A stretch of DNA of 64,000 nucleotides, taken from assembly GCF_013340205.1 (NCBI RefSeq), contig NZ_BJTG01000004.1, positions 310,001-374,000 of the forward strand, read 5' to 3'. Position 1 is the first letter of the stretch; each line of letters begins with the position of its first letter. A program made the position numbers and the translations under genes. Origin of the DNA: Anaeromyxobacter diazotrophicus. GTDB taxonomy: Bacteria > Myxococcota > Myxococcia > Myxococcales > Anaeromyxobacteraceae. Shown one piece after another: positions 1-64,000 of this stretch. The notes beneath the pieces were generated by a model. That model did not search any database. It was not told where the DNA came from and saw nothing but the letters and a program-made list of their open reading frames with translations.

Positions 1-1
1 C

Positions 2-565
2 AAGGCCGGCACCGGCAAGACGCTGCTCGCCATCGCGGCCGGCCTGCAGAAGGCGATGGAGGAGAGCGTCTACGGCAAGCTGCTCGTCTCGCGGCCCATC
101 TTCCCGCTCGGCCGCGACATCGGCTACCTGCCCGGCGACGTGGAGGAGAAGCTCAACCCCTGGATGCAGCCCATCTTCGACAACGTCGAGTACCTCATGA
201 ACCTGTCGCGCTCCGAGAAGAAGCAGGGGCGCGGCTACCACGAGCTCATCGACCTCGGGATCATGGAGATCGAGCCGCTCACCTACATCCGCGGCCGCTC
301 CATCCCGAACCAGTACATCATCGTGGACGAGGCGCAGAACCTCACGCCGCACGAGGTGAAGACCATCATCACCCGCTGCGGCGACGGGACGAAGATCGTC
401 CTCACCGGCGACCCCTACCAGATCGACAACCCGTACGTGGACGCCACCAACAACGGCCTCATCCACGTCGCCAACCGCTTCAAGAACGAGCGGCTGGCCG
501 GGCACGTCACCATGTCGAAGGGCGAGCGCAGCCCGCTGGCCGAGCTGGCGGCGAACCTGCTGTAG
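2..565 (+). CDS. PhoH-like P-loop ATPase, 5' truncated
   Basis: C-terminal 187 residues of a PhoH-family ATPase; the 5' end lies before the window. The visible protein opens inside the Walker A loop (KAGTGKT). About 100 residues later it has a Walker B (IIVDEAQN, about residues 107-113) and a sensor-like LTGDPYQID. These features and the conserved PhoH segment GRDIGYLPGD identify the family. Members are cytoplasmic ATPases, often linked to RNA metabolism or to toxin-antitoxin style PIN-PhoH fusions. Only the ATPase core is visible, so I cannot tell whether a PIN domain precedes it. The TAG stop is embedded in the first copy of a palindromic repeat that continues downstream. Confidence 0.9.
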   Translation, partial: KAGTGKTLLAIAAGLQKAMEESVYGKLLVSRPIFPLGRDIGYLPGDVEEKLNPWMQPIFDNVEYLMNLSRSEKKQGRGYHELIDLGIMEIEPLTYIRGRSIPNQYIIVDEAQNLTPHEVKTIITRCGDGTKIVLTGDPYQIDNPYVDATNNGLIHVANRFKNERLAGHVTMSKGERSPLAELAANLL

Positions 566-586
566 GGGCGGGGGCCTGTCCCCCGC
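563..586 (+). repeat. Dispersed GC palindrome, copy 1
   Basis: A T-A-GGGGCGGGGG arm, a short loop and a CCCCCGC arm form a hairpin that begins on the phoH stop codon. It belongs to the family found at 595-619, 10985-11008, 41680-41703 and 47958-47981. A 21-bp segment starting at 555 recurs at 587, a 32-bp period, so the end of phoH has been tandemly duplicated together with the repeat. Confidence 0.75.
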
Positions 587-594
587 ACCTGCTG

Positions 595-619
595 TAGGGG
601 CGGGGGCTCGCCCCCCGCC
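595..619 (+). repeat. Dispersed GC palindrome, copy 2
   Basis: This is the second tandem copy of the palindrome, with GGCGGGGG and CCCCCGCC arms around a CTCGC loop. It lies between phoH and the DUF493 gene and could act as a weak terminator or RNA 3' stabiliser. There is no T-tract. Confidence 0.75.
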
Positions 620-648
620 GCCCTCGGCGACGCCGTTATGTTGATCTC

Positions 649-930
649 ATGACCGACGACCCGGGAGCGGCGAGCGGCGTGAAGCTCGACTACCCGCTCG
701 AGTACGAGTTCAAGATCATGGGCCTGGCCGGCGACGACTTCGCCGAGCACGCCCGCCGCCTGGTCGAGCGGGTGGCTGGCGCCGCGCCGCCGGAGCGCGT
801 GAGGGTCCGCGCCAGCGCGGCCGGGAAGTACCACGCGGTGTCGGTGGTGACGGTGCTCGCGAGCGAGGAGCAGCGGCGCGCCGTGTACCTGGCGCTGCAC
901 GAGGATGCGCGGGTCGTGTACTACCTGTGA
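649..930 (+). CDS. DUF493 (YbeD-like) protein
   Basis: Small cytoplasmic protein of 93 residues. The pattern DYPLEYEFKIMG near the N-terminus, a central RVRASAAGKYHAVSVVTVLAS strand region and a C-terminal ARVVYYL match the DUF493/YbeD family, an ACT-like ferredoxin fold of about 90 residues. The molecular role of the family is not firmly established; in E. coli ybeD sits beside lipoate genes. It stands alone here, between phoH and a convergent lipid kinase. ATG is the first start after the repeat region, and no strong ribosome binding site is seen. Confidence 0.8.
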   Translation: MTDDPGAASGVKLDYPLEYEFKIMGLAGDDFAEHARRLVERVAGAAPPERVRVRASAAGKYHAVSVVTVLASEEQRRAVYLALHEDARVVYYL

Positions 931-959
931 ACGGCGGCGGGGCCTCGGGCCCCGCGCCA

Positions 960-2033
960 TCAGTTCACGAGGGTGGGGCGGGGCGGGGTGGGGGTGAAGT
1001 CGATCATCTCCACGCCCGGGGGCGCCAGCGCGAACGTGATCTCCTCGCGCCACCCCTCGGCGTCGCCGCCGATCTGCAGCGGCATGGGCCGGTCGAACTG
1101 TACCTTCACCCGCTCGGCGTGGAAGTCGAGCAGGCCCGGGTTCGTCCACTCGCCCGACCAGATCCGCGGCAGGTTCCACAGCACCGAGGGGACCGAGAGC
1201 CGGGTTGCCACGCGGAGCTGCAGCATGCCCGGGCGCGCCTCCGCGAACGGGAAGGCGCGCATGCCGAAGCCGTAGAACGGCACGGTGCTGGCGGCTGCCA
1301 TCATGCAAGGGCCGGCGTAGAGCGGCTCGCCTTGGCCGACCGGGGCGCCGACCTGCCGGCCCTGGCCGTCGAGGCGGTAGGCGGGGCCGCCCAGGTTGGT
1401 GATCTCGCAGTAGGCGGCGCCGCGCTCCGCGAGGTAGCGCGGCGCGGTGCGCAGCGCGGCCGAGAGCGCGTAGCCCGGTACGCCGACGGAGAGGCGACGG
1501 AGCGCCGTTCCGGAGAGCCGTTGCTTGATCCAGCCGTAGTCGTTGATGACGGCGGCGTCGACGCCCACGCCGGCGAAGGGCGTCCGCTTGCCGTCGCAGG
1601 CGAGGAGCTGCACGCGCCGCACGCGCTGCGCCGCGCCGGTGGCGAAGGCGGCCAGCTCCTCCACGTGGGCCGACGGGCGGGCGCCGACCACGCCCGCGAC
1701 CGCGTTCCCGGTCCCGAGCGCCAGCACGCCGAAGCGCGGCGCCTGGACGCCGCGGCGCTCGGCCCCATCGAGGATGTGGTTCACCCAGCCGACGAAGGTG
1801 CCGTCGCCGCCGCCGGTGAATACCGTCTTGTAGCCGCGCGTCACGACCGCCTCGGCGATGTCGTGCGCCTCGGTGGCCGAGCGGGAGAAGAAGAGGTCGT
1901 CCTCGGGGACGATGCGCTGCAGGGACGCCCGCAGGGCGGTGTCCACCTGCCTCGCGTTCGCGTTGAGGAGCACGGCGAAGCCCGGCCGGGTGGCCGGGGT
2001 GCTCCTCATCCGAAGTGCGGAGTACGTCATCAT
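960..2033 (-). CDS. Diacylglycerol/lipid kinase family protein
   Basis: Protein of 357 residues with the DAGK catalytic domain. It has the phosphate-binding GGGDGT motif (residues 74-79), then a LALGTGNA segment typical of YegS/DgkB-type lipid kinases, and a C-terminal beta-sandwich region. These soluble enzymes phosphorylate diacylglycerol or related membrane lipids at the inner membrane face. The exact substrate cannot be read from the sequence. I chose the ATG at 2033 because AGGAG lies 8 nt upstream. An in-frame ATG at 2102 would add 23 residues of low plausibility. It is transcribed toward the DUF493 gene and divergently from dnaK. Confidence 0.85.
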   Translation of the reverse strand: MMTYSALRMRSTPATRPGFAVLLNANARQVDTALRASLQRIVPEDDLFFSRSATEAHDIAEAVVTRGYKTVFTGGGDGTFVGWVNHILDGAERRGVQAPRFGVLALGTGNAVAGVVGARPSAHVEELAAFATGAAQRVRRVQLLACDGKRTPFAGVGVDAAVINDYGWIKQRLSGTALRRLSVGVPGYALSAALRTAPRYLAERGAAYCEITNLGGPAYRLDGQGRQVGAPVGQGEPLYAGPCMMAAASTVPFYGFGMRAFPFAEARPGMLQLRVATRLSVPSVLWNLPRIWSGEWTNPGLLDFHAERVKVQFDRPMPLQIGGDAEGWREEITFALAPPGVEMIDFTPTPPRPTLVN

Positions 2034-2200
2034 CGAGGCGTCTCCTGTCCCGTGGTGCCGGTATGACGACCGCGCCACGGTCCTGAGCAAGCCGGGTGCC
2101 ACGGCGCGTCATCCGGGCTATCCCCTCGACATTCCGATTGATGGCCGGCAAGAAAGGTGCTCCCTTGTGGGTGCGGCATTGCGTCGGGAGGGTGCCAACT

Positions 2201-2216
2201 GCGTAGCGCGCTACGC
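2201..2216. promoter_or_regulatory. Perfect 16-bp palindrome upstream of dnaK
   Basis: GCGTAGCGCGCTACGC is its own reverse complement. It sits about 36 bp before the candidate dnaK -35 element, in the spacer divergent from the lipid kinase. Its position suggests an operator. It does not match the CIRCE/HrcA element. Confidence 0.4.
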
Positions 2217-2252
2217 GGCTCGGCCGTCCGCCAGGCGGCGAGCCGAGCGCGT

Positions 2253-2280
2253 TTGACACCCCGATCCGCGGACTTAGGTT
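2253..2280 (+). promoter_or_regulatory. Candidate dnaK promoter
   Basis: A perfect TTGACA (2253-2258), a 16-nt spacer and a weak TAGGTT -10 (2275-2280) end 24 nt before the dnaK start. The -35 is strong and the -10 is poor. This would suit a housekeeping or heat-shock type holoenzyme, but the assignment is tentative. Confidence 0.45.
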
Positions 2281-2304
2281 GCCCCCGTCAGGAGGATTTC
2301 CCAC

Positions 2305-4209
<1,905 letters not shown>

Positions 4210-4233
4210 CGCCCCCGCGGCGCCGGAGCGCTG

Positions 4234-4269
4234 GGAACGCCCGCGGTCCACCCGGATCGCGGGCGTTCC
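4234..4269 (+). terminator. Hairpin downstream of dnaK
   Basis: Perfect 12-bp stem (GGAACGCCCGCG with CGCGGGCGTTCC) and a 12-nt loop, 24 nt after the dnaK stop. It has no clear T-tract, which is common in high-GC genomes, so it is a probable terminator or mRNA 3' end. Confidence 0.6.
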
Positions 4270-4409
4270 TGCGTCTGGTGCGTCGCGCGCGACGCACCGG
4301 GTGGGGTGAGGTGCGACGTGCACCCACTGAGTCCCGTTGTCGCGTGGCCCCGCGCCCTCCTTCACGGTGAGGCAAACCCGTCTATCATCGCGTCCGGGGA
4401 GATCGGGAC

Positions 4410-5126
4410 ATGACGCTCGCAGACGACGCGGTGGGCCGGGCCGCCGATGGCTTCGAGGGGGGGGTGGCGGGCCTCGGCCTGTCCGATCTGCTCCAGCTCA
4501 ACGCGCAGAACCGCTTCTCGGGCTGCTTCCGCATCGAGCACGAGGGCGCGCTGGGCGTCATCTTCTTCCGCGACGGCGAGATCGTGCACGCCGAGCGCGG
4601 CGAGCTGGTCGGGGAGGAGGCCTTCCGCGAGATCCTGGCCTGGCCGCGCGGCCGGTTCAGCGTCGAGCCGAACGTGGTCGCCGCCCGGCGCACCCTCCAC
4701 AAGAGCTGCGAGCACCTCCTCATCGACGCGCTGCGCGTGGTGGACGAGCGGCGCTCCGGGCGCGCCCCCGCGGCCGCGCCGCCGCCCGCGGCCGCAGGCG
4801 GGGCGAGCGCCGCCGTCGAGGCGGCGCGCCGGGTGCCCGGGGTGGCGGAGGCGGTGCTGGTCACGCGGGACGGCAAGCGCGCCAGCGAGGGCGGCTACGA
4901 GGCGGAGGTCGTGGCGGGTCAGGCCTGCTACGTCGCGATGATGGCCGCCGAGCTGGGCGCGCTGTTCCAGGCGGGCGAGCTCCGCTCGGTCGCCGTCCAG
5001 GGCGCGCGCCGGCACCTGCTCCTGCTGGCGGGCAAGGCGCAGTCGCTGGCGGTGGTGGTCCGGGCCGATCACGAGCTGGGCTCCGTCGAGGCCGGCGTGC
5101 GCGCCGCCCTCGTCAAGGGCCGCTGA
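4410..5126 (+). CDS. DUF4388 and Roadblock/LC7 domain protein
   Basis: Protein of 238 residues with two parts. The first ~95 residues are a DUF4388/PATAN-type module (GLSDLLQLNAQNRFSGCFRIEHEGALGVIFFRDGEIVHAERG). A Pro/Ala linker follows, then from about residue 130 a Roadblock/LC7-like fold (RRVPGVAEAVLVTRDGKRASEGGYEAEV). In deltaproteobacteria such proteins sit in small-GTPase and polarity signalling, because Roadblock proteins such as MglB act as GTPase regulators. No GTPase is adjacent, so the partner is unknown. It is the first gene of a three-gene operon with a second Roadblock protein and a Cache-HAMP sensor. The PATAN/Roadblock assignment is by motif resemblance. Confidence 0.75.
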   Translation: MTLADDAVGRAADGFEGGVAGLGLSDLLQLNAQNRFSGCFRIEHEGALGVIFFRDGEIVHAERGELVGEEAFREILAWPRGRFSVEPNVVAARRTLHKSCEHLLIDALRVVDERRSGRAPAAAPPPAAAGGASAAVEAARRVPGVAEAVLVTRDGKRASEGGYEAEVVAGQACYVAMMAAELGALFQAGELRSVAVQGARRHLLLLAGKAQSLAVVVRADHELGSVEAGVRAALVKGR

Positions 5127-5142
5127 ACGGGGAGGGGTGGCC

Positions 5143-5724
5143 ATGCACGAGCTCCTGGCGCAGCTCAACGCGGTCCCCGGGGTGGTGGGGAGCCTCCTCT
5201 GCGACGGGGAGGGGCAGCTCCTCGCCCAGGCCTTCCCACCGGCGGTGGACCCGGCGCAGGCCGAGCGCGCGGCCGCGGTCCTGGCGGCGCGCGCCCCCGG
5301 CCTGGAGGCGGCGGTGGGCAAGGCGGCGCTGGCCGACTTCCGCTTCGCCGGCGCGCGGGTGGTGGTGAAGGGGCTCGAGGGCGGCGGTCAGCTCCTCTTC
5401 CTGTGCGCGCCCAGCATCAACCTGCCGTTCCTCACCATGTCGGCCTCGAGCGTGGTCAAGAAGCTCGAGCGCGCCGTGCGCGAGCGCCCCGGCCGCCCCG
5501 GCGCGGGGGCGCTCCACCGCGCGGTCCAGCGCGTGGACGAGCTCATCCTGCGGAGCGGCGGCGACCGCTTCAAGCTGCGCGGACAGATCGCCCTCAAGGC
5601 GGGCTTCGCGCTCGACCTCGTCGACCCCGACAGCCCCGACGACCCCGACAAGCTGAAGAAGCTCGAGGCGGCCGCGACCGCCGTGCTGGGCCAGCCCTTC
5701 CGTGCCGGAGATCCCACCCCATGA
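5143..5724 (+). CDS. Roadblock/LC7 domain protein (MglB-like)
   Basis: Cytoplasmic protein of 193 residues. The N-terminal ~110 residues have the Roadblock/LC7 pattern (LLAQLNAVPGVVGSLLCDGEGQLLAQ, then a second sheet ending LLFLCAPSINLPFLTMSASSVVKKLE). A C-terminal helical extension contains DSPDDPDKLKKLEAAA. I chose the ATG at 5143, with GGAGGGG 6 nt upstream, over an in-frame GTG at 5137 that overlaps this ribosome binding site. Its stop overlaps the next start by 4 nt (ATGA), so it is translationally coupled to the sensor gene. It is likely a regulatory partner of a small Ras-like GTPase encoded elsewhere, which is an inference from the family. Confidence 0.7.
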   Translation: MHELLAQLNAVPGVVGSLLCDGEGQLLAQAFPPAVDPAQAERAAAVLAARAPGLEAAVGKAALADFRFAGARVVVKGLEGGGQLLFLCAPSINLPFLTMSASSVVKKLERAVRERPGRPGAGALHRAVQRVDELILRSGGDRFKLRGQIALKAGFALDLVDPDSPDDPDKLKKLEAAATAVLGQPFRAGDPTP

Positions 5725-6920
5725 AGAGCCTCTCCATCCGCGTGAAGCTGGTCGTGTCCGTGGTCCTCATCTTGAGCGCCTCCGGGCTGGCCAGCGCCGG
5801 GCTCGTGCGCGCGCTCTACGCGCGGGCCGTCCGGAGCGCCTCCGAGGACGCGCTCCGCTCCGCCTCCACCGCCTACGAGGACCTCGAGCGCAACGACGTC
5901 GAGAAGCTCTCGACCGTGCTCGACACCCTCGTCCTCAACCCGGCCATCCGGGAGGCGTTCGCGGCCAAGGACCGCGAGCGGCTCGCCGCCGTGACCGCGC
6001 CCATCCACCACGCGCTCAAGGCGGAGCACGGCATCGGGCACTGGAACTTCGTCGAGCCCGAGACCCGCAAGATGTTCTTCCGCCCTCACCTCCCGGCCAA
6101 GTTCGGGGACGTGATCGAGCGGCAGGGCCTCCTCCGCGCCATGGCGCGGCAGGAGACCTCGGCCGGCAAGGAGCTCGGCAAGAGCGAGTTCGCCCTCCGC
6201 GTGGGGCGGCCGTTCGTCGTCGACGGCAAGCTCATCGGGTACATGGAGCTCGGGGAGGGCATCCAGCACTTCCTCGGCAAGATGAAGGCGCAGACCGGGA
6301 ACGACTTCGCCATGTTCATCGCGAAGCGCTTCATCGACCAGGGCGAGTGGGCGCGCACCCGCGGCGCGGAGCGCAACGGCTGGGACGACTGGCCGGAGGT
6401 GGTGGTGGTGAACAGCACGACCGCCGACCCCATCGTCGACGCGTCGGCCATCGCAGGCGGCGGCGGCGCCAGCCAGATCCTCAGCGAGGAGGGCCGGGGC
6501 GGCGCCGCCTTCGTCCGCGGCGTGGTGCCGGTGCGCGACGCCTCGGGCACGGTGGTGGGCGGGCTGGTGGTGCGGCACGACATCAGCGCCCTCAACGCGG
6601 GGATGCGCGCCAGCCTGGTGCAGGCGCTCGCCTTCGTGGTGGCCCTCGCCCTCGTCGCCTGCGGCCTCATCTTCCTGCTGGTGGAGCGCCTCATCTTCGG
6701 CCGCCTGCGCCGCATGACCGGGACCATGGAGGACCTGTCGGTGCGGCTCGCCGGCGGCGACTACGGCGTCGGGGCGGCGGTGGTGGCGACGAACGACGAC
6801 GAGATCGGCCGGTTCGAGCGGTTCTTCGGCGAGTTCCTGGCCCTGGTGGGGAACACGCTGCGCGCGCTGGCCGACCGCAAGCAGGCGGCGCGGCAGGTGG
6901 GCCGCCCCCCCGCCGCCTGA
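5721..6920 (+). CDS. Cache-HAMP membrane sensor lacking an output domain
   Basis: Protein of 399 residues. One N-terminal transmembrane helix (about residues 10-32) is followed by a periplasmic region of about 260 residues resembling double-Cache sensors (GIGHWNFVEPETRKMFFRPHLP, VDGKLIGYMELGEGIQHFLGKMK). A second membrane helix (about 300-325) and a HAMP-like segment follow, and the protein stops shortly after that. No histidine kinase, methyl-accepting, GGDEF or phosphatase domain follows. The signal must therefore pass to a separate protein, plausibly the Roadblock proteins whose genes precede it with a 4-nt overlap. The ATG at 5721 overlaps the preceding stop. Confidence 0.75.
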   Translation: MKSLSIRVKLVVSVVLILSASGLASAGLVRALYARAVRSASEDALRSASTAYEDLERNDVEKLSTVLDTLVLNPAIREAFAAKDRERLAAVTAPIHHALKAEHGIGHWNFVEPETRKMFFRPHLPAKFGDVIERQGLLRAMARQETSAGKELGKSEFALRVGRPFVVDGKLIGYMELGEGIQHFLGKMKAQTGNDFAMFIAKRFIDQGEWARTRGAERNGWDDWPEVVVVNSTTADPIVDASAIAGGGGASQILSEEGRGGAAFVRGVVPVRDASGTVVGGLVVRHDISALNAGMRASLVQALAFVVALALVACGLIFLLVERLIFGRLRRMTGTMEDLSVRLAGGDYGVGAAVVATNDDEIGRFERFFGEFLALVGNTLRALADRKQAARQVGRPPAA

Positions 6921-7008
6921 CGGAGCGCCCCGGCGCGGGACCCGCGGCCCGCGCCGGCGCCGCGAGCGCGCGCTGGCGCCGCCGCCCCGGCGGCCCTACC
7001 ATCCGGCG

Positions 7009-7953
7009 GTGCACCTCACCATCCTCAGCCGCTCCAGCGCCATCTACACCACCCGGCGGCTCGTCGAGGCGGCGCGCGCGCGCGGTCACCGCGCGCGCGT
7101 GCTCGACCCGGTGCAGGTCGAGATGGGGCTCGGCGGCACGGCTCCGGCGCTGTACCACCGACGCGCGCCCTTCCCGCGCACCGACGTGGTCATCCCCCGC
7201 ATCGCGCTCTCCGTGAACCAGTACGGGCTGGCGGTGGTGAACCAGCTGCAGCTGCTCGGGGTGACCGTCCTCAACTCGGCGCAGGGCATCTCCGCCTCCC
7301 GCAACAAGATGCGCTGCCTGCAGCTCCTCGCCGGGCGCGGCATCGGCGTGCCGCTCACGGTCATGGCGAGCGACGCCTCCGGCCTGAAGGACATGGTGAA
7401 GCACGTCGGGGGCCTGCCGGTGCTGGTGAAGCTGGTCGCGCAGAGCGAGAAGACCGGGCTCATGATCTGCGAGTCGTTGCCCTCGCTCGAGGCCGCGCTG
7501 GAGGCGATCCTGGGCCTCGGGCAGAACATCGTGGTGCAGCAGTACGTGAAGGGGGCGCGCGGCCGCGACCTGCGCGCCTTCGTGGTGGGCGGCCGGGTGG
7601 TGGCGGCGCTGCGGCGCCGGCCGCGCGCGGGCCGCTTCGCGCGCACGCTGGCCCGGGGCGCGCGCATCGAGGCGTGCCGGCTGCCGCTGGAGGACGCGCG
7701 GGTGGCCGTCGAGACGGCGCGGGTGGTGGGCCTCGAGGTGTGCGCCGTCGACATGCTCGAGGTGAAGGGCGGCCCGCTCGTGTTCGAGGTGAACAGCTCG
7801 CCCGGGCTGCGCGAGGCGGAGGAGGCGTGCGGCGTGGACGTCGCGGCCGCGATCGTGGCGCGGGCCGAGGAGCTCCGCGCGGCCCGCCCGGCGCCGCTGG
7901 GGCTCGCCCGCGGCCGGCGCGGCGCGGCGCCCCGGCGGGCCCAGCTGCCGTGA
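7009..7953 (+). CDS. RimK-like ATP-grasp ligase
   Basis: Protein of 314 residues with the RimK-type ATP-grasp layout. It has an N-terminal pre-ATP domain (ILSRSSAIYTTRRLVEAARARGH; VVIPRIALSVNQYGLAVVNQLQLLGV), then a segment starting ISASRNKMRCLQLLAGRGIGVPLT, a glycine-rich loop and the metal-binding FEVNSSPGL near residue 263. RimK adds glutamates to ribosomal protein S6, and relatives make other amide or poly-glutamate bonds, so the substrate here is uncertain. The Arg/Ala-rich C-terminal tail looks disordered. The start is GTG at 7009 without a strong Shine-Dalgarno sequence. Confidence 0.8.
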   Translation: MHLTILSRSSAIYTTRRLVEAARARGHRARVLDPVQVEMGLGGTAPALYHRRAPFPRTDVVIPRIALSVNQYGLAVVNQLQLLGVTVLNSAQGISASRNKMRCLQLLAGRGIGVPLTVMASDASGLKDMVKHVGGLPVLVKLVAQSEKTGLMICESLPSLEAALEAILGLGQNIVVQQYVKGARGRDLRAFVVGGRVVAALRRRPRAGRFARTLARGARIEACRLPLEDARVAVETARVVGLEVCAVDMLEVKGGPLVFEVNSSPGLREAEEACGVDVAAAIVARAEELRAARPAPLGLARGRRGAAPRRAQLP

Positions 7954-8009
7954 ATAGTTGGGGTCCCCGGGCCGTCTCTGCTATGGAAGCGCAGATGGAG
8001 GTCCTGCCC

Positions 8010-8444
8010 ATGCGTTCGCTCCGCCCGCTCGCCCTGGCCGCGCTCTGCGCGCTCGCCGCGCCCGCGCTGGCCGCCGACCCGGGCGCCGAGGCCGCCCGCG
8101 CCTACGCGCTCGACACGTCCGCCTCGACCGCCGCGGTGCAGGCGGGCCAGCCCGGCAAGCTCGTGGTGGTGATCCGCCCCACCGCGCCCGGCTGGCACGT
8201 CCACCCGCAGGCGCCGCTCAAGATCCGGTTCGAGGCGCCGCCGGTGCTGAAGCTCGAGAAGAGCGAGCTGGGGCGGCGCGACGCCGTCGACGCCAAGGCC
8301 GACGCGCCGCGCTTCGAGGCGCCCTTCGTGGCCTCGGCGGCGGGGGTGCAGGAGGCGAAGGCCAACGTCGACTTCTTCATCTGCAGCGACCAGGCCTGCG
8401 TGAAGCAGACGCGCACCGTGCCCATCCCGGTCACCGTGAGGTGA
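8010..8444 (+). CDS. Secreted DsbD-alpha-like protein
   Basis: Protein of 144 residues with a clear Sec signal peptide (MRSLRPLALAALCALAAPALA, cleavage after AxA). The mature domain is an immunoglobulin-like sheet with WHVHPQ and a C-terminal pair Cys125-Cys130 (ICSDQAC). This resembles the N-terminal domain of DsbD, which carries electrons from the membrane to periplasmic thiol partners. It stands alone here, without the DsbD membrane domain. I chose the ATG at 8010, because GGAGG lies 8 nt upstream, over ATGs at 7983 and 7995. Its stop overlaps the rlmB GTG start. Confidence 0.7.
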   Translation: MRSLRPLALAALCALAAPALAADPGAEAARAYALDTSASTAAVQAGQPGKLVVVIRPTAPGWHVHPQAPLKIRFEAPPVLKLEKSELGRRDAVDAKADAPRFEAPFVASAAGVQEAKANVDFFICSDQACVKQTRTVPIPVTVR

Positions 8445-9202
8445 GGACCCTCTACGGGGTGAACCCCGTCCGCGAGCTCCTGCGGGCGGGCGGCGACGTG
8501 CCGGCCGAGCTGTGGCTGACCAGCGGCGAGCGGAGCCGCGCCCTGTCCGAGCTGGCCGAGGCCGCCCGCGCGCGGGGGGCGAAGGTGCGCGAGGCGCCGC
8601 GCGACAAGCTCGACCGCCTGGCCGGGACGGACCGCCACCAGGGCGTGGTGGCGGTGGTCTCGGACTACCGCTACCGCGAGCTCGACGAGCTGCTCGAGGC
8701 CGCCCGGGCGGCCGGCGCGCCCCCGCTGCTGGTGGTGCTGGACGGCATCGAGGACCCGCAGAACCTGGGCGCGGTCATCCGCTCGGCGCACGCGCTCGGC
8801 GCGCACGGGGTGGTCATCCCCAAGGACCGCGCCGCCGGGGTGACGCCCGCCGCCGCCAAGGCGTCGGCCGGCGCCGTCGAGCACTGCCCGGTGGCCCGCG
8901 TCACGAACCTCGCCCAGGCGCTGGAGCGGCTCAAGGAGGCGGGGGTGTGGACGGTGGCCACCGACGCCGCCGCCGAGGAGTCCATCGCCGAGGTGGACCT
9001 CACCGTGCCGACCGCGCTCGTCATCGGCTCGGAAGGGGGCGGAGTGAGGCCGCTGGTGCGGCGCACCTGCGACCGCGTGGCGCGCATCCCGATGCAGGGA
9101 AAGGTGGGCAGCCTCAACGCCTCGGCCTCCGCCGCCATCGCGCTCTACGAGGTCCTGCGGCAGCGCGGCCGCGCGAAAAATCCTGCGGCACCTCGCGCTT
9201 GA
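8441..9202 (+). CDS. rlmB: 23S rRNA Gm2251 2'-O-methyltransferase RlmB
   Basis: SpoU/TrmH-class SAM-dependent methyltransferase of 253 residues, the usual RlmB size. The substrate-binding N-terminal domain starts TLYGVNPVRELL. The catalytic knot domain has the SPOUT motifs LDGIEDPQNLGAVIRSAHA, IGSEGGGVRP and MQGKVGSLNASASAAI. It methylates a 23S rRNA guanosine in the peptidyl-transferase region. The GTG start overlaps the preceding TGA (GTGA). The tRNA promoter -35 overlaps its stop codon. Confidence 0.92.
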   Translation: MRTLYGVNPVRELLRAGGDVPAELWLTSGERSRALSELAEAARARGAKVREAPRDKLDRLAGTDRHQGVVAVVSDYRYRELDELLEAARAAGAPPLLVVLDGIEDPQNLGAVIRSAHALGAHGVVIPKDRAAGVTPAAAKASAGAVEHCPVARVTNLAQALERLKEAGVWTVATDAAAEESIAEVDLTVPTALVIGSEGGGVRPLVRRTCDRVARIPMQGKVGSLNASASAAIALYEVLRQRGRAKNPAAPRA

Positions 9203-9227
9203 CAAGGGCGGGCAGGGGGGCTAGAAA
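9199..9227 (+). promoter_or_regulatory. Promoter of the tRNA-tuf operon
   Basis: TTGACA (9199-9204), a 17-nt spacer and TAGAAA (9222-9227), roughly 80 nt before tRNA-Thr. It is one of the best sigma-70 matches in the window and overlaps the rlmB stop codon. Confidence 0.75.
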
Positions 9228-9310
9228 CCGCCGCTCTACGTGGGTCGTAGGGCGGCACGGATCTGTTCTCGGCGGTGGTGGCGGCCGCGCCGCGCGGGTG
9301 CCGGGTTCGG

Positions 9311-9386
9311 GCTGGCGTAGCTCAGCTGGTAGAGCAGCTGCCTTGTAAGCAGCAGGTCGCGGGTTCGAGTCCCACCGCCAGCTCCA
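9311..9386 (+). tRNA. tRNA-Thr(TGT)
   Basis: 76 nt. The acceptor GCTGGCG pairs with CGCCAGC. The anticodon arm GCTGC-CTTGTAA-GCAGC gives anticodon TGT, and the T-loop is GGTTCGAGTCC. CCA is encoded. It is the first of the Thr-Tyr-Gly-Thr array, the same order as the E. coli thrU-tyrU-glyT-thrT-tufB operon. Confidence 0.97.
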
Positions 9387-9428
9387 GTTCACGGGTGGCG
9401 GAGGGCAGGGCGAGAGTGAGAAGGAGTC

Positions 9429-9514
9429 GGAGGGGTTCCCGAGCGGCCAAAGGGAGCAGACTGTAAATCTGCCGGCTTACGCCTTCGGTGGTTCGAATCC
9501 ACCCCCCTCCACCA
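9429..9514 (+). tRNA. tRNA-Tyr(GTA)
   Basis: 86-nt class II tRNA with a long variable arm. The acceptor GGAGGGG pairs with CCCCTCC. The anticodon loop CTGTAAA gives GTA. CCA is encoded. Confidence 0.97.
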
Positions 9515-9539
9515 GTGTCACCTTGAAGGAGTCGAGAAG

Positions 9540-9618
<79 letters not shown>

Positions 9619-9646
9619 GTGAGAACGCAGCACGAGAAAGGAACAG

Positions 9647-9722
<76 letters not shown>

Positions 9723-9759
9723 GTTTTCAGCGAGCAGCGCCGCACACCGGGGAGCGCAC

Positions 9760-10950
<1,191 letters not shown>

Positions 10951-10954
10951 GGGC

Positions 10955-10974
10955 GCGGGGCCGAGCGGCCCCGC
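10955..10974 (+). terminator. Hairpin after tuf
   Basis: 8-bp stem GCGGGGCC/GGCCCCGC with a GAGC loop just after the tuf stop. There is no T-tract, so it is either a transcript 3' end or a processing structure before rpmG. Confidence 0.4.
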
Positions 10975-10984
10975 CAACCGCTGG

Positions 10985-11008
10985 TAGGGCGGGGGCTCGT
11001 CCCCCGCC
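10985..11008 (+). repeat. Dispersed GC palindrome, copy 3
   Basis: 24-bp element starting TAG, with arms GGCGGGGG and CCCCCGCC around CTCGT. It lies in the tuf-rpmG spacer and is identical base for base to the reverse complement of the copy at 47958-47981. Confidence 0.8.
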
Positions 11009-11029
11009 GTCGCGAAACGAGAGACTCAC

Positions 11030-11188
11030 ATGGCCGGCAACCGCAGCATCATCACCCTCGAGTGCACCGTCTGCAAAGAGCGGAACTACTCGACCACCAA
11101 GAACAAGAAGAAGACGCAGGAGAAGCTCGCGCTCTCCAAGTACTGCCCGCGGTGCCGCAAGCACCAGGGTCACAAGGAGACGAAGTAA
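11030..11188 (+). CDS. rpmG: 50S ribosomal protein L33
   Basis: 52-residue ribosomal protein. It has the L33 pattern ([20 protein letters not shown]) and retains four zinc-binding cysteines, Cys12/Cys15 and Cys39/Cys42 (CTVC and CPRC), so it is the zinc-containing C+ form. It lies between tuf and the tRNA-Trp gene, in the standard position before secE-nusG. ATG is at 11030, and the upstream purine-rich AACGAGAGA may be the ribosome binding site. Confidence 0.95.
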
Positions 11189-11193
11189 CGGCG

Positions 11194-11215
11194 GCGCCGG
11201 CCCCTGGGCCGGCGC
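11194..11215 (+). terminator. Hairpin between rpmG and tRNA-Trp
   Basis: A nearly perfect inverted repeat (GCGCCGGCCC with GGGCCGGCGC) 5 nt after rpmG, without a T-run. It may be a terminator or a processing site that frees the tRNA 5' end. Confidence 0.4.
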
Positions 11216-11224
11216 ACCCTTCAC

Positions 11225-11301
11225 AGGCCAGTAGCTCGAACGGCTAGAGCAGCGGTCTCCAAAACCGCGGGTTGGGGGTTCGAATCCCTCCTGGCCTGCC
11301 A
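11225..11301 (+). tRNA. tRNA-Trp(CCA)
   Basis: 77 nt. The acceptor AGGCCAG pairs with CTGGCCT. The anticodon arm GCGGT-CTCCAAA-ACCGC gives CCA. The T-loop is GGTTCGAATCC and CCA is encoded. It lies between rpmG and secE, a conserved location in many bacteria. Confidence 0.97.
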
Positions 11302-11346
11302 ACTCACCGGCAGCAAACCCCACCCGAAGCACCGAAGCGAGGCACC

Positions 11347-11745
11347 ATGGCGGCGGAAGGCAAGGCAGGCGTCGATCCGAGGAGGATGGTGGTCATCTTC
11401 TTCGTGCTGGCCGCGCTCGCCGTGGGCGTGTTCCTGGAGAAGATCCTGGGGCTCGCCTTCTCCTACGCGCGCTGGAACGACCCCGCCCTGTTCGGCGAGG
11501 ACTGGACGCTCACCACCGTCCTCGGCTACGGCATCGCGGTGGCGGCAGCGGTGGTGGCCTGGCGCGCCACCCGCGTGCGGACGGTCTCGCTCGAGGTCGC
11601 CAGCGAGCTCAAGAAGGTCACCTGGCCCACGCTGCGCGAGACCCGCGCCGCCACGGTCGCGGTGGTGGTCGCCACCTTCGTGGCCGCCATCGTCCTCGGC
11701 GTCTTCGACTACGTCTGGGCCAAGCTGAGCTCGCTCGTCTACTAG
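11347..11745 (+). CDS. secE: Preprotein translocase subunit SecE
   Basis: Protein of 132 residues with three predicted membrane helices (about residues 15-38, 57-75 and 100-125), the long three-helix SecE form as in E. coli (about 127 residues). The conserved cytoplasmic amphipathic segment SLEVASELKKVTWPTLRETR precedes the last helix. It clamps SecY in the SecYEG channel. The ATG follows GAGG, and the gene lies directly upstream of nusG as in most bacteria. Confidence 0.95.
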   Translation: MAAEGKAGVDPRRMVVIFFVLAALAVGVFLEKILGLAFSYARWNDPALFGEDWTLTTVLGYGIAVAAAVVAWRATRVRTVSLEVASELKKVTWPTLRETRAATVAVVVATFVAAIVLGVFDYVWAKLSSLVY

Positions 11746-11869
11746 ACGGCGGCCGCGCCGGTCCGGGGGCCGGGGCGCAGCGCGGGATCGAGTGGCGGGG
11801 CGTCGGCCCCGCCGCGGCGTTTAGAGGGGCGGCAGGCTGGGGCGGCTGAGCGGAACGGAGATTCGGGAC

Positions 11870-12469
11870 ATGGCGAAGAAGTGGTACGTCGTCCACACCT
11901 ACTCGGGCTTCGAGAACAAGGTCAAGAAGTCGATCGAGGAGTACGTCCGCCAGCACGGCGAGGACAAGATCGAGTTCGACGACCTCGAGGACGGCAAGGC
12001 CGTCCGCAGGGCGGCGCCGCTCGCCGAGTGCTTCGGGGAGGTGCTCATCCCCATGGAGCAGGTCGTGGAGATGGTGAAGGGGGAGAAGAAGACCTCCAAG
12101 CGCAAGTTCTTCCCCGGCTACGTGCTCGTCCACATGCAGATGGCGGACGGCACCTGGCACATGGTGAAGTCGACGCCCAAGGTGACCGGCTTCGTCGGCA
12201 ACGCGAAGAACCCGCGCGAGGTGCCGGCGGTCCGCGACGAGGAGGTGGCGCGCCTCACCAGCCAGATCTCGGAGGGCACCCTCAAGCCGAAGCCCCGGGT
12301 GCAGTTCGAGGACGGCGACCAGGTCCGCGTCATCGACGGGCCGTTCTCGAACTTCAACGGCACGGTGGAGGAGGTCAAGCCCGACAAGGGCAAGCTCCGC
12401 GTGCTGGTCTCGATCTTCGGCCGGGCGACCCCGGTCGAGCTCGACTTCATGCAGGTGGAGAAGACGTAG
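11870..12469 (+). CDS. nusG: Transcription antitermination factor NusG
   Basis: Protein of 199 residues. The NGN domain begins KKWYVVHTYSGFENKVKKSIEE, and the C-terminal KOW domain has DGDQVRVIDGPFSNFNGTVEEVKPDKGKL. It binds RNA polymerase and couples it to Rho or to the ribosome. An insertion of about 15-20 residues between the first beta strands (GEDKIEFDDLEDGKAVRRAAPLA) makes it slightly longer than the E. coli protein (181). The next gene, rplK, starts 54 nt downstream. Confidence 0.97.
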   Translation: MAKKWYVVHTYSGFENKVKKSIEEYVRQHGEDKIEFDDLEDGKAVRRAAPLAECFGEVLIPMEQVVEMVKGEKKTSKRKFFPGYVLVHMQMADGTWHMVKSTPKVTGFVGNAKNPREVPAVRDEEVARLTSQISEGTLKPKPRVQFEDGDQVRVIDGPFSNFNGTVEEVKPDKGKLRVLVSIFGRATPVELDFMQVEKT

Positions 12470-12523
12470 TCCGCAGGCGTGGGAGGGCGCGTCAACGCCC
12501 GTCACACCACGAGAGGAGCAGCC

Positions 12524-12970
12524 ATGAAGAAGGTCACAGGTCAGGTCAAGCTGCAGATCCCGGCCGGCAAGGCCAACCCGGCGCCGCCGGTCGGCCCCGC
12601 GCTCGGCCAGCACGGCGTCAACATCATGGAGTTCTGCAAGCAGTTCAACGCGGCGACCCAGCAGCAGGCGAAGGACGGTCTCATCATCCCGGTGATCATC
12701 ACCGTGTACCAGGACCGCTCGTTCACCTTCCTGCTCAAGACGCCGCCCGCCGCCGTCCTCCTCAAGAAGGCGGCCGGCCTGCACACCGAGAAGAAGAAGG
12801 GCTCGGGGGCGCACAAGCCCGGCAAGGAGAAGGTCGGGCAGGTGACGAAGAAGCAGGTCGAGCAGATCGCCAAGATGAAGATGCAGGACATGACCGCCGG
12901 CACGCTGGAAGCCGCCATGCGGACCGTCGAGGGCACGGCGCTCTCGATGGGGATCGACGTCGTCGGCTAG
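12524..12970 (+). CDS. rplK: 50S ribosomal protein L11
   Basis: Protein of 148 residues with the typical N-terminal [21 protein letters not shown] and C-terminal rRNA-binding domain. It forms the GTPase-associated centre of the 50S subunit. The ATG at 12524 has GAGAGGAG about 6 nt upstream. Next comes rplA after 24 nt. Confidence 0.98.
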
Positions 12971-12994
12971 GCCGCGGACCGGGAGACACACGAC

Positions 12995-13699
12995 ATGGCT
13001 CACATCGCGAAGAAGTACAAGGCGGTCGCGGCGAAGGTCGACCGCGAGCGGCGCTACAAGCTCGACGAGGCGATGACCCTCGTGAAGCAGACCGCCTCGA
13101 AGAAGTTCGACGAGTCGGTGGACGCGTCCATCAACCTCGGCGTCGACCCCAAGCACGCCGACCAGGTGGTGCGCGGCGCGGTCGTGCTGCCGCACGGGAT
13201 GGGCAAGGCGGTGCGGCTGGCCGTCTTCGCCAAGGGCGACAAGGCCCGCGACGCGCAGGAGGCCGGCGCCGACATCGTCGGGGCCGAGGACCTGGCCGAG
13301 AAGATCCAGGGCGGCTTCATGGACTTCGACAAGGTGCTCGCCACCCCCGACATGATGGGCGTGGTCGGCCGCCTCGGTAAGGTGCTCGGGCCCCGCGGCC
13401 TGATGCCGAACCCGAAGGTCGGCACGGTGTCGATGGACATCGCCAAGGCCGTCAAGGAGCAGAAGGCCGGCAAGGTGGAGTTCCGCGTCGAGAAGGCGGG
13501 CATCGTGCACGTCCCCTTCGGCAAGGCCTCCTTCGAGCCGGAGAAGCTCAAGGCGAACTTCAACGCCATCATGGAGATCATCTTCAAGGCGAAGCCGCAG
13601 ACCGCCAAGGGCGTCTACGTGAAGAACGTGACCGTGAGCTGCACGATGGGGCCGGGCATCAAGCTCGACACCGCCGAGCTCACCGCCGCCCACGCGTAA
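12995..13699 (+). CDS. rplA: 50S ribosomal protein L1
   Basis: Protein of 234 residues, normal length, with the L1 signatures [26 protein letters not shown] and [11 protein letters not shown]. It forms the L1 stalk and usually represses its own L11-L1 operon. GGGAGA precedes the ATG. Confidence 0.98.
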
Positions 13700-13708
13700 G
13701 GCTTCGCG

Positions 13709-13734
13709 GCCGGCGGGGCGCGCTCCCCGCCGGC
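13709..13734 (+). terminator. Hairpin after rplA
   Basis: 10-bp stem GCCGGCGGGG/CCCCGCCGGC with a 6-nt loop, 9 nt after rplA. It has no T-tract and separates the L11-L1 genes from the L10-L7/L12 leader. Confidence 0.5.
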
Positions 13735-13749
13735 GATCGCTTCTCCCGG

Positions 13750-13985
13750 CGGCATGGGGCCGCCGGGGTTTCCTGGTCCAAGACAGCGGGCCCGCTCTCC
13801 CCGGGTGCGAGAAGGCGTAGGGGAGGGCGGTCAAACGGGCGAAGGCGTCCGACCCGCCGAGACTCAGGGACGTTCAGCGTCCCCTGCTTGGCCAGGGGGT
13901 CAGCGTACCGGCCGTCCGGCCTGTCCGAAGACCCAGTGCACCGTCGCCGCCCCGAGGGGCGGGGCGGTCGGAAAGGTGGTGAGGA
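13750..13985 (+). promoter_or_regulatory. Probable L10 leader of rplJ
   Basis: A 289-nt gene-free spacer precedes rplJ, as expected for the autogenous L10-L7/L12 leader. It contains several hairpins (for example GGGACG-TTCA-GCGTCCC and GCCCCG-AG-GGGCGGGGC) and the segments TCCAAGACAGCGGG and GTCCGAAGACCC. It probably binds the L10(L12) complex to repress translation. The assignment rests mainly on position and was not verified by a covariance model. Confidence 0.55.
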
Positions 13986-13988
13986 CAG

Positions 13989-14510
13989 TTGAACCGGACG
14001 GAAAAAGAAGAGGTCATCAACCAGCTTCACGAGCTGATGGCCAAGGCGAAGGCGGCCATCCTCGCCGAGCCGAAGGGGCTCGACGTCGCGACGGTCACCG
14101 GTCTCCGCAAGAAGTTCCGTGACGCGAAGATCGACTACAAGATCGTCAAGAACACCCTCGCCCAGCGTGCCGCCAAGGGCACGCCGGTGGAGCCGCTGGT
14201 CGAGAAGTTCGTCGGGCCCACCGCGCTCATCATGTCGTACGACGACGTGGTGTCGCCGGCGAAGATCCTGGTGGACTTCGCCAAGGACCGCGAGAACTTC
14301 GCGATCCGCACGGCGGTGGTCGAAGGTCAGGTCATCGACGTGAACGGCGTGAAGGCCCTGGCGAAGATGCCGGGTCTCCAGGAGCTGCGCGGGACGATCG
14401 CGATGATGATCGCCCAGCCGGCCACCAAGCTCGCGCGGATGATCGGGACCCCGGGCCAGCAGCTCGCCCAGGTCCTGAACGCTCGCAAGGACCAGCTCGG
14501 CAAGGCGTAG
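13989..14510 (+). CDS. rplJ: 50S ribosomal protein L10
   Basis: Protein of 173 residues. The L10 signature region ILAEPKGLDVATVTGLRKKFRDAKIDYKIVKNTLAQRAA is near the N-terminus, and the C-terminal helix binds L7/L12 dimers. The start is TTG at 13989 with GTGAGGA 4 nt upstream. No closer ATG or GTG would preserve the conserved N-terminus (NRTEKEEVINQLHELM). The rare start codon may help keep expression low and controllable by the leader. Confidence 0.95.
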   Translation: MNRTEKEEVINQLHELMAKAKAAILAEPKGLDVATVTGLRKKFRDAKIDYKIVKNTLAQRAAKGTPVEPLVEKFVGPTALIMSYDDVVSPAKILVDFAKDRENFAIRTAVVEGQVIDVNGVKALAKMPGLQELRGTIAMMIAQPATKLARMIGTPGQQLAQVLNARKDQLGKA

Positions 14511-14565
14511 GAACCGGTACCTGAACCGCCCGCGCGCCGGGAGGCGCCTGGGCACGCTACGAACG

Positions 14566-14584
14566 GGCGGGGCTCGTCCCCGCC
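14566..14584 (+). repeat. Short GC palindrome related to the dispersed family
   Basis: GGCGGGG, loop CTCGT, CCCCGCC in the rplJ-rplL spacer. It has the same loop as the 24-bp elements but arms one base shorter and no leading TAG, so it is a degenerate or related copy. Confidence 0.5.
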
Positions 14585-14605
14585 GCCACAGGAAACGAGA
14601 CAGAC

Positions 14606-14980
14606 ATGGCAGACCTGAACACGATCGTCGACCAGCTCAGCACGCTCTCCGTCATGGAGGCGGCCGAGCTCGTCAAGAAGCTCGAGGAGAAGTGGGGCGT
14701 CTCCGCCGCCGCCGCGCCGGTGATGATGGCGGCCGGCGGTGGGGCCGCGGCGGCCCCGGCCGAGGAGAAGACGGAGTTCACCGTCGTCCTCGCCGACGCC
14801 GGCGCGAACAAGATCAACGTGATCAAGGAGGTCCGCGCGATCACGGGCCTCGGCCTCAAGGAGGCGAAGGACCTCGTCGAGGGCGCCCCCAAGGAGGTCA
14901 AGGCCGGCATCGCCAAGGCCGAGGCCGACGAGCTCAAGAAGAAGCTCGAGGCGGCTGGCGCGAAGGTCGAGATCAAGTAG
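14606..14980 (+). CDS. rplL: 50S ribosomal protein L7/L12
   Basis: Protein of 124 residues. The N-terminal dimerisation domain ([29 protein letters not shown]), an Ala/Gly hinge and the factor-binding C-terminal domain ([39 protein letters not shown]) are all present. It recruits translation factors to the ribosome. A terminator-like structure follows before rpoB. Confidence 0.98.
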
Positions 14981-14997
14981 CTCGGGCTCGACCGCCC

Positions 14998-15038
14998 GCG
15001 GCGGGGCAGGCTCGCGCCTGCTCCGCCGCACCCCTTTT
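14998..15038 (+). terminator. Terminator/attenuator between rplL and rpoB
   Basis: 14-bp GC stem (14998-15011 with 15016-15029, one G-U pair), loop TCGC, then ACCCCTTTT. In E. coli an attenuator occupies the same place and uncouples rpoBC from ribosomal protein levels. Confidence 0.75.
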
Positions 15039-15047
15039 CTGGAATCT

Positions 15048-15076
15048 TTGACAGGTAGGTAGGTTCCCGTTACAAC
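15048..15076 (+). promoter_or_regulatory. rpoBC promoter
   Basis: TTGACA (15048-15053), a 17-nt spacer and TACAAC (15071-15076), 10 nt after the rplL terminator T-run. It gives rpoB its own promoter and a leader of about 125 nt. Confidence 0.75.
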
Positions 15077-15210
15077 CCGGAACCCCCTGAAATACCGACG
15101 CACAGCGACCCCGGCCCGAGGCCGGGTCGAGGCGGCTCGCCGGCCGGAGAGCCGGCTCGAGCCATTTCCGGCGGACGAACGCAGCAGGGGATAAAGAGGA
15201 CCGATCGCGT

Positions 15211-19458
<4,248 letters not shown>

Positions 19459-19473
19459 AGGTTCGGGAGGGGG

Positions 19474-19620
19474 CCCCGCGCAGCGGGGGAGGGGCGTAGC
19501 CCCTCGAGCCGGGGCGCCTGAGGGGGTGCGGCGGAGCCGCTCCCGAAGGCGCACGGGACCCGGCGGGCAGGAGTGGGGCCCCGGCGAGCTTGGCTCGACG
19601 GGGCGAGGGCGCAGCCCTCG
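19474..19620 (+). repeat. Five-hairpin array in the rpoB-rpoC spacer
   Basis: Five perfect inverted repeats, each with a 3-nt loop, lie in the 173-nt spacer: CCCCGC-GCA-GCGGGG (19474-19488), GAGGGGC-GTA-GCCCCTC (19489-19505), GCGGC-GGA-GCCGC (19528-19540), CGAGC-TTG-GCTCG (19585-19597) and CGAGGGC-GCA-GCCCTCG (19604-19620). The last ends directly before the rpoC ribosome binding site. It may set the rpoB:rpoC ratio or be an RNase processing region. Confidence 0.6.
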
Positions 19621-19631
19621 AAAGGATCAAC

Positions 19632-23789
<4,158 letters not shown>

Positions 23790-23816
23790 CGGAAACTACC
23801 GCGGTCGGGTCGCACT

Positions 23817-23856
23817 CGAGGTCCGGTCCCTGATGGGGGCCGGACCTCGTGCTTTT
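23817..23856 (+). terminator. Intrinsic terminator of the rpoBC operon
   Basis: Perfect 10-bp stem CGAGGTCCGG/CCGGACCTCG, extendable by TCCC/GGGG pairs, followed by TGCTTTT. It ends the rpoB-rpoC transcription unit. Confidence 0.85.
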
Positions 23857-24123
23857 CAGGTTGGCGTGTTGAGGGCAGGAGGCGAGGGCCTGGCAGGACG
23901 GCCTCTCGGGTGCTGTGCGATCGAGCACGCCCCATCGGAGACCGCCACCTTGATGACAAACAACTTTCGATGCTTACCCTTCTCGAACCTAGAGGCTCCG
24001 TCTGGGAGGCTAGCCAGAGGCTCGGCACGCTCCATATTCGCGCGACACCCTTCCGTTCTGGCTGGTGTGCGCTCCAGATGGCAACTGCCGATAATGCCCA
24101 GTCTCAGCGGGGCTGGACGAAGA
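23857..24123. other. AT-richer gene-free spacer before the sigma gene
   Basis: About 270 nt of clearly lower GC than the surroundings, with direct repeats of AGAGGCTC and no ORF showing the GC3 pattern of this genome. Possible readings are a long regulatory region, an unrecognised small RNA or a decayed insert. I found no recognisable RNA family. Confidence 0.4.
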
Positions 24124-24152
24124 TTGACTCGACAGGTCCAGTATCTTAAACT
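24124..24152 (+). promoter_or_regulatory. Candidate promoter of the sigma factor gene
   Basis: TTGACT (24124-24129), a 17-nt spacer and TAAACT (24147-24152), leaving a 5' leader of about 55-60 nt before the sigma factor ATG. Confidence 0.6.
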
Positions 24153-24155
24153 GAC

Positions 24156-24165
24156 GTTACGTAAC
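24156..24165. promoter_or_regulatory. Palindrome at the sigma gene start site
   Basis: GTTACGTAAC is a perfect 10-bp palindrome lying where transcription from the preceding promoter should begin. That position is typical of a repressor operator. Confidence 0.35.
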
Positions 24166-24215
24166 CTACCCCCTCGGTCTTCCCAAGGTCTCGTCGCGTC
24201 GGAAAAGGTGAGGAA

Positions 24216-24956
24216 ATGAGGACTGCCACCCCCCAGCGCAGCAGCAGAGAGTTCGAGGAGCTCGCCCCGTACCTCAAGGCCGTGCGCGACTACCCGCCGT
24301 TGACGCGCGAGGACGAGCACGCGCTCGCGCTGCGCGCTCGCCGCGGCGAGGGCTCCGCGAAGCAGAAGCTGGTCCGCCACAACCTCGCGTTCGTGGTCGC
24401 CATCGCCCGCAAGCAGCGCCGCGGGACGGTCCGGCTCGACGACCTCATCCAGGAGGGCAACGTCGGGCTCATGCGCGCGGTCGAGAAGTTCGATCCGCAC
24501 GCCGGGACCCGCTTCTCGACCTACGCGGTGTGGTGGATCCGCGCCTACATCGGGAAGTACCTCAAGGAGGCGCGCTCCACCGTGCGGCCGCAGAGCGGCA
24601 CGGTCGCGCAGCCGGACCTCTCGCTCGACAGCGCCATCGACGAGGAGGGGGACGTCACCCACCTCGAGCGCATCGAGGACGACGGCCCCGGGCCGGAGGA
24701 CACCTACCTCTCGGCCGAGGGCGACCGCGAGGTGCGCGACGCGCTCGGCAAGGTGCGCAAGCGGATCGGCGAGCTGGGCTGGGACATCGTCCACAACCGG
24801 CTGCAGCAGGACTCGCCCAAGACGCTGGAGGAGATCGGCAAGCGCTGGGGCGTGTCGCGCGAGCGCGTCCGCCAGGTCGAGCTCAAGACGAAGCAGTTCC
24901 TGAACCGGTACCTCGAGCCGGTCGGGCACGACTCCGACCTGGAGAGCGCCGCCTAG
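24216..24956 (+). CDS. Alternative sigma-70 family sigma factor (SigB/SigC-like)
   Basis: Protein of 246 residues with sigma region 1.2 (ELAPYLKAVRDYPPLTREDEHALA), region 2 (RHNLAFVVAIARKQRRGTVRLDDLIQEGNVGLMRAVEKFDPHAGTRFSTYAVWWIRAYI) and region 4 with the helix-turn-helix TLEEIGKRWGVSRERVRQVE. Region 1.1 and the nonconserved region are absent, so it is not the housekeeping sigma. The size resembles RpoH, but the RpoH-specific box after region 2.4 is replaced by VRPQSGTVAQPDLSLD, as I recall for the myxobacterial SigB/SigC group. It directs core polymerase to a stress or developmental regulon. It has its own promoter and a strong hairpin downstream. Confidence 0.85.
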   Translation: MRTATPQRSSREFEELAPYLKAVRDYPPLTREDEHALALRARRGEGSAKQKLVRHNLAFVVAIARKQRRGTVRLDDLIQEGNVGLMRAVEKFDPHAGTRFSTYAVWWIRAYIGKYLKEARSTVRPQSGTVAQPDLSLDSAIDEEGDVTHLERIEDDGPGPEDTYLSAEGDREVRDALGKVRKRIGELGWDIVHNRLQQDSPKTLEEIGKRWGVSRERVRQVELKTKQFLNRYLEPVGHDSDLESAA

Positions 24957-24984
24957 CGGCGGCCCTCGGCTACTCGGTCCTTCC

Positions 24985-25015
24985 CGGGCCCGCCACCGCG
25001 CAGGTGGCGGGCCCG
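24985..25015 (+). terminator. Terminator after the sigma factor gene
   Basis: Perfect 12-bp stem CGGGCCCGCCAC/GTGGCGGGCCCG with a 7-nt loop, 28 nt after the stop. The tail is pyrimidine-rich (GTCTCGTCTC) rather than a pure T-run. Confidence 0.7.
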
Positions 25016-25157
25016 GTCTCGTCTCGGGCTCCGGCGCGGCGGTCCGCGCCTCGGTCGCGCCGGTCCGCGGCGCGGCGCCCCGCGCGCGCGGCCGCGTCCG
25101 GGGCCGCGACGATCCATGTCCCGGCGCCGGGCACGGGGGCTGCACCGTGCGTCCGGC

Positions 25158-25778
25158 ATGGTCGAGCAAGAGGCGGCGCGGGGGGAGCGGCGACCGCCCG
25201 GCAGCCGCCGCATCCCGGCGCAGCTCTGGGACGCGGCGGCGGAGGCGCGCCGCCTGCGCGAGGAGGCGGCCGCCGAGGCCGGGCGCCTGCTCCAGGCGGC
25301 GCGTGAGGAGACGGAGAGGCTGCGGGCCGCGGCCGCAGAGGCTGGGAGGGAGGAGGGCCTCGCGCGCGCCACCGAGCTCGTCGCCCGCGCCGCGCTCGCG
25401 CGCGAGCGGCTCCTGGCGGGCGCGCGGGCGGAGCTGGCGGACCTCGCGCTCGAGCTGGCCCGCCGGATCGTGACGCGCGCCGCGGCGCTCGACCCCGAGG
25501 TGGTGATCGAGCTGGCGGGCCGCGCGCTCGAGGTCGCGCGCGGCCACTCCGCCCTGACCGTGCGCGCTCACCCGGAGGACCTCGCCGCCCTCCGCGCGGC
25601 CGAGCCGCGGCTCGCCGGCGGCGCGGGCGGGGGGCGCGCCCTCGCCTGGGCCGCTGATCCGGCGCTCGCGCGCGGCGAGGTGCGGGTCGAGACCGAGGCG
25701 GGCGCGGTGGACGCCCGCCTCGCGCCGCAGCTCGAGGCGCTCGGCCGCGCGCTGCGGGCCGAGGAGGACGGCTGGTGA
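25158..25778 (+). CDS. FliH/SctL-like stator protein
   Basis: Protein of about 206 residues with a charged Ala/Arg/Glu-rich coiled coil (about residues 22-70: EARRLREEAAAEAGRLLQAAREETERLRAAA), then a C-terminal domain with ELARRIVTRAAALDPEVVIELAGRALEVA. This is typical of FliH/YscL, the negative regulator and peripheral stalk of the flagellar or type III export ATPase. Overlap with the fliI-like gene (GTGA) supports the call. The start is uncertain; 25116 (14 more residues, Arg-rich) is an alternative and neither has a good ribosome binding site. Confidence 0.7.
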   Translation: MVEQEAARGERRPPGSRRIPAQLWDAAAEARRLREEAAAEAGRLLQAAREETERLRAAAAEAGREEGLARATELVARAALARERLLAGARAELADLALELARRIVTRAAALDPEVVIELAGRALEVARGHSALTVRAHPEDLAALRAAEPRLAGGAGGGRALAWAADPALARGEVRVETEAGAVDARLAPQLEALGRALRAEEDGW

Positions 25779-27088
25779 GCCCGCTCGGCCTGCGCGCCCG
25801 CCTGGCGCGGGCGCCCGAGCGGGCGCCGCTCGCCTGGAGCGGGCGGGTGGTGGAGCTGACCGGCCTCGCGGTGCGCGCCGCCCTCGGCCCGGTCCGGCGG
25901 GGGGAGCTGTGCCTGGTCGCCCGCGGCTGCGCCCCGCCGCTGCCGGCGGAGGTGGTGGGCTTCCGCGGCGAGGAGGCGGTGCTCCTGCCGCTGGGCGAGA
26001 CGCGCGGGCTGGCCCTCGGCGCGGCGGTCACGCCCACCGGGCGGCCGCTCTCCTTCGGCGCCGGGCGCGCGCTGCTGGGGCGGGTCCTCGACGGCCTCGG
26101 CCGGCCGATCGACGGGGGCCCCGCGCCGGTCGGGCTCGTCCCGTGGGCGGTGGAGCGCCCGGCGCCGCCCCCGCTCGCGCGCCGGCGGGTGTCGGCGCCG
26201 CTCGGGCTCGGCGTGCGCGCGCTCGACGCGCTCCTCACCGCCGGCGAGGGGCAGCGGCTCGGGCTGTTCGCCGGCGCCGGGGTCGGCAAGTCGACGCTGC
26301 TCGGGCAGATCGCGCGCGGCACGGCCGCGGAGGCGGTGGTGGTGGGGCTCGTCGGGGAGCGCGGCCGCGAGGTGCGGGACTTCGTGGAGGGGGCGCTCGG
26401 GCCGGAGGGGCTGGCGCGGAGCGTGGTGGTGGCGGCCACCAGCGACGCGCCGGCGCTGGTGCGCCTGCAGGCGGCGCACGTGGCCACCGCGCTGGCGGAG
26501 TGGTTCGCCGAGGTGGAGGGGCGGCGCGTGCTGCTGCTCCTCGACAGCCTCACCCGCTACGCGCGCGCGCAGCGGGAGGTCGGGCTGGCCGCGGGGGAGC
26601 CGCCGGCGCGCCAGGGCTACCCGCCGTCCGTGTTCGCGGCGCTGCCGCGGCTGCTCGAGCGCGCCGGGCAGCGCGCGCGGGGGACGGTGACGGCCGTCTA
26701 CACGGTGCTGGTGGCGGGCGGGGATCTGGAGGAGCCCATCGCGGACGAGGTGCGCGGCATCCTCGACGGCCACGTGGTGCTCGATCGCGGCCTGGCCGCG
26801 CGCGGCCGGTTCCCGGCGGTGGACGTGCTGCAGAGCGTGTCGCGGGTCATGCCGCAGGTGGTGAGCGCGCGCCACGGGGCGCTGGCCGCGCGCGCGCGGC
26901 GGCTCCTCGCCGCGCTGGACCGGCAGCAGGATCTGCTCGCGCTCGGCGCCTACCGGGCCGGGAGCGATCCCGAGGCGGACGAGGCGCTCCTCCGCCGCGG
27001 GGCCCTGGAGCACCTCCTGGCGCAGGAGGCGGCGGAGGTGACGACGCTGGCGGAGGCGATCGCGGCGCTCGAGGAGGCGCTCGCGTGA
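25775..27088 (+). CDS. fliI: FliI/SctN-type export ATPase
   Basis: Protein of 437 residues of the F1-beta-like ATPase family of flagellar and type III secretion systems. It has the beta-barrel N-terminus, GRVLDGLGRPIDGG, Walker A GAGVGKST, GLVGERGREVRDFVE, Walker B LLLLDSLTRYARAQREVGL with the FliI-typical PPARQGYPPSVFAALPRLLERAG, and GDLEEPIADEVRGILDGHVVLDR. It energises export of flagellar or injectisome subunits at the membrane. Flanked by fliH-like and fliJ-like genes with 4-nt overlaps, it forms a compact ATPase module, but no other export-apparatus gene is nearby. Confidence 0.9.
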   Translation: MSPLGLRARLARAPERAPLAWSGRVVELTGLAVRAALGPVRRGELCLVARGCAPPLPAEVVGFRGEEAVLLPLGETRGLALGAAVTPTGRPLSFGAGRALLGRVLDGLGRPIDGGPAPVGLVPWAVERPAPPPLARRRVSAPLGLGVRALDALLTAGEGQRLGLFAGAGVGKSTLLGQIARGTAAEAVVVGLVGERGREVRDFVEGALGPEGLARSVVVAATSDAPALVRLQAAHVATALAEWFAEVEGRRVLLLLDSLTRYARAQREVGLAAGEPPARQGYPPSVFAALPRLLERAGQRARGTVTAVYTVLVAGGDLEEPIADEVRGILDGHVVLDRGLAARGRFPAVDVLQSVSRVMPQVVSARHGALAARARRLLAALDRQQDLLALGAYRAGSDPEADEALLRRGALEHLLAQEAAEVTTLAEAIAALEEALA

Positions 27089-27510
27089 GGACCGGCGGCG
27101 CGCTGGCGGCCCTGGTCGCGGTGCGGCGGCGCGAGGAGGAGCGGGCCGGGGCGGCGCTCGCGGAGGCGCTCGGGCGGGAGGAGCGCGCCCGCGCGGGTGC
27201 GCGGGCGGCCGCGGCGGCGCTGGCGGCCGGCCCGGCGCCGGGCCCGGCGGCGGCCGCGGCGCTGCTGGGGGAGAGCCGCTTCCGGGCCAGGCTGCGCCAC
27301 GCGCTGGCGCTCGCCCAAGCGACCGCGGCCGCGGCGAGCGCGGAGGCGGCCCGGGCGCTCGCGGCGCACGCCGGGGCGCGGGCGGCGCGGGAGCTCGCCG
27401 AGCGCTTCCGCGAGCGCCGGGAGGCCGCGCGGCGGGCGAGCCGGGCGCGCGCCGCCGAGCGCGAGCTGGAAGATCGCCCTGCGCCGCGGGGCGGCGCCGG
27501 CTGGCCTTGA
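27085..27510 (+). CDS. FliJ/SctO-like coiled-coil protein
   Basis: Protein of 141 residues, almost entirely Ala/Arg/Glu helical coiled coil (LAALVAVRRREEERAGAALAEALGREE; ELAERFRERREAARRASRARAAE). It resembles FliJ, the central stalk of the export ATPase. Sequence identity in this family is poor, so the call rests on coiled-coil character, length and position directly after the ATPase. The GTG start overlaps the fliI stop (GTGA). It ends 14 nt from the convergent gene. Confidence 0.6.
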   Translation: MRTGGALAALVAVRRREEERAGAALAEALGREERARAGARAAAAALAAGPAPGPAAAAALLGESRFRARLRHALALAQATAAAASAEAARALAAHAGARAARELAERFRERREAARRASRARAAERELEDRPAPRGGAGWP

Positions 27511-27524
27511 GCACCGCGCCGGGG

Positions 27525-28007
27525 TCAGCGCAGGTCGAAGCGGCCCGAGCCCTGGCGGCAGGAGATGCGGAGCGCGCGCGGACGGTGGTCCCGGGGAGGC
27601 GCCTCGTCGCCCTTTCGGAACGACGACACGGACAGCACGACCAGGTCCTGCGGCCGCAGGGTGGGCTGCGCGTACCGCCAGCCGTCGTCGAGCGTCAGCA
27701 CCACGTCCTCCCAGTTGCGGTCCGAGTCGTTCCGGACGAGCAGCTGGGTGCCCATGATGGAGTCGCGGTTCACCTGCACGTCGGCGCCGAGCGCGTTGTG
27801 CTGGCCGGGCGTGGCGCAGGAGCCCCACAAGGTGAGGAGCGAGAGCACCGCCCATGCGGCGACGATGCCGGCCCGCATCTTGAAGAACCGGTCGGAGCGG
27901 CGGAAGCCGTCGGCCAGGTCGGCCGCGCGCGCGCGCCAGCCGCCGAGGACCTCGGCCGCGGCGGAGAGCCGGCCGTCCTGCGCCGGAGGTTCGGTGCGCG
28001 TCGCCAT
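27525..28007 (-). CDS. Hypothetical protein with one membrane helix
   Basis: Protein of 160 residues that I do not recognise. The first ~40 residues are cytoplasmic and Ala/Arg-rich. A single membrane helix follows at about 44-62 (MRAGIVAAWAVLSLLTLWG), then an extracytoplasmic domain with a possible sheet (VNRDSIMGTQLLVRNDSDRNWEDVVLTLDDGWRYAQPTLRPQDLVVLSVSSF). A FixG-C or Ig-like fold is conceivable from the NDSDRNWEDVVLTLD pattern, but this is a guess. I chose the ATG at 28007 because the upstream extension loses coding character. The gene is convergent with the fliJ-like gene and follows the acyltransferase gene in the same direction. Confidence 0.7.
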   Translation of the reverse strand: MATRTEPPAQDGRLSAAAEVLGGWRARAADLADGFRRSDRFFKMRAGIVAAWAVLSLLTLWGSCATPGQHNALGADVQVNRDSIMGTQLLVRNDSDRNWEDVVLTLDDGWRYAQPTLRPQDLVVLSVSSFRKGDEAPPRDHRPRALRISCRQGSGRFDLR

Positions 28008-28059
28008 GCGGCCGATCGTAGCTCTGCGGGGCGGAGGGCGACAAGCGCTCGTCCAGCGC

Positions 28060-28830
28060 TCAGCTCGAGCCCTCGACGCCCGGCGCGGCCACCGCGTCGT
28101 CGACGTCGCCGCCCGCGCCGCCCAGCTCCCGGTGCAGCGCGATGATGCGGCTCCGCACCTCCCGCAGGAGGGCGGACTTGTCGGGGAAGTCGGCCGGGGT
28201 GAGCGGGGCACCCACCGCGACCCGCACCCGGCCCGGGCGCACCGAGAGCCGGCCCTTGGGGTTCAGGGCCGCCGCCCCGGCGATGGCGATGGGGACCACC
28301 GGCACCCCGGCCTCCATCGCCACCACGAACGGCCCCTTCTTGAACGGCTGCACGCGGCCGTCGGGGCTGCGCGTGCCCTCGGGGAAGACGATGAGCGAGG
28401 TCCCCTCGCGCACGATCCGGCCCGCCTGCTGCAGCGCGGCGACGGCGCGGGCACGGTGGCGCCGGTCGACCGCCACGAAGCGGGCCATCCGCAGGTACCA
28501 CCCGAAGACCGGGATCCGGAACAGCTCCTGCTTGGCGATGAACCGGAGTCCGTTCCGCGGCACGGTGCGGAAGAGCAGCCAGATGTCGAGGGCGCTCTCG
28601 TGGTTGCTGGCGTAGATGGCGGGCCCGTCGGGGAACCCCCGCGGCGCGAGCACCTCGACCGTGACCCCGCACAGCCAGAGCGCCGAGGGGGCCCACATCC
28701 GGCGGGCCAGCCAGACCGAGAAGTCGGCCGAGCCGGTGAAGAGCATCGGCGGCAGCTGGACCAGGAAGAAGAAGGCCATGGAGACGGCGGCGTACGCCGC
28801 GACCGCCACCCCGCGGAGGCGCGCGCTCAT
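28060..28830 (-). CDS. 1-acyl-sn-glycerol-3-phosphate acyltransferase (PlsC family)
   Basis: Protein of 256 residues. One or two N-terminal membrane helices (about residues 7-30) are followed by the LPLAT domain with the catalytic HX4D motif (His77 to Asp82, NHESALD), the FPEGTRS motif (149-155) and the late segment GVPVVPIAIAGA. It transfers acyl groups to lysophosphatidic acid to make phosphatidic acid at the inner membrane. Whether it is the main PlsC or a paralogue cannot be decided. It is divergent from the RNase D-like gene. Confidence 0.88.
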   Translation of the reverse strand: MSARLRGVAVAAYAAVSMAFFFLVQLPPMLFTGSADFSVWLARRMWAPSALWLCGVTVEVLAPRGFPDGPAIYASNHESALDIWLLFRTVPRNGLRFIAKQELFRIPVFGWYLRMARFVAVDRRHRARAVAALQQAGRIVREGTSLIVFPEGTRSPDGRVQPFKKGPFVVAMEAGVPVVPIAIAGAAALNPKGRLSVRPGRVRVAVGAPLTPADFPDKSALLREVRSRIIALHRELGGAGGDVDDAVAAPGVEGSS

Positions 28831-28948
28831 CGAGCTACCGCCGGCCGCGAGGCCGGCTCCGGGAGTGGTTCATGGCGCGGCAGTCATAGCACGCGCGCGG
28901 CGCCGATCCCCCGCCGGCCGGCCGGCGCGCTACACTGGGGAGGTGCAC

Positions 28949-29812
28949 GTGCCCCCGCGCCTGCAGCCGGTCCTGGTGGCCGACGCCCCCGCGCTGGCCG
29001 AGCTCCTGCGCGCGCTCGCGGCCGAGCCGGTCGTTGCCCTCGACACCGAGTCGAACAGCTTCCACGTCCTGCGCGAGCGCGTCTGCCTCATCCAGCTCTC
29101 GACGCGGGGCGGCGACTTCGTGGTGGACCCCTTCGCGGTCGACGTCCGGCCGCTCGGGCCGGTGCTGGCGTCCGCCCAGGCCATCGTGCTCCACGGCGCC
29201 GACTACGACGTGCGCTGCCTCAAGCGCGAGTACGGCTTCGGGCTCCCCGCGCTCTTCGACACCATGGCGGCCGCGCGGCGGCTCGGCCGGCCCGGCCTCG
29301 GGCTCTCGGCGCTGGTCGAGCAGCACTTCGGGGTGAAGCTGGCGAAGGACTTCCAGCGCTCGGATTGGGGCCGCCGCCCGCTCTCGGCCGAGCAGGTCCG
29401 CTACGCCGCGCTCGACACCCACTTCCTGCTGCCGCTGTTCGACCTGCTCGCGGGGGAGCTCCGGGAGCGCGGGCTGTGGGAGCCGGCCCGCGAGGAGTTC
29501 GCCCGCATCGCCGCCGTCGAGCCCCGCCCGCGGGTGTTCGACCCGGAGGGCTGGCGCAGGCTCAAGGGGTCGCGCGACCTCGACGCCCCCGGCCGCGCCG
29601 TGCTGCGCGCCCTGTGGCTCCTGCGCGAGGAGCGGGCGGGCGCGCTCGACCGGCCGCCGTTCAAGGTCATGCCGGAGCAGGCCATGCTGGAGGTGGCGCG
29701 TCGCCGGCCGCGGACGGAGGCGGAGCTCCTGCGCATCCCGGGGCTCACCACGGTGGTGCTGCGGCGGATGGGCGAGGGGCTGCTCGCGGCCGCGGCGCAG
29801 GGCGGTCGCTGA
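28949..29812 (+). CDS. RNase D-like 3'-5' exonuclease with HRDC domain
   Basis: Protein of 287 residues. The DEDD-type exonuclease domain has all catalytic positions visible: Asp32/Glu34 in LDTESNSF, Asp84 or Asp86 in HGADYDVRCL, and Tyr151/Asp155 in YAALDTHFLL. A single HRDC domain follows (about residues 211-287). It probably trims tRNA or other structured RNA 3' ends. RNase D proper has two HRDC-like domains and about 375 residues, so this is a shorter relative. I chose the GTG at 28949, with GGGGAGG 5 nt upstream, over the GTG at 28943 that lies inside that site. Confidence 0.85.
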   Translation: MPPRLQPVLVADAPALAELLRALAAEPVVALDTESNSFHVLRERVCLIQLSTRGGDFVVDPFAVDVRPLGPVLASAQAIVLHGADYDVRCLKREYGFGLPALFDTMAAARRLGRPGLGLSALVEQHFGVKLAKDFQRSDWGRRPLSAEQVRYAALDTHFLLPLFDLLAGELRERGLWEPAREEFARIAAVEPRPRVFDPEGWRRLKGSRDLDAPGRAVLRALWLLREERAGALDRPPFKVMPEQAMLEVARRRPRTEAELLRIPGLTTVVLRRMGEGLLAAAAQGGR

Positions 29813-29861
29813 GCGCCCACTCCGCGCGGCGCCTCGCGCGCCGGCCCGGCGTCGGCCGGCG

Positions 29862-32075
29862 CTAGAACGCCACGCCTTCGCGCGGCGGCGGCACCGGGAT
29901 CGCGCCGTCGATGGCGAGCGGTCCGCCGGCCCACAGCGCGCGGTAGACGGCGGCGTCCGCCGCCACGGCCTTCACGTAGCGGCGGGTCTCGCGGAAGGCG
30001 ATGTCCTCCACCCAGACGTCGAGCGGCTCGCCGGCGGCGGCCCGCCCCCAGGCGGCGGCGGCGGCCGGGCCGGCGTTGTAGGCCGCGAGGGCGGCGCAGC
30101 GCTCCTGGAACCGGTCCACGAGGAGGCTGAGGTACGCCGCCCCGAGCGGCACGCTCACCTCCGGCCGCTCGAGCTCCGCCACGGCGCTCGGCGGGAGCTC
30201 GTGGGCCAGCGCCAGGCGCTCGGCGGTGGGGGGGATGAGCTGGACGAGGCCGACCGCGCCGGCCGCGCTGCGCGCGTCGGGGCGGAAGGCGGACTCGCGC
30301 CGCATGACCGCCAGGTACAGATCCGGGTCGAGCCCCGCCTGCGCCGCCGCGGCGGGCAGCAGGCCGGGGAAGGCGCGCGGGTAGAGCCAGCGCAGCGCGC
30401 GCCGCGTCGGCGCCAGGTGGTCGCGCGCCATGCGGAAGGGGAGCTCGGCGTCCCCGGCGGCCTCCGCCAGCTGGGCCACCGCGGCGGCGCGGTCCCGCGC
30501 CTCGCGCGTGGCGGCCAGCGCGCGCAGCTCGGCCACCGCCTGGGCGGGCAGCCCGGCCCCCAGGAGCCGCGCCGCCCGTGACAGCAGCTCGCCGCCGCGG
30601 CCATGGCCGGGCCCGTCGGGGAGGGCGCCCGGCGCCGGGGAGGCGAGCGCGGCCGGGCGCTCGCCCAGCGCCGCGAGCCGGCCCGCGGCGAGCAGCGCGT
30701 ACCAGCTCCCGGGCGCGGCCTCGCGCAGCGCCGCGCGGTAGAGCGCCGGGGCGCGCGCCTTCGGGGCGAGGCGCGCCTGCCAGTAGAGCGCGCCGGCGGC
30801 GAGCGGACCGGGCGCGAGGCGCGAGAGCGCGCGGGCGGCGGCGTCGCGCCGGCCGAGGCGGTAGAGCGACCACGCCTCGAACCAGCGCGCGTCGTCGGCG
30901 CGGCGGGCCTTGGGGTGCTCGCGGGCGAAGGCGCGCAGGAGCCCGGCCGCCTTCGCGTAGGCGCCCGCGTCGTAGTAGAGCCAGGCCGAGAGGAAGGCCG
31001 CCTCGTCCGGCAGCTCGCGCGCCTGGGCCGCGGGCACGCCCGGGATGTCGCCGCGGACGCGGGCGAGGAGCCGGTAGCGGCGGGCGGCGTCGTCCACCTG
31101 CCCGGAGCGGGCGGCGGCGCGCGCCAGGACGAGCTCGGCGCCGGCGCGCGTCCCGGGCGCCGCGGCGGGGTCGCGCTGGAGCTCCTCCGCGAGCGCGCGC
31201 GCCTGCTCGCGGCGGCCGAGCTGCAGGAGCGCCAGCGCGCGCAGGAGGACCCCGCGGCTGCGCGGCTCGGGCGGCGGCGCGCTGGCGGCGAGGCGGTCGA
31301 GCGTCTCGACGGCGCGGCGCGGGAGCGAGAGCTCGAGGAAGCGGGCGGCGCGGGCGAGCCGCTCCTCGGCGGTGGGTGGGGGGACCGCGCCCCCCGCCGC
31401 GCGCCAGGCGAGCAGCGCGCGCCCGGCGTCCCGGCCGGCGGGGTCCGCCGGCTGCTCGACCCACAGCGCCCGGTAGACCGTCACCGCGCGCGCCGGCTCG
31501 CCGGCATCGCGCAGCGCGGCCGCGAGCGAGAGCCGGAGGCCGTACGCGGCGGGCCCCGCCGGCTCGGCCGAGAGGAGCGCCTCGTAGGCGCGGGCCGCGC
31601 GGGCCGCGCTGCCGGCGGCGAGCAGGGCGTCCGCCTCGCGCAGCCGCGCGCGGCGCGCCAGCGTCCCCTGGCCGAGCGCCGCCACCTCGGCGAAGCGCGC
31701 CGCCGCGGCGCCGGGGTGGCCGGCGTAGAAGAGCGCCTCGGCCGACTCCAGGCGCGCCACCGCGGCGAGGGCCGGATCCGCGAGGCGCGGCGCGGCGCGG
31801 TCGAGCGCCTGGAACGCCTCCCCGAACCGCGAGGCCTCGCGAAGCGCGAGCCCGAGCGCCAGCTCCGCGCGCGCGCCGGGCGCCCCGCCGGGCACCGCCG
31901 CGAGGGCGGTGCGCGCCGCGATCTCGGCGCCCGCCGCGTCCCCCTCCGCCAGGGCCTGTGCGCTGGTGCTCACCCCCTCCAGCCAGACGGCGAGCCGAGG
32001 GGTCGCGCTGGGCGTCGCGCCCCCGGCCGGGGTGGACGTGATCAGGATCAGGCCCGCCGCGATGACCCGGGTCAC
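29862..32075 (-). CDS. Soluble lytic murein transglycosylase (Slt-like)
   Basis: Protein of 737 residues with an N-terminal signal-like segment (VTRVIAAGLILITSTPAGGA). A long Ala/Arg-rich helical-repeat region resembles the U-shaped superhelix of Slt70 and TPR-like repeats. A C-terminal SLT domain has its catalytic Glu near residue 594 (YLAVMRRESAFRPDARSAAGAVGLVQLIPPTAE) and the AAYNAGPAAAAAWG segment. It cleaves peptidoglycan in the periplasm. I chose the GTG at 32075 because the longer ORF upstream lacks a signal peptide and runs into the divergent promoter. No strong ribosome binding site is visible, so the start is uncertain. Confidence 0.85.
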   Translation of the reverse strand: MTRVIAAGLILITSTPAGGATPSATPRLAVWLEGVSTSAQALAEGDAAGAEIAARTALAAVPGGAPGARAELALGLALREASRFGEAFQALDRAAPRLADPALAAVARLESAEALFYAGHPGAAAARFAEVAALGQGTLARRARLREADALLAAGSAARAARAYEALLSAEPAGPAAYGLRLSLAAALRDAGEPARAVTVYRALWVEQPADPAGRDAGRALLAWRAAGGAVPPPTAEERLARAARFLELSLPRRAVETLDRLAASAPPPEPRSRGVLLRALALLQLGRREQARALAEELQRDPAAAPGTRAGAELVLARAAARSGQVDDAARRYRLLARVRGDIPGVPAAQARELPDEAAFLSAWLYYDAGAYAKAAGLLRAFAREHPKARRADDARWFEAWSLYRLGRRDAAARALSRLAPGPLAAGALYWQARLAPKARAPALYRAALREAAPGSWYALLAAGRLAALGERPAALASPAPGALPDGPGHGRGGELLSRAARLLGAGLPAQAVAELRALAATREARDRAAAVAQLAEAAGDAELPFRMARDHLAPTRRALRWLYPRAFPGLLPAAAAQAGLDPDLYLAVMRRESAFRPDARSAAGAVGLVQLIPPTAERLALAHELPPSAVAELERPEVSVPLGAAYLSLLVDRFQERCAALAAYNAGPAAAAAWGRAAAGEPLDVWVEDIAFRETRRYVKAVAADAAVYRALWAGGPLAIDGAIPVPPPREGVAF

Positions 32076-32157
32076 GCTAACCGCGCGCGAAGCAAGCGGT
32101 CGGTCCGGGGTGCCGAAAAGGCGCGTACCGCGCCAATGCCAGCGCGGGCGCGGGGGA

Positions 32158-32187
32158 TTGACACCAGGTGATGCGAGGCAGCATATA
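32158..32187 (+). promoter_or_regulatory. Candidate promoter of the cysteine-rich mini-protein
   Basis: TTGACA (32158-32163) and an AT-rich GCATATAG segment (32181-32188) stand out in the 270-nt spacer divergent from the transglycosylase gene. Spacing to the best -10 register is 18-20 nt, so the exact -10 is unclear. Confidence 0.4.
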
Positions 32188-32345
32188 GCCCGCACGCTCC
32201 AACACCGATGGGCGGGCCTGGGGCCCGTAGGTTGGTCGGTCATGGCGTCCCCACGTCGAGGCTGCACGAGGGGAGTCTCGGTGCGCACACCGGGCAGGAA
32301 GCGTCCTGCTCCTCGCCGCACCGGACACTTTTCGAGGAGGTCGAC

Positions 32346-32570
32346 GTGCTGGCCAAACCTTGCCCGAGCGAGCTCACCGCGCCCATCAATCCGGATCGCG
32401 GCGTGGAAGGCCACCGCAACCTCTTCTGCAACTATTACGACGGCTGCCTCGACGAGGCAGTGAAAAAGGGCTGGAACAGCTGGTCGTGCACCCGCTGTGA
32501 GCTGTTTGCCCTCGAGGCCGAGGTCGGCGAGGGCCTCGAGAGCTACGCCACCCAGCGCCGCCTGGGCTGA
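32346..32570 (+). CDS. Small cysteine-rich protein
   Basis: Protein of 74 residues. The five cysteines are Cys6, Cys28, Cys34, Cys48 and Cys51, with the pattern NLFCNYYDGCLDEAVKKGWNSWSCTRCELF. This looks like a small metal-binding (zinc or iron-sulfur) knuckle, and I recall similar orphan proteins in deltaproteobacteria. No function is known to me. I chose the GTG at 32346 because GAGGAGG lies exactly 5 nt upstream; the longer ORF from 32208 has no coding character. There is a long 5' leader from the TTGACA promoter. The convergent CAP lipoprotein gene starts immediately after its stop. Confidence 0.75.
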   Translation: MLAKPCPSELTAPINPDRGVEGHRNLFCNYYDGCLDEAVKKGWNSWSCTRCELFALEAEVGEGLESYATQRRLG

Positions 32571-34175
32571 TCAGTCGGTGTAGACGACCGCGATGTAGAG
32601 CAGCCCGGCGCCGTACCGTCCGCGCTCGCCCATCGCGACGCCCACCCCCGCCCGCCCGAAGCGCCGGTCGCCCACGTTCTTCGAGCGCGCGGCGCCGTCC
32701 GCCCGCGCCCCCAGGAACGCGTCGACCGCCGCCACCTTGCGGCCGAGCGCCAGGGCGCGGTCCGCCAGGTCCCCGGGCGCCGGGTCGCCCCGGCGCGCCA
32801 TCGCGCGTGCCCCCTCGCGGGCGAGCTCGTCGAGGCGCGGGTCGGACGCCAGCGCCCCCCCGCCCAGGCGGGCGCGCTCGCGCCAGAGCGCCTCGCGGAC
32901 CCGCGCCTCCGGGGTCAGCCGATCGTCGGTGCCGTCCTCCACCGGCGCCAGGAAGATCTCGGTCAGGTAGACGACGCGCTCGCCCCCCGGGAGCTTGCCG
33001 CGGGCGATGCCGCAGCCCACCCGCGTCACCTCGCGCGACAGGATGTTCTGGCGGTGCGCCGGGCTCTCCTCCGCCGCGCGGTGGGCGGAGAGGGCGCTCG
33101 GGCCCATGGCGACGTTCTCGAGCGCCAGCGCGAACGCGATGCGCGCCCGGTGCAGGCGGTCCGCGGGCGTCCCGGAGCCCGGCAGCACGTGCGCGAGGAC
33201 CCCGGCCGCGAGCATCGCCTCGCTGTGGCGGCGCGCCGCCGCGGTGAGCTCCGCGCTCGCCTCGAGCGGCGGCAGGCCGGCGCCGGCGCGGGTGGCGTTC
33301 ACCGCGGCGACCACCCGCGCCTCCGCCGCCGCGCGATCGGCCGGATCGCTCTCGTCGCCCTCGCCGGGTCGCCCCAGGGGCGCGCCGCCGCACGAGACGG
33401 TGAGCAGCGCCGCCACCTGCGGCCCGCGCGGGCCGTCGCCGACCACCTCGACCAGCCAGCGCCCCCGCGCGTCGAAGCGGAGGGAGGCGCTGAACGACCG
33501 CCCGGCGCCGCTGGCCGGCACGGTGCGGCTCGCGCCGGAGGGCGCGGTGACGTGGACGGTCGGCCGCTCGAGCCCCTCGAGCTCGCCGCGCAGGACCGCG
33601 GTCGCCCCGAGCGCCACCTCGCGCGGGAAGGGCTCCAGCGCGACCGGGCGCCGCGACAGGAGCAGCACGAGGTACGCCCGGCGGCCGCGGATCACCGCCC
33701 CGGCCCCGGCGTGGGTGAAGGCCGGCCCCGCCTCGCGGAGCTCTCCGGCGAGGGCCTCCGCGGCGCTCGCCGGATCCGCCTCCACCAGGTGGACCACCGG
33801 GGCGGGGTCGTAGGAGAGGGCGCCCGCGAGCGCGAGCCGGACGCGCTCGCGCGAGAGCGGCTCGCGCGCGCCGTCGGCCGCGCCCGAGGCCAGCGCCCGC
33901 GCCGCCACCGCCAGCGCGGCGGAGGGGCGGGGGCGGGGCGCGAGCCGCGCCAGCGCGGCCTCGAGCGCGGCGCGCTCGAGCGCGCTCGGGGCGTCGGACG
34001 GCTCGGGACCGTAGCGGCCGCGCGCGGAGAGCGCCGGGGCGGCGGGGGAGGACGGGGGCGCGCCGGGCGGGGGCGCGCCGGGCGGGGGCGCCGGGGCCGG
34101 GGCGGGCGGGGCGTGGCCGCACGCCAGCGCCAGGGCGAGGAGCGCCAGCGCGCCCGGGCGGCGGCGGCCGGTCAC
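32571..34175 (-). CDS. CAP/SCP-domain lipoprotein
   Basis: Protein of 534 residues. The N-terminus has a lipoprotein signal with lipobox-like LALACG (Cys about residue 20), then a low-complexity Pro/Ala linker. A region of about 200 residues follows with a substrate-like domain, and then a CAP/PR-1 domain (about residues 280-390: VVAAVNATRAGAGLPPLEASAELTAAARRHSEAM, ESPAHRQNILSREVTRVGCGIA) and a second C-terminal CAP-like remnant. CAP proteins are secreted; bacterial members (YkwD-like) have no agreed activity. The GTG start overlaps the DUF721 stop. The two CAP-type regions may be a duplication. Confidence 0.75.
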   Translation of the reverse strand: MTGRRRPGALALLALALACGHAPPAPAPAPPPGAPPPGAPPSSPAAPALSARGRYGPEPSDAPSALERAALEAALARLAPRPRPSAALAVAARALASGAADGAREPLSRERVRLALAGALSYDPAPVVHLVEADPASAAEALAGELREAGPAFTHAGAGAVIRGRRAYLVLLLSRRPVALEPFPREVALGATAVLRGELEGLERPTVHVTAPSGASRTVPASGAGRSFSASLRFDARGRWLVEVVGDGPRGPQVAALLTVSCGGAPLGRPGEGDESDPADRAAAEARVVAAVNATRAGAGLPPLEASAELTAAARRHSEAMLAAGVLAHVLPGSGTPADRLHRARIAFALALENVAMGPSALSAHRAAEESPAHRQNILSREVTRVGCGIARGKLPGGERVVYLTEIFLAPVEDGTDDRLTPEARVREALWRERARLGGGALASDPRLDELAREGARAMARRGDPAPGDLADRALALGRKVAAVDAFLGARADGAARSKNVGDRRFGRAGVGVAMGERGRYGAGLLYIAVVYTD

Positions 34176-34471
34176 CGCTCGACCGGTCCCACGCGCACGT
34201 CGAGCCCGCTCGCGACGGGCCGCCCGAGCCGGGCGTTCACCCGCGCGCAGAGGGCGGGCGCGAGCCGCTCGACCTCGTCGGCCCAGCCGCGGCTGGAGGC
34301 GACGGCGAGCAGCCGCCCGTCGCGGGCGACCGCTCGCACCGACACCTCCCGGGCGAGCGGCCAGCCGCACGCCTCGGAGAAGGCGGCCGCCACGGCGGTC
34401 AGGCGCGCCTCGCGCCGCCCGGCGAGCGCATCGGTGAGGACGGTGGCGATCGGTCGGCCGCGGCCGCGCAT
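34172..34471 (-). CDS. DUF721 (DciA-like) protein
   Basis: Protein of 99 residues with the DUF721 pattern (TVLTDALAGRREARLTAVAAAFSEACGWPLAREVSVRAVARDGRLLAVASSRGWADEVERLAPALCARVNARLG). Members include DciA, a loader of the replicative helicase DnaB in bacteria lacking DnaC. This protein has the core domain alone, so its role in helicase loading is plausible but not shown by the sequence. It is coupled to the CAP lipoprotein gene (stop and start overlap). Confidence 0.75.
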   Translation of the reverse strand: MRGRGRPIATVLTDALAGRREARLTAVAAAFSEACGWPLAREVSVRAVARDGRLLAVASSRGWADEVERLAPALCARVNARLGRPVASGLDVRVGPVER

Positions 34472-34624
34472 GGAGCGCGAAGCTAGGGCGAGCGGTGCGG
34501 CGGGGTCAAGGCGAGCGGGTGGGCCCCGCGCAGCCGTCCCTTGGGGCCGTGCGTCAACGTGCCGCGCGAGCGGCGGCCGCCCCGGGCCCCCCACAGGTGC
34601 GACATTCCTGCTAGATTCGCCGCC

Positions 34625-36001
34625 ATGAGCACGCCGGCCGGGAGCCTGGAGGCCGCCGCCCCGAGCGCGGCGCGCGAGCCAGTCTGGCCGCACGTCCGGG
34701 GCGGGCAGCCGGACCGGATCAAGCTCTCCTGGCTCATCAAGCTGCACTGGGGCGGGATCGTCGGCCAGTCGCTCGCCATCGTCTCGGCCCGCTGGGTGGT
34801 CGGCATCGACGTCCCGCTCCTGGCGCTGTTCGGGATCCTCGGCTTCGAGGTGGTGGAGAACGTCGGCCTCGAGCTGTGGCTGCGGCGGGGAGGGCAGGTC
34901 GGCGAGCGCTTCATCGCCACGGCGATGTTCACCGACGCCTTCATCCTGACCGCGCTCCTGGCGCTCTCCGGCGGCTACTCGAACCCGTTCTCGACGATGT
35001 ACCTCGTGAACGTGGCGCTCGCGACGGTGCTGCTCGACGCGGCCTGGGCCTGGGCCATGCTCGGCACCAGCCTGGCGCTGTTCGGCTCGCTCTTCGGGCT
35101 GCACCACCTCGGCGTGCTGCAGGTGCTCTCGTCCCTGGACCACGCCGAGATCATGTCGCTCCACATGCAGGGCATGTGGGTCTCCTTCGCGGTGGCGGCG
35201 GCCTTCATCGTGTACGTGGTGGCGCGGGTCCAGCTCGCCCTGACGCAGGTGGAGGAGGCGCTGGCGGCCGAGCGCAGCCTCTCGGCGCGGAAGGACAAGG
35301 TGGCGTCGCTCGCGACGCTCGCCGCGGGGGCGGCGCACGAGCTCTCCACGCCGCTCTCCACCATCGCGGTGGTGGTGAAGGAGCTCATGCGGTCCGCCGA
35401 GAAGAGCGGCGCGTCCTCCTCGTCGCTGGAGGACCTGGCGCTCATCCGCGAGCAGGTGAAGCGCTGCCGCGACATCCTCCACCACATGTCGGCCCAGGCG
35501 GGCGAGAACGCCGGCGAGCCCATCGTGGAGCTGCCGCTCGCGAGCTGGGTGGACGAGGCGATGGCGTTCCTGCCCGACCCGACGCGGGTCGAGCTGCGGA
35601 CCGACGCCGACCTCGCGGCCCACGCCGTCGCCGGGCCGCCGCGCGGGCTGGCCCGGGCGCTGCGCAGCCTGCTCAAGAACGCGGTGCAGGCCTCCGCGCC
35701 GGGCAAGCGCGTGCTGCTGCGCGTCGAGGTCGAGGGCGGCGCCGTCCGGGCGCAGGTCATCGACCAGGGCTGCGGCATGCCGCAGGAGATCCTGTCGCGC
35801 GCCGGCGAGCCCTTCTTCACGACCAAGGTCCCCGGCGAAGGCATGGGCCTCGGCCTCTTCCTCACCCACACCCTCGCGGAGCAGCTCGGGGGGAACCTCG
35901 AGCTCAAGTCGATGCCCGGCTCGGGCACCACGGCCACTCTCAAGCTGCCGGTGACGTTCCGCGTTCCGGCCGCGCCACAACGCAGGAGCGAAGCCCCATG
36001 A
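34625..36001 (+). CDS. RegB/PrrB-type redox-sensing histidine kinase
   Basis: Protein of 458 residues. The membrane domain has five to six helices (about residues 30-205) and includes SGGYSNPF (about 115-122), the counterpart of the RegB quinone-binding GGxxNPF. A linker follows, then the DHp box GAAHELSTPLSTIAVVVKEL with phospho-acceptor His238 and the conserved redox cysteine Cys281 (KRCRDILHHM). The ATPase domain has the N, G1 and G2 boxes (LLKNAVQAS; VIDQGCGMP; GEGMGLGLFLTHTL). It senses respiratory redox state and phosphorylates the response regulator whose start overlaps its stop by 4 nt. The name rests on these motifs. Confidence 0.85.
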   Translation: MSTPAGSLEAAAPSAAREPVWPHVRGGQPDRIKLSWLIKLHWGGIVGQSLAIVSARWVVGIDVPLLALFGILGFEVVENVGLELWLRRGGQVGERFIATAMFTDAFILTALLALSGGYSNPFSTMYLVNVALATVLLDAAWAWAMLGTSLALFGSLFGLHHLGVLQVLSSLDHAEIMSLHMQGMWVSFAVAAAFIVYVVARVQLALTQVEEALAAERSLSARKDKVASLATLAAGAAHELSTPLSTIAVVVKELMRSAEKSGASSSSLEDLALIREQVKRCRDILHHMSAQAGENAGEPIVELPLASWVDEAMAFLPDPTRVELRTDADLAAHAVAGPPRGLARALRSLLKNAVQASAPGKRVLLRVEVEGGAVRAQVIDQGCGMPQEILSRAGEPFFTTKVPGEGMGLGLFLTHTLAEQLGGNLELKSMPGSGTTATLKLPVTFRVPAAPQRRSEAP

Positions 36002-36570
36002 CCACCACGCCCCCTCCCCAGACCCCCGAGCCCTCCAAGGACGCCTCGCCCAGCATCCTCCTCGTCGACGACGACGTGACGCTGCGCGAGCGGCTCGCCC
36101 GCGCGCTGCGCGAGCGCGGCTTCGACGTCCGCACCGCCGGCAGCGCCGACGAGGCGATGGAGCAGGTGCGCGCCGACTCGCCCGAGATGGCGGTGATCGA
36201 CCTCCGCATGCCCGGCCGCAGCGGCCTCGACCTGCTGCGCGACATGCGCGAGCACGACCCGGCCACCCGCGTCCTCGTCCTCACCGGGTACGGCAGCATC
36301 GCCACCGCGGTCGAGGCCACCAAGCTCGGTGCCGAGGGCTACCTGCCGAAGCCGGTGGACGCGGACGAGCTCCTGGCCGCCTTCGCCAAGAACGGGCCGC
36401 AGCCGGCGCCGGACCACTTCGCCACCCCGTCGCTGGCCCGGGCGGAGTGGGAGCACATCCAGCGCGTGCTGGTGGACTGCGGCGGCAACATCAGCGAGGC
36501 GGCCCGCCGCCTCGGCATCCACCGCCGCTCCCTGCAGCGCAAGCTGCAGAAGTACCCGCCCGCGCGGTAG
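35998..36570 (+). CDS. RegA/PrrA-type response regulator
   Basis: Protein of 190 residues. The receiver domain has the acidic pair (about Asp24-Asp26), phospho-acceptor Asp68 (AVIDLRMPG) and Lys118 (YLPKPVD). A short linker is followed by a Fis-type helix-turn-helix (NISEAARRLGIHRRSLQRKLQKYPP), the RegA/ActR signature. Its partner kinase is the preceding gene. In other bacteria this regulator controls respiration, electron transport and redox-balancing genes. Target genes here are unknown. Confidence 0.9.
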   Translation: MTTTPPPQTPEPSKDASPSILLVDDDVTLRERLARALRERGFDVRTAGSADEAMEQVRADSPEMAVIDLRMPGRSGLDLLRDMREHDPATRVLVLTGYGSIATAVEATKLGAEGYLPKPVDADELLAAFAKNGPQPAPDHFATPSLARAEWEHIQRVLVDCGGNISEAARRLGIHRRSLQRKLQKYPPAR

Positions 36571-36620
36571 GCGGCGCGCGAGCCGGGCGCGGGCGCGCGG
36601 CGAGCCTTAGGCTCTCCGCC

Positions 36621-36965
36621 ATGGTCCTCGCCGCCGTCCGCGACCTGCTCTTCCGATCCAAGATCGACGCCGCCGCCCGCCGGCTCGGGGTGGAGGTCGC
36701 GTTCGCCCCGCGCGGCGTGCCGCTCGCGGCCGCCGCCCGGGAGCGCGCGCCGGCGCTGGTGCTCGCCGACCTGGGGGAGCCGGGCGCGCTGCAGGAGCTG
36801 CGCACCCTCCTGGCCGAGCGGCCCGGGGCGCGGGTGGTGGGCTTCCTCGGCCACCTCCGCACCGACCTGCGCGACGAGGCGCGCGGCGCCGGGGTGGAGG
36901 AGGTCCTCACCCGCGGGCAGCTGGCGTCGAGCCTCGACGAGGTGCTCTCCAGCGCCGCGCCCTGA
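36621..36965 (+). CDS. Receiver-like (pseudo-receiver) protein
   Basis: Protein of 114 residues with the fold of a stand-alone receiver domain. AAVRDLLFRSKIDAAARRLGVEVAF forms the first strand and helix, PALVLADLGEPGA has an Asp at the phospho-acceptor position, and a VVGFLGHLRTDLRDEARGAGVEEVLTRGQL segment follows. The usual acidic pair at the first strand is absent and the switch Lys is replaced (LTRG), so it is probably not phosphorylated normally. It lies 50 nt after the RegA-type gene, in the same direction. It could be a CheY-like partner, but this is inferred only. Confidence 0.6.
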   Translation: MVLAAVRDLLFRSKIDAAARRLGVEVAFAPRGVPLAAAARERAPALVLADLGEPGALQELRTLLAERPGARVVGFLGHLRTDLRDEARGAGVEEVLTRGQLASSLDEVLSSAAP

Positions 36966-37039
36966 CGCATCGAACCCTTTGCGCGGCCGGCGCCTCTCAC
37001 GGCCAGGGCGCGGCTCCGCGCGCCACGAGGAGGTCCCGC

Positions 37040-37432
37040 ATGGGCGACAGCCCGGTCGTCGAGATCACCGAGCAGAACTTCAAGCCGACGGTGGACCGGG
37101 ACGGCATCGTCCTCGTCGACTGGTGGGCGCCCTGGTGCGGGCCGTGCCGGGCGTTCGGGCCCATCTTCGAGCAGGTGGCGGCGCGGCACCCCGACCTCAC
37201 CTTCGGCAAGGTGAACACCGAGGTGGAGCAGCAGCTGGCGGCCGCCTTCGAGATCCGCTCCATCCCGACGCTCATGATCCTGCGCGACCGCGTGCTGCTC
37301 TTCTCGCAGCCGGGCGCGCTGCCGGGGCAGGCGCTGGAGGAGCTCATCGGCAAGGTGCGCGCGCTCGACATGGAGCAGGTGAAGGCCGAGATCGCGGCGC
37401 AGCAGAAGAGCGCCGCCGCTCCCGAAGCCTGA
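37040..37432 (+). CDS. Thioredoxin
   Basis: Protein of 130 residues with the thioredoxin active site WCGPC (residues 32-36) in VLVDWWAPWCGPCRAFGPIFEQVA and the cis-Pro segment IRSIPTLMI. The C-terminal ~20 residues extend beyond standard TrxA (about 108). It is a cytoplasmic disulfide reductase. GAGGAGG precedes the ATG by 7 nt. A bulged hairpin terminator shared with the convergent gene follows. Confidence 0.93.
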   Translation: MGDSPVVEITEQNFKPTVDRDGIVLVDWWAPWCGPCRAFGPIFEQVAARHPDLTFGKVNTEVEQQLAAAFEIRSIPTLMILRDRVLLFSQPGALPGQALEELIGKVRALDMEQVKAEIAAQQKSAAAPEA

Positions 37433-37440
37433 ACGGCGCG

Positions 37441-37470
37441 AGGCGGCGACCCGTGCCGGGTCCGCCGCCT
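37441..37470. terminator. Hairpin between convergent genes
   Basis: AGGCGGCGACCCG-TGC-CGGGTCCGCCGCCT, a 13-bp stem with one bulge, between the thioredoxin gene and the convergent secreted-protein gene. It may act in both directions. Confidence 0.5.
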
Positions 37471-37501
37471 CGGTGCCGCCGAATCGCGCTACGGGAAGCC
37501 G

Positions 37502-38398
37502 TCAGTAGCTCTTCCCGCCGGAGCTGCCGGTCGAGGTGTCGCCGGAGTTGCCGGACGGCGCGTTGCCGCCGGACGTCGAGCTGGACGAGCTGTCGCCCGA
37601 GTTGCCCGAGGGCGCGTTGGCCGCGCCGTGCGGGGAGTGGTGCATCTTCTTCGAGTGCTTCTTGGTGGTGGTGGTCGAGGAGCTGCTCTCGTCGCTCGAG
37701 CCCGTCGAGCCGGTCGACCCGGCGGTGTCGCTGCTGCCGGTGCCGGTGCCGGTCGCGGTGCCGGTGCCGGTCGAGGTCGTGTCGCTCGTGCTGCCGGTGC
37801 CGCTCGAGGACGACGATGAGCCGCGGTCGAGCGAGCCGGAGGAGCTGGACGAGCCGGAGCCGCCCATCGCGCCCGAGGACGTGATGTCGAGGCTCTTCAC
37901 CTGCAGCGTGTCGCCGGACCCGGAGTAGCTGGCCCGGACCTGGTCGCCCTCCTTGATGTCGTCCATCGAGGCGCGGGAGCCGTCGCGCATCACCTTGGTG
38001 CTGGAGTCGAGCTTCAGCTTGCGATCGCTGCCGGAGAGCGTGAGCTCGTTGTTGCTGCGATCGAACCGTTGCACCTTGCCCGCGAGCGCGTCGAAGTGGC
38101 CGCTCGTGCTGGAGGTGGACGGGTCGGTGGACGCGCTCGCGCCCGAGGTGGTCGACCCGGAGCCGGTGCTCATCGAGCCCGCGCCGGTGCCCATCGAGCC
38201 CGTGCCCATCGAGCCCGCGCTGTTGTCGGTGGTGTTGCCGGGCGAAGCGGTGGAGCTGCCGCTGCCGGTGGTGCCCGTCGCGCTGCCGCTCGTGTCCGTG
38301 TTGCCGGTCGTGCCGGTGGAGCCGCTCTGGGCCTTCGCCTGACCCGAGAGGAGCGCCAGCGCGGCGGCGAGGCCGAAGCCCCAAGCCATCTTCTTCAT
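37502..38398 (-). CDS. Secreted Ser/Thr/Gly-rich low-complexity protein
   Basis: Protein of 298 residues with a signal peptide (MKKMAWGFGLAAALALLSGQAKA). A Gly/Ser/Thr-rich region follows, then a globular core (GHFDALAGKVQRFDRSNNELTLSGSDRKLKLDSSTKVMRDGSRASMDDIKEGDQVRASYSG, about residues 105-165) resembling DUF5666-type secreted domains. The tail is Ser/Gly/Thr-rich with imperfect repeats (NAPSGNSGDSS appears twice) and a Lys/His-rich patch KKHSKKMHH. The function is unknown; disordered secreted or surface proteins of this kind are common in myxobacteria. I chose the ATG at 38398, with AAGGGGG upstream, over the longer ORF start at 38605. Confidence 0.75.
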   Translation of the reverse strand: MKKMAWGFGLAAALALLSGQAKAQSGSTGTTGNTDTSGSATGTTGSGSSTASPGNTTDNSAGSMGTGSMGTGAGSMSTGSGSTTSGASASTDPSTSSTSGHFDALAGKVQRFDRSNNELTLSGSDRKLKLDSSTKVMRDGSRASMDDIKEGDQVRASYSGSGDTLQVKSLDITSSGAMGGSGSSSSSGSLDRGSSSSSSGTGSTSDTTSTGTGTATGTGTGSSDTAGSTGSTGSSDESSSSTTTTKKHSKKMHHSPHGAANAPSGNSGDSSSSSTSGGNAPSGNSGDTSTGSSGGKSY

Positions 38399-38538
38399 GC
38401 GTTTCCCCCTTCGTGGTGGGTGCTGCGTCCTTTCACGGTAAGAACGGGAATCCCCAGGGGACAGAGGCGTTTGCGGTCCACGGCCGCCCCGGCGAGCGCC
38501 TGGCGAACGGGGGGCGCTGCTGTCAGACCGCCTTGCTA

Positions 38539-38555
38539 CCTGAACATGCGAGCAG
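38539..38555. promoter_or_regulatory. Candidate LexA box of the imuA-imuB-dnaE2 operon
   Basis: On the reverse strand, CTGCTCGCATGTTCAGG fits the Myxococcus LexA box as I recall it (CTRHAMRYBYGTTCAGS) at 15 of 17 positions. It lies 24 nt before the imuA ATG. Its position just before an SOS mutagenesis cassette supports the call. Confidence 0.6.
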
Positions 38556-38579
38556 TTATCGTGCTGGAGGGTGACGGGC

Positions 38580-39251
38580 ATGGCCGGGAACGCGCGCGAC
38601 ATCATCGAAGGGCTGCGCGAGCAGATCCGGCGCCTCGAGCGCCGGGCGCCGGCGCGGGCTGGCCACGCGCCGAGCGGCCGGGCGGAGGTGGACGCCCTCC
38701 TCCCGGGCGGCGGGTTTCCCCGCGGCGCGCTCTCCGAGCTCGCGGGCGGCCCCGCCAGCGGGAAGACGGCGGTCGCGCTCTCGGCGCTCGCCGCGGCGAT
38801 GGGCGAGGGGGGGCTCGGCGCCTGGGTGGACGGGCGGGGCGAGCTCTACCCGCCCGCCGCCGCGGCGCTCGGGCTCGACCTCCAGCGGCTGCTCGTGGTG
38901 CGGCCGGCCGGCGCCACGGCCGATCCCTGGAGCGCGCTGTGGGCGGCCGAGGCGCTCCTGGGGAGCGGGGCCTTCGAGGCGGTGGTGCTCGACGTGCCGG
39001 CGGCTGGCCAGGCGCGCGCGCCGGGCGGGGCGGCGATCGAGGCGCTGCTGCAGCGGCTGCGCGCGGCGGCGGAGAAGGGCGGGGCGGTCGCGCTCTGGCT
39101 CGGGGTGCCCGGCGGCCCGCGCGTCCCGGCGGCGCTCCGGCTCGACCTCTCCGCCGGGCCTCGCGGGACGGAGGTGCGGCGCGCCTTCGCCCGCGGCGCG
39201 GCGGAGGGGCCGCCGCGCGCGGCGCCCCCCGGGGCGAGCCATGCAGCTTGA
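38580..39251 (+). CDS. imuA: ImuA (RecA-like SOS mutagenesis protein)
   Basis: Protein of 223 residues with a RecA-like P-loop region (ELAGGPASGKTAVALSALAAA, about residue 58) and downstream segments typical of ImuA (GAWVDGRGELYPPAAAALGLDLQRLLVVRP). It belongs to the imuA-imuB-dnaE2 translesion cassette. ImuA is thought to support the mutasome; its exact role is less clear than that of ImuB and DnaE2. I chose the ATG at 38580, with GGAGG 9 nt upstream, rather than the GTG at 38571 that directly follows the ribosome binding site. It overlaps imuB by 11 nt. Confidence 0.85.
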   Translation: MAGNARDIIEGLREQIRRLERRAPARAGHAPSGRAEVDALLPGGGFPRGALSELAGGPASGKTAVALSALAAAMGEGGLGAWVDGRGELYPPAAAALGLDLQRLLVVRPAGATADPWSALWAAEALLGSGAFEAVVLDVPAAGQARAPGGAAIEALLQRLRAAAEKGGAVALWLGVPGGPRVPAALRLDLSAGPRGTEVRRAFARGAAEGPPRAAPPGASHAA

Positions 39252-40812
39252 GCTCGGCGTGCTCGCCGCGCCGGCGCCGGCGGCGAGCGGCCCGCGCGTC
39301 CTCGCGCTGTGGGCGCCCGACCTCCCGCTGCAGCGGCTCCTCCGCGCCCGCGAGGCGGCGGGGTCCGGCCGGGGCGGGCCGCGCCCGCCGCTGGCGGTGG
39401 AGCGGGAGGGGCGGGTGGTCGCGTGCGAGGCCGAGGCGCGCGCCCGCGGGGTCCGGCCGGGCGACGCGCTGGTGCAGGCGCGGGCCGCCTGCGCCGGGCT
39501 GGAGGTGGTCCCCGCCGACGAGGCGGCCGACCGCGCCGCGCTGGAGGGGCTCGCCGAGGCGCTCCTCGCCCTCGCTCCGGCGGTCGAGGTGGCGCTCCCG
39601 GACGCCCTCCTCCTCGACGCCAGCGGCGCGCACCTACTCGGCGCCGGCGCGGCGGGCGAGCGGGCGCTCCTCGAGCGCGCGGTGGCCGTCGCCGACGAGC
39701 TCGGGCTGCGGGTGAGGGCGGCCCTCGCCCGGGGGCGCGGGCCGGCGCGCGCGCTCGCCCGCCACGGGCGCGGCGCGCCCATCGCGGCGGCGGGCGACGC
39801 CACGGGCGCGCTGGGGCCGCTCCCGCTGGCCGCGCTCGAGCTCCCGGCCGCCATGGCCGAGCGGCTGGCCGCGCTGGGCCTGCGGCAGGTGCAGGACCTG
39901 GCGCGCCTGCCGGTCGAGGCGCTGGCGCACCGCTTCGGCGCGGCCGGGCTCGCCGCCTGGCGCCTCGCGCACGGCGACGACCCGTCGCCGCTCGTGCCCC
40001 ACGTCCCGGCGCGCCTCCCCGAGGAGCGGCTCGAGCTGGAGGCGCCGCTCGAGAGCGCGGAGCCGCTCCTGTTCGCGCTGAAGCGCCTCGCCGATCGGCT
40101 GGCAGCGCGGCTGGCGGGGCGCGGGCTGGGGGCGACGCGGCTCGCGCTCGCGCTCCGCCTCGATCCCGCCGGCGAGGAGCGGCTCGAGCTGGCGCTGGCG
40201 CTCCCCTCCGCCGCCGCCGCGCGGTGGCTCCTCGTGCTGCGCGAGCGGCTCGGCGCGCTGCGGCTGCCCGGCGCGGTGAGCGCCGTGACGCTGGCGGTGG
40301 CCGAGGCGGCGCCCGCCGCGCGCGAGCAGCTCGCCCTCGGCGATCGCCCCGAGCAGCTCGCGGCGCTCGAGACGGTGCTGACCCGGCTCGCGGCGCGGCT
40401 CGGCGACGAGGCGCTCTTCGCGGCCCGGCTGGCCGATCGCCACCGGCCGGAGGCCGCCTACGCGCCGGCCGCGTTCACCGGGAAGCCGCCCGCGGCGCGG
40501 GGCGGCCGGCCCCCGCCCCCGGCGGAGCCGGCCGAGGGCTGCGCGGCCCCGGCCGAGCGCCCGACCCGGCTCCTCGCCCACCCCGAGCCGCTCGTCGCGC
40601 TGGGCGAGGGCGGGCGGCTCGCGGCGGTGCGCGCCTTCGGCCGGACGCTGCGCGTGCTGGCGCTCTCCCCCGCCGAGCGCCTCGCCGGCGAGTGGTGGAC
40701 GGAGCCGTTCGACCGCGACTACCACCGGGCGCGGCTGGAGGGGCTGGGGGACTGCTGGATCTTCCGCGACGCCGGCGACGGCCGGCTCTGGCTGCACGGC
40801 TTCTTCGACTGA
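39241..40812 (+). CDS. imuB: ImuB (inactive Y-family polymerase)
   Basis: Protein of 523 residues with a Y-family polymerase layout (LALWAPDLPLQRLL at the N-terminus, LLLDASGAHLLG, GLRVRAALARGRGPARALARHG, AMAERLAALGLRQVQDLARLP). The acidic catalytic residues of active DinB-type enzymes are not retained (LDASGAH where DinB has the conserved Asp-Glu pair). This agrees with the known non-catalytic scaffolding role of ImuB. The C-terminus (about 460-523, RAFGRTLRVLALSPAERLAGEWW) carries the segment common to this family. It links the beta clamp, ImuA and DnaE2. Confidence 0.9.
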   Translation: MQLELGVLAAPAPAASGPRVLALWAPDLPLQRLLRAREAAGSGRGGPRPPLAVEREGRVVACEAEARARGVRPGDALVQARAACAGLEVVPADEAADRAALEGLAEALLALAPAVEVALPDALLLDASGAHLLGAGAAGERALLERAVAVADELGLRVRAALARGRGPARALARHGRGAPIAAAGDATGALGPLPLAALELPAAMAERLAALGLRQVQDLARLPVEALAHRFGAAGLAAWRLAHGDDPSPLVPHVPARLPEERLELEAPLESAEPLLFALKRLADRLAARLAGRGLGATRLALALRLDPAGEERLELALALPSAAAARWLLVLRERLGALRLPGAVSAVTLAVAEAAPAAREQLALGDRPEQLAALETVLTRLAARLGDEALFAARLADRHRPEAAYAPAAFTGKPPAARGGRPPPPAEPAEGCAAPAERPTRLLAHPEPLVALGEGGRLAAVRAFGRTLRVLALSPAERLAGEWWTEPFDRDYHRARLEGLGDCWIFRDAGDGRLWLHGFFD

Positions 40813-40822
40813 GAGCGCCCCG

Positions 40823-43800
40823 ATGGCCCCCCTGCGCTACGCCGAGCTGCGCTCCAAGTCCTGCTTCTCCTTCCTCCGCGGGGCGAGCCAGCCCGAGGAG
40901 CTCGTCGGCTGCGCCGCCGAGCTGGGCCTCTCCGCGCTCGGCCTCGCCGACGTGAACGGGCTCTACGGCGCCGTCCGGGCCCACGCCGAGGCCGCGCGCC
41001 GGGGGCTCCCGCTCGTGGTCGGGGCCGAGCTCTCCTGCCTGGGCCTCTCGCCCGGCCCGTTCCCGACGGCCCCGCTCGTGCTCCTGGCGATGGACCGCGA
41101 GGGCTACGCCGGGCTGTGCCGCCTCCTCTCCGAGGCGCACTGCGGCGCGCCGCCGGGCGGGGAGGGCGAGGCGCCGGCTCGGCGCCCGGCGGTCGATCTC
41201 CCGTTCGCGAAGGTGGCCGAGCGGGCGCGCGGCCTGTTCGCGCTCTACCCGGGGACGGACCCGGCCGCCGCAGAGCGGCTGCGCGACGCCTTCGGGCGCC
41301 GGCTGGCGCTCGCGGTGGAGCGGCACCACGTGGCGGGCGAGGAGGCGCGCATCGCGGCCGCGCGCAGCCTCGCGGCCCGGCTCGGCCTCGCGGTGGCGGT
41401 GACGAACGACGCGCACACCCACGACCGGGGCCGGCAGCCGCTCCAGGACGTCCTCACCTGCATCCGCCTCGGGACGACGCTCGACCGGGCTGGGCGGCGG
41501 CTCTTCCCGAACGCCGAGCGGACGCTCAAGGGGCCGGAGGAGATGGCGCAGCTGTGGCCCGACTTCCCCGAGGGGCTCGAGGCGGCCGCCGCCATCGCCG
41601 AGGCCTGCCGCTTCCGGCTCGACGAGATCCGGGGGGAGCACCCGTTGCCGCCGGTGCTGGCAAGCCCGGGGGAGGCTCGTAGGGCGGGGGCTTGCCCCCC
41701 GCCGGCGTGGCGGGCAAACCCGACCTCGACCTCGACCTCGACCACGACCGCGACCACGACCACGACCGCGACCACGACCGCGACCGCGACCACGACCACG
41801 ACCTCGACCGCGACCGCGACCGCGACCGCGACGGGACTCCTCACCGGCATGCCGCTCCTCCGCGCCCTGGTCGAGGACGGCGCCCGCTGGCGCTGGAAGG
41901 GCGAGCCTCCCGAGGATGTCCGGCGGCAGATCGCGAAGGAGCTCGCGCTGGTCGAGCAGCTCGGGTACGCGAGCTACTTCCTCACGGTCTGGGACATCGT
42001 CCGGTTCGCGCGCGAGCGCGGCATCCTGTGCCAGGGCCGGGGCAGCGCCGCCAACTCGGTCCTCTGCTACTGCCTCGGGATCACCTCCATCGACCCGGTG
42101 CGGATGGGGCTCCTCTTCGAGCGCTTCATCTCGGTCGAGCGCGGCGAGCCGCCCGACATCGACGTCGACTTCGAGCACGAGCGGCGCGAGGAGGTGCTCC
42201 AGTACGTCTACCAGCGCTACGGCCGCGACCACGCCGGCATGGTCTGCGAGGTCATCGGCTACCGCGGCAAGTCGGCGCTGCGCGACGTGGGCAAGGCGCT
42301 CGGGCTCGCGCCCGGGCAGCTCGACCGGCTCGCCAAGCTCCTCGGATCCTACGAGGACCTCGCGCAGGTGACGCCGGAGCTGCTCGCCCAGGCGGGCCTC
42401 GACGCGAAGGGCTCGCCCGCGGTCCGGCAGACGCTGCGGCTCGCCGGCGAGCTGCAGGGGTTCCCGCGCCACCTCTCCATCCACGTGGGCGGCTTCGTCG
42501 TCACCCGCCGGCCGCTCTGCGAGACGGCGCCGCTCGAGCCGGCGGCGATGGCGGGGCGCACCATCCTGCAGTGGGACAAGGACGACATCGCCGAGCTCGG
42601 GCTGCTCAAGGTCGACCTGCTCGGCCTCGGCATGCTGACCGCGCTCTCGCGCTGCCTGAAGCTCCTCGCCGCCCACCGGCCCGCGCCCGCCCTGCCCACG
42701 GACACCCCGTGGCCGGAGACCCTGGCCGAGATCCCGGCCGAGGACCCCGCCGTCTACGAGATGGTCTCGCGCGCCGACACCGTCGGCGTGTTCCAGGTCG
42801 AGTCGCGGGCGCAGATGTCGCTCCTGCCGCGGCTCAAGCCGCGCTGCTTCTACGACCTCGTCATCTCGGTGGCCATCATCCGGCCGGGGCCGATCCAGGG
42901 CGGCATGGTCCACCCGTTCCTGCGCCGCCGCGACGGCCTCGAGCCGGTGCGGTACCCGTACCCGCCGCTCGAGCCGGTGCTGGCGCGGACGCTCGGGGTG
43001 CCGCTCTTCCAGGAGCAGGCGATGCGGCTGGCGGTGGTGGCGGCGGGGTTCACGCCGGGCGAGGCGGACGAGCTGCGGCGCGTGATGACCCACAAGCGCT
43101 CGCAGGAGCGGATGGAGGCCATGCGGGCGCGCCTGGTGGCCGGGATGGCCGAGCGGCACATCCCCCGCCCGGACGCCGAGGCCATCTACCAGCAGCTGCT
43201 CGGCTTCGCCGGCTACGGCTTCCCCGAGTCGCACGCCGCCTCGTTCGCGCTCCTCGTCTACGCCTCGGCCTGGCTGAAGCGGTACCACCCGGCCGCCTTC
43301 GCCTGCGCGCTGCTGGACAGCCAGCCGATGGGCTTCTACGCCCCGCACACGCTCGTCGAGGACGCCAAGCGCGCCGGGGTGGAGGTGCGCGGGGTGGACG
43401 TGGTCCGGTCCGGCTGGGAGTGCACGCTGGAGGGGGCCGAGGCGGGCGCCGCCGCGCGGGAGGGGGAGCGGCCGGCGCTGCGGCTCGGGCTCGCGACGGT
43501 CCAGGGGCTGCCCCGGGCGGTGGGCGAGGGCGTCCTCGCCGCGCGCCGCGCTCGCCCCTTCGGCTCCATGGCGGACCTCGCCCGCCGCGGCGGGCTCTCG
43601 CCGGCCTGGCTCGAGCGGCTCGCCCAGGCCGGCGCGCTGCGCGGCTTCGAGGTGCAGCGGCGCCGGGCGCTGTGGAGCGCGCTCGCGGTCGGCCCCGCGG
43701 CGCGCGAGGGCGATCTCCTCGCCGGCGCGCCGGTCGAGGAGCCCCCGGCCGGCCTCCCGCCCGCGAGCGCCTCCGAGGAGGTGGCGGCCGACTACGCCTC

Positions 43801-44182
43801 GCTCGGCCTCTCCGAGCGCGCGCACCCCATGGCGATGCTCCGGCCGCGCCTCGCCGCCCGGCGGGTGCGGACGGCCCGCGAGCTCCCCCGCCTCGCCGAT
43901 CGCGCCGCCGTCGAGGTGGCCGGCCTCGTCATCGTGCGCCAGCGGCCGGCCACCGCCTCGGGCCTCGTCTTCGTGAGCCTGGAGGACGAGACGGGCATCG
44001 CCAACCTCGTCCTCATGCCCGACGTCTACGAGCGGTTCCGCGCGCTGGTGCGCGGCTCGGCCTTCCTGGTGGCGCAGGGCAGGGTGGAGCGCAACGGCCA
44101 GGTGGTGAACGTCCGCGTGCGCTCGGTGTCCCCGCTGCCGCTCGCCCCCGAGATCGCGCCCCAGGCGCGCGACTTCCACTAG
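40823..44182 (+). CDS. dnaE2: Error-prone DNA polymerase DnaE2 (ImuC) with an in-frame insertion
   Basis: Protein of 1119 residues of the DnaE2 subfamily. It has an N-terminal PHP domain (YAELRSKSCFSFLRGASQPEEL), the polymerase core with ILCQGRGSAANSVLCYCLGIT and the catalytic PPDIDVDFEHERREEV (about residue 443), and a C-terminal OB-fold region (VEVAGLVIVRQRPATASGLVFVSLEDETG). It copies damaged templates during the SOS response. Between EHPLPPV and LLRALVEDGARW a segment of about 55-60 residues (41662-41845) replaces the usual short linker and is made of Pro, Gly and Thr/Ser/Ala repeats. The reading frame is intact, so the enzyme may be functional. The ATG is 10 nt after imuB. Confidence 0.9.
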   Translation: MAPLRYAELRSKSCFSFLRGASQPEELVGCAAELGLSALGLADVNGLYGAVRAHAEAARRGLPLVVGAELSCLGLSPGPFPTAPLVLLAMDREGYAGLCRLLSEAHCGAPPGGEGEAPARRPAVDLPFAKVAERARGLFALYPGTDPAAAERLRDAFGRRLALAVERHHVAGEEARIAAARSLAARLGLAVAVTNDAHTHDRGRQPLQDVLTCIRLGTTLDRAGRRLFPNAERTLKGPEEMAQLWPDFPEGLEAAAAIAEACRFRLDEIRGEHPLPPVLASPGEARRAGACPPPAWRANPTSTSTSTTTATTTTTATTTATATTTTTSTATATATATGLLTGMPLLRALVEDGARWRWKGEPPEDVRRQIAKELALVEQLGYASYFLTVWDIVRFARERGILCQGRGSAANSVLCYCLGITSIDPVRMGLLFERFISVERGEPPDIDVDFEHERREEVLQYVYQRYGRDHAGMVCEVIGYRGKSALRDVGKALGLAPGQLDRLAKLLGSYEDLAQVTPELLAQAGLDAKGSPAVRQTLRLAGELQGFPRHLSIHVGGFVVTRRPLCETAPLEPAAMAGRTILQWDKDDIAELGLLKVDLLGLGMLTALSRCLKLLAAHRPAPALPTDTPWPETLAEIPAEDPAVYEMVSRADTVGVFQVESRAQMSLLPRLKPRCFYDLVISVAIIRPGPIQGGMVHPFLRRRDGLEPVRYPYPPLEPVLARTLGVPLFQEQAMRLAVVAAGFTPGEADELRRVMTHKRSQERMEAMRARLVAGMAERHIPRPDAEAIYQQLLGFAGYGFPESHAASFALLVYASAWLKRYHPAAFACALLDSQPMGFYAPHTLVEDAKRAGVEVRGVDVVRSGWECTLEGAEAGAAAREGERPALRLGLATVQGLPRAVGEGVLAARRARPFGSMADLARRGGLSPAWLERLAQAGALRGFEVQRRRALWSALAVGPAAREGDLLAGAPVEEPPAGLPPASASEEVAADYASLGLSERAHPMAMLRPRLAARRVRTARELPRLADRAAVEVAGLVIVRQRPATASGLVFVSLEDETGIANLVLMPDVYERFRALVRGSAFLVAQGRVERNGQVVNVRVRSVSPLPLAPEIAPQARDFH
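41680..41703 (+). repeat. Dispersed GC palindrome, copy 4, inside dnaE2
   Basis: GGCGGGGG arm, CTTGC loop, CCCCCGCC arm with the same leading TAG; here the TAG is out of frame and read through. It is translated within the dnaE2 insertion and directly precedes the hexamer tract, suggesting that the repeat entered a coding sequence. Confidence 0.75.
41721..41828 (+). repeat. Tandem hexamer tract CGACCN x18 in dnaE2
   Basis: 18 consecutive copies of CGACCN. N is T, A or G and never C. In frame, this encodes Thr alternating with Ser, Thr or Ala. A degenerate nineteenth copy (CGACGG) follows. The unit is a multiple of three, so copy-number changes keep the frame. Confidence 0.95.
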
Positions 44183-44278
44183 CCCGTGAATGGCCCGCCC
44201 GCCTCGCGCGTCCGCTATGATCCCCACGCCCGGCAGGCTCGCCGGGCGTCCCTCCAGCCGCTGCACCCGGAGTCAACC

Positions 44279-44605
44279 ATGCGCCCTCTCGCCCTCGCCG
44301 CCGCCGTCCTCCTCGCCGCCCCGGCCCTCGCCGCGGACACCGTGCAGATCCAGGTGACCGGCCGCGGGTTCGAGCCGCAGCAGGTGAAGGCGAAGAAGGG
44401 GCAGCCGACCACGCTCGTCTTCACCCGCACCTCCGACCGAACCTGCATCACGGCCGTGGACATCCCCGCCGAGAACGTGAAGCAGCTCGAGCTCCCGCTC
44501 GGCAAGCCGGTGAGCGTCACCATCACCCCCAAGCAGAAGGGCATCGAGAAGTTCCACTGCTCTGCCATGGGGATGGGGGGAGGGAAGATCGTCGTCGAGG
44601 ACTGA
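44279..44605 (+). CDS. Cupredoxin-like secreted copper protein
   Basis: Protein of 108 residues with a signal peptide (MRPLALAAAVLLAAPALAAD). A single cupredoxin domain has possible ligands Cys56 (RTCITAV), His93-Cys94 (KFHCSAMGMG) and Met97 or Met99. The domain (FEPQQVKAKKGQPTTLVFTRTSDRTCITAVDIP... KGIEKFHCSAMGMGGGKIVVED) matches the cupredoxin family seen near copper and iron transport proteins (EfeO-like and P-type ATPase-associated). It probably binds copper in the periplasm. ATG at 44279; CCCGGAGTCAACC precedes it. Confidence 0.75.
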   Translation: MRPLALAAAVLLAAPALAADTVQIQVTGRGFEPQQVKAKKGQPTTLVFTRTSDRTCITAVDIPAENVKQLELPLGKPVSVTITPKQKGIEKFHCSAMGMGGGKIVVED

Positions 44606-44713
44606 CGGACAGCCGCCGGCGCGCCCGCTCGGCCTGCTCGCCCGGCGACCCACCCGTGATATCGCTCGCAAGCCCGCGAAACTACAGCCCGTCGTGTGTG
44701 ACCATACGGTGCG

Positions 44714-44729
44714 ACACAATATGTTGTGG
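44714..44729. promoter_or_regulatory. NrdR box upstream of nrdJ
   Basis: ACACAATATGTTGTGG matches the NrdR consensus acaCwAtATaTwGtgt at nearly every informative position. It ends 8 bp before the -35 of the nrdJ promoter. A degenerate partner (ends ACAG and GTGT) begins 32 bp upstream at 44682. NrdR represses ribonucleotide reductase genes when dATP is high. Confidence 0.85.
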
Positions 44730-44737
44730 TGCATGGC

Positions 44738-44766
44738 TTGACGCTCCCGAACGGCCTGCGTAAGGT
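44738..44766 (+). promoter_or_regulatory. nrdJ promoter
   Basis: TTGACG (44738-44743), a 17-nt spacer and TAAGGT (44761-44766), directly downstream of the NrdR box and about 400 nt before the nrdJ start. Confidence 0.6.
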
Positions 44767-45173
44767 TGCCGTACTCAGGTCGGTGTGGTTGCGGAGCGGC
44801 GCCTCGGACGAGCGGGGCGCGGGTGGGCGGGTCGGGCGGGAAGGGGCGAGCGATGCGGGGCGCGGGGTCGGTCAGGGCGCAACCAGCCGAGATCACGGCA
44901 GACGGGGAAGGGCCTCGGCAGGTGGAGTCACGCCTGTCAGCCCTGCGTGGCAAGGTCGTGTCCACGGGCGACGAGCGCGTGCGGAGGAATCCCGGGGGCG
45001 CGCTGCCCCCGGGCACGAGTTCCTGAGCTTTCCGAGAGCTTTCGAGCAGCGATTCTCCGGCCTCTTCGCGAGGGCCGGCCGGGGACTTTTTTGGCCGAGG
45101 GGCGCCCAGAGGGCGCTCGCAGTTCATCCAAGCGGTGGGGCCGGGCAGACGTCCCGGCCGGAGGAAGAGCGAG
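44767..45173 (+). ncRNA. Structured 5' leader of nrdJ
   Basis: About 400 nt without a convincing ORF lies between the promoter and nrdJ. It contains a 9-bp hairpin CCCGGGGGC-GCGCT-GCCCCCGGG (44991-45013), a hairpin at 45057-45078 followed after 8 nt by T6 (45087-45092), and another hairpin GCGCCC-AGA-GGGCGC (45102-45116). The layout resembles a regulated leader. Since NrdJ needs adenosylcobalamin, a B12 riboswitch was considered, but its conserved boxes could not be found. Confidence 0.55.
45057..45092 (+). terminator. Possible attenuator in the nrdJ leader
   Basis: CCGGCCTC pairs with GAGGGCCGG around TTCGC with one bulge; T6 follows 8 nt later. It lies about 80 nt before the nrdJ start, so it could abort transcription before the gene. 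Confidence 0.4.
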
Positions 45174-47939
<2,766 letters not shown>

Positions 47940-47957
47940 CGCCGGGCTCCCCCCGGC

Positions 47958-47981
47958 GGCGGGGGACGAGCCCCCGCCCTA
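47958..47981 (-). repeat. Dispersed GC palindrome, copy 5
   Basis: Reverse-orientation copy, identical over all 24 bp to the element at 10985-11008. It lies 19 nt after the nrdJ stop and may form a 3' hairpin of its transcript. Confidence 0.8.
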
Positions 47982-48060
47982 CAGCTTCCCACCTGGCCGG
48001 CGGCGCTCGGACCCTCCTCCGCGCGCGCGCCGGCCGGGCGTGTTAAAAGCCCCTCCTCCG

Positions 48061-49866
48061 ATGCCCGCCGAGAACCAGCACATCCGCAACTTCTCCATCA
48101 TCGCGCACATCGATCACGGCAAGTCCACGCTCGCCGATCGGCTGCTGGAGAAGACCGGGACCGTCACCGCCCGCGAGGCGCAGGCGCAGTTCCTCGACAA
48201 CATGGAGCTGGAGCGCGAGCGGGGCATCACCATCAAGGCCCAGACCATCCGGATGGCCTACCGGGCCCTGGACGGCAAGGACTACGAGCTCAACCTCATC
48301 GACACCCCCGGGCACGTCGACTTCGCCTACGAGGTCTCGCGCTCGCTGGCCGCGTGCGAGGGGGCGGTGCTGGTGGTCGACGCCAGCCAGGGCGTCGAGG
48401 CGCAGACGCTCGCCAACGTCTACCAGGCGCTCGACCACGACCTCGAGATCATCCCGGTCATCAACAAGATCGACCTCCCCAGCGCCGACGTCGAGGGCGT
48501 CCGGCGCGAGATCGAGGAGGTGATCGGCCTCGACGCGAAGGAGGCGGTGCCCACCTCGGCCAAGGAGGGCGTCGGGATCCAGGAGATCCTGGAGCAGATC
48601 GTGAAGAAGGTGCCGCCGCCGGACGGCGACCCGGCGGCCCCGCTCAAGGCCATCATCTTTGACTCGTGGTACGACTCGTACCGCGGCGTGGTCATGCTGG
48701 TGCGCGTGTTCGAGGGCACCCTCGCGCCGAAGCAGAAGATCCAGCTCTGGTCCAACAAGCGCGAGTTCGAGGTCCAGGAGCTGGGCGTCTTCGCCCCCTT
48801 CTCGCGCCCGGTGGCGCGCCTCATCGCCGGCGAGGTGGGCGTCGTCGTCGCGAACGTGAAGGACGTCCACGACGCCAAGGTGGGCGACACCATCACCGAG
48901 GTGGGCAAGCCCACCGCCGAGCCGTTCCCCGGCTTCAAGGTGATGAAGCCGATGGTCTTCTCGGGCGTCTTCCCCATCGACGCCGCCGACTACGACAACC
49001 TCCGGGACGCGCTCACGAAGCTGCGCCTCAACGACTCGGCCTTCACCTTCGAGCCGGAGACCTCCCAGGCGCTCGGGTTCGGCTTCCGCTGCGGGTACCT
49101 CGGCCTCCTCCACATGGAGATCGTCCAGGAGCGGCTCGAGCGCGAGTACGAGCTCGCCCTCATCACCACCGCCCCCTCGGTCGTCTACCGGGTCACCGAC
49201 ACGCAGGGCGAGGTGACCGAGATCGACAGCCCGGCCAAGCTGCCGCCGGTGCAGAAGATCGCGAAGCTCGAGGAGCCCATCCTCACCTGCCACATCCACG
49301 GCCGCACCGACGACGTGGGCGCCATCCTGAAGCTCTGCCAGGACCGGCGCGGCGTGCAGAAGGACCTGCGCTACATCGCGGCCACCCGCGTCCAGATCAC
49401 CTACGACATCCCGCTCGCCGAGGTGGTGTTCGACTTCTTCGACAAGCTGAAGAGCGTCTCGCGCGGCTACGCCAGCCTCGACTACGAGCTCAAGGGCTAC
49501 GAGGAGGCGGACCTCGTCAAGCTCGACTTCCTCCTCAACGGCGAGCCGGTCGACGCGCTCAGCGTCATCGTGCACCGGGAGAACTCCTACCAGCGCGGCC
49601 GCGAGCTGTGCGGCCGGCTCAAGGAGGTCATCCCGAAGCAGATGTACGAGGTGGCCATCCAGGCGGCCATCGGCGCCAAGATCATCGCCCGCGAGACGGT
49701 GAAGGCCTACCGGAAGAACGTCATCGCGAAGTGCTACGGGGGCGACATCAGCAGAAAGCGCAAGCTGCTCGAGAAGCAGAAGGAGGGCAAGAAGCGCATG
49801 AAGCAGGTGGGCTCGGTCGAGATCCCGCAGGAGGCCTTCCTGGCCGTGCTGAAGGTGGAGGATTGA
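48061..49866 (+). CDS. lepA: Elongation factor 4 (LepA)
   Basis: Protein of 601 residues, the standard length. The GTPase domain has [28 protein letters not shown] and NKIDLPSAD, and the unique C-terminal domain ends [35 protein letters not shown]. It back-translocates or remodels stalled ribosomes. I chose the ATG at 48061 ([22 protein letters not shown]) over an in-frame GTG at 48040. It overlaps lepB, as in E. coli where lepA precedes lepB. Confidence 0.97.
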
Positions 49867-50906
49867 GCCGCTCCGCGCCGGCGCCCGCGGCGGGGCCGGC
49901 CGTCGAGCGCGGCGAGGCGGAGCGCTTCGCCGTGGCCACCCGGCGCTTCCTGGAGCGGCGCGGCAAGCGGGTGCCGGAGCGCGCGCGGGCCGACGCGCTC
50001 GCCGCCGCCGACGCGCTGGAGGCCGCGGCCGCCTCCGGCGACCCCGAGCTGCTGGCCGAGGCGAGCGCCCGGCTCGACCTCGTCTGGCGCGACCAGCTCT
50101 CCCTGGCGGCGCGGAAGGGCGCGGTGCGCGAGCTCTTCGAGTCGGCGCTGCTGGCGCTGGTGGTGGCGCTCTGCGCCCGGACCTTCGTGGTGGAGGCGTT
50201 CAAGATCCCCTCCTCCTCGATGGTGCCGACGGTGGAGGTGGGCGACCACCTCCTCGTCTCGAAGCTCGCCTACGGGCTGCGCCTCCCGTTCGTGAACCGC
50301 TTCCTCCTCCGCTGGAGCGAGCCGCGGCGCGGCGACGTGGTGGTGTTCGCGAACCCGCGCGAGCCGGGCAAGGACTACATCAAGCGGGTGATCGGGCTCC
50401 CCGGCGACGTGGTGGAGCTGCGCGACCAGGTGGTCTACGTGAACGGCGTGCCGCAGCCGCGCGTCCCCGTCGCCGACCTCACCTACGACGAGCAGGCCGA
50501 AGGGGGCGGGCGGTGGTGGACCGAGACCTGCCCCGCCTGGAAGGAGACGCTCGCCCGCGGCCGCGTCGATTCGCCGCGCAGCGCGGTGGCGCAGGCGCTC
50601 GCCGACGCCTACGCGGGCGCCGCCCGGAGCGGCGAGGTGACGCACGTCGTGGCGCAGTGCCGCCCCGCCCGGCTGGGGGAGCGGGAGGGCCCGTTCGAGC
50701 GGGTGGCCCCCGGGCACGTCTTCGTGCTGGGCGACAACCGCGACCGGTCCGCCGACAGCCGCGCGGGCGGGGGCTGGCAGGTGCCGCTCGCGAACGTCAA
50801 GGGCCGCGCGACGGTCATCTTCTGGAGCTGGGGACGCTCGGGCTGGGCGCCCCGGGGCGGCCCCGCCGGCCTGCGGGTCGAGCGGCTTTTCAAACGGATC
50901 GAGTAG
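49863..50906 (+). CDS. lepB: Signal peptidase I (LepB)
   Basis: Protein of 347 residues. A long cytoplasmic, Ala-rich N-terminal extension (about 85 residues) precedes one membrane helix (about 88-108: [20 protein letters not shown]). The S26 catalytic domain follows with the Ser box [25 protein letters not shown], the Lys box [17 protein letters not shown], and [21 protein letters not shown]. It cleaves Sec and Tat signal peptides. The start is TTG at 49863, overlapping the lepA stop (TTGA) with GGTGGAGG upstream. A GTG at 49932 is a shorter option. Confidence 0.9.
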
Positions 50907-50953
50907 CGCTAGAAACGCCTGATCCCCATGGCCGGCCAAGGAAGGTTTGCGTC

Positions 50954-51484
50954 ATGAACGCCGACGGCATCGAGCGCGCGCTGGCGCGCATGGCGCGCGA
51001 GGTGGTGGACCGCGCGCGGGAGCGGGGCGGTGAGCTGGCCGTGGTGGGCATCCGCCGCGGCGGCGTCCACCTCGCGAAGCGGCTCCGCAAGCACGTGGCC
51101 GCCGTCACCGGGGCCGAGCCGCCCATGGGCACGCTCGACATCGCGCTCTACCGCGACGACCTGTCGGAGCTGGCGGTGGCGCCGGTGGTCGGCCCGACCG
51201 ACATCCGCTTCCCGGTCACCGGCAAGACCATCGTGCTCGTGGACGACGTCCTCTACACCGGCCGCACGGTGCGGGCGGCGCTCGACGAGCTCACCGACTT
51301 CGGCCGGCCACGGCGCGTGCTGCTGGCGGTGCTGGTCGACCGGGGCGGCCGCGAGCTCCCCATCGCCGCCGACGTGGTGGGGGTGCAGCTGGAGGTGCCG
51401 GACCGCGAGCAGGTCGAGGTGCGGCTCGTGGAGGGTGGGGCGCAACAGGACGAGGTGCTGGTCAAGCCGAGGGGGCACGCGTGA
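50954..51484 (+). CDS. pyrR: PyrR (regulator/uracil phosphoribosyltransferase)
   Basis: Protein of 176 residues with the PRTase fold. The PRPP-binding loop VLVDDVLYTGRTVRAALD and LAVVGIRRGGVHLAKRL are characteristic of PyrR, which in Gram-positive bacteria binds pyr mRNA and also acts as a uracil phosphoribosyltransferase. It heads pyrB-pyrC-carA in a 4-nt overlapping operon, but the 47-nt spacer before it shows no antiterminator. PyrR-led pyr operons are more typical of Firmicutes. Confidence 0.92.
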   Translation: MNADGIERALARMAREVVDRARERGGELAVVGIRRGGVHLAKRLRKHVAAVTGAEPPMGTLDIALYRDDLSELAVAPVVGPTDIRFPVTGKTIVLVDDVLYTGRTVRAALDELTDFGRPRRVLLAVLVDRGGRELPIAADVVGVQLEVPDREQVEVRLVEGGAQQDEVLVKPRGHA

Positions 51485-52472
51485 TCGGGAAGCACCGCCA
51501 TCTCACCGGGCTCGAGCCGCTCACCCGGGAGGAGATCCTGTCCGTGCTGGAGCTCGCTACCTCCATGAAGGAGGTGCTGCGCCGGCCGCTCAAGAAGGTC
51601 CCGACGCTGCGCGGGAAGGCGGTGGTGAACCTCTTCTTCGAGGCCTCCACCCGCACCCGCACCTCGTTCGAGACCGCCGCCAAGATCCTCTCGGCGGACG
51701 CGATCAACTGGACCTCGTCGAGCTCGTCGGTCACGAAGGGCGAGACGCTCGTCGACACCGCCCTCAACATCGAGGCGATGCACCCGGACATCCTGGTCAT
51801 CCGGCACCCCGCCGGCGGCGCGCCCGAGCTGGTGGCCCAGCACGTCTCCTGCGCGGTGGTCTCGGCCGGCGACGGGGCGCACGAGCACCCGACCCAGGGG
51901 CTGCTCGACCTCTACACGCTCTCCGAGCACTTCTGCGCCGCCGGCGGCGCGCCCGCCGGCGCGGCCCCGGACTTCGGGGTGCTGGCGGGCAAGACCATCG
52001 CCATCGTGGGCGACGTCTCGCACTCGCGGGTGGCGCGCTCCGACCTGCACGGCCTCACCAAGCTCGGCGCGAAGGTCCGCGTCTGCGGCCCGCCCACCAT
52101 GATCCCCCAGGGCATCGAGGCCATGGGGGCCGAGGTGCACCACCAGCTCCGGCCGGCGGTCGAGGGGGCGGACGCGGTGGTCATGCTGCGCATCCAGCAC
52201 GAGCGCATCGGCGACCCGCTCATCCCCGGCACCCGCGAGTACTCCAAGTTCTGGGGCCTCAACGAGCGGAAGGCGGCGGAGTGGCTCACGCCCTCCTGCG
52301 CCATCCTCCACCCCGGCCCCATCAACCGCGGCGTCGAGCTCGCCCCCGAGGTGGCCGACGGCGCGCGCTCGGTCATCCTCGACCAGGTGGAGAACGGCGT
52401 GGCGGTGCGGATGGCGGTCCTGTACCTCCTCGCCGGCGGCGCGCACGAGGCGGCGGAAGGAGGCGCGCGCGC

Positions 52473-52476
<4 letters not shown>
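51481..52476 (+). CDS. pyrB: Aspartate carbamoyltransferase catalytic subunit
   Basis: Protein of 331 residues. The carbamoyl-phosphate site FFEASTRTRTSFETAA, GDGAHEHPTQGLLDLYT and the aspartate-loop region IQHERIGD are present, and HPGPINRGVELAPEVADG is near the end. It catalyses the committed step of pyrimidine synthesis. GTG at 51481 overlaps the pyrR stop. The ATCase regulatory chain PyrI is not found next to it, so it is probably the PyrB-PyrC class. Confidence 0.95.
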
Positions 52477-53770
<1,294 letters not shown>

Positions 53771-53774
<4 letters not shown>

Positions 53775-54895
53775 AGCGCGCGATCCTGGCGCTCGCCGAT
53801 GGCACCGTGTTCGAGGGCACCGCGTTCGGCGCCCCTGGCGAGGCCGTGGGCGAGGTGGTCTTCAACACCTCGATGACCGGGTACCAGGAGATCCTGACCG
53901 ACCCGTCGTACGTCGGGCAGATGGTCTGCATGACCTACCCGGAGCAGGGGAACTACGGCGTCAACGCAGCCGACGCCGAGTCGGTGCATCCCCACGCCAC
54001 CGGCTTCATCGTCCGCAACTGGTCGGAGCAGCCGAGCTCCTGGCGCGCCGACGAAGGCATCGACGCCTACCTCAAGCAGCACCGCATCCCGGGCATCTCC
54101 GGCCTCGACACCCGCCGGCTCGCGAAGCACCTGCGCACCGCCGGCGCGCAGATGGGCGTCCTCTCCTCGGACGGCACCAGCGCCGAGGCGCTGGTGGCGC
54201 GCGCGCGCGCCCTGCCGGGCATGGAGGGGCAGGACCTCGCCACCCGCATCTCCACGAAGGAGCCGTACGTGTGGAGCGAGGTGGGCGCCGACGCCTACCA
54301 GGACGCGGAGCGCGCGCCGGCCGTGAAGCCGCGCTTCCACGTGGTGGCGTACGACTGGGGGCTGAAGCGCGCCATGCTGCGGCTGCTGGCCGAGCAGGGG
54401 TGCAAGGTCACCGTCGTCCCGAGCCTCACCCCGGGCGACGAGGTCCTGAAGCTCCGCCCGGACGGCGTCTTCCTGACCAACGGCCCGGGCGATCCGGACG
54501 CGGTGAAGGGTGCCCGCGAGAGCGTGGCGGCGCTGCTCGGCAAGGTGCCGGTCTTCGGCATCTGCCTCGGCCACCAGATCCTGGCGCTGGCGCTCGGCGG
54601 CAAGACCTACAAGCTCAAGTTCGGCCACCGCGGCGCGAACCAGCCGGTGAAGGATCTCGCCACCGGCAAGGTGGACATCACCTGCCAGAACCACGGCTTC
54701 GCCGTCGACGACCGGAGCCTGGGGAAGCGCGCCCGCGTCACGCACGTGAACCTGAACGACGGCACGGTGGAGGGGCTCGAGGTCCTCGACGCCCCCGCCT
54801 TCAGCGTCCAGTATCACCCGGAGTCCTCGCCCGGGCCGCACGACGCGCGGCAGCTGTTCGGGCGGTTCGCCACCATGATGGAGCAGCGCCGATGA
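53771..54895 (+). CDS. carA: Carbamoyl-phosphate synthase small subunit
   Basis: Protein of 374 residues with the amidotransferase domain ([15 protein letters not shown] nucleophile, [15 protein letters not shown]) and an N-terminal domain starting [20 protein letters not shown]. It supplies ammonia to CarB, whose gene is not in this window. ATG at 53771 is preceded by AGGAGG and overlaps pyrC. Confidence 0.96.
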
Positions 54896-55590
54896 GCAGC
54901 CTGTCGGAGCTCCAGGAAAAGCTCCTCTCCTGGGCCACCAGCGACACGCGCAAGGAGGAGCTGCTCGCCGCGCGGCGCGACTGGTTCGACCGCCACGGCG
55001 AGCCGCACGAGGAGGACAAGAGCTTCGAGACCCGCATGAACGGGATGCTCGACTACTACCTCTACGACTTCCGGCCGACCGGCTCGAACGAGACCACCGT
55101 CGAGCTCTTCATGCGGGAGGTCGGGCCGCAGCTCACCACCGACGACCTCGCCATCTACCGGGTGCTGGCGAAGAGCGTCCACGGGCTCTTCGAGGTGAAG
55201 AAGATCAAGAAGGGCGAGGTGCGGCTGCGAGACGTCTTCACCGACGTGGTGTACGACGTCACCGAGCGGCGGCAGATGCTGGGCCTGGAGAAGGGCGACA
55301 TCCTCGAGGCGCGGCTGCTCCCGCACGAGGGCCGGCTCTTCTTCTCCGGCGCCTTCCTGTATCACCCGCAGGAGGTGCGCAAGCTCATCCTCAACGAGGT
55401 GAAGCGGCAGAAGAAGGAGGCGGGGAAGGGCGGCCCGCCCATCGACGTGCCGGGCTTCGTGGCCAGCCTCTCCCGGATGGCGCTCAAGCTGGAGCGCTAC
55501 CGCAACGTGAAGGTCGAGTCGCTCTACGACTTCCGCCCCGAGGCGCGGCCGCTCTCCACCCCGCCGCCGCGCTCCCGGGGCGAGGGGTAG
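54892..55590 (+). CDS. Hypothetical protein of the pyr operon
   Basis: Protein of 232 residues, soluble, with no membrane helix or signal. It contains the motif-like segments [35 protein letters not shown] and [35 protein letters not shown] (the first residues are DVTERRQ in this copy). It overlaps the carA stop by 4 nt, so it is coupled to pyrimidine synthesis. I do not recognise the family. A nucleotide- or RNA-binding role is possible only by association. Confidence 0.8.
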
Positions 55591-55596
55591 AGCGCC

Positions 55597-55968
55597 GTGA
55601 GCGGCCCGCCCGGCGAGCTGCCGCCGCCGCTGCCGCCGCCCCCCGCCGGCGCGCCCGGGCCTACCCGGGCGCCGGGCGAGGACAAGATCCTGCTCGTCCT
55701 CTGCTACCTCGGGCTGCTCGCGCTGGTGCCTTACCTCGTCGCGCGGGAGGCGCCGCTGGTGCGCTTCCACGCGCGCCAGGGGCTGGCGCTCGGGCTGCTG
55801 GGCGTCGGCTGCGCCGGGCTCGCGCTCGTGCCGTACCTCGGGTTCATCGGCCACCTGGGGCTGGCGGGCGTGCTGGTCCTTTCCATCGTCGGCATCGTGA
55901 AGGCGCTCGACGGCGTGAGCTGGCGCGCCCCGGTGGCGGCGGACGTGGCGGACCGGCTGCAGCTCTGA
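55597..55968 (+). CDS. Small membrane protein (DUF4870-like)
   Basis: Protein of 123 residues. A Pro-rich N-terminal tail is followed by three predicted membrane helices (about residues 30-48, 62-82 and 85-105). The spacing and the RFHARQGLALGLLGV segment resemble DUF4870/Tic20-like membrane proteins. The role is unknown. The start is GTG at 55597, 6 nt after the preceding gene. The next gene is convergent. Confidence 0.65.
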   Translation: MSGPPGELPPPLPPPPAGAPGPTRAPGEDKILLVLCYLGLLALVPYLVAREAPLVRFHARQGLALGLLGVGCAGLALVPYLGFIGHLGLAGVLVLSIVGIVKALDGVSWRAPVAADVADRLQL

Positions 55969-56001
55969 ACCGGACGTCCCCGTCCGCCTCGGCCGGGCGC
56001 C

Positions 56002-56562
56002 TCAAAAAGCCAGCTTGGGACCGGCGCCCGCCTCGGCGGCGGAGGGCGGGTCGCGGCGCCGCTGCCGGGCCAGGTCCTCGCGGGTCAGGCCCGCCTCGGC
56101 GAGGACCTGCCGGCTCGCGAAGATGGGGGCCCGCGCCGCGACCGCCAGCGCGATCGAGTCGGAGGGGCGCGCCTCGAGCTCGAGCCGGCGGTCGCCCTGC
56201 TGCAGCACGACGCGGCCCCGGAACAGCGCCGCCTGCTCGCCCTCGATGGCGACGCGCGCGACGCGCCCGCCCAGCGCCGCGATGGCGTGCTCCAGCAGGT
56301 CGGCGCTGCCTGGACGGCCGGGGGGCCCTCGCCTGAGCCGCCGGTCGAGGGCCGCGCCCTCGGTCTGGCCCACGAAGATGGGCAGCATCGTCCCGGAGGG
56401 CTTCGCGCGCAGGACGAGCAGGCTGCCCGACTCCGCCTCGAGCGGGAGCACGCCCGCGACCTCCACCTCGACCAGCTCCGCGCGCCCGCCGGGAGGCGCG
56501 GCCCCGAGCGAGGTCGCCCCGGCGAGCAGCGACGCGAGGAGCGTTCCGGACCAGGCCTGCAT
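56002..56562 (-). CDS. Bifunctional nuclease-family protein (DUF151)
   Basis: Protein of 186 residues with an N-terminal signal-like segment (MQAWSGTLLASLLAGATSLGAAPPGG). The DUF151 domain has PIFVGQTEGAALDRRL, the DLLEHAIAALGGRVARVAIEGEQ core and LEARPSDSIALAVAARAPIFAS. DUF151 proteins of plants and bacteria have been called bifunctional nucleases. An apparently exported version is unusual. It is convergent with the small membrane protein gene. Confidence 0.75.
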   Translation of the reverse strand: MQAWSGTLLASLLAGATSLGAAPPGGRAELVEVEVAGVLPLEAESGSLLVLRAKPSGTMLPIFVGQTEGAALDRRLRRGPPGRPGSADLLEHAIAALGGRVARVAIEGEQAALFRGRVVLQQGDRRLELEARPSDSIALAVAARAPIFASRQVLAEAGLTREDLARQRRRDPPSAAEAGAGPKLAF

Positions 56563-56635
56563 GGCGTCCCCCTCCGCCCGCGGGCGCCGGGCGGCTCGGG
56601 AGGAAGATGGGCACGCCGCGGGGCAGGCGCCGCGC

Positions 56636-56986
56636 CTACTCGTCGTCGACGTCGCGCTCCGGCTCGTCCTCCTCGAGCTCCTCGTCGTCGTCGCCCGCGC
56701 CCTCGTCGTCGTCCTCGCCCGCCTCGCCGGCCGCGCGCCCCGGGCGTTCGCGGTCGAAGGGCGGCGGCAGGTCGTCGCTCTCCACCTCGGCGATGAGCTG
56801 GAACTTGGGCCGGAGCCGGGCGACGTGCCCGAACAGCTCCTCGAGCGCGCCGGAGAGCGCCTCGGCGGTGGCGCGCGGCACGCGCGCGTCGCAGCCGGGG
56901 CACTGCAGCCGCGGCTCGTCGAGCAGCTCCGCCACGTCCAGCTCGAAGCTCGTGTCGCAGGCCTGGCAGGTGAGATCGAGGGTCAT
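56636..56986 (-). CDS. Zinc-ribbon protein with acidic tail
   Basis: Protein of 116 residues. An N-terminal zinc ribbon has CQAC and CPGC pairs (residues 7-10 and 29-32), followed by a helix (TAEALSGALEELFGHVARLRPKFQL) and a long Asp/Glu-rich disordered tail. It probably binds zinc and may interact with nucleic acid or a basic partner. Its exact role is not evident. Confidence 0.7.
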   Translation of the reverse strand: MTLDLTCQACDTSFELDVAELLDEPRLQCPGCDARVPRATAEALSGALEELFGHVARLRPKFQLIAEVESDDLPPPFDRERPGRAAGEAGEDDDEGAGDDDEELEEDEPERDVDDE

Positions 56987-57260
56987 CGTGAGCGGCTCCT
57001 CGCGGGCACGGCGGGTGGAGGATGTGCGGCGCCGCGGCCGGCGTCAACGCGGGGGACGCAGCCTTTGCGCAGCGCGCGGCCTATTTCGCGGAGCGTGCGC
57101 CGCCGCACGGGCAGGCAGGCGTGCGCCATCTCAGGGAAATACCGGGAATTGCGGCATCTTGCCGCGCCCGTGCGGCTCGGCGGTCCGTGTGGGGAAGCTG
57201 GCCCGCTTCGTGAAAGGTGCGCGGACGCGTTTTCCCCCCGTCCCCAGAGGTCCGCACCGC

Positions 57261-58108
57261 ATGGAACTCCTGAAGCAGTCCTTCGAGCTGCTCGAGAAGC
57301 GGGAGCTCGCGCCGAAGGTGAACCTGTACAAGGTCCGCGCGCCGCAGGTGGCGCGCGCGCGCAAGGCCGGGCAGTTCGTCATCATCCGCGTCTGCGAGGG
57401 CAGCGAGCGCATCCCGCTCACCATCGCCGACGCCGACCCGGTGGCGGGCACCGTCACCCTGGTCGTGCAGGAGGTGGGCTCCACCACGGCGCGCATGGCG
57501 CAGGTGAAGGTGGGCGAGCGCTTCGCCGACCTGCTCGGCCCGCTCGGCGCCCCCACCCACGTCGCCAAGATCGGCACGGTCGTCTGCGTGGGCGGCGGCA
57601 TCGGCATCGCGCCGGTCCACCCCATCGCGCAGGCGCTCAAGGCGGCCGGGAACCGCGTCATCGGCGTGCTCGCCGCGCGGAACACCGGGCTGCTCTTCTT
57701 CCGGGACGAGATGCGGAAGGCGTGCGACGAGGTCCGCGTGTGGACCGACGACGGCAGCGAGGGGAAGAAGGGCCTCGCCACCGACGCCATCAAGGAGATC
57801 CAGGCCGAGGTGGGCCAGATCGCCGAGGTGGTCGCCATCGGGCCGGTGCCGATGATGAAGTTCGTCTCGAAGCTCACCAAGGAGCTCGGGATCAAGACGC
57901 AGGTGTCGCTCAACCCGGTCATGGTGGACGGCACCGGGATGTGCGGCGGCTGCCGCGTCTCGGTGGACGGCAAGAGCAAGTTCGTGTGCGTGGACGGGCC
58001 GGAGTTCGACGGCCACCAGGTCGACTTCGACGAGCTGTCCCGCCGGCAGGCCATCTACAAGGAAGACGAGCGCCGCGCCATGGAGCGGCTGGTGAAGGAG
58101 GTGCGGTG

Positions 58109-58109
<1 letters not shown>
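57261..58109 (+). CDS. nfnA: NfnA/SudB-like FAD-NAD reductase subunit
   Basis: Protein of 282 residues. It has an FAD-binding domain (AGQFVIIRVCEGSERIPLTIADAD), an NAD-binding domain (GGGIGIAPVHPIAQALK) and a C-terminal 2Fe-2S cysteine cluster region (GTGMCGGCRV, FVCVDGPEFDGHQVDF). It is the small subunit of the NADH-dependent ferredoxin:NADP+ oxidoreductase NfnAB, also read as sulfide dehydrogenase beta. It works with the next gene (TGATG overlap). The start is the ATG at 57261. Confidence 0.85.
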
Positions 58110-62747
<4,638 letters not shown>

Positions 62748-62774
62748 CCTCCCTTGACCCGCAGGGGGGGAAGG

Positions 62775-62810
62775 GCCGGCGAGCGCGACACTCGCCGGCT
62801 CTCTCGTTTT
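62775..62810 (+). terminator. Terminator after mdh
   Basis: 9-bp stem GCCGGCGAG/CTCGCCGGC with a 7-nt loop and a TTTT run at 62807-62810. It separates icd-mdh from sucC. Confidence 0.8.
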
Positions 62811-62866
62811 GGGTTAATGAATCGGGCCTCGCGGCGTGCCGGCCGCGGGGAAGGGGATACGGCGCC

Positions 62867-64000
<1,134 letters not shown>

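Follow-up and report, generated by a model that had tools for sequence, protein, structure and literature searches.

The window, a stretch of 64,000 nucleotides from Anaeromyxobacter diazotrophicus, carries a gene for the error-prone DNA polymerase DnaE2 in which a palindromic repeat and a hexamer tract lie between the PHP and the polymerase parts (Table 1). The dnaE2 product scored 1284.9 bits with the NCBIfam model NF004225 (error-prone DNA polymerase; cut-off 939), and Pfam delineated PHP, DNA_pol3_alpha (from residue 346), finger, HHH_6 and OB domains, all of them intact. Immediately upstream lie the imuA-like and then the imuB-like gene, the neighbourhood that characterises DnaE2/ImuC. 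For the imuA-like gene Pfam RecA was over its cut-off (59.4 bits) and the top NCBIfam model, ImuA_translesion, remained under its cut-off of 150 (74.9 bits); the imuB-like gene matched Pfam IMS (38.9 bits) and, barely over the cut-off, IMS_C, with zero NCBIfam models over cut-off. A Ser/Thr/Gly-rich frame on the minus strand (37502–38605), with several degenerate tandem repeats, precedes imuA; its gene call is uncertain. Comparison of dnaE2 without the linker (1050 codons) with that of G001, the only other genome of the genus compared, gave a dN/dS of 0.21 and, judging from this ratio, the gene outside the linker is under purifying selection.

Table 1. Features of the dnaE2 locus; positions are those of the window.
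Feature	Positions	Strand	Basis or remark
imuA-like gene (RecA-like)	38571–39251	+	Pfam and NCBIfam
imuB-like gene (Y-family polymerase-like)	39241–40812	+	Pfam IMS and position
dnaE2 (imuC), error-prone DNA polymerase, 1119 aa	40823–44182	+	NCBIfam and Pfam
DnaE2 linker, residues 278–344, after conserved motif GEHPLPP	41654–41854	+	mostly predicted disordered
GTAG-tagged REP GTAGGGCGGGGGCTTGCCCCCCGCC, in frame as RRAGACPPP	41679–41703	+	genome copies, fold, frame
18 perfect CGACCN units, encoding Thr-Ser/Thr/Ala	41721–41828	+	followed by CGACGG

Counted after GEHPLPP, the linker has 67 residues. For comparison among proteins its length was taken from the E of EHPLPP to the L following M-x in the M-x-LL motif, a stretch of 74 residues in this protein. 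The same stretch is exactly 16 residues long in 77 of 79 DnaE2 proteins from outside the family, and 15 and 20 in the remaining two (the set comprised the best 80 of at least 594, one of which, L006, has the linker of G014, leaving 79 outside the family). Across 23 DnaE2 loci of Anaeromyxobacter's family, all with the frame checked and with one genome per species, it ranges from 19 to 157 residues, about eightfold between species; G009 (66% complete, no match) was left out, and the lengths for G013 and G021 come only from this measure. The preliminary description had the insertion replacing a normal short linker; in much of the family, however, linkers are long and variable and there is no fixed short one to be replaced. 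An alignment of the 23 family proteins, of which G006, G007, G010 and G023 have extra N-terminal residues and G012, G013 and G020 are partial, gave a length range of 138 at the linker and of 14 at the second most variable place. In this alignment the linker is the one strongly variable segment of the family's DnaE2.

An AlphaFold model built on a 26-sequence alignment (mean pLDDT 82.1) showed pLDDT values below 50 at residues 278–338 and elsewhere only in short stretches, while block means directly past this segment are near 90; the linker is thus predicted to be disordered. By eye, the piece SSP.Q ... LRTT is alike in the genera g2 and g6, and part of the linker may be under selection there.

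The palindrome starts at 41679, one base before the start at 41680 given in the preliminary description, which was correct in placing both a palindrome and 18 CGACCN units here. It also rightly described the insertion, a dispersed palindrome plus tract, as lying in frame between the PHP and polymerase parts: the frame is open throughout. Folded alone, the repeat forms an 8-bp stem with a 5-base loop and leaves GTAG unpaired (−17.3 kcal/mol). The available text of PMC3733652 defines GTAG REPs by an unpaired GTAG beside a stem of 5–13 bp with a loop of 2–20 bases. The dnaE2 palindrome is a GTAG REP. With up to three mismatches, 73 copies of the 25-base REP were found in its own genome, against one for a reversed-pattern control. 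Under the same threshold there are 142 copies in G001, 78 in G019 and 0–6 in each of the 21 further family genomes searched. Within the window, the palindrome core GGCGGGGGCNNGCCCCC was found 12 times with up to two mismatches, against 4.7 expected, a count in which some are the same site on both strands or are not copies of this REP. Sixty of the 70 own-genome copies examined (of 73) were not scored as coding and are thus mostly intergenic by a crude codon-usage test, which was trained on window genes and misreads low-complexity genes.

Window positions 562–618 hold a pair of GTAG repeats that point the same way and are separated by 32 bases. The first provides a TAG stop (563–565) to a 187-codon open frame with a strong coding score; supplying TAG stops is a known habit of GTAG REPs according to the available text of PMC3733652.

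A Y1_Tnp transposase over the cut-off was not found in the own genome, where there is a single match under the cut-off, and the genome thus offers no evident source for its REP copies. G001 has a strong Y1_Tnp match, which was considered as a partner of this REP but is not supported as one: there is no REP within six mismatches in its 3.4-kb locus. In G019 a Y1_Tnp match shares its locus with three GTAG repeats (3–5 mismatches).

The dnaE2 gene is one of several REP-tagged genes. Ten of the 70 own-genome copies examined are candidates for in-frame REPs, in six kinds of genes. In RecQ (L248) the REP covers residues 469–477 of the scanned piece, between the Zn-binding domain (ending at 440) and HRDC (starting at 487). 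An in-frame REP is also carried by five paralogous HNH nucleases (L225, L232, L249, L291, L298); in the one scanned with Pfam it lies between the DUF222 and HNH matches. The in-frame REP of a LarC-like protein falls within the span of its single Pfam match, so that not all in-frame REPs lie outside domains. The list is completed by an Hsp70-like protein and by another whose HhH-GPD match is under the Pfam cut-off. In G001, three in-frame REPs were found among 51 copies examined (of 142), in DnaE2, in RecQ (L328, named by its likeness to the RecQ of A. diazotrophicus) and in a protein with marginal methyltransferase matches.

Two side observations concern these genes. In the five HNH-type genes the REP sits at the identical place and points the same way, which would fit the copying of a gene that was already tagged. 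RecQ is REP-tagged in both species in about the same linker, with different reading frames.

Four of the six kinds of tagged genes look DNA-acting, namely DnaE2, RecQ, the HNH nuclease and the glycosylase-like protein (this last with its match under the Pfam cut-off), and in the available text of PMC3733652 intragenic REPs often belong to genes for replication and repair, among them DnaE2. This bias, seen in both cases, is not predicted by a purely neutral account. It might be that selection favours inserts of REPs or other repeats in repair genes such as DnaE2 and RecQ through a putative effect on repair and mutation rate, as is speculated in the available text of PMC3733652; in each of the two genomes of the genus, DnaE2 as well as RecQ carries the REP. 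We nevertheless regard such selection as unlikely, since both in DnaE2 and in the RecQ of A. diazotrophicus the insertion is between domains.

In translation the hexamer tract reads, after one Pro, as Thr alternating with Ser, Thr or Ala, an alternation that had been read before. The sixth base of the 18 units is T in 4, A in 6, G in 8 and C in none, also in agreement with the earlier reading. The window has 20 four-unit matches with up to three mismatches (17 of these overlap inside the tract), against 0.16 expected from shuffled sequence; a chance origin of the tract is excluded. That its length is an artefact of assembly is very improbable. Tandem repeats are difficult to assemble, but this tract is only 108 bases long, its units differ and the frame is preserved; moreover, tracts of the same kind occur in dnaE2 of other assemblies, including the single-contig G007.

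In the own genome the six-unit CGACCN pattern matched 190 times, overlaps included; the control gave no match. It is present in 12 of 24 family genomes and absent from the other 12. The heaviest loads are those of G007 (1155 overlapping six-unit matches) and G010 (900), and the uneven load among family genomes could reflect differing repair or slippage. In A. diazotrophicus the stretches examined, which cover the first 100 of the 190 matches, hold 28 arrays with a minimum of six units; the codon-usage test took 11 of them for coding sequence and 17 for non-coding. CGACCN (ACCNCG) is a genome-wide microsatellite. The preliminary description treated the tract as special to dnaE2; many CGACCN arrays elsewhere in the own genome rule this out, and neither is it the longest, another array of the genome having 21 perfect units.

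The sixth base varies similarly in coding and non-coding arrays (L194–L213 in A. diazotrophicus and L346–L365 in G007 are examples), the arrays having been seeded on perfect CGACC, so that the apparent conservation of positions 1–5 is biased by construction. In dnaE2 the sixth base is the first codon position: residues vary while third positions are fixed, the opposite of what selection on the protein only would give. The variation at this base points to a property at the DNA level. The avoidance of Pro suggested earlier is not supported: over the 26 merged arrays examined, C occupies the sixth position in 43 of 350 cases, which makes the probability of zero C in 18 units about 0.08, not a significant value, and the DnaE2 tracts of the relatives G006, G007, G010 and G018 include Pro. 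A different bias was seen for A, which gives a Thr codon and occurs at the sixth position in 6 of 18 units of the dnaE2 tract; for the remaining arrays the figure is about 12 of 332 (Fisher p 1e-4). This excess is unexplained by passive sharing of one microsatellite.

In the family the same linker holds repeats of several kinds. In G001 the REP is found in the same DnaE2 linker in the opposite orientation, with two mismatches. In the G007 linker another palindrome (10-bp arms) is present twice, on either side of a Thr-Pro/Thr-Ala tract; this palindrome has 21 matches in the G007 genome. A third dispersed palindromic repeat is seen in the linker of G012, with seven matches in that genome and four in G011. 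The fourth, in G022, is weaker, its exact arms being just 7 bp long; it has two matches in G022 and others in five genomes (G005, G006, G009, G010, G018). A palindrome with 10-bp arms in the linker of G019 was left out of this count. With A. diazotrophicus and G001 counted as one event, at least four insertions are to be assumed for the palindromes. Consecutive ACCNCG units in DnaE2 number 22 in G007, 22 and 3 in G010, 11 in G006 and 6 in G018; in the DnaE2 tree, Thr-X tracts occur on three branches, those of A. diazotrophicus itself, of the group of G006, G010 and G007, and of the G018 group. A single origin of these tracts with later losses is possible from the tree. On the sequence evidence, the DnaE2 linker of this family has been filled more than once by unrelated repeats.

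It is conceivable that the tract is a contingency element for tuning length, strains differing in the number of hexamers and linker length altering the activity of the polymerase. The six-base unit preserves the frame, so that, as noted earlier, the number of hexamers could change without a frameshift; Thr-X tracts are found in DnaE2 of three lineages, and linker length differs about eightfold between species. We think this improbable, however, in view of the similar arrays at many places, 17 of the 28 examined being scored as non-coding, of the like variation of the sixth base in coding and non-coding arrays, and of the long linkers without a Thr-X hexamer tract in several family members (e.g. 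G002, G003, G004, G005, G008 and G023). Coding simple-sequence contingency repeats consist of tandem units within a gene whose number can change. The dnaE2 tract likewise consists of tandem units in a gene and could change in number; in contrast to those repeats, its six-base unit is unable to switch the frame.

The reading we favour, with a probability of roughly three in four, is that of a permissive linker which accumulates genomic repeats and keeps them as near-neutral passengers. The loop from PHP to the polymerase core would be long, disordered and dispensable in the family's DnaE2 and would tolerate almost any in-frame sequence; because of this tolerance it would repeatedly have kept inserts of the short repeats active in each genome. 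The kept inserts would be a GTAG-type REP in the genus Anaeromyxobacter and other dispersed palindromes in G007, G012 and G022, and the genome-wide CGACCN microsatellite would have expanded in the linkers of three lineages. In A. diazotrophicus, a REP was presumably copied into the linker and the CGACCN array probably grew through slippage, while inserts disrupting frame or fold would have been lost to selection. The repeats would survive as passengers because the frame is kept and because they are located outside the folded domains, and their effect on the polymerase is likely to be close to neutral. Myxococcus xanthus survives without dnaE2, as the available part of PMC5285347 reports, and such dispensability for survival would ease the tolerance of inserts. 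A tuning role for the linker is no more than possible.

The closest known system is that of the GTAG REPs in genes described in 2013 (PMC3733652). As far as its available text goes, it shares with the present case the GTAG tag, the short hairpin and the dispersed, mostly intergenic distribution, as well as in-frame occurrence in repair genes, DnaE2 of other bacteria being one of them. The same text describes a recB insertion at about the same site in two Xanthomonas species and, for other genes, differing sites; its main text, to the extent available, gave no match for Anaeromyxobacter or Myxococc and no hexamer tract. Palindromic repeats in frame inside proteins are also described for Rickettsia in that text, where they are other sequences, of the CGTC type and the longer RPE-1. 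In the present case, by contrast with Rickettsia, a microsatellite joins the palindrome and several unrelated repeats share one site. DnaE2 has the features of a REP- or RPE-tagged protein, in that the frame is kept and the protein is otherwise conserved.

In our literature search, judged from the search records, no report was found of a shared linker hotspot or of a hexamer tract in DnaE2, and nothing relevant on hexanucleotide or simple sequence repeats or REPs of Anaeromyxobacter. The combination had been held to be undescribed for DnaE2; this stands for the hexamer tract, whereas REPs in DnaE2 are published in the available text of PMC3733652. REPs inside DnaE2 are already known from other bacteria, and the part worth keeping is the recurrent filling of one linker in one family.

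A bolder idea is that the family's DnaE2 linker, together with the RecQ linker in the genus, is a preferred site of landing and retention as inserts tune an error-prone or repair enzyme, so that repeats and mutation machinery shape each other. We hold this to be rather unlikely. With several unrelated repeats in one joint of one protein, in related species, DnaE2 offers a clear case in which to ask directly if disordered linkers simply absorb selfish DNA in a neutral way or can give rise to new functions. DnaE2 makes mutations, and any effect of linker length would therefore feed back on genome change.
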